From an uncultured Ruminococcus sp. (GTDB lineage: Bacteria > Bacillota > Clostridia > Oscillospirales > Ruminococcaceae): a stretch of DNA of 43,939 bases. The DNA lies in assembly GCA_900318825.1 (NCBI GenBank), contig ONMB01000004.1, forward strand, positions 70,389 to 114,327, written 5' to 3'. The notes beneath the pieces were generated by a model. It saw only the letters and a list, made by a program, of their open reading frames with translations, had not been told where the DNA came from and searched no databases. Positions 1 to 43,939 of this stretch are shown piece after piece. The translations under genes were made by a program, and so were the position numbers. How positions within the stretch are numbered: position 1 is the stretch's first letter; every line of letters starts with the position of its first letter.

Positions 1-15
1 TTCGGTCGGCAACTA

Positions 16-44
16 TTGAAAAAAATAACAGAATATGCTATAAT
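16..44 (+). promoter_or_regulatory. Promoter of the EAL-domain gene
   Basis: A -35 element TTGAAA (16-21) and a perfect -10 TATAAT (39-44) are separated by 17 bases, the sigma-A pattern. The leader that follows contains GCCGGT (62-67) and ACCGGC (101-106), which could close a long hairpin just before the ribosome binding site. No known riboswitch consensus was recognised in it. Confidence 0.7.
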
Positions 45-123
45 ATTAAAGAGTATATATGGCCGGTTGGAGATTATCTGACGCCGATCATAAGAATAAG
101 ACCGGCTGAAAGGAGGGATCATT

Positions 124-2199
124 GTGAGCGTAAACAGTGACAGCTATATGTGGCTTCACGAACTGCTGAGCAGCATACTTGCTGTCTCATCGGAAAAAGA
201 ACGTTCTGAGCTTCTGAAAGCATATCGCAGTGAGCATAAGAACGAAGCCGACCTCCTCATATTGCAGGAAGCGGAAAAAATATCTGAGATCGTTCTCGAC
301 TATAAGACTTACAGCAGTGTTGCACTTCACAAGATCGCATCTCTTTCAGAAACTGAACGCGCAGAGCTTGAAGAGACAGAGCATATCATAGATGATAACC
401 TGTTTGATTATTATTTCCAGCCGATAGTCAGCGCTAAGGACGGCGAGATATTCTCCTATGAAGCTCTCATGCGTCCTAAGAGTTCTATGAAGCTCACGCC
501 TTTCCATATCCTGAAATATGCAGGACTCGTCAACAGGCTCTCAGACATCGAACGCAGGACCTTTACGAATGTACTCGGCATAATCGATATGCGCAAGTCT
601 GAATTTATGGGGAAATATGTGTTTATAAACAGTATCCCCGAAGTCAAGATGAGTGCAGAGGATTACAGACGTGTCTCGGCTATGCTGCTTAAACACGCTG
701 ATACAGCCGTTGTTGAGATGACTGAGCAGTCAGAATTCGATGATGAAAGCATCAAGAGCATCAAGGAAAGATACGATAATATGGGCGTAAAAATGGCGAT
801 AGACGATTATGGCTCGGGCTATTCCAATGCCGGAAATCTCCTTCGCTATATGCCTGACTTTGTCAAGATAGACCGCTCGCTGCTCTCGGATATCCACAAT
901 AATCCGAAAAAACGCCACTTCGTAAGAGAGATAATACAGTTCTGCCATGATAATGACATTCTTGCACTTGCAGAAGGCATAGAGAATGAAGAGGAACTCC
1001 ATACAGTGATACTGCTCGGTGTGGACCTTGTGCAGGGCTACTATACTTCAAGACCTTCGCCTGAAATACTCAGCTCTATCCCTGAGGAGATAAAGCAGCA
1101 GATAAAGAAGTTTTATCAGGAGCGCGAGAACGGTATCGGTCAGCAGATATATGTTTCTGATTCTACCGAACACATTGTGCTGGACAGGCTCGTCAGAGCG
1201 GATTCAAAGTGCATTATCATCGGAGAAAACGGAAACGGCGATGTTACTGTTGAAGGCGAGTTAAATCTTGATTCACAGGTCAGAATCGAGACCAGAAAAG
1301 GTTACAGCGGCAGGATAATCCTTGAAAATGCGTGGCTTTCCGGTATAAAGAACAAACCCTCTGTGGATATCGGCGAGGATAACGACGTCGAGCTCGTCCT
1401 GAAAGGCGAAAATAAGCTCGATATCGGCGGAATTCGTGTTCCGGAATCATCGAGACTGACTATATCCGGTGAAGGAAGACTTGAGATAAACGTAGATTCA
1501 TCGGAATTCTTCGGCATAGGAAACGGCGTGGGACTGCTTCACGGAGAACTCGTTTTTGAACAGTCCGGCAGAATAACCGTAAATTCAAAGGGACTGACAG
1601 GCGTTGCTATCGGCTCCGGAAACGGTGGAACAATAAGGATAAATGCAGGTCAGTACCGTATAAATATGCAGGGCGATATCATGGTCGGCATTGGCTCGCT
1701 GTATTCTGACAACGAGATCGTGATACATGACTGTGATATCGGTATGGAGATAAACGCTGCAAGAGGAACCGCTGTCGGCAGTGTCGGCAAGGGCAACGAT
1801 ATAACTATATATAAAGCGTCCGTAAAGGTGTTTATGTCGGGCATCGAGCTTGTCGGTGTCGGAACTCTTGACGGCAGTACGGCAAAATTGGATATCCATG
1901 AGGCAAGCTGCTTTGTCAATATCAAGGGCGAACGCTGTTCAGCTTTTGCCGCACTTGAGGGCAAGAGCGATATCCATATAAAACAGGCTGCCGTAAATCT
2001 TGCTGTAAATGGCATACAGGCACTCGGTATCGGCGGATTTACAGCCGATACGTCGATATCTCAGGAGAACGCTGAGACTCGTATCGCTATTGATACAGAG
2101 GTCAAGGTCGCAGAAGAATATATCCCTCGTGTTGATCTCAGTGTGTCCGGCGGAGAGTTCATTCTTACGCTGAACGGAAAAGACGTGCTTTTTGAATAA
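124..2199 (+). CDS. EAL-domain c-di-GMP phosphodiesterase with C-terminal beta-helix-like domain
   Basis: Predicted cytosolic enzyme hydrolysing cyclic di-GMP. Residues 1-90 are a helical region of unknown role. Residues about 94-320 form an EAL domain with every usual catalytic position visible: E113 of the EAL motif, N169, E198, D227-D228 in IDDYGSGYS, K248, E284 and Q304, so it should be active. From about residue 345 to the end the chain changes to short strand-turn repeats rich in Gly, Ile and Asn (for example GIGNGVG, AIGSGNGG, VGIGSL), which look like a parallel beta-helix. No signal peptide or membrane segment is seen. The start is GTG at 124, preceded by AAGGAGG. No GGDEF domain is present. 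The EAL call is firm; the C-terminal half is described from repeat pattern only and its ligand is unknown. Confidence 0.88.
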   Translation: MSVNSDSYMWLHELLSSILAVSSEKERSELLKAYRSEHKNEADLLILQEAEKISEIVLDYKTYSSVALHKIASLSETERAELEETEHIIDDNLFDYYFQPIVSAKDGEIFSYEALMRPKSSMKLTPFHILKYAGLVNRLSDIERRTFTNVLGIIDMRKSEFMGKYVFINSIPEVKMSAEDYRRVSAMLLKHADTAVVEMTEQSEFDDESIKSIKERYDNMGVKMAIDDYGSGYSNAGNLLRYMPDFVKIDRSLLSDIHNNPKKRHFVREIIQFCHDNDILALAEGIENEEELHTVILLGVDLVQGYYTSRPSPEILSSIPEEIKQQIKKFYQERENGIGQQIYVSDSTEHIVLDRLVRADSKCIIIGENGNGDVTVEGELNLDSQVRIETRKGYSGRIILENAWLSGIKNKPSVDIGEDNDVELVLKGENKLDIGGIRVPESSRLTISGEGRLEINVDSSEFFGIGNGVGLLHGELVFEQSGRITVNSKGLTGVAIGSGNGGTIRINAGQYRINMQGDIMVGIGSLYSDNEIVIHDCDIGMEINAARGTAVGSVGKGNDITIYKASVKVFMSGIELVGVGTLDGSTAKLDIHEASCFVNIKGERCSAFAALEGKSDIHIKQAAVNLAVNGIQALGIGGFTADTSISQENAETRIAIDTEVKVAEEYIPRVDLSVSGGEFILTLNGKDVLFE

Positions 2200-2210
2200 C
2201 ATATATGCTG

Positions 2211-2241
2211 TCCGCTTGAACTGAGGTTCAGGCGGATTTTT
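2211..2241 (+). terminator. Intrinsic terminator after the EAL gene
   Basis: An 11-bp stem (2211-2221 with 2226-2236, one G-T pair) with a TGAG loop is followed by five T. It lies just downstream of the EAL stop codon and should end that transcript. Confidence 0.85.
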
Positions 2242-2249
2242 CAATTATA

Positions 2250-2274
2250 AAGCCCCCGGTCAGACCAGGGGCTT
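2250..2274 (-). terminator. Intrinsic terminator of the amt-pyrG-glnN-dapF-dapL direction
   Basis: A GC-rich hairpin (AAGCCCC paired with GGGGCTT, one internal mismatch) is followed, read on the minus strand, by TTTATAATT. It lies just beyond the dapL stop and faces the convergent EAL terminator. Confidence 0.75.
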
Positions 2275-2296
2275 AAATCTATAATAACTGAAAGAG

Positions 2297-3499
2297 TTAC
2301 TTCTCTATTATTGAGCGAAATCGCTTCATTGCTTCGATAGTATTCTCCTTGCTGTTGAAAGCTGTGAGGCGGAACCAGTTGTTACCGTTCTTGCCGAAGC
2401 CTGCGCCGGGAGTTCCGACTACACCGGCGTTTTCGAGCATAAAGCCGAAGAACTGCCAGCTGTCCATTCCAAAGGGGCACTCAAACCAGATGTACGGCGA
2501 GTTTATACCGCCTGTGAAGCGTATGCCGAGCTCTGTCATAGTATCTGAGATGACCTTTGCATTTTCCATATAATGCTTTATCATAGCTTTGGCTTCTGCC
2601 ATTCCGGCATCGCTGAAAACAGCTGCGGCAGCACGCTGTACGATGTAGGGGACACCGTTGAATTTTGTACACTGACGTCTGTTCCACATCTTGTTGAGAC
2701 TCATTCCCGAACCGTTTGCCGCAACCGTCTTTATAGCCTTCGGTACTACGGTATATCCGCATCTTGTACCTGTAAAGCCTGCTGTTTTCGACAGCGAGCA
2801 GAACTCGACCGCACACTTCTCAGCACCCTCGATCTCGTAGATGCTGTGGGGAAGCTCACTGTCTGAAATGAAGCATTCGTATGCGGAGTCAAAAAGTATT
2901 ACTGCATCATTTTCGAGGGCATAGTCTACCCACTCGCGGAGCTGAGCCCTGTTGTAGCAGGCTCCTGTGGGATTGTTCGGCGAGCAGATGTAGATTATAT
3001 CTGCGTGAACGCTCCTGTCCGGCATGGGAAGGAAGTCATTTTCTGCCGTTCCGTTGATAAAGACGATATTTCTGCCGTTCATCGTATTGGTGTCAACATA
3101 GACAGGGTACACGGGATCGGGTATCATCACTGTGTTATCCTTTGAGAACAGGTCGGTTATATTACCTGTATCGGACTTTGCACCGTCAGATACGAATATC
3201 TCGTCGGTGTCGAGCTCCACGCCGAAGGTCCTGTAATGTCCCTGTATAGCCTCGCGCAGGAAGTCGTAGCCATGTTCGGGACCGTAACCGCGGAAGCTCT
3301 CAGCCTTGCCCATTTCATCGGCGGCATCATGCATAGCCCGAACCACTGTTTTGCCGAGAGGGAGAGTTACATCGCCTATTCCAAGGCGGATAACCGATCT
3401 GTCAGGTTCTTTCTGCTGAAATACAGAAACACGTTTAGCTACCTCGCTGAAGAGGTAGCTTTCCTTTAACTCTAAAAAATTTTCATTGAATTTAGCCAT
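2297..3499 (-). CDS. dapL: LL-diaminopimelate aminotransferase
   Basis: PLP-dependent class I/II aminotransferase that converts tetrahydrodipicolinate directly to LL-diaminopimelate in lysine and peptidoglycan synthesis, bypassing the acyl-blocked route. About 400 residues, the usual DapL length. Visible signatures are LGIGDVTLPL near the N-terminus, the FRGYGPEHGY segment, CSPNNPTGA, and the PLP-lysine region SLSKTAGFTGTRCGY. The start chosen is ATG at 3499 with GGAG nine bases upstream; an in-frame ATG at 3517 lacks a suitable ribosome binding site. The gene overlaps the end of dapF by 8 bases, so the two are translationally coupled and catalyse consecutive steps. Confidence 0.95.
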   Translation of the reverse strand: MAKFNENFLELKESYLFSEVAKRVSVFQQKEPDRSVIRLGIGDVTLPLGKTVVRAMHDAADEMGKAESFRGYGPEHGYDFLREAIQGHYRTFGVELDTDEIFVSDGAKSDTGNITDLFSKDNTVMIPDPVYPVYVDTNTMNGRNIVFINGTAENDFLPMPDRSVHADIIYICSPNNPTGACYNRAQLREWVDYALENDAVILFDSAYECFISDSELPHSIYEIEGAEKCAVEFCSLSKTAGFTGTRCGYTVVPKAIKTVAANGSGMSLNKMWNRRQCTKFNGVPYIVQRAAAAVFSDAGMAEAKAMIKHYMENAKVISDTMTELGIRFTGGINSPYIWFECPFGMDSWQFFGFMLENAGVVGTPGAGFGKNGNNWFRLTAFNSKENTIEAMKRFRSIIEK

Positions 3500-4337
3500 A
3501 GTAATATTCTCCGTCAAAAGTATATTCCGCAGGACCGGTCATATAGATATGGCCGTCCGCTTTGCTCCATTCTATCGTCAGCTGACCGCCCAGAAGATCT
3601 ACCGTCACAGGTTCGCGGGGGCTGATACCGTTAAGGCAGGCAGCTGCCACAGTTGCACAGGTTCCTGTACCACAGGCAAGTGTCTCACCTGTACCGCGTT
3701 CCCACACGCGCATTTTCAGATGTGTGGGAGAGAGCACGTTTGTGAACTCTATGTTTGCCTTGCGGGGGAAGTGCTCGTCAGGTTCAAATACTCTGCCGTA
3801 TTTTTCCACATCAAAGCTGCTGACATCATCGTCTATGAATGTAACCGCGTGGGGATTGCCCATTGAAACGCAGGTGAATGTGAAGTCCCTGTCGAAGGCT
3901 GAGAGCCTGAGGTCTGTGACAGGAGAAGCTCCGGCAACGACCGGTATCTCAGAGGCGGTCGTTATCGGTTCTCCCATATCAACGGTAAGAGTCCGTGCAA
4001 TATCGTTTTCGTCTGCATTTACGGTTATAAGTTTTGTGCCTGCAAGCGTTTCAACTGCTATCTGACGCTTGTGGATAATGCCTCTGTCGTAGACGTACTT
4101 CGCCACACAGCGTATAGCATTTCCGCACATCTCCGACTCGCTGCCGTCAGGATTGAACATACGCATTTTGCAGTCACCAGGCTCGCTCGGACATATCAGC
4201 ACCAGTCCGTCTGAACCGATGCCGAAGTGTCTGTTGCTGACTGACTGAGCAAGCTGCTCGGGAGACGTTACCGTCTCCTCAAAGCAGTTGATGTAAACGT
4301 AATCATTGCCGCAGCCGTGCATTTTGGTGAATTTCAT
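3492..4337 (-). CDS. dapF: Diaminopimelate epimerase
   Basis: Cofactor-independent racemase that converts LL-diaminopimelate, the DapL product, to meso-diaminopimelate. 281 residues, normal for the family. The two catalytic cysteines are visible in GNAIRCVAKY and ACGTGTCA, and the family start KMHGCGNDYVY is intact. It starts 4 bases after the glnN stop with a GGAG site inside the end of glnN, and overlaps dapL. It is therefore probably the fourth gene of an amt-pyrG-glnN-dapF-dapL unit, which joins lysine and cell-wall precursor synthesis to nitrogen assimilation. Confidence 0.96.
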   Translation of the reverse strand: MKFTKMHGCGNDYVYINCFEETVTSPEQLAQSVSNRHFGIGSDGLVLICPSEPGDCKMRMFNPDGSESEMCGNAIRCVAKYVYDRGIIHKRQIAVETLAGTKLITVNADENDIARTLTVDMGEPITTASEIPVVAGASPVTDLRLSAFDRDFTFTCVSMGNPHAVTFIDDDVSSFDVEKYGRVFEPDEHFPRKANIEFTNVLSPTHLKMRVWERGTGETLACGTGTCATVAAACLNGISPREPVTVDLLGGQLTIEWSKADGHIYMTGPAEYTFDGEYYYG

Positions 4338-4341
4338 CGTA

Positions 4342-6429
4342 TCACACTCCGAAAAGCAGCTTGTCGTATGTCGGGAAGGGATAGTAGTCCTCGGCAGTCA
4401 TTGTTTCGGCCTTGTCAGCTGCTGCGCGGAGTTTATCCATTGCAGGGAGCATTGTGTCGCGGACAAACTCAGAAGCCGGCATTATCTCTGCGATCGTTTT
4501 CAGCTCAGCAATAGCTGCTTCAAGCTCTGTTGTTGCTGAATCCATAGCGTCGATGAGCTCTGAAAGTTCAGTAACGAGCTTTGTTTCGTACTTGCAGGCT
4601 GCCTTTGAAACGCTCTTCTTGACTGAAACAGCACTTGCTGTATCAGATGCAAATTTAGCAACAGCAGGGATTATCTCCTTGCGAGCCATATCTGTCATCG
4701 TAACAGCCTCGATGTTGACTGTCTTGATGTAGTTCTCAAGCATGATATCGCGGCGTGAGAATATCTCAGCTTCGGTGAAGATGCCGTGAGATGTGAGCAT
4801 ATCAACGTTCTTCTTGTCGCAGATGTGGGGCATTGCATCAGCGGTAGTTTTAAGGTTCATCAGACCGCGCTTTTCAGCTTCGGCTATCCACTTGTCATCG
4901 TAGCCGTTGCCGTTGAAGATGATGCGCTTGTGATCCTTGATAGTCTTTCTGATAAGGTCGTGGAGAGTCTTGTTGAAGTCCTTAGCCTTTTCGAGCTTGT
5001 CAGCGAACTGTCTCAGTATCTCGGCAACTGCTGCGTTGAGGTGAATGTTAGCGCAGGAGATACTGTTGGAAGAACCAAGCATACGGAACTCGAACTTGTT
5101 TCCGGTGAATGCAAACGGAGAAGTTCTGTTACGGTCAGTAGAGTCCTTGCTGAACTTTGGCAGAACATCAACGCCGAGCTGCATTTTCTCCTTCTTTGTG
5201 CCGCCGTAGGGCTTATCAGCCTCAATAGCGTCGAGAACTGCGGTGAGTTCGTCGCCAAGGAAGATAGAGATAACAGCAGGGGGAGCTTCGTTCGCACCGA
5301 GACGGTGGTCGTTGCCGGCAGTTGCAACTGAAAGTCTGAGCAGATCCTGATAATCGTCAACAGCTGCGATAACTGCGGCAAGGAAGAGCAGGAACTGTGC
5401 GTTCTCAGCAGGAGTTTCACCGGGTGAGAGGAGGTTTTCGCCGGCATCGGTCGAGATAGACCAGTTGTTGTGCTTGCCTGAACCGTTTACGCCTGCGAAG
5501 GGCTTCTCGTGAAGCAGGCAAACGAGATCGTGGCGGAGAGCTACCTTCTGCATGACCTCCATTGTAAGCTGGTTGTGGTCAGCAGCGATGTTCGTTGTAT
5601 CGTAGATAGGAGCGAGCTCGTGCTGTGCAGGGGCAACCTCGTTGTGCTTGGTCTTGGCGAGGATACCGAGCTTCCAGAGCTCCTTGTCAAGGTCAGCCAT
5701 GTACTCAGCTACACGGGGCTTGATAGAGCCGAAGTAGTGGTCGTCCATTTCCTGTCCCTTGGGCGGCATTGCACCGAAGAGAGTGCGTCCGCACATTATG
5801 AGGTCCTTTCTCTTCTTCCACATATCGCGGTCAACGAGGAAGTATTCCTGTTCCGGACCAACTGAGGTCTTTACGCTTTTAACGCTGGTGTTTCCGAAGA
5901 GCTTCAGGATACGCAGAGCCTGCTTGTTGATAGCTTCCATAGAGCGAAGGAGCGGTACCTTCTTGTCGAGAGCCTCGCCTGTGTAGGAGCAGAAAGCAGT
6001 AGGAATGTACAGTGTGCCGTCCTTGATGAAGGCGTATGAAGTCGGATCCCAAGCTGTGTAGCCGCGGGCTTCAAATGTTGCACGGAGTCCGCCTGAGGGG
6101 AATGATGAAGCGTCAGGCTCGCCCTTAACGAGCTCCTTGCCTGAGAACTCCATGATAACTCTGCCGTCTGGTGCAGGTGAGATGAAGCTGTCGTGCTTCT
6201 CGGCTGTAACGCCTGTCATTGGCTGGAACCAGTGTGTGTAGTGAGTTGCACCTTTTTCGATAGCCCAGTCCTTCATAGCGGCTGCAACTGCATTCGCTAC
6301 GGAGATATCAAGAGGAGCTCCTCTGTCGATAGTCCTCTTCAAGGACTTATATACCTTCTCTGAAAGAGTTGCTTTCATTATTCTTTCGTCAAATACCATT
6401 GAACCAAAGTATTCTGTTACCTTTTCCAT
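4342..6429 (-). CDS. glnN: Glutamine synthetase type III
   Basis: ATP-dependent synthesis of glutamine from glutamate and ammonium. At 695 residues it has the large size typical of GSIII rather than GSI (about 440-470). Active-site segments are intact: [10 protein letters not shown] with both metal-binding Glu, [11 protein letters not shown] with the His, and [21 protein letters not shown] with the Arg and Glu that bind ATP and glutamate. The start is ATG at 6429 with GGAG formed by the last codons of pyrG. Because the GSI-like protein at 16404 has lost catalytic residues, this is probably the working glutamine synthetase of the region. It lies two bases after pyrG, which uses glutamine. Confidence 0.96.
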
Positions 6430-6431
6430 AA

Positions 6432-8057
<1,626 letters not shown>

Positions 8058-8064
8058 TTATGAT

Positions 8065-8128
8065 AAAGGCAGTCTGCGGATATAGGGAAAGTATTATGAT
8101 CTGAGATCACATACCCGCAGCCGCCTTT
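8065..8128. other. Structured intergenic inverted repeat between amt-PII and pyrG
   Basis: Outer arms AAAGGC...CTGCGG (8065-8079) and CCGCAG...GCCTTT (8115-8128) pair with only a few mismatches, and enclose a perfect dyad TGATCT-G-AGATCA (8097-8109). There is no T-run in the minus direction, so it is not a standard terminator. It could be an operator, a processing site or an RNA structure that sets the amt/pyrG ratio. Confidence 0.4.
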
Positions 8129-8134
8129 GTCAGC

Positions 8135-9943
8135 TTATGCTTTTTCCCATTCAGCCGAATCGTGGAGAGCGTTGTAGCCTTCCTCGCCTGTACGGATCTT
8201 GATTACGTTCTCGATGTCGTAGATGAACATCTTACCGTCGCCGTAGTTGCCGGTGTAAAGAGCTGCCTTAGCTGCTGCGATGACCTTCTCAACAGGTACT
8301 GCACATACAGCGATCTCAGCTTTTACCTTGGGAAGCAGGTTCATCTCAACGGTAGTACCGCGGTAGTAGTTGCGCTGTCCGTTCTGCATACCGCAGCCGA
8401 GAACGTTCGTTACCGTGATACCCTTTACGTCAATGGCTTCCATAGCCTCAATGAACTGCTGTAATTTCTGCTGTTTGAATATTACTACTATATTAGTGAG
8501 CTTTGTTGCACCGTCAGGTGAAGGAACTGAATAGTTCTCGACCTCGACTGCCTTATCAACTGTTACCTTCGGAGCTTCAGGAGTGGCGACCTTCTTTACG
8601 CTCTTTGCGTCGTCCTTTGTGTAGCCGTATACAGAAGCGTCGTTCATAGAAGGAGCAAAGTCTGCATAAGATGAAATGAGTCCGTGCTCTGTGATATCCA
8701 GACCGATGATCTCCTCCTGCTCGGAAGCGCGGAGACCGATAGTCTTTTTGATAGCGAAGAATACGATCGCCATTGAAACTGCTGTGAATGATGCGATAGC
8801 TGCAAAACCGCCGAGCTGTCTGCCGAGGAGTCCGAAGCCGCCGCCGTAGAACACGCCTGCGAGCTCGTTGCCGTCCTGGTCTGCGAGTGAATAACCAGGA
8901 ACATCAGGGTTTGCGAAGAGACCTACTGCGATAGTGCCCCAGATACCGTTCATCATGTGAACTGCTACTGCACCGACAGGATCGTCGATGTGGAGCTTGT
9001 AGTCGAGGAACCATACACCGAAGCAAACGAGTAAACCGGAAACGATACCGATGACAGAAGCGCCGAGGCAGTCTGTTACATCACAGGGAGCTGTGATACC
9101 AACAAGTCCGGCGAGTGAAGCGTTCAGACACATTGAAACATCAGGCTTGCCGTATTTCACCCATGTGAAGATCATGCAGGTAACTGTTGCGATTGCGGGA
9201 GCAACTGTTGTTGTGAGGAATACTGAACCGAGCTGGTCGATAGATGTACAAGCGGCACCGTTGAAGCCGTACCAGCCGAACCAGAGGATAAAGCAGCCGA
9301 GAGCACCGATCGTAAGGTTGTGACCGGGAATAGCGTTTACCTTGATCTCGCCGTCCTTAGTCTTGTGGAACTTGCCTATTCTCGGTCCGAGGATAGCTGC
9401 ACCAACGAGAGCTGCGATACCGCCGACCATATGAATGTGTGCTGAACCAGCGAAATCATGGAAGCCCCACTTGCTGAGCCAGCCGCCGCCCCAGCCCCAG
9501 TGAGCTTCGATAGGATAAACGATCGCACTGATTATAGCTGAGTAAACACAGTATGAAAGGAACTTTGTACGTTCAGCCATTGCACCTGAAACGATAGTAG
9601 CAGTTGTTGCGCAGAATACAAGGTTGAAAACGAAGTTTGACCAGTCGAAAGAGCCGTAGGAAGTGAAGATGTCAAATCCGGGCTCGCCAATGATACCGGC
9701 TGCGTCCTCACCGAAGAGGAGTCCGAAGCCTATGAGAATGAAAACAACTGTACCGATACAGAAGTCCATAAGGTTCTTCATAATGATATTGCCTGCATTC
9801 TTTGCACGGGTGAAGCCCGTCTCCACCATTGCGAAGCCTGCCTGCATGAAGAATACAAGAGCAGCGCCGATAAGGAACCATACGCCGAAGACTACGCCGT
9901 TAGTCTGGTCTGCGGCTTGTTGTAAAATTGTCTGAGAGTCCAT
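8135..9943 (-). CDS. amt: Ammonium transporter fused to a C-terminal PII signalling domain
   Basis: Membrane ammonium channel. Residues about 1-430 form an Amt domain with about eleven hydrophobic segments (for example VVFGVWFLIGAALVFFMQAG, and AHIHMVGGIAALVGA with the pore His). After a charged linker, the last ~118 residues are a PII (GlnB-type) domain: YYRG, LLPKVKAEIAV and the ATP-binding B-loop TGNYGDGKMF with IRTGEEG. The T-loop tyrosine used for uridylylation in enterobacterial PII is absent (YRGTTVEM), so control is probably by ligand binding alone. The start is ATG 9943 with AAGGAGG upstream; an open frame continues upstream to 10162 but has no ribosome binding site and would erase the leader structures. 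Confidence 0.94.
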   Translation of the reverse strand: MDSQTILQQAADQTNGVVFGVWFLIGAALVFFMQAGFAMVETGFTRAKNAGNIIMKNLMDFCIGTVVFILIGFGLLFGEDAAGIIGEPGFDIFTSYGSFDWSNFVFNLVFCATTATIVSGAMAERTKFLSYCVYSAIISAIVYPIEAHWGWGGGWLSKWGFHDFAGSAHIHMVGGIAALVGAAILGPRIGKFHKTKDGEIKVNAIPGHNLTIGALGCFILWFGWYGFNGAACTSIDQLGSVFLTTTVAPAIATVTCMIFTWVKYGKPDVSMCLNASLAGLVGITAPCDVTDCLGASVIGIVSGLLVCFGVWFLDYKLHIDDPVGAVAVHMMNGIWGTIAVGLFANPDVPGYSLADQDGNELAGVFYGGGFGLLGRQLGGFAAIASFTAVSMAIVFFAIKKTIGLRASEQEEIIGLDITEHGLISSYADFAPSMNDASVYGYTKDDAKSVKKVATPEAPKVTVDKAVEVENYSVPSPDGATKLTNIVVIFKQQKLQQFIEAMEAIDVKGITVTNVLGCGMQNGQRNYYRGTTVEMNLLPKVKAEIAVCAVPVEKVIAAAKAALYTGNYGDGKMFIYDIENVIKIRTGEEGYNALHDSAEWEKA

Positions 9944-9979
9944 AAAAATACCTCCTTGAAAAGTTACAGCATAAAATTC

Positions 9980-10027
9980 AAAGGGGCATATGACATACTG
10001 ATATTTCAGTACATCATACACCCCTTT
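9980..10027 (-). promoter_or_regulatory. Long perfect hairpin in the amt-PII leader
   Basis: The two 22-base arms (9980-10001 and 10006-10027, starting AAAGGGG on both strands) pair throughout, allowing G-U, around an AATA tetraloop. It lies in the transcribed leader between the early terminator and the amt ribosome binding site. There is no T-run on the amt side, so a role in RNA stability or regulator binding is more likely than termination. Confidence 0.6.
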
Positions 10028-10049
10028 GTGTATGGAATTAGCGCTAACC

Positions 10050-10085
10050 AAAAAAAGAGCTACGGATACCATATCCGCAGCTCCC
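10050..10085 (-). terminator. Promoter-proximal intrinsic terminator (attenuator) in the amt-PII leader
   Basis: On the minus strand, GAGCTGCGGAT pairs with ATCCGTAGCTC (11 bp, one wobble) around ATGGT and is followed by seven T. It begins only about 10-15 bases after the predicted transcription start, so most transcripts should stop unless termination is prevented. Confidence 0.75.
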
Positions 10086-10102
10086 TTGCTGTTTACAATG
10101 CC

Positions 10103-10131
10103 ATTATAGCTCTTCACGGAAGATTTGTCAA
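10103..10131 (-). promoter_or_regulatory. Promoter of amt-PII (pyrG-glnN-dapF-dapL)
   Basis: Read on the minus strand, a perfect TTGACA (10131-10126) and perfect TATAAT (10108-10103) are separated by 17 bases. This consensus promoter diverges from the gltB promoter about 100 bp away. Its strength contrasts with the terminator placed directly after it. Confidence 0.85.
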
Positions 10132-10231
10132 GAGCTTTTTTGAAATTTGACGTATCACACATTTTTGCTCTGGTGTTAGCACAAAATAACTGGTCAATTT
10201 TAACGAAAGAGAAAAACTTGCAGAAATCCTA

Positions 10232-10260
10232 TTGACATTTCCGTTTTGAAGTGCTAATAT
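10232..10260 (+). promoter_or_regulatory. Promoter of gltB
   Basis: TTGACA (10232-10237), a 17-base spacer and TAATAT (10255-10260). Transcription should start near 10267. Together with the amt promoter it forms a divergent pair in a 422-bp gene-free stretch (9944-10365) that also holds the leader structures listed separately. Confidence 0.85.
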
Positions 10261-10271
10261 TAATCCAGAAC

Positions 10272-10315
10272 AAGGACGTTTCAGCAGGCTATCTGTCTGC
10301 TGGGACGTCTTTTTT
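10272..10315 (+). terminator. Promoter-proximal intrinsic terminator (attenuator) in the gltB leader
   Basis: A 16-bp stem (10272-10287 with 10297-10312, G-T pairs allowed) can extend by two pairs to a five-base loop and is followed by a run of T. It starts about five bases after the predicted transcription start. The ACGTTTC in its 5' arm (10276-10282) can also pair with GAGACGT at 10339-10345 in the next hairpin. Confidence 0.8.
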
Positions 10316-10322
10316 AATATGT

Positions 10323-10348
10323 GATGCGTTTCAATGGCGAGACGTATC
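10323..10348 (+). promoter_or_regulatory. Leader hairpin with ANTAR-type hexaloop before gltB
   Basis: A perfect 10-bp stem (GATGCGTTTC paired with GAGACGTATC, wobble allowed) closes the hexaloop AATGGC. ANTAR proteins recognise hexaloops with A at position 1 and G at position 4, which this loop has. The same loop in the same context (TCAATGGCGA) recurs in the asnB leader. Only one such hairpin is clear here, and it lies after the terminator rather than before it, so the assignment is tentative. Confidence 0.4.
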
Positions 10349-10365
10349 AGAAAGGCGTGACCTAA

Positions 10366-13300
10366 ATGGATAACTTTAGATTGGAAGCTCCATATGAGCA
10401 GCAGGGACTTTACGATCCCAGATTTGAACATGATAACTGCGGCATAGGTGCCGTGGTGAATATCAAGGGCGAGCAGTCCAGATATGTTGTGGACAGCGCA
10501 CTTACCATCGTGGAAAAGCTCGAACACCGTGCAGGCAAAGATGCCGAAGGTAAGACCGGCGACGGCGTTGGCATACTTGTACAGATGCCTTACAGTTTCT
10601 TTATCAGTGAGACCGCAAAGCTCGGTCACGACATCGGCGCTGAGGGCGATTTCGGTGTGGGAATGTTCTTCTTCCCGCAGAACGAGATGAAGCGCGGACA
10701 GGCAATGAAGCTGTTCGAGCTCATCATAAAAAAGAACGGCATGGAATTCATCTGCTGGCGTGAAGTGCCTGTATCTGCCGCTATACTCGGACAGAAGGCT
10801 CACGACAGTATGCCGTATATTATGCAGGCTTTTGTAAGACGCCCTGAGGAATGCCCGAAGGGACTCAGCTTTGACCGCAGGCTCTTCATTGCAAGGCGCG
10901 AGTTTGAGCATTCCAACGAGAATACATATGTATGCTCGCTTTCCAGCCGTACCATCGTATACAAGGGAATGTTCCTCGTGGACGAGCTGAGAAAGTTCTA
11001 TACAGATTTACAGAGCAGCGATTTCAAGTCTGCGATCGCTACTGTACATTCGCGTTTTTCAACAAATACAAATCCGAGCTGGCAGAAGGCTCACCCGAAC
11101 CGCTTTATTGTCCACAACGGCGAGATAAACACTATCACAGGCAATGCTGACAAAATGCTCGCGCGTGAGGAGAGCATGACCTGCGAGGCAATGAAAAGCG
11201 ATATGTACAAGATCCTCCCGACTATTGACGTTAACGGTTCGGACTCTGCAAGACTCGACAATGCTCTTGAGTTCATGGTCATGTCGGGAATGCCTCTGCC
11301 GCTTGCAGTTATGATAACGATCCCCGAGCCGTGGAAAAACGATAAAACTATCTCCAAGTCGAAGTACGACCTCTACCAGTATTACGCTACTATGATGGAG
11401 CCGTGGGACGGTCCTGCTTCTATCCTCTTCTCTGACGGTGAGGTAATGGGAGCAGTCCTCGACAGAAACGGTCTCCGGCCGTCAAGATACTGCGTTACCA
11501 GCGACGGCTTCCTCATTCTTTCATCAGAGACGGGCTGTATAGATATCCCCGCTGACAAGATCGTGAAAAAAGACCGTCTCCGTCCCGGCAAGATGCTCCT
11601 TGCGGACACTAAGCAGGGACGCATCATCGAGGACGATGAGATCAAGTCTGCCTATGCTTTACGTCAGCCCTACGGCGAATGGCTTGATGCGAACCTCGTT
11701 CGTCTGCACGACCTTCATATCCCGAACAAGGGCATACAGACCTATTCTGCAGAGGAGCTCGCAAAGCTGCAAAAGGCTTTCGGCTACTCCTATGAGGACA
11801 TAAAGACTTCTATCCTCCCAATGGCTGAAAAAGGCGCAGAGCCGATCGCTTCAATGGGCAGCGATATACCGCTCCCGCCCCTTGACAAGCACTCTCCGCC
11901 GCTGTTCAACTACTTCCGTCAGCTCTTCGCACAGGTCACCAACCCGCCCATTGACGCTATCCGCGAGGAAGTAGTTACCGACACAAGCGTCTACATCGGC
12001 AAGGACGGAAATATTCTTGAGGAAAAGCCTGAAAACTGCCACGTCCTCGAGATCTCAAATCCTATCCTCACTGAGACTGATATGCTCAAGATCAAAGCGC
12101 TGAACCGCGAAGGTCTGAAGAGTGCAGTTATCCCGATAACGTATTATATCGGAACATCGCTTGAAAAGGCTGTGGAGCGACTGTTTATCGAGGCTGACAA
12201 GGCTTACCGCGACGGTGCCTCCATACTTATCCTCTCAGACCGCGGAGTGGACGAATTCCATTGCCCGATACCGTCGCTCCTCGCAGTAGCTGCTCTCCAG
12301 CAGCACCTTGTCTCCACAAGAAAGCGCACGGCTGTTGCGATGATACTTGAGTCCGCAGAGCCGCGAGAGGTACATCATTTTGCAGCACTTCTGGGTTACG
12401 GTGCCTGCGCTGTAAACCCGTACCTTGCACATGAAACTATCCGCTCTCTTATCGATGACGGCACTCTCGACAAGGACTTCTACGCTGCTGAGGACGACTA
12501 CAACAGCGCTGTCCTTCACGGCATCGTCAAGATAGCTTCCAAAATGGGAATATCCACGATACAGTCCTATCAGGGCAGCAAGCTCTTTGAGGCAGTCGGA
12601 ATTTCAGAGGAGCTTATAAATAAGTACTTTGCCGGAACTGTCAGCCGTATCGGCGGCATAGGTCTTGCAGATATAAGCAAGCGCACCGAAGCTCTTCACA
12701 CAGCGGCTTACGATCCGCTCGGACTCAATGTGAACGAAAATATCGCAAGTGCCGGCAGCCATAAGCTCCGCAGCGGCAAGTCCGAACACCTTTACACTCC
12801 GGAGACCATACATCTTCTCCAGCAGGCTGCATGGACTGGTAATTACGATACATTCAAGAAGTATTCCGAAGCTCTTACCCGTGAGGACAACGAGCTCACC
12901 CTCCGCAGTCTCCTTGACTTCAACTACCCCGAGAACGGCGGTATCCCGATCGACGAAGTCGAGTCTGTTGAGAGCATCTGCAAGCGTTTCAAGACAGGCG
13001 CTATGTCATACGGTTCTATCTCGCAGGAGGCTCACGAGTGTATGGCAATGGCAATGAACAGCATCGGCGGCAAATCCAACAGCGGCGAGGGCGGCGAAAG
13101 CCCTGAGCGTCTGAAATCCGACAGATGTTCAGCTATCAAGCAGGTGGCTTCGGGACGCTTTGGTGTTACCTCAGAATACCTCGTTTCCGCTCAGGAGATA
13201 CAGATCAAAATGGCACAGGGTGCTAAGCCCGGTGAGGGCGGTCATCTGCCGTCAGGCAAGGTGTATCCGTGGATAGCAAAGACTCGTCACTCTACGGCTG

Positions 13301-14901
13301 GCGTAGGACTTATCTCGCCTCCGCCTCATCACGATATCTACTCTATCGAGGACCTTGCACAGCTCATCTATGACCTTAAAAATGCCAACGACAATGCCCG
13401 TATCTCAGTAAAACTGGTTTCGGAGGCTGGCGTAGGAACTGTTGCGGCAGGTGTTGCAAAGGCAGGTGCGCAGGTAATACTCATTTCCGGCTATGACGGC
13501 GGCACAGGTGCAGCACCGAAAAGCTCTATCTACAATGCAGGACTTCCTTGGGAACTCGGTCTTGCCGAGGCACATCAGACTCTTATGCTCAACGGACTTC
13601 GTTCGAGAGTCCGCATAGAAACAGACGGTAAGCTCATGACAGGCAGGGACGTTCTTGTAGCAGCTCTGCTCGGTGCGGAGGAATTCGGCTTTGCAACAGC
13701 TCCGCTGGTAACGATGGGCTGCGTTATGATGAGAGTCTGCAACCTTGATACCTGTCCTATGGGAATTGCTACTCAGAACCCGGAGCTCCGCAAGCGTTTC
13801 CGCGGCAAGCCCGAGTATATCGTGAACTTCATGCACTTTATCGCGCAGGAGCTCCGTGAATATATGGCAAGGCTCGGAGTACACACAGTCGATGAGCTTG
13901 TAGGCCGCAGCGACCTCATCAGGATAAAGGAAACAGCTGCTGATAAGAACATCGACTTCACAAATATTCTGTCAGGCAGCGTAACAGGTGAGAAGCAGCA
14001 TTTCGATCCGGCAGATATTTTTGATTTTGAGCTTGACAACACCATAGACCGACGTGTTATAATGAAGAAGCTGGGAGCTGCTCTGAAAAGCGGTTCTCAC
14101 AAGAGCATTTCCATTGACGTGGTCAACACAGACCGCTCTGTGGGAACTCTTACAGGTGCGGAAATTACGCGCATACACGGCGAGAACGTCCTTGCTGACG
14201 ACACATTCACAGTCAAGTGCAACGGCAGCGGCGGACAGAGCTTCGGCGCGTTCATTCCAAAGGGACTTACTCTTGAGCTCTGCGGCGACAGCAACGACTA
14301 CTTCGGCAAGGGACTCTCAGGCGGCAGACTTGTGCTCTGCCCGCCGAAGAACTCGGCTTTCAAGGCTGACGAGAACATTATCGTCGGAAATGTTGCGCTC
14401 TACGGTGCGACCTCCGGCAAGGCTTTCATCAACGGTATTGCAGGCGAGCGCTTCTGCGTAAGAAACTCCGGAGCTATTGCAGTCTGTGAGGGCGTCGGCG
14501 ATCACGGCTGCGAGTATATGACAGGCGGACGTGCTGTTATCCTCGGCGTTACAGGCAAGAATTTCGCCGCAGGTATGTCAGGCGGAATTGCCTATGTTCT
14601 CGACGAGAAGCACGACCTCTATACCCGCCTGAACAAGGCTCTCGTATCACTTGAAGCAGTTGAAAACGACGAGGATATTGAGGAGCTGAAGGCTATCATA
14701 ACCGAGCACGCCGAGGCTACCGGTTCCGAAAAGGCAAAGCGGATACTTGACGCATTTGAGCAGTATCTGCCGTGCTTCAAGAAGGTAATACCGCACGATT
14801 ACGCAAAGATACAGACCACAGTAAGAACGCTCGAAAAGAACGGCGTATCACACGAACAGGCTGAAATAGAAGCCTTTGAGCTTATCAGAAAGGAGGTGTG
14901 A
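10366..14901 (+). CDS. gltB: Glutamate synthase, large (alpha) subunit
   Basis: Catalyses glutamine plus 2-oxoglutarate to two glutamates. 1511 residues, standard length. An N-terminal class II amidotransferase domain follows a 24-residue propeptide, with the nucleophile expected at C25 in DNCGIGAV. The FMN/synthase domain includes KPGEGGHLPSGKV, and the 3Fe-4S cysteines lie in GCVMMRVCNLDTCPMG (about residues 1118-1130). The C-terminal Gly-rich beta-helix domain is also recognisable. The start ATG follows AAAGG by about ten bases. gltD begins 3 bases after the stop. Its glutamine substrate would come mainly from the GSIII encoded across the divergent promoter. Confidence 0.97.
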   Translation: MDNFRLEAPYEQQGLYDPRFEHDNCGIGAVVNIKGEQSRYVVDSALTIVEKLEHRAGKDAEGKTGDGVGILVQMPYSFFISETAKLGHDIGAEGDFGVGMFFFPQNEMKRGQAMKLFELIIKKNGMEFICWREVPVSAAILGQKAHDSMPYIMQAFVRRPEECPKGLSFDRRLFIARREFEHSNENTYVCSLSSRTIVYKGMFLVDELRKFYTDLQSSDFKSAIATVHSRFSTNTNPSWQKAHPNRFIVHNGEINTITGNADKMLAREESMTCEAMKSDMYKILPTIDVNGSDSARLDNALEFMVMSGMPLPLAVMITIPEPWKNDKTISKSKYDLYQYYATMMEPWDGPASILFSDGEVMGAVLDRNGLRPSRYCVTSDGFLILSSETGCIDIPADKIVKKDRLRPGKMLLADTKQGRIIEDDEIKSAYALRQPYGEWLDANLVRLHDLHIPNKGIQTYSAEELAKLQKAFGYSYEDIKTSILPMAEKGAEPIASMGSDIPLPPLDKHSPPLFNYFRQLFAQVTNPPIDAIREEVVTDTSVYIGKDGNILEEKPENCHVLEISNPILTETDMLKIKALNREGLKSAVIPITYYIGTSLEKAVERLFIEADKAYRDGASILILSDRGVDEFHCPIPSLLAVAALQQHLVSTRKRTAVAMILESAEPREVHHFAALLGYGACAVNPYLAHETIRSLIDDGTLDKDFYAAEDDYNSAVLHGIVKIASKMGISTIQSYQGSKLFEAVGISEELINKYFAGTVSRIGGIGLADISKRTEALHTAAYDPLGLNVNENIASAGSHKLRSGKSEHLYTPETIHLLQQAAWTGNYDTFKKYSEALTREDNELTLRSLLDFNYPENGGIPIDEVESVESICKRFKTGAMSYGSISQEAHECMAMAMNSIGGKSNSGEGGESPERLKSDRCSAIKQVASGRFGVTSEYLVSAQEIQIKMAQGAKPGEGGHLPSGKVYPWIAKTRHSTAGVGLISPPPHHDIYSIEDLAQLIYDLKNANDNARISVKLVSEAGVGTVAAGVAKAGAQVILISGYDGGTGAAPKSSIYNAGLPWELGLAEAHQTLMLNGLRSRVRIETDGKLMTGRDVLVAALLGAEEFGFATAPLVTMGCVMMRVCNLDTCPMGIATQNPELRKRFRGKPEYIVNFMHFIAQELREYMARLGVHTVDELVGRSDLIRIKETAADKNIDFTNILSGSVTGEKQHFDPADIFDFELDNTIDRRVIMKKLGAALKSGSHKSISIDVVNTDRSVGTLTGAEITRIHGENVLADDTFTVKCNGSGGQSFGAFIPKGLTLELCGDSNDYFGKGLSGGRLVLCPPKNSAFKADENIIVGNVALYGATSGKAFINGIAGERFCVRNSGAIAVCEGVGDHGCEYMTGGRAVILGVTGKNFAAGMSGGIAYVLDEKHDLYTRLNKALVSLEAVENDEDIEELKAIITEHAEATGSEKAKRILDAFEQYLPCFKKVIPHDYAKIQTTVRTLEKNGVSHEQAEIEAFELIRKEV

Positions 14902-14904
14902 GCC

Positions 14905-16392
14905 ATGGGAAAAGCAACAGGATTTCTTGAATTTGCAAGAACAGAAGCAGCTGCAAAGGAGCCGCTTGAGCGTATAAAGGACTTTAACGAGTTCCATGTG
15001 CCGCTCAGTGACGAGCAGCGTAAGGAACAGGCTTCACGCTGTATGGACTGCGGAGTGCCGTTCTGCCAGAACGGAAAAATGCTCTGCGGAATGGTATCGG
15101 GCTGTCCGCTCAACAACCTTATCCCTGAGTGGAACGACCTCATCTATCACGGACAAAAGGAACAGGCGCTGAGCCGTCTGCTCATGACCAACAACTTCCC
15201 GGAGTTCACGTCAAGGGTTTGCCCCGCACTTTGTGAAAAGGCGTGTATATGCGGAGTTTACGACAGCCCCGTTACCGTCAAGGAGAACGAGAATTCTATC
15301 ATAGAGTACGGCTTTGAGAGCGGACTTATCAAGCCTCAGCCGCCTGCTGTAAGAAGCGGCAAGCGTGTTGCAGTAATAGGCTCCGGTCCGTCCGGACTTG
15401 CAGCCGCTGATACTCTCAACAAGCGCGGCCACAGCGTGACTGTGTTCGAGCGCTCCGACCGCGTAGGCGGACTTCTCATGTACGGAATACCCAATATGAA
15501 GCTGGAGAAGCGCATAATCGAGCGCAGAGCCGAGTTGATGCGGGCTGAAGGCGTTGAGTTCATGGTAAATTCCAACGTCGGCGAAAATGTATCCGCGAAG
15601 GATATCATGAGCGGCTTCGATGCTGTTATACTTGCCTGCGGATCGTCAAATCCCCGTGACATCAAGGCTGACGGACGCGATGCAGAGGGAATTTACTTCG
15701 CTGTGGACTTCCTTAGATCGACCACAAAGAGTCTGCTCGACTCCGGTCTCACAGACGGCAAATACATCTCCGCAGAGGGAAAGAACGTTGTCATAATCGG
15801 CGGCGGAGACACCGGCAATGACTGTGTTGGAACTGCTGTGCGCCACGGCTGCAAGTCCGTGACACAGCTTGAGATGATGCCTAAGCTGCCCGATGAGCGA
15901 GCTGAGAACAATCCTTTCCCGCAGTATCCGAGAGTGTGCAAAACCGACTACGGTCAGGAGGAAGCTATTGCGGTATTCGGTCACGATCCGCGCATCTACT
16001 GCACCACAGTCAAGGAATTCATCAAGGACGAGAACGGATGTCTCAAGGCAGTCAAAACAGTCAAGCTGGAATTTGTTCAGGACGAGGCGAGCGGCAGGAG
16101 AGTGCCGCGTGAGATAGCAGGCAGTGAGGAGGAGCTTCCGTGTGAGCTCTGCCTTATCGCAGCAGGCTTCCTCGGTTCTCAGAGCTACGTTGCTGAGGCT
16201 TTCGGCGTTGAGCTCGATCAGCGCACAAATGTTAAAACTGCTCCTGGTTATCACGCTGCAAATATACCGAAGGTGTTCACCGCGGGCGATATGCACATCG
16301 GACAGTCGCTCGTAGTCCGCGCGATACGCGAGGGACGTGATGCAGCAGCAGAGGTGGACGAGTATCTGATGGGCTACACGAATTTGAAATAA
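14905..16392 (+). CDS. gltD: Glutamate synthase, small (beta) subunit
   Basis: Passes electrons from NAD(P)H through FAD and iron-sulfur clusters to GltB. 495 residues. The N-terminal cysteine pattern (CMDCGVPFC, then GCPLNN and CPALCEKACICGV) forms the 4Fe-4S region. A FAD-binding GSGPSGLAAADTL and a second dinucleotide fold IGGGDTGNDCVG follow, and the C-terminal GDMHIGQSLVVRAIREGR is the family FAD motif. A strong AAAGGAGG precedes ATG 14905. The spacing to gltB implies one complex made from one transcript. Confidence 0.97.
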   Translation: MGKATGFLEFARTEAAAKEPLERIKDFNEFHVPLSDEQRKEQASRCMDCGVPFCQNGKMLCGMVSGCPLNNLIPEWNDLIYHGQKEQALSRLLMTNNFPEFTSRVCPALCEKACICGVYDSPVTVKENENSIIEYGFESGLIKPQPPAVRSGKRVAVIGSGPSGLAAADTLNKRGHSVTVFERSDRVGGLLMYGIPNMKLEKRIIERRAELMRAEGVEFMVNSNVGENVSAKDIMSGFDAVILACGSSNPRDIKADGRDAEGIYFAVDFLRSTTKSLLDSGLTDGKYISAEGKNVVIIGGGDTGNDCVGTAVRHGCKSVTQLEMMPKLPDERAENNPFPQYPRVCKTDYGQEEAIAVFGHDPRIYCTTVKEFIKDENGCLKAVKTVKLEFVQDEASGRRVPREIAGSEEELPCELCLIAAGFLGSQSYVAEAFGVELDQRTNVKTAPGYHAANIPKVFTAGDMHIGQSLVVRAIREGRDAAAEVDEYLMGYTNLK

Positions 16393-16403
16393 CGGAGGAT
16401 AAA

Positions 16404-17681
16404 ATGGTTTATTCTGAAAATGAAATATTGCAGTATATCGAGGAAAACGACGTCAAGTTCGTTAAACTGACGTTTTGTGATCTGCTTGGCAGACTGAAAA
16501 ACATTTCCATACTTTCATCAGAGCTGGCGGCCACTTTTGAGCGAGGAGTCCGCATTGCTGCGAAGAAGATATCAGGCTTTGAAGCAGCTAATGGCAAGGA
16601 CCTCTTCCTGTTCCCCGACGCGCAGACCATGACTGTTCTGCCGTGGAGACCTCAGCAGGGCAGAGTTATCCGTATGTTCTGCTATATCCGTTACAAGGAC
16701 GGAACTCCCTTTGAGGGAGACAGCCGCTATTTCCTCAAAAAAGCAATGAAGACCGCAGTGAATGCAGGCTACTGTTTCCGTTTCGGAACATCTTGCGAAT
16801 TCACGCTGTTCCGTCTTGACGATAACGGCCTCCCGACAAAAACACCTCACGATTTTGCAGGATACTGTGATACATCTCCCGACGACAAGGGCGAGAATAT
16901 CCGCCGTGACGTATGCCTGACGCTTGAACAGATGGGTATACAGCCCGTTTCATCGCGTCATGAGAGCGGCTGCGGCCAGCACGAGATAGACTTCAATTCC
17001 TCGTCAGCACTGAAAGCGGCAGACACCTTCCTCAGTTTCAAATCAGCAGTAAAATCCGTTGCTGAAACACACGGCGTCCACGCGAGCTTCATGCCTAAGC
17101 CTCTCCGGAATGACTGCGGCAATGGTATGCACATCAGCTTCACAGTTTTCCCGGACAGCGATTTCCTGGAGGAACGCGCTTCTGAATGCGGAGATATAGT
17201 AAAGAGTGCCGCCGCAGGTATTATGGAGCATATCCGTGAGTTCACCCTGCTGACGAATTCAACTGTGAATTCATATGCAAGACTTGGTGAGTTCACAGCG
17301 CCGCGCGATATCATCTGGTCGGACGAGGAGGGCTCACAGCTCATCCGTATGGCTGCTGACGGCGAAGATTCTTCCGTAGAGCTGAGAGCTGCGGACTGCG
17401 TCTGTGATCCGTATTTCGCACTGGGAATGATGATATATTCTGCACTTGAGGGCATAGCTGAAGGAGCGGTCCTTCCTGAGAAAAACTGCGGTACGGAACG
17501 CCTTCCCGAGACAATCGGAGAGGCGGCAGATATAGCCGAGAATTCAGAATTCCTGAAGAAATATATCCCAGATAATATCCTTAAAGTCCTTGTTCAGCGC
17601 AGCCGTGCGGAGTGGAAGGAATACAGCTCTGCATATGACAAGGAAGCGTTTGAGGAAAAGAAGTATTTCAGCTCACTGTAA
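16404..17681 (+). CDS. Glutamine synthetase type I-like protein lacking several catalytic residues
   Basis: 425 residues, colinear with Bacillus-type GSI over most of its length: VKFVKLTFCDLLGRLKN, FPDAQTMTVLPW, GQHEIDF, HASFMPKPL, NSYARL and SVELRAADC. Metal ligands E132, E187, E194, H243 and E326 and residue R328 are present. However, the second-metal Glu of the GPEPEF motif is S130, the DGSSIEGF ammonium-site loop is replaced (AAKKISGFE), the active-site-flap Glu of PGYEAP is T298, and the Arg of NRS is G310. Normal catalysis is therefore doubtful. It sits between gltD (11 bases away) and an ANTAR regulator (12 bases away), which suggests a glutamine-sensing or regulatory role. Residue alignments are by eye. 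Confidence 0.85.
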   Translation: MVYSENEILQYIEENDVKFVKLTFCDLLGRLKNISILSSELAATFERGVRIAAKKISGFEAANGKDLFLFPDAQTMTVLPWRPQQGRVIRMFCYIRYKDGTPFEGDSRYFLKKAMKTAVNAGYCFRFGTSCEFTLFRLDDNGLPTKTPHDFAGYCDTSPDDKGENIRRDVCLTLEQMGIQPVSSRHESGCGQHEIDFNSSSALKAADTFLSFKSAVKSVAETHGVHASFMPKPLRNDCGNGMHISFTVFPDSDFLEERASECGDIVKSAAAGIMEHIREFTLLTNSTVNSYARLGEFTAPRDIIWSDEEGSQLIRMAADGEDSSVELRAADCVCDPYFALGMMIYSALEGIAEGAVLPEKNCGTERLPETIGEAADIAENSEFLKKYIPDNILKVLVQRSRAEWKEYSSAYDKEAFEEKKYFSSL

Positions 17682-17693
17682 TGGAGGTTCATT

Positions 17694-18275
17694 TTGGAAA
17701 AGATCCTTGTAGTTTCAAGTAATAAGACTGCTTCTGAAACTCTGCTTGATTTTCTTCGCGGATCGTTCAAATGCACTCCAAAGATAGTCGAATCTGCATA
17801 TCAGGCTAAAACGCTGCTTGACTCGGATATCATGACAGAGCTTGTGATGATAAACTCGCCCCTCATGGACGAATCCGGCGTTGAATTTGCCGAGTACGTC
17901 ACCGGAAATACGACGGCGAACTGCATATTGCTCATCAAGGCTGAAGCTGCCGAAAAGATAGGCGAACGTGCCGAAAAAGCCGGCGTTATCATTGTCGGCA
18001 AGCCGTTCAGCAAAACAGTGCTGTATCAGATAGTAAGGACGGTGGATATCGCGTTCAACCGCTCGGCAGAGCTTTATCTGCGCAATGCTCGTCTTGAGGA
18101 AAAGATAAACGAGATACAGACCATTGACAAGGCAAAATTCATGCTTATGGAGTACAAGAGCATGACCGAGAGCGAGGCTCACGCCTATATTGAGCAGTAC
18201 GCAATGAACAAGCGGAAAAAGAAGAGCATCGCTGCCCTTGCAATAATCGACAAGCTCAGCGAGCAGTATATGTAG
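17694..18275 (+). CDS. ANTAR-domain antiterminator with degenerate receiver (NitR-like)
   Basis: 193 residues. Residues 1-120 have a CheY-like fold but lack the acidic pair (VVSSN) and have N54 in place of the phosphorylated Asp (ELVMINSP); only the K103-P-F motif remains. A coiled segment (about 125-145) leads to a C-terminal ANTAR RNA-binding domain with IDKAKFMLMEYKSMTESEAH and YAMNKRKKK. ANTAR proteins bind paired hexaloop hairpins in leader RNA and prevent termination. In Clostridium saccharobutylicum an ANTAR gene (nitR) lies next to glnA and gltAB, so a nitrogen role is supported by precedent. The start codon is TTG at 17694, after GGAGG. Without a phosphorylation site, the signal probably comes by protein contact or ligand. 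Confidence 0.88.
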   Translation: MEKILVVSSNKTASETLLDFLRGSFKCTPKIVESAYQAKTLLDSDIMTELVMINSPLMDESGVEFAEYVTGNTTANCILLIKAEAAEKIGERAEKAGVIIVGKPFSKTVLYQIVRTVDIAFNRSAELYLRNARLEEKINEIQTIDKAKFMLMEYKSMTESEAHAYIEQYAMNKRKKKSIAALAIIDKLSEQYM

Positions 18276-18286
18276 AGGTGCAGGAT

Positions 18287-19708
18287 ATGTTTGACACGAT
18301 ACACGAAGAATGCGGAGTTTTCGGCATTTTTGAGAACAGGACAGCAAATGTCGCTGCCTCTGTATATTTCGGGCTTTACGCTCTTCAGCACAGAGGTCAG
18401 GAGAGCTGCGGCATAACGGTCTGTGATGATGGTATTTTCCGGCATAAACGTGCTGACGGGCTCGTATCCGAGGTTTTCACGCGTGAGGAGCTTGATAAGC
18501 TGGGCTGCGGAAATATGGCAGTGGGACACGTCCGCTATTCCACCACGGGCGGCCATAACCACAACAATATCCAGCCCCTTGTTATACGCCATATCAAGGG
18601 AAATATGGCTCTTGCCCACAACGGCAACCTTGTCAATGCGGCAGAGCTTCGCCGTTCATTTGAGATGTCGGGAGCTATATTCCACGGTACGTCTGATACC
18701 GAGGCGATAGCATATTCCATAGTCCGCGAGCGTCTGACGAGCAGTTCTACGGAACAGGCTGTGGAACGTGCGGTGCCCTACATCAAGGGAGCTTATTCCT
18801 GCATACTGATGACGGCAACAAAGCTCATAGCTTTCCGCGATCCCAACGGCTTCCGTCCGCTTTGCATAGGAAAAACTCACGACGGCGCATATGTTGTGGC
18901 GTCGGAGTCGTGTGCACTTGAAACAGTGGGTGCGGAGTTCCTGCGAGATGTTGAGGCAGGAGAAATAGTCGTCATAGACAAAAACGGGCTGCGCTCCATA
19001 ACGACGAACTGCGGCAGCAAAAAGCATATCTGCATTTTCGAGTATATTTATTTTGCCCGTCCCGACTCTGTCATCGAGGGAACATCGGTGCATCACGCGC
19101 GGCTGAAAGCAGGGGAACTGCTTGCAAAACACAGTCCGGTCGAAGCTGATGTTGTAATAGGAGTTCCTGATTCGGGACTCGATGCGGCTCTGGGCTACGC
19201 AAATGAGAGCGGTATACCCTATGGTATCGGCTTCATTAAAAACAAGTACATCGGACGCAGCTTTATCCAGCCCGATCAGAACCAGCGAGAGAATGCGGTC
19301 AAGATCAAGCTGAACGCAGTGCGCGGAAGTGTTGAGGGAAAGCGCGTGATAATGATCGACGACTCGATAGTCCGCGGAACTACAAGTGCTCGTATCGTGC
19401 GTCTCCTCCGTGAAGCCGGAGCCAAGGAGGTCCATGTCCGCATATCGTCACCGCCGTTTCTTCATTCCTGCTATTTCGGCACAGATATAGATTCGGAGGA
19501 AAACCTTATTGCGGGCAAGTGCAGCTCTACTGAGGAAATAGCCCGGTATATAGGCGCAGACAGCCTTGCATATCTGCCCGTTGAAAGTCTCGGCGAGCTC
19601 GTTGACAACAGGTTCAGCTGCTGCAATGGCTGCTTTACGGGTGATTATCCCGTTGATGTTTCGGGGGCTGGAAGCAAGAACAAATTTGACGAAAAAATAC
19701 ATAAGTAG
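18287..19708 (+). CDS. purF: Amidophosphoribosyltransferase
   Basis: First committed enzyme of purine synthesis: PRPP plus glutamine to phosphoribosylamine. The class II amidotransferase nucleophile Cys lies in EECGVFGIF after a short propeptide. The PRPP-binding motif VIMIDDSIVRGTTSARIV is intact, and cysteines including CIFEYIYFARPDS, HSCYFGTD and CNGCFTG match the 4Fe-4S form known from Bacillus. The start is taken as ATG 18287, seven bases after GAGGTG; a GTG at 18278 is also in frame. It lies 11 bases after the ANTAR gene, probably on the same transcript, adding another glutamine-consuming enzyme to this cluster. Confidence 0.96.
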   Translation: MFDTIHEECGVFGIFENRTANVAASVYFGLYALQHRGQESCGITVCDDGIFRHKRADGLVSEVFTREELDKLGCGNMAVGHVRYSTTGGHNHNNIQPLVIRHIKGNMALAHNGNLVNAAELRRSFEMSGAIFHGTSDTEAIAYSIVRERLTSSSTEQAVERAVPYIKGAYSCILMTATKLIAFRDPNGFRPLCIGKTHDGAYVVASESCALETVGAEFLRDVEAGEIVVIDKNGLRSITTNCGSKKHICIFEYIYFARPDSVIEGTSVHHARLKAGELLAKHSPVEADVVIGVPDSGLDAALGYANESGIPYGIGFIKNKYIGRSFIQPDQNQRENAVKIKLNAVRGSVEGKRVIMIDDSIVRGTTSARIVRLLREAGAKEVHVRISSPPFLHSCYFGTDIDSEENLIAGKCSSTEEIARYIGADSLAYLPVESLGELVDNRFSCCNGCFTGDYPVDVSGAGSKNKFDEKIHK

Positions 19709-19741
19709 AGACGCCGGGAGCGGTGTCCCGCAATATAAAAT

Positions 19742-19802
19742 GGACAGGCGAGTGAGTCTGTCCGAACAGCATAGGCTGCACATCAATGGCGATGCGGAGC
19801 TT
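19742..19802 (+). promoter_or_regulatory. Candidate two-hairpin ANTAR target in the asnB leader
   Basis: Hairpin 1 pairs GGACAG (19742-19747) with CTGTCC (19758-19763) and can present hexaloop AGTGAG, though with a two-base bulge and a G-T closing pair. About ten bases on, hairpin 2 (19773-19802, two mismatches) presents hexaloop AATGGC. Both loops have A1 and G4, the ANTAR rule, and the second is identical to the gltB leader loop. A weak TTGTTT follows; no strong separate terminator is seen. A 30-codon ORF (19739-19831) overlaps it and may be chance. Confidence 0.4.
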
Positions 19803-19833
19803 GTTTATAACCTATTATTCGGAGTGATCTAAT

Positions 19834-21414
19834 ATGTGTACTATAATGGCATACTGCGGCGTCAGCGGCGGTACAGAAAAGGTGATGACCGGACTTAAAG
19901 CAACGGTCTCACGCGGCCCTGACGATCAGCGGATAGTAAAAGTTCCCGGAGGTCTTCTCGGCTTCCAGCGGCTTTCTATAATGGGACTTACTCCCGAGGG
20001 AATGCAGCCCTTTGAACTCGACGGCGATTTCGTTGTCTGCAACGGCGAGATCTACGGCTTCAGGAAGCAGCGTGACGAACTCATCAAGCTCGGCTACACC
20101 TTCAGAAGCGACAGCGACTGTGAGATACTGCTCCCGATGTACCGCGAATATGGCACGGATATGTTCGCAAAGCTCGATGCCGAGTTTGCCTGTGTCATAT
20201 ACGACGGCGCGACAGGAGAATTCATAGCCGCCCGTGATCCGATCGGAATACGCCCCCTCTATTACGGCAAGTCTGAGGACGGCACTGTGGCATTTGCAAG
20301 CGAGCCTAAAAACCTCGTAAAATGCTGCAAAAAGGTAATGCCGTTCCCGCCCGGACACTACTACAAGGACGGAGAGTTCCACTGTTACAATAATATTACC
20401 GCAGTTGAAAAGGTCAACCACGACGATCTGGAGACAGTTTGCCGCAATATCCACGATAAGCTCGTTGCAGGCGTGAAGAAGCGTCTTGATGCAGATGCAA
20501 AAGTGGGATTTCTGCTGTCCGGCGGACTCGATTCCTCACTTGTCTGCGCAATTGCTCAGCGCGAGAGTGACAAGCCTATCCGCACTTTTGCTATCGGCAT
20601 GAACACCGACGCTATCGACCTGAAATACGCCAAGCAGGTCGCTGACTACATTGGCAGTGACCACACTGAGATCATCATCACAAGAGATGATGTAATAAAT
20701 GCGCTCGATGAGGTAATACACCTTCTCGGCACATATGATATCACGACTATCCGCGCAAGTATGGGAATGTATCTGCTCTGCAAGGCTATCCATGAGCAGA
20801 CCGATATCCGTGTTCTGCTCACCGGCGAGATATCCGACGAGCTCTTCGGCTACAAATATACGGATTTCGCTCCCTCTGCCGAGGCATTTCAGGCGGAGTC
20901 GGTCAAGCGTGTACACGAGCTTCATATGTACGACGTTCTCCGTGCAGACCGCTGCATATCAGTAAACTCACTTGAAGCGAGAGTGCCGTTCGGTGACCTT
21001 GACTTCGTGAAGTACGTCATGGCGATAGATCCCGAGATGAAGCTGAATAAATACAACAAGGGCAAGTATCTCCTGCGCCACGCTTTTGAGGGAGACTACC
21101 TCCCGCACGATATTCTCTATCGTGAAAAGGCTGCATTCTCTGACGCTGTGGGACACTCAATGGTCGACTACCTCAAGGAATATGCGAACAACTACTATTC
21201 GGACGAGGAGTTCGAGCTGGAATGTACAAAGTTCAGTCACGCAAAGCCTTTCACCAAGGAATCGCTCTTGTACCGTGAGATATTCGAGAAATACTATCCG
21301 GATAACAGTGAGATGATAGTTGATTTCTGGATGCCCAACAAGGAATGGGAGGGCTGCAATGTAAACGATCCGTCCGCCCGTGTACTTTCCAACTATGGCG
21401 AGAGCGGAAAATAA
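19834..21414 (+). CDS. asnB: Asparagine synthase (glutamine-hydrolysing)
   Basis: Makes asparagine from aspartate, ATP and glutamine. 526 residues. The N-terminal nucleophile is C2 (MCTIMAYCG) with the class II amidotransferase motifs RGPDDQ and CNGEIYGFR. The C-terminal synthetase domain has the ATP pyrophosphatase loop LLSGGLDSSLV and GEISDELFGYKY. GGAG lies about ten bases before ATG 19834. The 125-bp gap from purF contains the candidate ANTAR hairpins. It is the last gene of the plus-strand nitrogen cluster; no convincing terminator was seen in the 80 bp downstream. Confidence 0.96.
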   Translation: MCTIMAYCGVSGGTEKVMTGLKATVSRGPDDQRIVKVPGGLLGFQRLSIMGLTPEGMQPFELDGDFVVCNGEIYGFRKQRDELIKLGYTFRSDSDCEILLPMYREYGTDMFAKLDAEFACVIYDGATGEFIAARDPIGIRPLYYGKSEDGTVAFASEPKNLVKCCKKVMPFPPGHYYKDGEFHCYNNITAVEKVNHDDLETVCRNIHDKLVAGVKKRLDADAKVGFLLSGGLDSSLVCAIAQRESDKPIRTFAIGMNTDAIDLKYAKQVADYIGSDHTEIIITRDDVINALDEVIHLLGTYDITTIRASMGMYLLCKAIHEQTDIRVLLTGEISDELFGYKYTDFAPSAEAFQAESVKRVHELHMYDVLRADRCISVNSLEARVPFGDLDFVKYVMAIDPEMKLNKYNKGKYLLRHAFEGDYLPHDILYREKAAFSDAVGHSMVDYLKEYANNYYSDEEFELECTKFSHAKPFTKESLLYREIFEKYYPDNSEMIVDFWMPNKEWEGCNVNDPSARVLSNYGESGK

Positions 21415-21508
21415 TATAGTGCCCGAAAAACTTGTTGTGCATTATCCTATATTGTGCGGCTGAGACATCAATCATTTTTGGTGGTAATAACAGTTCGTGA
21501 AAAACCAC

Positions 21509-21537
21509 TTGACATTTGCATATCTATGTGATATGAT
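21509..21537 (+). promoter_or_regulatory. Promoter of the trp operon
   Basis: TTGACA (21509-21514), a 17-base spacer and TATGAT (21532-21537). Transcription should start near 21544, directly before the T-box stem I. No other gene is seen in the 443-bp stretch from asnB to trpE. Confidence 0.85.
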
Positions 21538-21549
21538 TAAGTACGATAA

Positions 21550-21829
21550 AACCGTTGAGGCGGAGATAAAGCATTTCATGAATCCACAGAGAGCCCGCGT
21601 TGCTGAGAGTCGGGTGATAAACAGTCTTGCAAATGGACCGCTGAGGGCGCAGTCAAATGCCTTTGGGCAGAGTATTCTGCGACGTTGTGGCATACGTTAA
21701 TTGCCGGGGGTATGTTGGTACCCTGTTAAGTGCGCAGTTTTATGCTGCGAATCAAGGTGGCACCACGGATATTGCAATTATTCGTCCTTGACAGAAATCA
21801 AGTTATTCTGTCGGGGGCGTTTTTGTTTT
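21550..21829 (+). promoter_or_regulatory. Tryptophan T-box leader
   Basis: tRNA-sensing transcription attenuator. The stem I region contains AGAGAGCCCG and a distal-loop stretch TCGGGTGATAA, and a GCGG/CCGC base. The specifier is probably TGG at 21634-21636, in the usual AA-NNN-AC setting, which reads tRNA-Trp. The T-box core AAGGTGGCACCACGG lies at 21754-21768; its TGGC bulge would pair with GCCA, fitting the G discriminator of tRNA-Trp. Uncharged tRNA-Trp should favour the antiterminator and so expression of trpE and the genes after it. Confidence 0.92.
21783..21829 (+). terminator. T-box terminator hairpin
   Basis: A 14-bp stem with CGTCCTTGACAGAA as 5' arm and TTCTGTCGGGGGCG as 3' arm is followed by TTTTTGTTTT. 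The CCTT of its 5' arm also pairs with AAGG of the T-box core, giving the mutually exclusive antiterminator. Confidence 0.9.
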
Positions 21830-21857
21830 ACACCTCCGGCAACGGAGGTGTATTTTT

Positions 21858-23324
21858 ATGCAGATAAAACCCGATCTTTCCACGGTCATGCAATTCGCCG
21901 ACTGCGGAGAATACAATGTCTTTCCAGTGAGCTGTGAGATGCTTTCCGACATCTGCACGCCGATAGAGGCAGTGAGAAAGCTCAAAAATGTTTCCTCGCA
22001 CTGCTTTATGCTCGAATCCGTGACTGACAGCGACAACTGGGGACGATACACATTTTTAGGCTATGATCCCAAGACCTGTGTTACTGCTTGCGGCAATAAG
22101 CTGACAGTCGGAGATATGACGATGACGACTGAAGATCCTGCTGTTCAGATACGAGAACTGCTCTCTCATTACAAAAGCCCCAAGCTCGAATATCTGCCGC
22201 CGTTCACAGGTGGACTTACAGGATATTTTTCCTATGACTACCTTGCGTACAGCGAGAAAAAGCTCCAGACCAATATCCCTGATTCTGAGAATTTCAAGGA
22301 CGTTGACCTCATGCTTTTTGACAAGGTGATCGCCTTTGACAATCTCCGTCAGAAGATAATACTCATTGCAAATATGCAGCTTTCAGAGGGCGAAGCAGGC
22401 TACAACAAGGCAGTTCTTGAGCTCAATCAGATGGCAGAGCTGCTCCGTAACGGAGAATGCTCCGATGAGCCGAAGGGACATCTGAAAAGTGAAGTCAAGC
22501 CGCTTTTCAGCAAAGATGAATTTTGCGGAATGGTGAAAAATGCGCAGAAGCACATCACCGAGGGAGATATTTTCCAGGTGGTGCTGTCCAACCGTCTCAG
22601 TGCTGATTTTGAGGGCAGTCTGTTTGACACATACCGTGTTCTGCGGACGATAAACCCTTCACCTTATATGTTCTATTTCTCCGGAACAGACGTTGAGATA
22701 GCAGGCGCTTCCCCTGAGACACTTGTCAAGCTCGAGGACGGTGTTCTCCATACCTTCCCGCTTGCAGGCACGAGACCGCGCGGAAAGTCCGAAAAGGAAG
22801 ACAAAGAGCTTGAAGCAAACCTGCTTGCAGATGAAAAAGAGCTTGCAGAACACAATATGCTTGTTGATCTTGGAAGAAATGACCTCGGAAAGATCAGCCG
22901 GTTCGGAACTGTTGAGGTCGAAAAGCTCCACTGCATACAGCGTTTTTCCCACGTTATGCACATCGGCTCGACCGTGCGCGGCGAGATAGATGACAAGCAT
23001 GACGCTCTTGATGCAGTTCGTGCTGTGCTGCCGGCTGGAACGCTCTCCGGCGCTCCTAAGATAAGGGCTTGTCAGCTTATCGCAGAGCTTGAGCAGAACA
23101 AGCGCGGAATATACGGCGGTGCGATCGGATATATCGACTTTACGGGCAATCTTGATACCTGTATCGCTATCCGTATCGCTTATAAGAAAAACGGCAGGGT
23201 ATTTGTCAGAAGCGGCGCAGGAATAGTTGCCGATTCTGTTCCCGAAAAGGAATACACTGAATGTATAAACAAAGCCGCTGCGGTGGTAAATGCACTGAAA
23301 CTTGCAGAGGAGGCGGACTTATGA
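21858..23324 (+). CDS. trpE: Anthranilate synthase component I
   Basis: Converts chorismate to anthranilate with ammonia supplied by TrpG. 488 residues. Feedback-site motif MLESVTDSD resembles the LLES tryptophan-binding element. The chorismate-binding C-terminal part is intact (FQVVLSNRL, GASPETLV, FPLAGTRPRG, LDLGRND-type VDLGRNDLG, LPAGTLSGAPK, GAIGYIDF). The start ATG 21858 is preceded by GGAGG with nine bases between. Its stop overlaps the trpG start in ATGA, indicating coupled translation of the two subunits. Confidence 0.97.
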   Translation: MQIKPDLSTVMQFADCGEYNVFPVSCEMLSDICTPIEAVRKLKNVSSHCFMLESVTDSDNWGRYTFLGYDPKTCVTACGNKLTVGDMTMTTEDPAVQIRELLSHYKSPKLEYLPPFTGGLTGYFSYDYLAYSEKKLQTNIPDSENFKDVDLMLFDKVIAFDNLRQKIILIANMQLSEGEAGYNKAVLELNQMAELLRNGECSDEPKGHLKSEVKPLFSKDEFCGMVKNAQKHITEGDIFQVVLSNRLSADFEGSLFDTYRVLRTINPSPYMFYFSGTDVEIAGASPETLVKLEDGVLHTFPLAGTRPRGKSEKEDKELEANLLADEKELAEHNMLVDLGRNDLGKISRFGTVEVEKLHCIQRFSHVMHIGSTVRGEIDDKHDALDAVRAVLPAGTLSGAPKIRACQLIAELEQNKRGIYGGAIGYIDFTGNLDTCIAIRIAYKKNGRVFVRSGAGIVADSVPEKEYTECINKAAAVVNALKLAEEADL

Positions 23325-23890
23325 TACTGCTTATTGATAATTACGACAGTTTCTCATACAATCTCTACCAGATGATCGGAGAGATCGAACCTGATATCAA
23401 AGTGATACGAAATGATGAGATGACAGTCGCAGAGATTGAAAAACTTGCGCCCGACAGGATAATCATTTCTCCCGGTCCCGGCAGACCGCAGGACGCAGGT
23501 ATCATAATCGAAGCTGCTAAGACTGTTTGCAGAAATATCCCTACATTGGGCGTATGCCTCGGTCATCAGGCGATATGTCAGGCATACGGCGGACGCATAA
23601 CTTACGCAAAGCAGCTCATGCACGGCAAACAGTCCGAAGTGAGCGTAACGGCAGCAACACCGCTCTTTGAAGGCTTGCCGGAACGTTTCCCGGTCGCAAG
23701 ATACCATTCACTTGCAGCTGATCCCGAGCAGCTCCCCGAGTGTTTAGAGGTCACAGCAGCTACTGATGACGGCGAGATAATGGCGGTGCAGCACAGGGAA
23801 TACCCGATATACGGCGTACAGTTCCACCCCGAATCAATACTGACACCCAACGGCAGAACAATACTCAAGAACTTTTTTGGAGGTAAGTAA
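23321..23890 (+). CDS. trpG: Anthranilate synthase component II (glutamine amidotransferase)
   Basis: Class I amidotransferase that feeds ammonia to TrpE. About 189 residues. The family start [15 protein letters not shown], nucleophile Cys in LGVCLGHQA and the catalytic His-Glu in VQFHPESI are all seen. The start is ATG 23321 inside an ATGA overlap with trpE; a longer frame from 23261 is only read-in within trpE. A dual role in p-aminobenzoate synthesis, known for some Firmicutes, cannot be judged here. Confidence 0.96.
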
Positions 23891-23891
23891 G

Positions 23892-24917
23892 ATGATTAAG
23901 GAAGCAATAGTAAAGATAGTTGACAAGCAGGACCTGACATATGATGAAGCCTATCAGGTAATGAGCGAGATAATGTCCGGACAGACCACTGCAACTCAGA
24001 ATGCTGCATTTTTAGCGGCACTTTCCACCAAGAGCACTAAGACTGAGACTATCGACGAGATAACAGGCTGTGCGGCTGCCATGCGTGATGCGGCAACACG
24101 CTTCGAGAATGACCTTGATCTGCTGGAGATCGTCGGTACAGGAGGAGATAACGCTCACAGCTTCAACATTTCCACTACTTCGGCTTTTGTCATCGCAGCG
24201 GCAGGCATAAAGGTCGCAAAGCACGGCAACCGTGCTGCATCTTCCCTCTGCGGAACAGCAGACTGCCTTGAGGCACTGGGCGTTAACATAGACCTTTCAC
24301 CTGAGCAGTGCAAGGAGCTGCTTGAAAAGGCTGGCTTCTGCTTCTTCTTCGCGCAGAAATACCACACCTCAATGAAGTATGTCGGCGGTATCAGAAAAGA
24401 GCTCGGCATTAGGACAGTGTTCAATGTCCTCGGACCGCTGACCAATCCCTCTTACCCGAACCATCATCTGCTCGGAGTATATGATTCTTCACTGGTAGAG
24501 CCTGTTGCACAGGTCCTGATGAAGCTGGGTTCAAAGACTGGTATGGTAGTTTACGGCAACGACAAGCTCGACGAGATCTCTCTCAGCGCTTCGACAACTG
24601 TATGCGAATACCGTGACGGTTGGCTGAAAACCTATGATATCACACCGGAGCAGTTTGGCTTTGAAAGATGTGCAAAGTCCGATCTTGTTGGCAGCGCTCC
24701 CGATGAGAATGCCGAGATCACAAAGAACATCTTAAAGGGCGAGAAAGGTCATAAGCGCAATGCAGTTCTTCTGAATGCCGGTGCGGCTATCTATGTGGGC
24801 GGCAAGGCAGCTTCTCTTGAGGAGGGCGTAAAACTGGCTGCTGAAATGATAGACAGCGGCAAAGCACTTGCTGTTCTTGAAAAAGTGATCGAGCTTTCCA
24901 ACGGGGGTAAGGTATGA
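23892..24917 (+). CDS. trpD: Anthranilate phosphoribosyltransferase
   Basis: Adds phosphoribosyl from PRPP to anthranilate. 341 residues, normal. PRPP and anthranilate motifs are visible: [46 protein letters not shown] and YGNDKLDE. The start is ATG 23892 with GGAGG upstream; an in-frame ATG at 23877 lies inside trpG. The stop overlaps the trpC start in ATGA. Confidence 0.96.
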
Positions 24918-25702
24918 CGATACTTGACACTCTCGCTGACAGTGCAAGACAGCGTGTGCAGGCTGCTAAGAAGCAGGTGAGTCCTGATGAGATACGCAGC
25001 AGGGCATTATCACTTCCTGCGGGTGGCTTTGAATTTGAAAAGGCACTTGCAAAGCCTGATATCTCGTTTATCTGTGAGTGCAAAAAGGCGTCACCGTCAA
25101 AAGGCATCATTGCTGAGGATTTTCCGTATCTCCAGATAGCAAGGGATTATCAGCAGGCAGATGCGGACTGCATATCTGTGCTGACTGAGCCGACTAAATT
25201 CTTAGGCTGTGACGAATACCTCCGTGAGATAGCTGCGGCTGTGGATATCCCTTGTCTCCGCAAGGATTTCACGGTAGATGAGTATATGATCTACGAGGCA
25301 AAGCTGCTGGGTGCCCGAGCTGTTCTGCTGATATGTGCGATACTTGATGAGCAGCAGATAAAGGAATACATCGGCATTTGTGACAAGCTGGGCATTTCGG
25401 CGCTTGTTGAGGCACATGATGAAGCAGAGATCACGATGGCTAAGAACTGCGGTGCAAGGATCATCGGTGTGAATAACCGCAACTTGAAGGACTTCACGGT
25501 CGACGTTGAAAACAGCCGCAGAATGAGGGAACTTGTCCCTGAGGATATACTGTTCGTATCTGAGAGCGGCATACAGACTGCGAAGGATATCGAGCAGCTG
25601 CGGAATATGGGTGTCAATGCAGCTCTCATCGGTGAAACACTTATGCGGGCTGCCGACAAGTCAGCTAAACTGAGAGAGCTGAAAGGCATACGACACGAAT
25701 AA
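24914..25702 (+). CDS. trpC: Indole-3-glycerol phosphate synthase
   Basis: Closes the indole ring of carboxyphenylaminodeoxyribulose phosphate. 262 residues, a single-domain TIM barrel, so not a TrpC-TrpF fusion. Catalytic Lys and Glu positions are seen in [40 protein letters not shown] and VSESGI. It overlaps trpD. Downstream, trpF would be expected, but only a short remnant-like stretch is found before trpB. Confidence 0.96.
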
Positions 25703-25792
25703 AAATGTGCGGCAAAGAGTGCAAAACAGAACGCCGCAAATGACTTTGAGAAAAAGCGTGAGTTTGCAAATACAGTCAGGAGGAAATTATGA
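25703..25792 (+). pseudogene. trpF: Probable remnant of trpF (phosphoribosylanthranilate isomerase)
   Basis: After the trpC stop, the frame stays open for 29 codons and ends in [17 protein letters not shown], whose pattern resembles the usual C-terminal helix of TrpF (K-D-x-E-K-I-R-E-F-hydrophobic-x-x-V-R). Its TGA overlaps the trpB ATG in ATGA, the coupling expected of an intact trpF-trpB junction. At the other end AAAATGTGCGGC could encode K-M-C-G, like the KICG start of TrpF, in another frame. This fits an internal deletion of almost the whole gene. The similarity is by eye over a short stretch. Confidence 0.5.
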
Positions 25793-26979
25793 CAAACAGT
25801 AAAGGAAGGTTCGGAGTACACGGCGGACAGTATATCCCCGAAACTCTGATGAATGCGGTGATCGAGCTGGAAAAGGCTTATGAGCACTACAAAAATGATA
25901 CCGAATTCAATAAGGAGCTGACAGCTCTGCTCAACGAATATGCAGGCAGACCGTCGCTTCTGTACTACGCCGATAAGATGACAAAGGATCTGGGCGGTGC
26001 TAAGATATATCTCAAGCGCGAGGATCTGAACCATACAGGCTCTCACAAGATAAACAACGTTCTCGGACAGGCGCTGCTTGCAAAGAAAATGGGCAAAACA
26101 CGTCTCATCGCTGAGACAGGTGCCGGACAGCACGGCGTGGCAACTGCAACTGCGGCAGCTCTGTTGAATATGGAGTGCGTAGTGTTCATGGGAGAGGAAG
26201 ATACAAAGCGTCAGGCACTGAACGTTTACCGTATGAAGCTGCTGGGAGCGCAGGTAGTACCCGTTACCTCCGGAACAGCAACTCTTAAAGATGCTGTGTC
26301 TGAGGCTATGAGAGAGTGGACCTCACGCATTGACGATACACATTATTGTCTGGGTTCTGTCATGGGACCTCACCCGTTCCCGACGATCGTCCGTGATTTT
26401 CAGGCAGTCATTTCCCGTGAATCAAGAGCGCAGATACTTGAAGCAGAGGGACGCCTTCCTGATGCAGTAATAGCCTGTGTAGGCGGCGGCTCAAATGCTA
26501 TCGGCAGCTTCTATCATTACATTCCCGACAAGGACGTCCGCCTGATAGGCTGTGAAGCAGCAGGACGCGGTATCGATACCTTTGAGACTGCGGCAACAGT
26601 CAACACAGGCAGACTGGGCATCTTCCACGGTATGAAGTCCTATTTCTGTCAGGACGAATACGGTCAGATCGCACCTGTATATTCTATTTCGGCAGGACTT
26701 GACTATCCCGGTATAGGTCCTGAGCACGCACATCTTCACGATATCGGACGTGCGGAATATGTTCCCGTGACAGACGATGAAGCAGTCAACGCATTTGAAT
26801 ATCTTTCACGCACTGAGGGTATAATCCCGGCGATAGAATCAGCACACGCAGTTGCATATGCAATGAAGCTGGCTCCGACAATGGACAAGGACAAGATCAT
26901 TGTCATTACAATTTCAGGCAGAGGTGACAAGGACTGTGCTGCCATAGCACGTTACAGAGGAGAGGAAATCTATGAGTAA
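25789..26979 (+). CDS. trpB: Tryptophan synthase beta chain
   Basis: PLP enzyme joining indole and serine to tryptophan. 396 residues. The PLP lysine lies in [14 protein letters not shown], the substrate loop in [13 protein letters not shown], and the phosphate-binding loop in [12 protein letters not shown]. The start ATG 25789 follows CAGGAGG. The end overlaps trpA by 8 bases, as expected for subunits of one complex. Confidence 0.97.
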
Positions 26980-27745
26980 TATCAGAAAAGCCTTTGAAAA
27001 CGGGAAGGCATTCATACCGTTCATAACCTGCGGAGATCCCGATCTTGAAACTACTGCGGCAGCTGTTCGTGCAATGGCAGAAAACGGTGCTGATCTTATC
27101 GAGCTTGGCATACCCTTTTCCGATCCGACAGCAGAAGGACCTGTTATACAGGGAGCTAATATAAGAGCACTGAAAGGCAATGTTACCACAGACAAGGTAT
27201 TTGCTCTTGTGGAAGAGCTGCGCAAGGACGTATCTGTTCCTATGGTGTTCATGACCTATGCAAACGTAGTCTATTCCTACGGTGCGGACAGATTTATGCA
27301 GAGATGTGCTGAGACCGGCATCGACGGAATAATCCTGCCCGACCTGCCCTTTGAGGAAAAAGAAGAGTTTTCCGAGCCTGCAAAGAAGTACGGCATTGAC
27401 ATTATTTCCCTTATCGCACCGACTTCTGCTGATCGTATCGCTATGATCGCAAAGGAAGCGCAGGGCTTTATATATGTTGTGTCAAGTCTCGGAGTTACAG
27501 GAATACGAAGCGAGATAAGCACTGATCTTTCGGAAATAGTTAAGGTCATTCGTGAAAATACGGATATTCCATGTGCAGTTGGCTTCGGTATTTCAACACC
27601 GGAGCAGGCAAAGTCAATGGCAGCGGTGTCCGACGGCGCGATAGTCGGCTCTGCAATTATCAGGCTTCTGGAAAAACACGGCAAAAGTGCCCCTGAGTTT
27701 ATAGGCGATTATGTAAGAGAAATGAAAGAGGCTGTCATAGGATAA
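26972..27745 (+). CDS. trpA: Tryptophan synthase alpha chain
   Basis: Cleaves indole-3-glycerol phosphate to indole, which is channelled to TrpB. 257 residues, TIM barrel. The catalytic Glu and Asp lie in [19 protein letters not shown], and other family segments are [21 protein letters not shown] and [11 protein letters not shown]. Its start lies in the last codons of trpB. It is the last trp gene and is followed by a terminator. Confidence 0.97.
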
Positions 27746-27801
27746 GCCTCATAGCCTGACGCAGCAGCGTTAATTATTGCAAAACCGGAATATATGGCAA
27801 G

Positions 27802-27835
27802 AGCCTTGCACTCATAGTGAGAGCAAGGCTTTTTT
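27802..27835 (+). terminator. Intrinsic terminator of the trp operon
   Basis: AGCCTTGC (27802-27809) pairs with GCAAGGCT (27823-27830), with further CTC/GAG pairing inside, followed by six T. Confidence 0.88.
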
Positions 27836-27905
27836 GTTGATATCTGAGCTGCAAACTGCTTGCTAAATAGCTTGTAAAAGGCTGAGTATAGCTGCTTCAA
27901 GCTCT

Positions 27906-27973
27906 TATAGTCTCTGTCTATAATAAACAATAATCCTTTTGTATTGGACAAAAGCCTATCTGTATGGTATGAT
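27906..27973 (+). promoter_or_regulatory. Conserved dyad promoter A, before the ABC transporter
   Basis: Dyad TATAG-N7-CTATA(A) (27906-27923), six bases, then ATAATCC (27930-27936), TTTTGTAT, -35 TGGACA (27945-27950), 17 bases and -10 TATGAT (27968-27973). The same parts with identical spacing recur at 34500 and 37476. The dyad is centred about -65 and the ATAATCC block reaches the -35, the two-site layout of LysR-type activators. The dyad resembles the streptococcal MET-box (TATAG-N7-CTATA). Confidence 0.8.
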
Positions 27974-28004
27974 TAGTTCATCGAAGAAAACAGGAGTGAA
28001 GAAC

Positions 28005-28055
28005 ATGAAAAATTACAGATACATCATTAACTCGGAGCGAATGCGATGTTGCTGA
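28005..28055 (+). CDS. Putative 16-residue leader peptide ending Cys-Cys
   Basis: A short ORF encoding MKNYRYIINSERMRCC starts at ATG 28005, eight bases after GGAG, about 25 bases into the predicted transcript from promoter A. Two Cys codons directly precede the stop, so ribosomes could slow here when cysteinyl-tRNA is scarce. No convincing terminator was found between it and the transporter gene at 28129; control could act through downstream RNA structure or translation. The gene-free stretch 27746-28128 otherwise holds only the trp terminator and promoter A. Confidence 0.45.
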   Translation: MKNYRYIINSERMRCC

Positions 28056-28128
28056 ACGTTTGCTTCATAAGGTATCAATAATTTGTAATAACTTGAAATC
28101 AATAATGATGTTTTGAAAGGTGATAAAT

Positions 28129-29346
28129 ATGAAAAATAACAAGATCAGATTTGCTTCTATACTCGCAGCTTTAGCGCTGCTCACAGGATGTAACGGCCTC
28201 AACAATACTTCGAGCTCAAGCTCAAAGAAGGCTGCAACGACAGAGTCGGCTCAGACAACAGAAGCATCTGCTTCTGAGGACGAAAAGGACTGCTGCAAGG
28301 ACGGCAGCACAGATTGCTGCACAGAAACTGCGGCTGACTGCTGCGGAGATGATGCAGAAACAGTTCTCGGCGAGCCTGAAAAGAGCGACATCAATATAGG
28401 CTACCTCAACTCGACTGCTCATCTGCTTGCATTTGTTGCCAAGGAGGAAGGATACTTCGAGGAGGAGGGACTGGACGTTACTCTCACACAGCTCTCCAGC
28501 GCTTCCGAGCTTGTGAACGGACTTGAAGCTGATAAGCTCGATGCAGCATTCATCGGTTCAGTACCGACACTCACATTCCAGAGTCAGGGCCACGATATTT
28601 CAATATTCGGCGGTGCGATGACCAACGGACACGGCTACGTCATCAAGTCCGAGTACGCTGACAAAGATGAGCTCGGAGTTGAGATACTCAAGGGCAGAAA
28701 CGTTGCTTCCGTAAAGAACAGCGTTCAGGACGCAGAGCTCCAGATACTTCTCAAGAATGCCGGCATCAAGATAGGTGAGGGTGATGACGAGGTCAATATC
28801 GTTTACTTCGACAGCCAGAAGGACGCTTATGCTGCACTCATGAACAAGTCTATCGACGCAGCTTCAGTATACTCACCCTATGCTTCACTTGCCAAGTCAC
28901 AGGGCTACAAGGTAGTTTACTACTGCGCTCACGAAAAGGCTCTTGAGAACCAGCCCTGCTGCCGTCAGGTCGCAACAACTTCTGCACTCAGCAATAATCC
29001 TAATACATATATAGCTCTTGAAAGAGCATTCATAAAGGCTTACCGTTTCACACAGACCGACCATGACGCAACTGTCAAGGACGTAAAGAAGTACATTGAC
29101 ATTGATGAGGACTTCATCGAGACAGAGGTTTACGGTGGATACAGCGTTTCAAGCCCCGATCCCGACAAGAAGGGTACTCTCACTCTCAAGGATACGATCG
29201 TTGAGCTCGGTTACACAGAAGATTATGATATCGAGCCTCATTACAACACTGACATCTATAAGAAGGCACTTGACAGCATACTTTCTGAGAATTCTTCTGA
29301 TGATGTCTACAAATCACTGAAGGAGCATTTCGATGACTACGAATAA
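28129..29346 (+). CDS. ABC transporter substrate-binding lipoprotein (NitT/TauT type)
   Basis: Extracellular lipoprotein that delivers a small anion to the permease. The signal peptide ends in the lipobox LLTGC with lipidated C21. A Ser/Thr/Glu-rich linker then carries three DCC motifs exactly eight residues apart (C55-C56, C63-C64, C71-C72), which is unusual. The periplasmic-binding fold begins near residue 87 (INIGYLNSTAHLLAFVAKEEGYFEEEGLDV), the pattern of SsuA/TauA/NrtA-like proteins, and has a further QPCCRQ motif. The start is ATG 28129 with AAAGGTG upstream. It overlaps the ATPase gene by 14 bases. Substrate is unknown: sulfonate or another organosulfur compound would suit the neighbours, while the shared promoter links it to 2-oxoacid and acyl-CoA enzymes. 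Confidence 0.85.
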   Translation: MKNNKIRFASILAALALLTGCNGLNNTSSSSSKKAATTESAQTTEASASEDEKDCCKDGSTDCCTETAADCCGDDAETVLGEPEKSDINIGYLNSTAHLLAFVAKEEGYFEEEGLDVTLTQLSSASELVNGLEADKLDAAFIGSVPTLTFQSQGHDISIFGGAMTNGHGYVIKSEYADKDELGVEILKGRNVASVKNSVQDAELQILLKNAGIKIGEGDDEVNIVYFDSQKDAYAALMNKSIDAASVYSPYASLAKSQGYKVVYYCAHEKALENQPCCRQVATTSALSNNPNTYIALERAFIKAYRFTQTDHDATVKDVKKYIDIDEDFIETEVYGGYSVSSPDPDKKGTLTLKDTIVELGYTEDYDIEPHYNTDIYKKALDSILSENSSDDVYKSLKEHFDDYE

Positions 29347-30151
29347 GATAGAAATTAAAAATCTGACTGTCAACTACATCGAGAACAAGAAGAGCTTCAA
29401 CGCTCTTCACGATGTATCGTTCGGCGTTGGCAATGGAGAGTTCGTGAGCGTTATCGGCGCGAGCGGCTGCGGAAAATCCACTCTCCTGAGCGTCCTCGAA
29501 GGACTTTACGCTCCGGCAGGCGGAACAGTTCAGATCGACGGAAAGGAACTTCACGGCACAGGTACAGAGCGCGGAGTAGTGTTTCAGCACTACTCGCTCT
29601 TCCCGTGGATGACTACAAGAAAGAATATAGAGTTCGGCATCAAGCAGTCCCGCCGCGACGTAAAGCGCAGCGAACGTGCAAAGATAGCAGATGAATTCCT
29701 TACCAAGGTCGGACTCTCCGGCTTTGGCGGTAAATATCCCTCACAGCTCTCTGGCGGTATGCAGCAGCGTGTCGCTATCGCAAGAGCACTCGCTATGGAT
29801 ACGGAGATACTCCTCATGGATGAGCCTTTCAGCGCTATCGACGCAAAGAACCGTGTTATCCTTCAGGAGCTCCTTCTCAAGCTCTGGGAGGGCGACGGTA
29901 CTGAGGAGCGTAAGACAGTCGTATTCGTTACCCACGATATCGACGAGGCTATCCTTCTCTCTGATAAGATAGTAGTTCTCACAGCTCACCCGGGTACTGT
30001 AAACGAGATAGTAAATGTTCCGTTCGAGCGTCCGAGAAGCCGTTCCGAGCTTGTAAAGACCGACGAATACGGAAAATTCCGTAACAGACTCCTCTCCCTG
30101 CTTTACAATGACATTGCCGAGCGTATCGGCGGAGAAGAGGTGGTATTATGA
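29333..30151 (+). CDS. ABC transporter ATP-binding protein (SsuB/TauB type)
   Basis: Powers the importer from the cytoplasmic side. 272 residues. Walker A GASGCGKSTLL, Q-loop VFQHYSLFPW, signature LSGGMQQRVAIARAL, Walker B ILLMDEPFSAID and the switch His in VFVTHDIDEA are all present. It starts inside the binding-protein gene and its stop overlaps the permease start in ATGA, so the three components are coupled. Confidence 0.94.
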   Translation: MTTNKIEIKNLTVNYIENKKSFNALHDVSFGVGNGEFVSVIGASGCGKSTLLSVLEGLYAPAGGTVQIDGKELHGTGTERGVVFQHYSLFPWMTTRKNIEFGIKQSRRDVKRSERAKIADEFLTKVGLSGFGGKYPSQLSGGMQQRVAIARALAMDTEILLMDEPFSAIDAKNRVILQELLLKLWEGDGTEERKTVVFVTHDIDEAILLSDKIVVLTAHPGTVNEIVNVPFERPRSRSELVKTDEYGKFRNRLLSLLYNDIAERIGGEEVVL

Positions 30152-31068
30152 CACTCAAAAAACGCTATCTGCGTGTGGCACACCTGCTGTTCATAGCACT
30201 GCTTCTTATACAGCTTCTTCCGGATAAATCAGCAAATCCTGCTTATACGAACTCGCTGATATCATTTGCGATAGGTACTGAAGTCGTTGTACTCGCTGTT
30301 TCCGCACTTATCAAGAAGGAGGAGAGCCTTGCACTTCTGGTGGATATTGCAGGCTTTATATACATACTTCTTGGAATATGGTCACTGGCTACGGCGAAGT
30401 TCGACTATCTCAATCCGCAGCTCTTCCCGGCACCCGGCAGAGTAATACACCAGTTCGTTGTGGACAGAGACAAGATCTTCGTAAACGTAAAGAGCTCTCT
30501 CCAGACCATAGTCAAGGGCTTCCTGCTGGCAGTTGTCATCGCAGTCCCGCTCGGACTTTTTGTTGGCTGGAGCGCAAGACTCGGCAGTGCGGCTACATAC
30601 ATCACGAAGTTTTTCAGTTCGATACCGCCTATCGTGTACATTCCCTACGGCATCGCACTTCTCCCGACACTTAAATCAGTATCGGTGTTCGTTATCTTCC
30701 TTGCAACATTCTGGCCTGTATTTGCTGGAACAATGAGTGGTGTGCTCAATGTTGACAAGAGGATAATCGACTCGGCAAAGGTGCTCAATGTCAGCAAGCC
30801 TGAGATGCTGTTCAGAGTAATACTTCCGGCATCGCTTCAGCAGATATTCCTCGGCTGCAATCAGGGACTCAGCGTTTCATTCATACTCCTCACCTCTGCT
30901 GAGATGATAAACGCCAAGGACGGTATGGGCTACTATGTCAAGAACTACTCGGACTTCGGCGACTATACAAGAACTATAACAGGACTTCTCGTTATCGGCT
31001 TTGTCGTTATAGGAGTTACATTCCTGTTCAACAAATTCCAGAACCGACTCTTAAAGTGGAAAAGATGA
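30148..31068 (+). CDS. ABC transporter permease (SsuC/TauC type)
   Basis: Membrane channel of the same importer. 306 residues with two N-terminal hydrophobic segments (HLLFIALLLIQLL and FAIGTEVVVLAVSAL) plus a third near residue 75, then the standard permease core. The family EAA-like loop appears as DSAKVLNVSKPEMLFRVILPASLQQIFLG. The N-terminal extra segments make it longer than typical SsuC (about 250-260). Confidence 0.92.
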   Translation: MTLKKRYLRVAHLLFIALLLIQLLPDKSANPAYTNSLISFAIGTEVVVLAVSALIKKEESLALLVDIAGFIYILLGIWSLATAKFDYLNPQLFPAPGRVIHQFVVDRDKIFVNVKSSLQTIVKGFLLAVVIAVPLGLFVGWSARLGSAATYITKFFSSIPPIVYIPYGIALLPTLKSVSVFVIFLATFWPVFAGTMSGVLNVDKRIIDSAKVLNVSKPEMLFRVILPASLQQIFLGCNQGLSVSFILLTSAEMINAKDGMGYYVKNYSDFGDYTRTITGLLVIGFVVIGVTFLFNKFQNRLLKWKR

Positions 31069-31085
31069 ATTATATATATAAGACT

Positions 31086-31130
31086 AAATATCCGGAGAAC
31101 GCCGCAGTTTTGTTCTACGGATATTTATTT
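31086..31130 (+). terminator. Intrinsic terminator of the ABC transporter operon
   Basis: AAATATCCG (31086-31094) pairs with CGGATATTT (31118-31126), with inner GAAC/GTTC pairing, followed by ATTTTAT. It separates the transporter from the next promoter. Confidence 0.75.
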
Positions 31131-31189
31131 TATGTATGGATATGAAGTCCGGAAGCTCAAACGGCAATTTATACTAATCATACCTAAAT

Positions 31190-31262
31190 AATAGGAAAAG
31201 TCTGTGGATATTGCCGATTATTAGATTTTCCTATTGACAAGATATGATATGAGTGGTATAAT
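31190..31262 (+). promoter_or_regulatory. Promoter and flanking operator-like repeat of the mcc operon
   Basis: TTGACA (31234-31239), 17 bases and TATAAT (31257-31262) form a consensus promoter. A perfect 10-bp inverted repeat, AATAGGAAAA (31190-31199) and TTTTCCTATT (31226-31235), has its right arm running into the -35. GATAGGAATA recurs just after the start site. These look like operators of a repressor; the protein is unknown. Confidence 0.7.
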
Positions 31263-31313
31263 ACATATAGTTCCGATAGGAATACAAAGAATTAACAGAA
31301 AGGATCGCTGATT

Positions 31314-31418
31314 ATGAGAACTTGTATGATGTGTTGTTGTATGTGTATTGAAGCAGATGTTCGTATCCCGCATATCTATGCTCAGCGATGTTGCGCTGTT
31401 TCTGATGTCACTGAGTAA
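31314..31418 (+). CDS. Cys/Met-rich leader peptide of the mcc operon
   Basis: A 34-codon ORF starts at ATG 31314 after AGAAAGGA. It begins MRTCMMCCCMC and later has Arg-Cys-Cys, giving seven Cys and four Met in total. It lies about 50 bases downstream of the -10 and is followed within 20 bases by an intrinsic terminator and then genes for converting methionine sulfur to cysteine. This is the classic layout of a translational attenuator: ribosomes stalling at Cys or Met codons would let downstream genes be transcribed. CCCGCAT (31367-31373), about 20 bases past the Cys run, can pair with the first arm of the terminator with one bulge and is a candidate antiterminator strand. Too short for routine gene callers. 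Confidence 0.75.
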   Translation: MRTCMMCCCMCIEADVRIPHIYAQRCCAVSDVTE

Positions 31419-31437
31419 TTACAGCTATTATGCTGCT

Positions 31438-31473
31438 ATGCGCGGAGTGCGGACTGCATTCTGCGCATTTTTT
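31438..31473 (+). terminator. Attenuator terminator of the mcc operon
   Basis: A 12-bp stem, TGCGCGGAGTGC (31439-31450) with GCATTCTGCGCA (31456-31467), two wobbles, loop GGACT, is followed by six T. It ends 17 bases before the first structural gene and after the Cys/Met leader ORF. Confidence 0.88.
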
Positions 31474-31490
31474 ATGTTCTGGAGGAATTT

Positions 31491-32387
31491 ATGATAGATG
31501 AAAGAGAAAGCGTGACCGCTAAGATATGTGCGTTCGTCAGGGCGTGGCATTCAAACTACTCAAGGGATAAGATATACGACGATTACCTTGCCTACGATTT
31601 TATGGGAAAGGCTGAGTACGACAGCATTTACAGCCTGATAAGCACAGGTCTTGACGGTAAACTCAGCCTTCACCGTGAAGATACAGAACAGGTCATCGGC
31701 GAATACTTTGCACCGATACCGCTGTCAAGGATACACTTCAACGAGAGCAGACTTGCAGATTTCGCAGCTGAAAACGGTAAGATACAGTACGTTATATGCG
31801 GCGCCGGTTCAGACACGTTCTCGTTCCGGAACGACAACGCGGATATCGAGGTTTTCGAGATAGATCACCCTGACACTCAGCGCTACAAGCTGGAAAAAAT
31901 ACGCGAGCTCGAGTGGAATATCCGTCCTAATGTACATTATGTGTCGGTCGATTTTGAACGCGAGCGAATGTGCGACAAGCTGCTCGCAGCCGGTTTTGAT
32001 CCGGCAAAAAAGACTTTTTTCAGCATACTCGGAGTCACATATTACCTCACGCTCGATGTGTTCACGGACACTCTCAGACAGATGGCTGAGCTTTCCGCAC
32101 TTGGCAGTGCAGTAGTATTCGACTACCCGATAAGGAACGGCGACTTCCCGAGGCGAGTTCATAAACTTGAACAGATCACGGGAGCTCTCGGTGAGGTCAT
32201 GCGCGGCGGCTACGATTATAATGAGGTTTCCCGCGCACTGTACTCGCTCGGTTTCCAGATAGATACCTATATGCCGCCTGAGAAGGTCCAGCGTGAGTAT
32301 TTCGACGGCAGAGAGGACAGATTAAAAGCATTCGAAAACGTCAGCCTGATATCGGCAACTTACACCGCAGGCTATGATTATGAATAA
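31491..32387 (+). CDS. SAM-dependent methyltransferase, leucine carboxyl methyltransferase-like family
   Basis: 298 residues. A Rossmann-type SAM-binding region YVICGAGSDTFSFRN and acidic strand end EVFEIDHPDTQRYKLEKI are typical of the LCMT/PPM family, followed by FFSILGVTYYL. The acceptor substrate is unknown. It is first in an operon with mccB and mccA, right after the Cys/Met attenuator, with GGAGG five bases before ATG. In Bacillus subtilis a methyltransferase gene (yrrT) likewise heads the mcc operon, so this protein may use SAM to form S-adenosylhomocysteine at the start of methionine-to-cysteine conversion, though it appears to be from a different family. Confidence 0.82.
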   Translation: MIDERESVTAKICAFVRAWHSNYSRDKIYDDYLAYDFMGKAEYDSIYSLISTGLDGKLSLHREDTEQVIGEYFAPIPLSRIHFNESRLADFAAENGKIQYVICGAGSDTFSFRNDNADIEVFEIDHPDTQRYKLEKIRELEWNIRPNVHYVSVDFERERMCDKLLAAGFDPAKKTFFSILGVTYYLTLDVFTDTLRQMAELSALGSAVVFDYPIRNGDFPRRVHKLEQITGALGEVMRGGYDYNEVSRALYSLGFQIDTYMPPEKVQREYFDGREDRLKAFENVSLISATYTAGYDYE

Positions 32388-32417
32388 ACTAACGATTGAA
32401 TTAAAAGGAGAATTATT

Positions 32418-33578
32418 ATGAGTAAATTTGCAAATACAGAAACAGCACTTATCCACGGAGGCATCTCCATTGACGAGCGTACAGGCGCTGTAAATATCCC
32501 GATATACCAGACCTCGACCTACAAGCAGGACGGTCTTGGAAAAATGCGCGGCTATGAGTATTCCCGCACCGGAAATCCTACCCGTGAGGCTCTTGAAGCT
32601 CTCATCGCTGAACTTGAAGGCGGCGTTGCAGGTTTTGCATTCGCTTCCGGAATGGCAGCTCTCACAGCGGTTCTCAGTCTGCTCCACAGCGGCGACAGAG
32701 TTCTCATATCGAGCAATGTTTACGGCGGTACCTTCCGTCTGCTCGACAAGGTATTCGACCATTTCTCGATAAATTACACCATTGCCGATACAACAGACCT
32801 GAGCGTTTACGAGAGCCAGATAACAGACGACGTTAAGGCGGTCATCATCGAAAGCCCGGCAAATCCGCTCATGACTGTCACTGACATAAAGGCAGTCGCT
32901 GAGGTCTCACACAAGCACGGACTCCTCGTTATCGTAGACAATACATTTATGACTCCTTATCTTCAGAAGCCGCTTGAGCTCGGTGCGGACATCGTTGTTC
33001 ACAGCGCTACCAAGTACCTCGGCGGTCACAGCGATGTCGTTTCCGGACTCGCAGTTGTAAATTCAAAGGAGCTCGCTGAAAAGATAGCTTTCATTCAGAA
33101 TTCGACAGGCGGAGTTCTCGGACCGTTCGACTCCTTCCTGCTTATCCGCGGTATCAAGACTCTTGCAGTACGCATGGACAGACACGTTTATAATGCCGAA
33201 AAGGCTGCTGAGTTCCTCACAGCTCACAAGGCTGTCAAGAACGTTTACTATCCCGGTCTTGAAAATGCTCAGGGCTACGCAGTCAACCGCAGACAGGCAA
33301 AGAACGGCGGTGTTATGATCTCGTTTGAGCTCCATGAGAACTACGACATAAACAAATTCTTCGAGAGCCTTGAACTCGTTTCGCTTGCTGAGAGCCTTGG
33401 CGGAGTTGAGTCGCTCGTATGCCACCCTGCAACGATGACACACGCTTCCATACCGGCTGACATACGCAAAAAAGTCGGCATCACCGACGGTCTGATCCGC
33501 CTCTCGACCGGTATCGAGAACATTGAGGACATTCTTTCAGACATTGCACAGGCTATCGAAAAGGCTGAGATAAAGTGA
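32418..33578 (+). CDS. mccB: Cystathionine gamma-lyase / gamma-synthase family enzyme
   Basis: PLP enzyme of trans-sulfuration, 386 residues. Visible: YQTSTYKQDGLG, YEYSRTGNPTREALE, the FASGMAA substrate motif, and the PLP lysine in SATKYLGGHSDVV. Gamma-lyase (MccB) and gamma-synthase (MetB/MetI) cannot be separated by these motifs. The adjacent MccA-like gene and the SAM methyltransferase argue for the lyase, releasing cysteine from cystathionine. AAAAGGAG lies before ATG 32418; mccA follows after 9 bases. Confidence 0.85.
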   Translation: MSKFANTETALIHGGISIDERTGAVNIPIYQTSTYKQDGLGKMRGYEYSRTGNPTREALEALIAELEGGVAGFAFASGMAALTAVLSLLHSGDRVLISSNVYGGTFRLLDKVFDHFSINYTIADTTDLSVYESQITDDVKAVIIESPANPLMTVTDIKAVAEVSHKHGLLVIVDNTFMTPYLQKPLELGADIVVHSATKYLGGHSDVVSGLAVVNSKELAEKIAFIQNSTGGVLGPFDSFLLIRGIKTLAVRMDRHVYNAEKAAEFLTAHKAVKNVYYPGLENAQGYAVNRRQAKNGGVMISFELHENYDINKFFESLELVSLAESLGGVESLVCHPATMTHASIPADIRKKVGITDGLIRLSTGIENIEDILSDIAQAIEKAEIK

Positions 33579-33587
33579 GGTAAGACC

Positions 33588-34499
33588 ATGAAATACTATG
33601 ATTCAATGCAGGCTCTCATCGGAAATACTCCGCTCGTGAGACTCAGTAATATTGCAGACACAGAAGGCGTGAACGTTTTCGCAAAGCTGGAGCTCTATAA
33701 TCCCTCCGGCAGCGTCAAGGACCGTACCGGTCTCTATATGATCGAGGACGCAGAGCGCCGCGGTATCCTCAAGCCCGGCGGAACTATCGTTGAAGCTACT
33801 GCGGGCAATACAGGTCTTGGAATAGCTTTTGCCGGACTTAACCGCGGATACAGGATAATCTTTGTTGTACCCACAAAATTCTCTGCTGAAAAGCAGTCTC
33901 TGCTCCGTGCACTTGGTGCGGAGGTGGTGAATACTCCCCGTGAGGAGGGAATGCTCGGAGCTGTCAGAAAGGCTGAGGAGATCAAGGCTCAGATACCCGG
34001 TTCGGTCTCGCTGGAGCAGTTCAAGAATCAGAGCAATCCTCTCGCGCACTATGAGACTACCGGCAGGGAGATATATGAAGCTCTCGACGGTAATATCGAC
34101 TACGTTGTTGCTGGTGCGGGAAGCGGCGGCACTTACACCGGAATACTCCGCTACATCAAGGAGAGAAATCCGCAGACAAAGGGCATTCTCGCTGATCCTG
34201 TCGGCTCGACTATGGGCGGCGGTGAACACTCCGACTACAACATTGAGGGCATCGGCAACGACTTCATCGCTGAGACAATGGATATGTCCCTTGTTGACAC
34301 CGTTGTCAAGATAAACGATGATGAGGCGTTCAACACAGCACGGCTTCTTGCTTCAAAGGAAGGCGTTATTGCAGGCTCGTCATCGGGAGCGGCTATGGCA
34401 GCTGTCCTGAAGCTCATAAAGAGCGGTGCCAAGGGCAATATCGTGACTGTATTCCCCGACCGCGGCGACCGCTATTTCAGCACAGGTCTCTACGACTGA
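33588..34499 (+). CDS. mccA: Cystathionine beta-synthase / cysteine synthase family enzyme (MccA-like)
   Basis: PLP enzyme, 303 residues. The PLP lysine lies in NPSGSVKDRTG, and the phosphate loop in GAGSGGTYTG. EATAGNTGLG, EKQSLLRALGAEVVNTPREE, GGGEHSDYNIEGIGNDFI and VTVFPDRGDRY resemble the MccA (YrhA) subgroup of Bacillus more than classical CysK, so condensation of homocysteine with (O-acetyl)serine to cystathionine is the likely reaction. Classical O-acetylserine sulfhydrylase remains possible. Its stop lies directly against the dyad of conserved promoter B. Confidence 0.87.
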   Translation: MKYYDSMQALIGNTPLVRLSNIADTEGVNVFAKLELYNPSGSVKDRTGLYMIEDAERRGILKPGGTIVEATAGNTGLGIAFAGLNRGYRIIFVVPTKFSAEKQSLLRALGAEVVNTPREEGMLGAVRKAEEIKAQIPGSVSLEQFKNQSNPLAHYETTGREIYEALDGNIDYVVAGAGSGGTYTGILRYIKERNPQTKGILADPVGSTMGGGEHSDYNIEGIGNDFIAETMDMSLVDTVVKINDDEAFNTARLLASKEGVIAGSSSGAAMAAVLKLIKSGAKGNIVTVFPDRGDRYFSTGLYD

Positions 34500-34567
34500 T
34501 ATAGATCCAGTCTATAACTGAAAATAATCCTTTGGTATTGGACATACTGCTGTAATTGGAGTATAAT
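34500..34567 (+). promoter_or_regulatory. Conserved dyad promoter B, before the 2-oxoacid oxidoreductase operon
   Basis: TATAG-N7-CTATA(A) (34500-34517), six bases, ATAATCC (34524-34530), TTTGGTAT, -35 TGGACA (34539-34544), 17 bases and TATAAT (34562-34567). Spacing is identical to promoters A and C. The dyad begins one base after the mccA stop codon. Confidence 0.82.
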
Positions 34568-34598
34568 CAGATCATACCAGTTTGATAGGAGAATTGCT

Positions 34599-35138
34599 AT
34601 GGCAAATAGTAAAAATACAGAGCTGAAAGAGATACTCTGGCTCGGACGCGGCGGTCAGGGAGCCTTTACAGCCGCCAAGCTGCTCGGTGCGGCATATACA
34701 ATAGATGACGATAATAAGTATGGACTTGCATTCCCGTCCTTTGGTCCCGAACGCCGCGGAGCTCCGGTAAGAGCCTTCACAAAGCTCGATACAAAGCCTG
34801 TCGTAGACAGGAGTCAGACCGAAAAGGCTGACTATATAGTGATACTTGACGATACGCTCTATGCGCCGCAGTTCAGAGAACTTCTCATGGACGGCGGAAA
34901 GCTCATCGTCAACTCTAAAAAAGGTATTGAAGGCGTTCTTACCTTCGACGCTGAGACCATTGCGGCGGAATTCAGACTGCCTACGGTCAATACAGTAATG
35001 CTCGGACTCCTCGTTGGTATTTCCGGAGTGATAACTGCTGAGAATGCAGTCGAAGCTATAAAGGATCATATGCCTAAGAAGATACAGGAACGAAATATCA
35101 ATGCGCTGCTTAAAGCCGCAGAGGAGGCTGTTCGATGA
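34599..35138 (+). CDS. 2-oxoacid:ferredoxin oxidoreductase, gamma subunit
   Basis: 179 residues, the family of PorC/VorC gamma chains: LWLGRGGQGAFTAAKLLGAA and FPSFGPERRGAPVRAF are typical. It is first of four overlapping genes (gamma, delta, alpha, beta), the order of the ancestral four-subunit pyruvate and 2-ketoisovalerate oxidoreductases. Together these interconvert a 2-oxoacid plus CoA with acyl-CoA, CO2 and reduced ferredoxin. Substrate cannot be read from the sequence. It has GGAG before ATG 34599 and overlaps delta in ATGA. Confidence 0.9.
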   Translation: MANSKNTELKEILWLGRGGQGAFTAAKLLGAAYTIDDDNKYGLAFPSFGPERRGAPVRAFTKLDTKPVVDRSQTEKADYIVILDDTLYAPQFRELLMDGGKLIVNSKKGIEGVLTFDAETIAAEFRLPTVNTVMLGLLVGISGVITAENAVEAIKDHMPKKIQERNINALLKAAEEAVR

Positions 35139-35428
35139 GACCTTACATAAGAGAAAAGAAGGACTTCACATTTGATGAAGTCCCTGAAAATACATCATTT
35201 GAAGCCGGCTATCTCACTACCGTCAACAGCGGTTGGCGCAGTATAAGACCTGTCATAAACAGCGAAAAATGTAAGGGCTGCGAGCAGTGTTACCTTTACT
35301 GTCCGGACGGAGTCATCTCGATAGAGGACGGCAAAGCGGTCATCGACTACGACTTCTGCAAGGGCTGCGGTATATGCGCTAAAATATGCAAAATAGGTGC
35401 GATAGAAATGGAGGCGGAGCGCAAATGA
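35135..35428 (+). CDS. 2-oxoacid:ferredoxin oxidoreductase, delta subunit (2x 4Fe-4S ferredoxin)
   Basis: 97 residues. Two ferredoxin motifs, CKGCEQCYLYCP and CKGCGICAKICK, bind two 4Fe-4S clusters that carry electrons from the thiamine-diphosphate centre to soluble ferredoxin. The second motif ends in Cys-Lys rather than the usual Cys-Pro. It overlaps both neighbours by ATGA. Confidence 0.93.
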   Translation: MRPYIREKKDFTFDEVPENTSFEAGYLTTVNSGWRSIRPVINSEKCKGCEQCYLYCPDGVISIEDGKAVIDYDFCKGCGICAKICKIGAIEMEAERK

Positions 35429-36597
35429 GCAAAAAATTCTTATCAGGCAACGAAGCCTTCGCTGAGGGCATACGCCTTGCGCGTCCGCAGGTCATTTCAG
35501 CATATCCGATAACTCCGCAGACGATAGTTGTGGAGCGTCTTTCAGAAATGGTCGAGGACGGCAGTCTCAATGCCGAGTATGTTCACGTTGAATCCGAGCA
35601 CTCCGCGCTTTCATGTGCGATAGGTGCAAGTGCAGCCGGCGCAAGAGCCTTCACGGCAACTTCCTCACAGGGACTCCTCTATATGGCGGAATGTCTCTAC
35701 TACGCGGCAGGCGGCCGCTTCCCGATCGTTATGATGAACGCCGACCGTTCGACTGCTCTTCCATGGAACATCTACGGTGACCAGCGCGACAGCCTTTCAC
35801 AGCTAGACAGCGGCTGGATACAGGCGTATGCCGAGAACGCTCAGGAGGCACTCGACCTCGCGCTTATGAGCTACAAGATCGCTGAGAACAAGGCGGTCTC
35901 AACACCGTATATGGCTAACCTCGACGGTTTCATTCTCACACATACATACGAAACAGTCGAAATTCCCGACCGCGAACAGGCAGACCGTTTTCTTCCGCCT
36001 TATGAGACGGATAACCGCATAGACTTTGATAACCCGAAGAATATGGCATTCTCGGCAGGTCCTGACACCAACTACATCTTCAAGTACAAGGAGCACGAAG
36101 GCGTTCTTGCAGCGAGAGATGTGATAAACGAGACCGAGAAGGAGTTTGCTGAGATTTTCGGCAGGGAATATACCGGCCTGACTGAGAACTACCTCACCGA
36201 TGACGCAGATTATGTCATCGTGACACTCGGCAGTATTGCCGGATTGTGCCGCGAGACGGCTGATAAGCTCCGCGAACAGGGCGTAAAGGCAGGCGTAGTC
36301 CGTATACGCTATATGCGTCCGTTCCCGAATGAGGAACTCGCAGAAGCTCTGAAAAATGTCAAGGCTTACGGAGTTCTCGAAAAGGACATCAGCTTCGGCA
36401 ACGAGGGTACAGTATTCACAAATGTCAACTCCGCACTCAAAAAGGCAGGAGTGAATGTTCCCGGCTATGATTTTGTAGGCGGACTCGGCGGCAGAAACAT
36501 TTCTCCCGCTGACATTGAAAAGATATATTCAGACATCGAAAAGGGTACTGACAGTGTTAATTTCATTGGCATAGGAGGCGGAAACAATGGCAAATAA
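35425..36597 (+). CDS. 2-oxoacid:ferredoxin oxidoreductase, alpha subunit
   Basis: About 390 residues. The pyrimidine-binding part has the family motif YPITPQTIVVERLSE and the conserved HVESEHSALS and TSSQGLLYM. The start is ATG 35425 (MSKKFLSGNEAF) within ATGA of the delta stop, with GGAGGCGGAG upstream; a longer frame from 35386 lies inside delta. It overlaps beta by 11 bases. Confidence 0.94.
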   Translation: MSKKFLSGNEAFAEGIRLARPQVISAYPITPQTIVVERLSEMVEDGSLNAEYVHVESEHSALSCAIGASAAGARAFTATSSQGLLYMAECLYYAAGGRFPIVMMNADRSTALPWNIYGDQRDSLSQLDSGWIQAYAENAQEALDLALMSYKIAENKAVSTPYMANLDGFILTHTYETVEIPDREQADRFLPPYETDNRIDFDNPKNMAFSAGPDTNYIFKYKEHEGVLAARDVINETEKEFAEIFGREYTGLTENYLTDDADYVIVTLGSIAGLCRETADKLREQGVKAGVVRIRYMRPFPNEELAEALKNVKAYGVLEKDISFGNEGTVFTNVNSALKKAGVNVPGYDFVGGLGGRNISPADIEKIYSDIEKGTDSVNFIGIGGGNNGK

Positions 36598-37480
36598 AGT
36601 CGCAGACAGCATTTCGCGCGAGGAATTCTTCTACGGACACAAGGCTTGTGCAGGCTGCGGCGGAAGTCTCGCTGTAAGGGCGGCACTCAAGGTCCTCGGA
36701 CCGAATGCAGTATCGGTTCTCCCGGCAGGCTGTATGTCAGCGGTAGGCTTTAACTTTCCGCAGCTGTGCTTTTCCAATAACTCGATAATCTCCACATTTG
36801 CCGGAACAGCTTCCATGCTCACAGGAGTTGAGGCAGGACTCCGTGCAAGAGGTTACAAGGACTTCACAGCAGTTGGCTTTGCAGGTGACGGCGGTACAGC
36901 GGATATCGGTATACAGGCACTTTCCGGTGCTATCGACCGTAACGACAACATCATCTACATCTGCTACGACAATGAAGCATATATGAATACCGGCATACAG
37001 AAGAGCGGTCTGACACCTTTTGGCGCAAAGACCACAACAACTCCAGCCGGTGCGAATATCCACGGAAATATCCGCCCCAAGAAGAATATGTTCGAGATCG
37101 CAGCAGCTCACGATATTCCCTATGCGGCGACTGCAAGTGTGGGCTATATCTATGATTTCATTCAGAAGGTGCGCAAGGCTTCTCAGATACAGGGCACAAA
37201 GTATATACACGTTATCGCGCCCTGTCCGACCGGCTGGGGCGTTGCTCCGGACGAGACTGTGGACATTGCCAAGGAAGTTGTGGACTGCGGTCTGTGGTAT
37301 CTTGCCGAGTACGAGAACGGTGAGTTCAGACTCAACCACAAGCCGAAGGAGTTCACAAGCGTTGAGGACTATCTGAAAAAGCAGGGAAGATTCAAGCACC
37401 TGACTGATGAAGATATAAGTATAATCACAGCTTCCCGAGATAAGAAATGGGAGTTCATCAATAAGAATTTTGAGTTATAA
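36587..37480 (+). CDS. 2-oxoacid:ferredoxin oxidoreductase, beta subunit
   Basis: 297 residues; binds thiamine diphosphate and an iron-sulfur cluster. Cys ligands appear in HKACAGCGGSLA and in AGCMSAVGFN, and the diphosphate/Mg motif in GDGGTADIGIQALSGAIDRN...YDNEAYMNTGIQ. The C-terminal Cys of the CPTGW motif is present. Its stop codon lies inside the dyad of promoter C, so regulatory and coding sequence overlap. Confidence 0.94.
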   Translation: MANKVADSISREEFFYGHKACAGCGGSLAVRAALKVLGPNAVSVLPAGCMSAVGFNFPQLCFSNNSIISTFAGTASMLTGVEAGLRARGYKDFTAVGFAGDGGTADIGIQALSGAIDRNDNIIYICYDNEAYMNTGIQKSGLTPFGAKTTTTPAGANIHGNIRPKKNMFEIAAAHDIPYAATASVGYIYDFIQKVRKASQIQGTKYIHVIAPCPTGWGVAPDETVDIAKEVVDCGLWYLAEYENGEFRLNHKPKEFTSVEDYLKKQGRFKHLTDEDISIITASRDKKWEFINKNFEL

Positions 37481-37543
37481 GAACAGCTTATAACTCATCA
37501 TAATCCTTTGGTATTGGACAAATGCAGAAATTGGCTGTATAAT
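37476..37543 (+). promoter_or_regulatory. Conserved dyad promoter C, before the PaaK-type ligase
   Basis: TATAA-N7-TTATA(A) (37476-37493), six bases, ATAATCC (37500-37506), TTTGGTAT, -35 TGGACA (37515-37520), 17 bases and TATAAT (37538-37543). The dyad half-sites are changed symmetrically from TATAG/CTATA to TATAA/TTATA, so pairing of the dyad is kept. Confidence 0.82.
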
Positions 37544-37593
37544 AAAAGCATACCGAACAGATATACAATATATGAATATGGAGGATAAATACA

Positions 37594-38934
37594 ATGAGCA
37601 GAGATATAAACAACAAATTCTGGAACGAGGAGCTTGAAACTCTTCCCCGTGAGGAGCTGCAGAAGAGACAGCTCGAGGATCTCAAGGAGATCGTAAAGTT
37701 TGCCTACGACCACGCTCCCTACTACAAGCGTTCATTCGATGAGGCAGGCGTTAAGCCCGAGGACATCAAGACTCTCAAGGACATCGAGAAGTTCCCGTTC
37801 ATCAACAAGAAGACTCAGCGCGACACTCAGGGCGTTGGTTCATTCCTCGGCGAGCTCGCAGCAGTACCCGAGGAGGACGTAGTGTTCATTTCAACATCGT
37901 CCGGTTCAACAGGTGTACCTACAATGAGCCCTTTCACAAAGAAGGATTTCGACGAGTTCCAGGACACTGAGAGCCGCTGGTTCTGGCAGATAGGAATGAG
38001 ACCGAACGACCGTTACGTTCACGCCCTCAACTTCTCACTCTACGTTGGCGGACCTGATGTAATCGGCGCTCAGAACCTCGGTGCTTTATGTATCTGGGGC
38101 GGTACTCTCCCGAGCGAGAGACTTCTCTTCATTCTCAAGACCTACCAGCCTACCGTTATCTGGACTTCACCTTCCTACGCTTGGCAGCTCGGCGAAAAGG
38201 CTGTTAAGGCAGGCTACGATCCGAGAAAGGACTTCAACATCAAGAAGATCATCGTTGCCGGTGAGCTCGGCGGTTCTATCGACGCTACAAGAAAGGCTAT
38301 CGAGGATCTCTGGGGTGCAGAGGTATACGACTTCTACGGTCTGTCTGACATTTTCGGTGCTTGCGCTGCACAGTGCGAATACCACGACGGACTCCACATC
38401 GCAGAGAACCACATTCTCGTTGAGACTGTTGACATTCACACAGGCGAGATACTCGAACCCGGTCAGACTGGTGAGCTCGTATTCACGACTCTCCGCAAAC
38501 ACGCTCGTCCGCTTATCCGCTTCAAGACAGGCGACATCGGACGCATCGACGTTACTCCCTGCAAGTGCGGACGTACACACGGCAGAATACATATCCTCGG
38601 CAGAAAGGACGATATGTTCATCGTTTCCGCTGTAAACGTATTCCCGAGCGACATCGAGGCTGTTATCCGCGAGCAGAGCGGTATCACAGGCGAGTACCTT
38701 ATCCGTATCTTTGAGAAGGACTTCACAAACAAATACGCAGTTGAGATCGAGAGATCCGCTGACAATACAAAGACCGATGATGAGGTAGCTGAGCAGATCA
38801 GTGCAGCACTCAAGGCTCGTACAGGTGTTAAGCCTGCAAGAGTTGTTGTACATCCCGACGGCGGTCTGAATACACGTTCCGAGCACAAGTCCAGACGTGT
38901 TATCGACGAGAGAAATATTGACTACTCTATCTGA
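37594..38934 (+). CDS. paaK: Phenylacetate-CoA ligase family protein
   Basis: AMP-forming acyl-CoA ligase, 446 residues. It has the PaaK P-loop STSSGSTGVPT, the DFYGLSDIFG motif, the hinge GRKDDMFIVSAVNVFPSDIE and a C-terminal lysine in EHKSRRVIDERN. PaaK-type ligases near 2-oxoacid:ferredoxin oxidoreductases usually act on aryl acetates, but other short carboxylates are possible. The separate copy of the conserved promoter shows co-regulation with the oxidoreductase without being in its operon. GGAGG lies nine bases before ATG 37594. In-frame Cys residues in CKCGRTH are a small zinc-like cluster seen in many PaaK relatives. Confidence 0.9.
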   Translation: MSRDINNKFWNEELETLPREELQKRQLEDLKEIVKFAYDHAPYYKRSFDEAGVKPEDIKTLKDIEKFPFINKKTQRDTQGVGSFLGELAAVPEEDVVFISTSSGSTGVPTMSPFTKKDFDEFQDTESRWFWQIGMRPNDRYVHALNFSLYVGGPDVIGAQNLGALCIWGGTLPSERLLFILKTYQPTVIWTSPSYAWQLGEKAVKAGYDPRKDFNIKKIIVAGELGGSIDATRKAIEDLWGAEVYDFYGLSDIFGACAAQCEYHDGLHIAENHILVETVDIHTGEILEPGQTGELVFTTLRKHARPLIRFKTGDIGRIDVTPCKCGRTHGRIHILGRKDDMFIVSAVNVFPSDIEAVIREQSGITGEYLIRIFEKDFTNKYAVEIERSADNTKTDDEVAEQISAALKARTGVKPARVVVHPDGGLNTRSEHKSRRVIDERNIDYSI

Positions 38935-38949
38935 TGATGATATAATAAT

Positions 38950-39070
38950 AATTCGGAATTCGGAATTAGGAGTTCGGAATTGTGGAGTTGGCTTCGCCAA
39001 TGGATCAAAAGTTTCTGATTCTTCTGCCGTAAGGCGGATACCATTAATTCGGCATTTCGCATTCCGAATT
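38950..39070. repeat. MITE-like imperfect inverted repeat element
   Basis: It starts with near-perfect tandem heptamers (AATTCGG, AATTCGG, AATTAGG, AGTTCGG, AATTGTG) and ends at 39046-39070 with a stretch whose reverse complement matches the start over about 20 of 25 bases. Inside are small hairpins (TTGGC-TTC-GCCAA and GCCG-TAAG-GCGG). It carries no ORF. Such ends and internal hairpins fit a non-autonomous mobile or REP-like element. The T-rich right flank could also let it end transcription of paaK. Confidence 0.55.
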
Positions 39071-39097
39071 TCTATTTTTTAAACCGGAGGTTTTTAT

Positions 39098-40264
39098 ATG
39101 CCAGAACTTTCAAACCGAACAGCTACTTTTACCGATTCCGTCATCAGACGTATGACGAGAATTTCAAATAAATACGGCGCAGTAAATCTCTCACAGGGCT
39201 TCCCGGATTTTGAGCCGCCCAGAGAGATACTCGACCGCCTTGCACAGGTCACAAATGAGGACTTCCACCAGTATTCGATAACATGGGGTGCACAGAATTT
39301 CCGCGAGGCTCTTGCAGAAAAGCAGTCACGTCTCATGGGAAGAAATATAGATCCCAACGGCGAGATCGTAGTTACCTGCGGCAGCACAGAGGCTATGATG
39401 GCAGCTATGATGTCCGTTACAAATCCCGGCGACAAGGTGATCGTGTTCTCGCCTTTCTATGAGAACTACGGTGCTGATACGATACTTTCCGGCGCTGAGC
39501 CTATATACGTTCCGCTGATACCGCCGGAATTCTCGTTCGATGCGGGTGTTCTCGAAGCTGCTTTTAAACAGCACCCCAAGGCGCTGATACTGTGTAATCC
39601 GTCAAACCCCTGCGGAAAGGTCTTCACACTTGAGGAACTTCAGGTGATCGCAGACCTCGCAAAGAAGTACGACACATTCGTCATCACCGACGAGGTCTAT
39701 GAGCACATCGTCTACGCTCCGCACAAGCACGTTTATTTTGCAAGCCTGCCTGATATGTGGGAGAGAACTATTTCGTGCTCGTCACTGTCAAAGACTTACT
39801 CAATAACCGGCTGGAGACTCGGCTACGTTATCGCGCCGCCGCATATCATAGACACTGTGAAAAAGGTCCACGACTTCCTTACAGTAGGAGCTGCTGCTCC
39901 CTTGCAGGAGGCTGCCGTGACAGGACTGCGTTTCGGCGACGATTACTACAAGTGGCTCCAGGACAAGTACACCGAAAAACGCGACCTGTTCCTGAACGGT
40001 CTCGACCGCATCGGCATACAGCATACAGTACCGCAGGGAGCTTACTACATACTGCTCGACATCTCCGAATTCGGTTACAGGAGCGACCTTGTATTCTGCG
40101 AGAAGCTCGCAGAATATGTGGGAGTAGGAGCAGTGCCGGGTTCGAGCTTCTTCAAGGAGCCTGAGAACCGCTATATAAGGCTGCACTACGCCAAAAAGAA
40201 TGAAACGCTCGAGAGTGCTCTCGAACGCCTTAACGATATACGAAAGAAAATGCCTAAGGAGTGA
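39098..40264 (+). CDS. Class I aminotransferase (methionine/aromatic type)
   Basis: PLP-dependent transaminase, 388 residues. Signatures are LSQGFPDFEPP, the NPSNPCGK motif, DEVYEHIVY and the PLP lysine in SSLSKTYSITGWRLGY; the C-terminal RYIRLHYAKKNETL is typical of the KAT/YbdL-like subfamily, which favours methionine and aromatic substrates. luxS follows after 4 bases, suggesting a methionine-recycling link; the nearby oxidoreductase and PaaK also allow a role with 2-oxoacids such as phenylpyruvate. The start ATG 39098 follows ACCGGAGG. Confidence 0.88.
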   Translation: MPELSNRTATFTDSVIRRMTRISNKYGAVNLSQGFPDFEPPREILDRLAQVTNEDFHQYSITWGAQNFREALAEKQSRLMGRNIDPNGEIVVTCGSTEAMMAAMMSVTNPGDKVIVFSPFYENYGADTILSGAEPIYVPLIPPEFSFDAGVLEAAFKQHPKALILCNPSNPCGKVFTLEELQVIADLAKKYDTFVITDEVYEHIVYAPHKHVYFASLPDMWERTISCSSLSKTYSITGWRLGYVIAPPHIIDTVKKVHDFLTVGAAAPLQEAAVTGLRFGDDYYKWLQDKYTEKRDLFLNGLDRIGIQHTVPQGAYYILLDISEFGYRSDLVFCEKLAEYVGVGAVPGSSFFKEPENRYIRLHYAKKNETLESALERLNDIRKKMPKE

Positions 40265-40268
40265 TAAT

Positions 40269-40730
40269 ATGAAAAAGATAGCGAGCTTCACCGTCGATCA
40301 TGACAAGCTCGAAAAGGGCGTGTATGTATCCCGAATCGACGGCGATGCGGTGACTTACGATATAAGAATGAAAAAGCCCAACGGCGGCGATTTTCTCAGT
40401 AACGGAGCTCTCCATACATTTGAGCATCTGTTTGCTACTTACGCCCGTAACAGCAAGTATTCCGACAGCGTTATCTATGTCGGACCTATGGGCTGCCGCA
40501 CCGGTTTTTATCTCATTCTCAGGGACAGCGTATCACGCGAAGATGCAATAAAACTGGTACGCGAAAGCTTTCATTTCGTGTCTGAATTCAGGGGAAAGAT
40601 TCCCGGTTCGGAACGTAAAGAATGCGGCAATTACCTTGAACATGACCTGGACGGTGCAAAACTCATAGCTGAGGATATGCTGAAGGTCCTCGAAAGCTAT
40701 ACCGTTGACAGGCTTGAATATGCTGCATGA
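40269..40730 (+). CDS. luxS: S-ribosylhomocysteine lyase
   Basis: Cleaves S-ribosylhomocysteine to homocysteine and DPD, the autoinducer-2 precursor. About 153 residues. The metal site HTFEHLFATYARN and the catalytic Cys in MGCRTGFYLI are intact. The start is ATG 40269 with AAGGAG upstream; a longer frame from 40200 lies in the aminotransferase gene. Its homocysteine product is the substrate expected for the mccA-mccB pair 6 kb upstream. Confidence 0.96.
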   Translation: MKKIASFTVDHDKLEKGVYVSRIDGDAVTYDIRMKKPNGGDFLSNGALHTFEHLFATYARNSKYSDSVIYVGPMGCRTGFYLILRDSVSREDAIKLVRESFHFVSEFRGKIPGSERKECGNYLEHDLDGAKLIAEDMLKVLESYTVDRLEYAA

Positions 40731-41044
40731 CAGATCTTGCAAAGAAATGGTTTTATAAGAATGTCTGCCGAAACAAACCGCATTTCCCTTAATAGGGGGT
40801 ATACCGAAAATGGATTTGCAGATAAGGTGTATCATATTCATCTCAGATATATCGGTGACAATGCCGAACTGTACTTTCGTGATTATCTGAATGAGCATTC
40901 TGACGTTGCAAAAGAATATGAAGCATTGAACTCCGGCTTTGGAAGCAATATGAACATAACCGGGACGCATATACAGATGCAAAAACAGATTTCATCACCA
41001 AATGGACAGCAGAAGCACGAAAGGAATATGAAGACCGATACTAA
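40731..41044 (+). pseudogene. Remnant of a GrpB/UPF0157-family gene
   Basis: Directly after and in frame with the luxS stop, the sequence reads NGFIRMSAETNRISLNRGYT and then ENGFADKVYHIHLRYIGDN and ELYFRDYLNEHSDVAKEYEAL, matching the second half of GrpB-type nucleotidyltransferase-like proteins. Near 40928 one base appears to be missing; in the next frame the match continues as LRLWKQYEHNRDAYTDAK to ...ARKEYEDRY and a TAA at 41042. About 80-90 N-terminal residues are absent. The combination of 5' truncation and frameshift marks a decayed gene. Confidence 0.75.
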
Positions 41045-41080
41045 CAAATTCTGGTTTACCGCATTAACTGAATACACACT

Positions 41081-41110
41081 AAGCACTTGCTCAGGCAGGT
41101 GCTTATTTTA
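41081..41110 (+). terminator. Intrinsic terminator after the luxS region
   Basis: AAGCACTTGC pairs with GCAGGTGCTT (one wobble) around TCAG, followed by ATTTTA. It probably ends the aminotransferase-luxS transcript. Confidence 0.75.
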
Positions 41111-41408
41111 TATCCTAACGGAGAAGATGAAATGCGGTTATGGACATAACGCCGTGGAGAAGTTCGATAAGCATTAGCAGCTGTTTAAAAGTTCTTTTAT
41201 TGTAATATCAGTTTTACAGATTTAAGAAAAACACCTTCGGGAACGGATTCAGGTTGCATAACGTAGAATACCCAAAAGGTTTGATGAACAAAATATGGCT
41301 ATAATAAACAATAAATATATAGCGTGAGTGAATAAAAGGTGCAATGATACAAAAAAAATGGACTTTTGAAACTTTTTGCGAATTTTTTCATTTTTTTACA
41401 TGAAAATC
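41111..41408. other. AT-rich intergenic stretch
   Basis: No gene or known RNA is seen. The first part carries a short open tail (GYGHNAVEKFDKH) of unrecognised origin; the rest is clearly richer in A and T than the rest of the window and leads into the NRPS promoter. The composition shift may mark a boundary of acquired DNA. Confidence 0.4.
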
Positions 41409-41437
41409 TTGAAAAAACTGACAATTTGTGGTATAAT
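41409..41437 (+). promoter_or_regulatory. Promoter of the NRPS gene
   Basis: TTGAAA (41409-41414), 17 bases and TATAAT (41432-41437). The predicted leader is about 45 bases long and ends with AAGGAG seven bases before the start codon. Confidence 0.75.
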
Positions 41438-41488
41438 TATTATATATGGGTATATACATTAGTGATCATCAATGATTAAGGAGAAAAA

Positions 41489-43939
41489 ATGGTAAACGAT
41501 AATATAAATAGTGAAATATGGTACAGCGCATCACCCGTGCAGAACAGAATGTTCCTTATCAACCTGCTTGATACGGATTCGCCGGCATATAATGCAGCTG
41601 TTGTATATACGATCAGAGGAGAATACGATCTTGAAAGACTGAGAGATGCTCTCAGAAAAGTTATTGTTCATAACCCTTTGCTTAAAGCAGTTTTCAGGGA
41701 TAATAACGGCAGACTGGAATACAAAATAGGTGATTTTGACATAGATATAAAGGAAGTCAGATGCACTGATGACATATCTATGGATAATTTTAAGAAAAAA
41801 GCACTTAAAGACTTTATAAGACCTTTCAATATGCTGAAGGATGTGCTTTGCAGGATAACTCTTGCTGTTTATGACGAAAGAAATATGTTCATCCTATTTG
41901 ATGCTCATCACAGTATCTTTGACGCAGGCTCCTCAAAGGTGCTTTCCGATGATATCGCTGCATGCTATGAGGGTAGAGAGCTTGAAGAGAAAATGGGATA
42001 TGAGTATTTTGCTGACTGGCAGAATGAGAATGTAAAGAGCGAATCATATGCCCAGAAAAGCGCGTTCTGGAAAGAAAAAATGCAGGAGCCTGTTGAGATT
42101 TGCGATTTTATCCGCAGTTCTACCTCAACTGCTCCTGAGGACAGCGATGATATAAGCATTACCTATACGCTTGCCAAGGAGAAGGTTCATAGTGTTACCC
42201 AAAGCCTTGGTGTAAGCAATTATTCGTTCTTTATGGCTGCGTTCATGTTCACCTTTTCAAGACTTACAGGACAGGATGATATTTCGATAGGTACTGTTGC
42301 TTCCGGCAGAGTAAAGGAAGAATTTAAAAACATTTTCGGTATGTTCGTAAATACCTTCCCAGTAAGAAATAAGGTGGATGAAAGTCTGACTGTAAAGGAT
42401 TATATCGTTCAGTCCCATTATAATGTCAGAGCACATCTTAAAAATTCTGATGTGCAGTTTGATGATATTATGTCAATTGCTGGATATTCAAATCACAGTC
42501 AGATGTTTCAGGCATCACTTAGGTATCTGCTCTCTATCCGTGATCACCTTAAAATCAAAGGTCTGCATTGTGAATTGGAGGAAATACCGCCAGTTAAGAA
42601 CCCCTTTGAGCTTGAGGTATATGTCGACGAATATGATGATCACTTTACTGTAAGGGCAACTGCCGCACCTTCTATGTATGACGAGCAGTTCGTTGTAAAA
42701 ATGCTCGATACTATGTTTTGCGCAGTTACAAAAATGTGTGATGGACTTGAAAAGCCTCTAAAAAACATTGAGCTTGTTTCAGATGCCGAAAAGCAGCTTA
42801 TTCTTAATGATTTCAACGCAACAGAAAAAGAATATCCGAAAGATAAGGCGATAGTTGAGCTGTTTGAAGAACAGGTAAAGAAAGCACCGGACAATATTGC
42901 ACTTGTATTTGAGGACAAGAAACTCACATATGCAGAGCTCAATGCAAGAGCAAACAGTCTTGCATACAGGTTGAGAGAACTCGGTGTAAAGCCTGATGAT
43001 TTTGTAGCTATAATAGCAGACAGAAGCATAGAGATGATATGCGGTATATATGGTATCATCAAGTCCGGAGGTGCGTATGTACCGATAGATCCTGCATATC
43101 CGGAAGAAAGAATTCAGTTCATACTTGAAGATTGCACACCTAAAGCTGTGGTGAAGTATACAACAGAAAGAATAGAACTGAGTACAGAAGTACCGGTGAT
43201 AGACCTAAGCGAGAGCGAGGCCTGGGAAGGTGTGCCTAAAAACCCTGAGATCGTCAATAAGCCGGAGGACCTCATATACTGCATCTATACTTCCGGTACG
43301 ACCGGTAAGCCTAAGGGTGTTATGATTCAGAATAGGTCGTTTGTCAACTATTTGAAGACAGTTGATGAGCATTTCTATATCCATAACGGCATAATACCGC
43401 TTATTACAAATTACGCATTTGACCTTACTGCAACGGCTATTCTTGGCGGTATGTTGCTTGGCAGAGAACTTGTAATATTTGCGACTGAATATGACCTTGC
43501 AAGGTATGCGGCAAAAAATGAGGTTGCTGTACTTAAAATTACGCCATCGCATCTGAATATGCTCATGGATGAGATAAGCGAGGTGGGTGAATGTAACATC
43601 CATGCGCTTATGATAGGAGGAGAAGCTCTTAAAAGATCACTCATGACGCGGATTTACAGTGTTATTGGCGAGGATACAGAGATAATCAACGAATATGGAC
43701 CGACCGAGACAACTGTTGCTTCCACCTTTGCAAAAGTGAAGAAAGATGATTCGATAACGATCGGAAAGCCATTCTACAATACACAGATATACATCATAAA
43801 TGGTAATAATCTGTGCGGAATCGGAGTGCCGGGTGAACTCTGCATAGCCGGAGACGGACTTGCAAGAGGCTACCTTAACAGACCTGAACTTACAGCAGAA
43901 AAGTTCGTAAAGAATCCGTTTGGCGAAGGAAGAATGTAC
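41489..43939 (+). CDS. Non-ribosomal peptide synthetase, N-terminal part (C-A...)
   Basis: An uninterrupted 817-codon frame runs from ATG 41489 off the window end. Residues about 1-430 are a condensation domain: the opening WYSASPVQNRMF and the active-site motif as HHSIFDA (H140-H141), with Ala in place of the final Gly. Residues about 455-817 are an adenylation domain: YTSGTTGKPKGV (about 600), FDLTAT (644), NEYGPTETT (734) and GELCIAGDGLARGYL. Reading the ten-residue specificity code by eye gives D-L-T-K-M-G-E-V-A plus the invariant Lys, close to the known Asn code (DLTKLGEVGK). A chain that opens with a C domain usually attaches an acyl group to the first residue. The carrier protein and later modules lie outside the window. 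Codon use is more AT-rich than upstream genes. Confidence 0.88.
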   Translation, partial: MVNDNINSEIWYSASPVQNRMFLINLLDTDSPAYNAAVVYTIRGEYDLERLRDALRKVIVHNPLLKAVFRDNNGRLEYKIGDFDIDIKEVRCTDDISMDNFKKKALKDFIRPFNMLKDVLCRITLAVYDERNMFILFDAHHSIFDAGSSKVLSDDIAACYEGRELEEKMGYEYFADWQNENVKSESYAQKSAFWKEKMQEPVEICDFIRSSTSTAPEDSDDISITYTLAKEKVHSVTQSLGVSNYSFFMAAFMFTFSRLTGQDDISIGTVASGRVKEEFKNIFGMFVNTFPVRNKVDESLTVKDYIVQSHYNVRAHLKNSDVQFDDIMSIAGYSNHSQMFQASLRYLLSIRDHLKIKGLHCELEEIPPVKNPFELEVYVDEYDDHFTVRATAAPSMYDEQFVVKMLDTMFCAVTKMCDGLEKPLKNIELVSDAEKQLILNDFNATEKEYPKDKAIVELFEEQVKKAPDNIALVFEDKKLTYAELNARANSLAYRLRELGVKPDDFVAIIADRSIEMICGIYGIIKSGGAYVPIDPAYPEERIQFILEDCTPKAVVKYTTERIELSTEVPVIDLSESEAWEGVPKNPEIVNKPEDLIYCIYTSGTTGKPKGVMIQNRSFVNYLKTVDEHFYIHNGIIPLITNYAFDLTATAILGGMLLGRELVIFATEYDLARYAAKNEVAVLKITPSHLNMLMDEISEVGECNIHALMIGGEALKRSLMTRIYSVIGEDTEIINEYGPTETTVASTFAKVKKDDSITIGKPFYNTQIYIINGNNLCGIGVPGELCIAGDGLARGYLNRPELTAEKFVKNPFGEGRMY

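Follow-up and report, generated by a model that had tools for sequence, protein, structure and literature searches.

The stretch of DNA analysed here (the window) comprises 43,939 nucleotides from the genome of an uncultured Ruminococcus species and carries three sites, termed A, B and C, that have a common geometry: TATAR-N7-YTATA, N7, ATAR-N7-GTAT, TGGACA, 17 bp and TATRAT (Table 1). The original prediction held that three transcription units share one promoter with the same parts and spacing, and all of its blocks are indeed present at each site. It also placed two of the sites against or across the end of the preceding gene, which is what we find: site B begins one base after the CysK stop codon, and the stop codon of the POR beta subunit falls inside the TATAA of site C. 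An aminotransferase gene completes the cluster and is also near the POR and PaaK genes in most relatives.

Table 1. Sites and genes of the cluster, with positions given as those of the window.
Feature	Position	Strand	Details
Site A	27906..27973	+	Dyad TATAG-N7-CTATA 27906-27922; second dyad ATAA-N7-GTAT 27930-27944; predicted target ABC importer/CGL/CysK operon (orthologous position 33/33 in relatives)
Site A promoter boxes	-35 TGGACA 27945-27950; -10 TATGAT 27968-27973	+	
Leader ORF	28005..28055	+	MKNYRYIINSERMRCC; between promoter A and SBP gene
ABC importer substrate-binding lipoprotein (SBP), NMT1/SsuA-like	28129..29346	+	PF13379 2.8e-26; TIGR01728 112.6 bits, below cut-off 163.5
ABC importer ATPase	29333..30151	+	PF00005
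ABC importer permease	30148..31068	+	PF00528
SAM-dependent methyltransferase, LCM/TIGR00027 type	31491..32387	+	PF04072; TIGR00027 142.3 bits, above cut-off
Cystathionine gamma-lyase/synthase family PLP enzyme (CGL)	32418..33578	+	PF01053; best NCBIfam PRK07671 561.8 bits, below cut-off 594
Cysteine synthase/cystathionine beta-synthase family (CysK-like)	33588..34499	+	TIGR01136 337.6 bits, slightly below cut-off 344.15
Site B	34500..34567	+	Dyad 34500-34516; second dyad 34524-34538; -35 34539-34544; -10 34562-34567; predicted target 2-oxoacid:ferredoxin oxidoreductase operon
2-Oxoacid:ferredoxin oxidoreductase (POR) gamma subunit	34599..35138	+	PF01558
Ferredoxin-like delta subunit	35135..35428	+	PF00037
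2-Oxoacid:ferredoxin oxidoreductase alpha subunit	35386..36597	+	NF040682 459.4 bits, below cut-off 550
2-Oxoacid:ferredoxin oxidoreductase beta subunit	36587..37480	+	PF02775; PRK11864, PRK11865 below cut-off
Site C	37476..37543	+	Dyad 37476-37492; second dyad 37500-37514; -35 37515-37520; -10 37538-37543; predicted target PaaK-type ligase gene
PaaK-type AMP-forming acyl-CoA ligase	37594..38934	+	PF14535, PF00501; TIGR02155 280.9 bits, below cut-off 646.3
Aminotransferase (AAT)	39098..40264	+	Best 25 of 79 families: none at cut-off

A known riboswitch at these promoters was considered and ruled out by Rfam scans. The sole match in the window at gathering scores is a T-box at 21546-21792, with none at the promoters, and a riboswitch scan of five target loci gave no match.

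LysR-type regulons are defined by a T-N11-A dyad near -65 and by a weaker second site that abuts or overlaps the -35 box. The first dyad of the present sites is centred near -66, as counted from a predicted start at position 75, and it has T at position 3 and A at position 15 in all 163 sites compared, both of which are fixed by the search pattern. The second dyad, ATAR-N7-GTAT, is located immediately 5' of TGGACA, and at the sequence level both features are present. The ATAATCC and TTTKGTAT elements described in the original prediction are found as proposed, but not as separate blocks, for together they look like one second, imperfect copy of the upstream dyad, giving an RBS/ABS pair with centres at about -66 and -43. 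Positions of this second dyad that lie outside the search pattern are conserved as A at 27 (85%), A or G at 28 (99%) and T at 37 (88%).

The only exact matches in the genome to TATA-N8/9-TATA-N6-8-ATAATCC are sites A, B and C. A fourth site (C59:61740-61807) has one mismatch to a relaxed pattern and three to the full pattern, such that there are at least four sites in this genome, and relatives have more. Within the genus, 66 of 125 genomes, this one included, contain the full pattern, and a reversed-pattern control has no matches in the 125. Across 938 kb of clusters there are 138 matches with at most five mismatches, versus 0 on average over 10 dinucleotide shuffles. A 21-base core is less specific when used alone, yielding nine reversed-control matches in 100 genomes at up to three mismatches, and the dyad is missing in three of the 30 loci found with it (L006, L023 and L028).

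Comparison also shows that the geometry is rigid. The gap within the dyad is 7, that from the dyad to ATTGGACA is 20 and the promoter spacer is 17 in every one of the 105 distinct sites whose half-sites are intact, in a scan that permitted gaps of 3-11, 14-29 and 14-20, respectively. The bases between the blocks vary, as expected if the signal rather than the whole sequence is conserved. It had further been proposed that both half-sites change together and keep the dyad. Among 163 sites, the bases at half-site positions 5 and 13 are G-C in 92, A-C in 26, A-T in 22, G-T in 21 and other in 2. This supports a tendency to covary (chi-square p=0.0007 on the 161 standard cells) but not strict pairing.

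If the pattern had been missing upstream of orthologous operons in relatives, the prediction would have failed. In 60 clusters from relatives, where a site was counted if it lay at most 420 bp upstream of a gene, it is found in front of SBP in 33 of 33 cases, POR gamma in 41 of 49 and PaaK in 55 of 59. Internal genes almost always lack one (AAT 0/53, LCM 0/41, CGL 0/41, CysK 0/45, POR alpha 0/53, LysR 0/45, ATPase 1/38). Further targets are metY and, in relatives, metK, and the operons that carry sites are presumably co-regulated.

As had been stated, the window itself holds no regulator gene. A LysR gene with the same type of site, as the original prediction had suggested seeking, is found elsewhere on the same contig (C59:61899-62807), 7.6-8.5 kb to the left of the window. 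It is divergent from metY, and the fourth site lies between them, so that the gene is linked to a target in the manner typical of LysR-type regulators. In relatives, the LysR gene is mostly just left of the position corresponding to site B; of 43 clusters, 37 have it after CysK, and in the other six, which include that of the window, it is not beside the sites. These neighbours and the conserved sites support the proposal of a LysR-type regulon with a dyad near -65 and a second block at -35. The candidate matches PF03466, the LysR substrate domain, above cut-off (47.1 bits), and a LysR DNA-binding domain is indicated by a PDB sequence search, which relates its N-terminus to CysB, BenM and other LysR proteins of solved structure. 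No name could be assigned in this way: the PDB search gave CysB, CidR and other LysR proteins, and NCBIfam scores were far below cut-off among the best 25 of 52. LysR homologs also occur in phage-labelled contigs (92 records).

Genomes with sites nearly always encode a LysR homolog of at least 63% identity (65 of 66), and sites are present in 65 of 68 genomes with such a homolog (two as fragments) versus one of 57 without, for which p is about 1e-30 when uncorrected for phylogeny. Sites are missing in three of 20 genomes whose homologs are 63-71% identical. Perhaps the main activator is nevertheless another protein, either a factor encoded elsewhere or a LysR paralog that is about 50% identical. 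Such a paralog has a site of its own at loci L070 and L071 and could share or take over sites, and in Streptococcaceae CmbR is described as controlling homR, a case of one LysR protein acting on the gene of another (PMC3616900). We regard this as unlikely, because sites accompany the closest homolog group (83-100% identity) in 46 of 46 genomes (this one included, and one homolog being cut by a contig end), the LysR gene adjoining the sites in those 37 clusters belongs to this group, and only one of 14 genomes with a best homolog of 45-59% identity has sites.

The half-sites had been likened to the streptococcal MET box, with a hint at sulfur metabolism. As described for MtaR/MetR/CmhR, which are LysR family members with methionine and sulfur targets, this box has TATAG...CTATA half-sites over 17 bp (PMC5359408, PMC2627894). 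The outer half-sites and spacing are identical here, and metY and metK are among the targets. TATA-rich dyads alone are no proof of a MET box, since CTATA-n9-TATAG is given as a general LysR-type motif (PMC5002191). The present sites differ in that the inner GTTTnAAAC is unconserved, the second dyad and promoter spacing are rigid, and POR/PaaK and leader-peptide operons are targets; the likeness is one of operator and targets. The full palindrome TATAGTTTnAAACTATA does not apply, as complementarity at its inner pairs is confined to 57, 56 and 62 of the 163 sites. The streptococcal cysteine regulator CmbR/FhuR is likewise a LysR protein of sulfur genes, but its operator is given as GYGATAAAAAWWAYTTATMAC, and in pneumococcus it is reported to act as a repressor (PMC5131005). 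Enterobacterial MetR and CysB also exert LysR-type control over methionine and cysteine genes, and metR is reported to be divergent from its target metE, whereas the MetR site is TGAAnnTnnTTCA (PMC5002191). The match of the candidate to full-length CysB is restricted to residues 1-79.

At more distant loci, the 400 bp that follow the LysR gene contain a dyad and promoter in 25 of 55 cases (0 in letter shuffles), often preceding metY, and no such site follows LysR in the other 30. Some distant homologs adjoin metE. In Priestia filamentosa, Selenomonas and Rhodococcus, plasmid homologs of 47-51% identity adjoin genes for methionine synthase. TATAG-N7-CTATA boxes are present there in P. filamentosa, where the box fits TATAGTTTnAAACTATA in full, and in Selenomonas, but not in Rhodococcus. 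A Priestia megaterium plasmid homolog, likewise with a box, precedes a LysE-type transporter. A Streptococcus suis plasmid homolog (46.5%) adjoins glycogen (glg) genes, and its stretch has no box; near a Roseburia plasmid homolog no sulfur gene is annotated.

The transcript from site A carries a short leader ORF. An [S/T][E/D/N]RM leader is found at 62 of 174 sites and in none of 10 shuffle rounds, and it is confined by promoter type: SBP 44/51, metY 7/7, POR 0/43 and PaaK 0/56. As in amino-acid leader-peptide attenuators, this is a conserved short ORF directly upstream of the operon with regulatory codons, here Cys, near its end. It differs from them in that no terminator before the SBP gene is apparent by eye, and in that the ERM/DRM motif also occurs in apparently free-standing small transcripts. 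Pairing between leader codons and the SBP Shine-Dalgarno sequence gives a mean longest helix of 6.42, versus at most 6.30 in 200 leader swaps; RNAalifold yielded no consensus structure. Most likely, the leader adds translational control by cysteine supply.

To our knowledge, neither POR nor PaaK is recognised as a sulfur gene. One possibility is that the regulon responds to branched-chain or aryl acids, the POR/PaaK substrates, with the sulfur genes as passengers. POR, PaaK and aminotransferase genes are together in most clusters and would form a plausible acid-to-amino-acid route. This reading is improbable, and marginally more so than that of a different activator, because metY and metK are further targets, the stretches around several distant homologs contain metY or a methionine synthase gene but lack POR/PaaK, and importer and metY transcripts carry leaders whereas 0 of 99 POR/PaaK promoters encode one. 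Least credible is a housekeeping explanation, in which strong promoters with AT-rich elements upstream resemble one another by chance or through a recent duplication: their near-consensus -10 box and 17-bp spacer would suit that explanation, which we reject given the empty shuffles and reversed controls, the fixed geometry amid varying bases and the near confinement of sites to genomes with LysR.

Judging from sequence comparison, it is highly probable that sites A-C combine activator binding sites and promoters that serve a single LysR-type regulator, whose gene is most likely that at C59:61899-62807. The sulfur context (metY, metK, CGL and CysK, with metE by some distant homologs) and the MET-box match are the reasons for considering this a methionine/cysteine regulon, and a single LysR-type protein that controls genes for sulfur amino acids very probably operates the shared switch. 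A LysR tetramer would occupy the strong dyad and its weaker copy 23 bp downstream, which abuts the -35 box, and RNA polymerase would be recruited when sulfur amino acids are short. By analogy with MetR, homocysteine is the likeliest co-inducer. The targets would take up and interconvert sulfur amino acids (ABC importer, CGL, CysK-like enzyme and MetY, plus MetK in relatives), linked to a ferredoxin-dependent 2-oxoacid, acyl-CoA ligase and aminotransferase set, and the Cys codons of the leader ORF would place cysteine-dependent translational control on importer and metY transcripts. A metA-type HTS is found above cut-off in 10 of 10 genomes searched. The cysE model gave near full-length matches in nine of 10 genomes, none of which reached the curated cut-off; in the genome of the window (84% complete) the match was no more than weak and partial.

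More speculatively, the [S/T][E/D]RM...RC peptides may be a new regulatory family tied to the LysR regulon, acting as cysteine-sensing or ribosome-arresting leaders ahead of genes for sulfur acquisition; those that occur alone, between promoter and terminator, would possibly act in trans as small peptides or RNAs. POR, PaaK-type ligase and aminotransferase may together represent methionine salvage by reductive carboxylation of 3-methylthiopropionyl-CoA. We consider this combined proposal possible but rather doubtful. Three small peptides searched against Pfam and NCBIfam gave no match for two and one insignificant match in each for the third. The matches listed in a literature search for leader motif strings concern plant gene or epigenome editing and epigenetics, and none describes the leader. 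Likewise among the matches listed, those for leader peptides and cysteine held nothing on the present leader, and those for methylthiopropionate, rumen and reductive carboxylation nothing relevant. None of the matches listed in a single literature search for a LysR cysteine regulon in Ruminococcus dealt with such a regulon.

These findings add a leader-peptide layer that lacks a description in the family scans or literature string search, and would tie ferredoxin-dependent 2-oxoacid chemistry to sulfur control. For rumen bacteria of the Ruminococcus flavefaciens type and, in part, for Lachnospiraceae, they offer a candidate regulator of sulfur amino acid genes together with an operator that can be read from sequence and a list of targets.

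Sites A, B and C, each a dyad joined to a promoter, are all present with the blocks of the original prediction, ahead of the genes for an ABC importer, a 2-oxoacid:ferredoxin oxidoreductase (POR) and the AMP-forming acyl-CoA ligase PaaK. As expected, two of them touch the preceding gene: B adjoins the stop codon of the cysteine synthase-like gene CysK, and the POR-beta stop codon lies inside the first half-site of C. There are no other exact matches in the whole genome (2.02 Mb, 84% complete), and a relaxed genome search adds a fourth site with one mismatch to the relaxed pattern and three to the full one. Across the window and 60 of the 62 PaaK-containing clusters of relatives, a search permitting gap ranges wider than the observed values gave a dyad gap of 7, a dyad-to-ATTGGACA gap of 20 and a spacer of 17 in 105/105 sites with intact half-sites. 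These 60 clusters (938 kb) hold 138 real matches at five mismatches or fewer, versus a mean of 0 in ten dinucleotide shuffles. The full pattern occurs in 66/125 genomes of the genus, this one included (reversed control, 0), and in 24/297 genomes of a family sample, representing 14/126 genera with the own genus counted; PaaK orthologs are found in 63/125 genus genomes. A 21-base core, with up to three mismatches, is found in 45/100 genomes of the genus (reversed control, 9 matches), and the dyad is present in 27 of the 30 loci fetched by this core, being missing in L006, L023 and L028.

Coordinates of features discussed in the text
Feature	Record	Position	Details
Sites A, B, C	window	27906, 34500, 37476	
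Fourth site	ONMB01000004.1 (C59)	61740-61807	
LysR gene	ONMB01000004.1 (C59)	61899-62807	
Leader ORF behind site A	window	28005-28055	16 codons; ends Arg-Cys-Cys-stop
C(C)TAY spacer region, site A	window	27951-27967	
CATACC, sites B and C	window	about 34573 and 37549	
SBP lipoprotein gene	window	28129-29346	
T-box leader	window	21546-21792	RF00230
Second LysR paralog	L070	49-969 (-)	
Paired small-ORF units	L067	9156-9952	
Paired small-ORF units	L068	around 6628-6937 (-)	

The commonest order begins with a site followed by the importer genes (SBP, ATPase, permease), LCM (a methyltransferase), CGL (cystathionine gamma-lyase/synthase family), CysK and LysR, then a site and POR gamma, delta, alpha and beta, and lastly a site, PaaK and an aminotransferase (AAT); in some clusters the order differs or POR is sited elsewhere. 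The pattern was expected upstream of orthologous operons in relatives, and indeed SBP has a site at most 420 bp ahead of it in 33/33 cases, POR gamma in 41/49 and PaaK in 55/59. The eight POR loci without one have a POR gamma of 54-60% identity, and the four such PaaK loci comprise three in diverged genomes and L144. Among the internal genes of the clusters, a site precedes AAT in 0/53, LCM in 0/41, CGL in 0/41, CysK in 0/45, POR alpha in 0/53, LysR in 0/45 and ATPase in 1/38. In relatives the site is also found ahead of metY, metK, small ORFs, additional SBP genes and a paralogous second LysR gene. In L070 and L071 this paralog (50% identity) is preceded by a site and by a DRM leader, making a regulatory cascade possible. 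The N-terminal part of the SBP lipoprotein contains a linker in which Cys-Cys pairs recur, CCKDGSTDCCTETAADCCGDD, and similar stretches occur in some relatives. The window also carries a T-box leader (93.4 bits versus a gathering value of 93) directly upstream of an anthranilate synthase-like gene and trp genes.

The proposed search for a LysR-family gene with its own site located one on the same contig, oriented divergently from metY and separated from it by the fourth site; a near relative (L211) has the arrangement too. LysR follows CysK in 37/43 clusters (CysK at least 80% identical; window counted), and this genome is among the six exceptions. Sites are found in 65/68 genus genomes that have a LysR homolog at 63% identity or higher (fragments in two cases) and in 1/57 without one (p about 1e-30, uncorrected for shared ancestry). 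By best homolog, they occur in 1/14 genomes at 45-59% identity and in 0/43 without a homolog at 45% or more. Named relatives among the best 80 LysR matches listed begin with Ruminococcus flavefaciens strains and rumen MAGs and continue with Lachnospiraceae and others.

Among 55 more distant loci, 25 have a dyad and promoter within 400 bp after LysR (0 in letter shuffles), often with metY downstream, and 30 have none within that distance. Methionine synthase genes adjoin plasmid LysR homologs (47-51% identity) in Priestia filamentosa, Selenomonas ruminantium and Rhodococcus; the nearby box is TATAGTTTAAAACTATA in the first and TATAGCCAAAAGCTATA in the second, and there is no such box in the Rhodococcus stretch searched. 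Counting against this are the plasmid homologs of Roseburia, with no sulfur gene annotated nearby, and of S. suis, upstream of glg genes and with no box, as well as the Priestia megaterium homolog, where a box is present and a LysE-type transporter lies downstream. The record of the Paenibacillus homolog is unannotated. LysR at 65-70% identity also occurs in non-Firmicute records, namely a Treponema MAG (L261), with LCM, CGL, CysK and POR genes alongside, and Spirochaetaceae and Fibrobacter records (L248, L277, L285, L288, L290); these may reflect horizontal transfer or a binning artefact. A homolog of 61.2% identity in the phage-collection record MT838872.1, a 4.8 kb entry without annotation that is labelled 'Bacteriophage sp.' and comes from human faeces, may be host DNA.

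The predicted blocks ATAATCC and TTTKGTAT are present, but together they may be taken for a single second dyad rather than for separate blocks. In a 163-site profile this dyad, ATAR-N7-GTAT at positions 25-39, has the layout of ATAR-N7-YTAT at positions 2-16, 23 bp upstream. Part of its letters were already in the pattern used to collect the sites, and positions outside that pattern are conserved (27 A, 85%; 28 A/G, 99%; 37 T, 88%). Transcription is predicted to start 7 bases 3' of the -10 element, which puts the dyad centres near -66 and -43. Judged from sequence, this looks like the RBS/ABS arrangement of LysR activators. The suggested co-variation of half-sites exists as a tendency (chi-square p=0.0007, 161 standard cells) but not as strict coupling, the letter pairs in the 163 sites being G-C 92, A-C 26, A-T 22, G-T 21 and other 2. 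CATACC recurs around the predicted +1 of many non-leader promoters, including B and C, and is unusual for an initially transcribed stretch.

A short [S/T][E/D/N]RM ORF, or leader, follows 62/174 sites and 0 in every one of ten shuffle rounds. It precedes SBP (44/51), metY (7/7; MIKQHILSRLRSVVRGTDRMCGHGRCY in this genome), small ORFs (7/8), the second LysR (2/2), a lone ATPase (1/1) and unassigned targets (1/4), and is absent from POR (0/43), PaaK (0/56) and metK (0/3) promoters. Its core DNA, TCNGAGCGAATGYGAYG, occurs in 37/125 genus genomes (reversed control, 0). In 33 SBP leaders the codons for Ser (TCG/TCA/TCT), Glu (GAG/GAA) and Asn (AAT/AAC) change synonymously and the Arg codon before Met is CGA in 33/33, which indicates that the peptide, and perhaps the RNA, is under constraint. 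Pairing is possible between leader codons and the ribosome-binding site of SBP, the longest helix averaging 6.42 versus at most 6.30 in 200 swaps, but RNAalifold found no consensus structure in the gapped leader alignment. C(C)TAY, possibly a second operator, lies early in the -35/-10 spacer of 43/50 promoters with SERM-type leaders versus 4/125 others; site A carries this spacer region. In L067 and L068 there are paired sites about 300 bp apart, each followed by a small ORF with a DRM/ERM...RC motif, and the second unit by another small ORF (MCHKK... in L067). A terminator-like hairpin is visible by eye after each L067 unit, and the units seem to be small regulon transcripts that stand alone.

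S. mutans MetR is reportedly linked to homocysteine, going by the title of a paper cited in PMC2627894. Passages of the streptococcal literature give a MET box, TATAGTTTSAAACTATA; promoter mutation backs it for CmhR (PMC5359408), and PMC2627894 ties it to MtaR/MetR. The original hint of a MET box was apt in that the outer half-sites and spacing are identical to the box in these passages, but the inner letters of the Ruminococcus sites are not conserved. The resemblance is not exclusive, since PMC5002191 describes, in one passage, a general LysR-type motif of the form CTATA-n9-TATAG; homocysteine is reported there for enterobacterial MetR. We class the system by its operator box, as a LysR MET-box-like regulon, and do not assign it to MtaR.

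Sequence comparison strongly supports the promoter logic of a LysR regulon. Sulfur limitation would raise a co-inducer, by analogy most likely homocysteine, and a LysR tetramer would then engage the second dyad and switch on the promoters at the sites. For the importer and metY transcripts, we infer that cysteine shortage at the leader Cys codons would act as a second gate. Taken as a whole, this mechanism is probable. A MetA-type homoserine acyltransferase is found in 10/10 genomes examined, consistent with a MetY route to homocysteine. The POR, PaaK and aminotransferase set is a possible methionine salvage route, on which a literature search yielded nothing relevant, and it could produce amino acids from acids.
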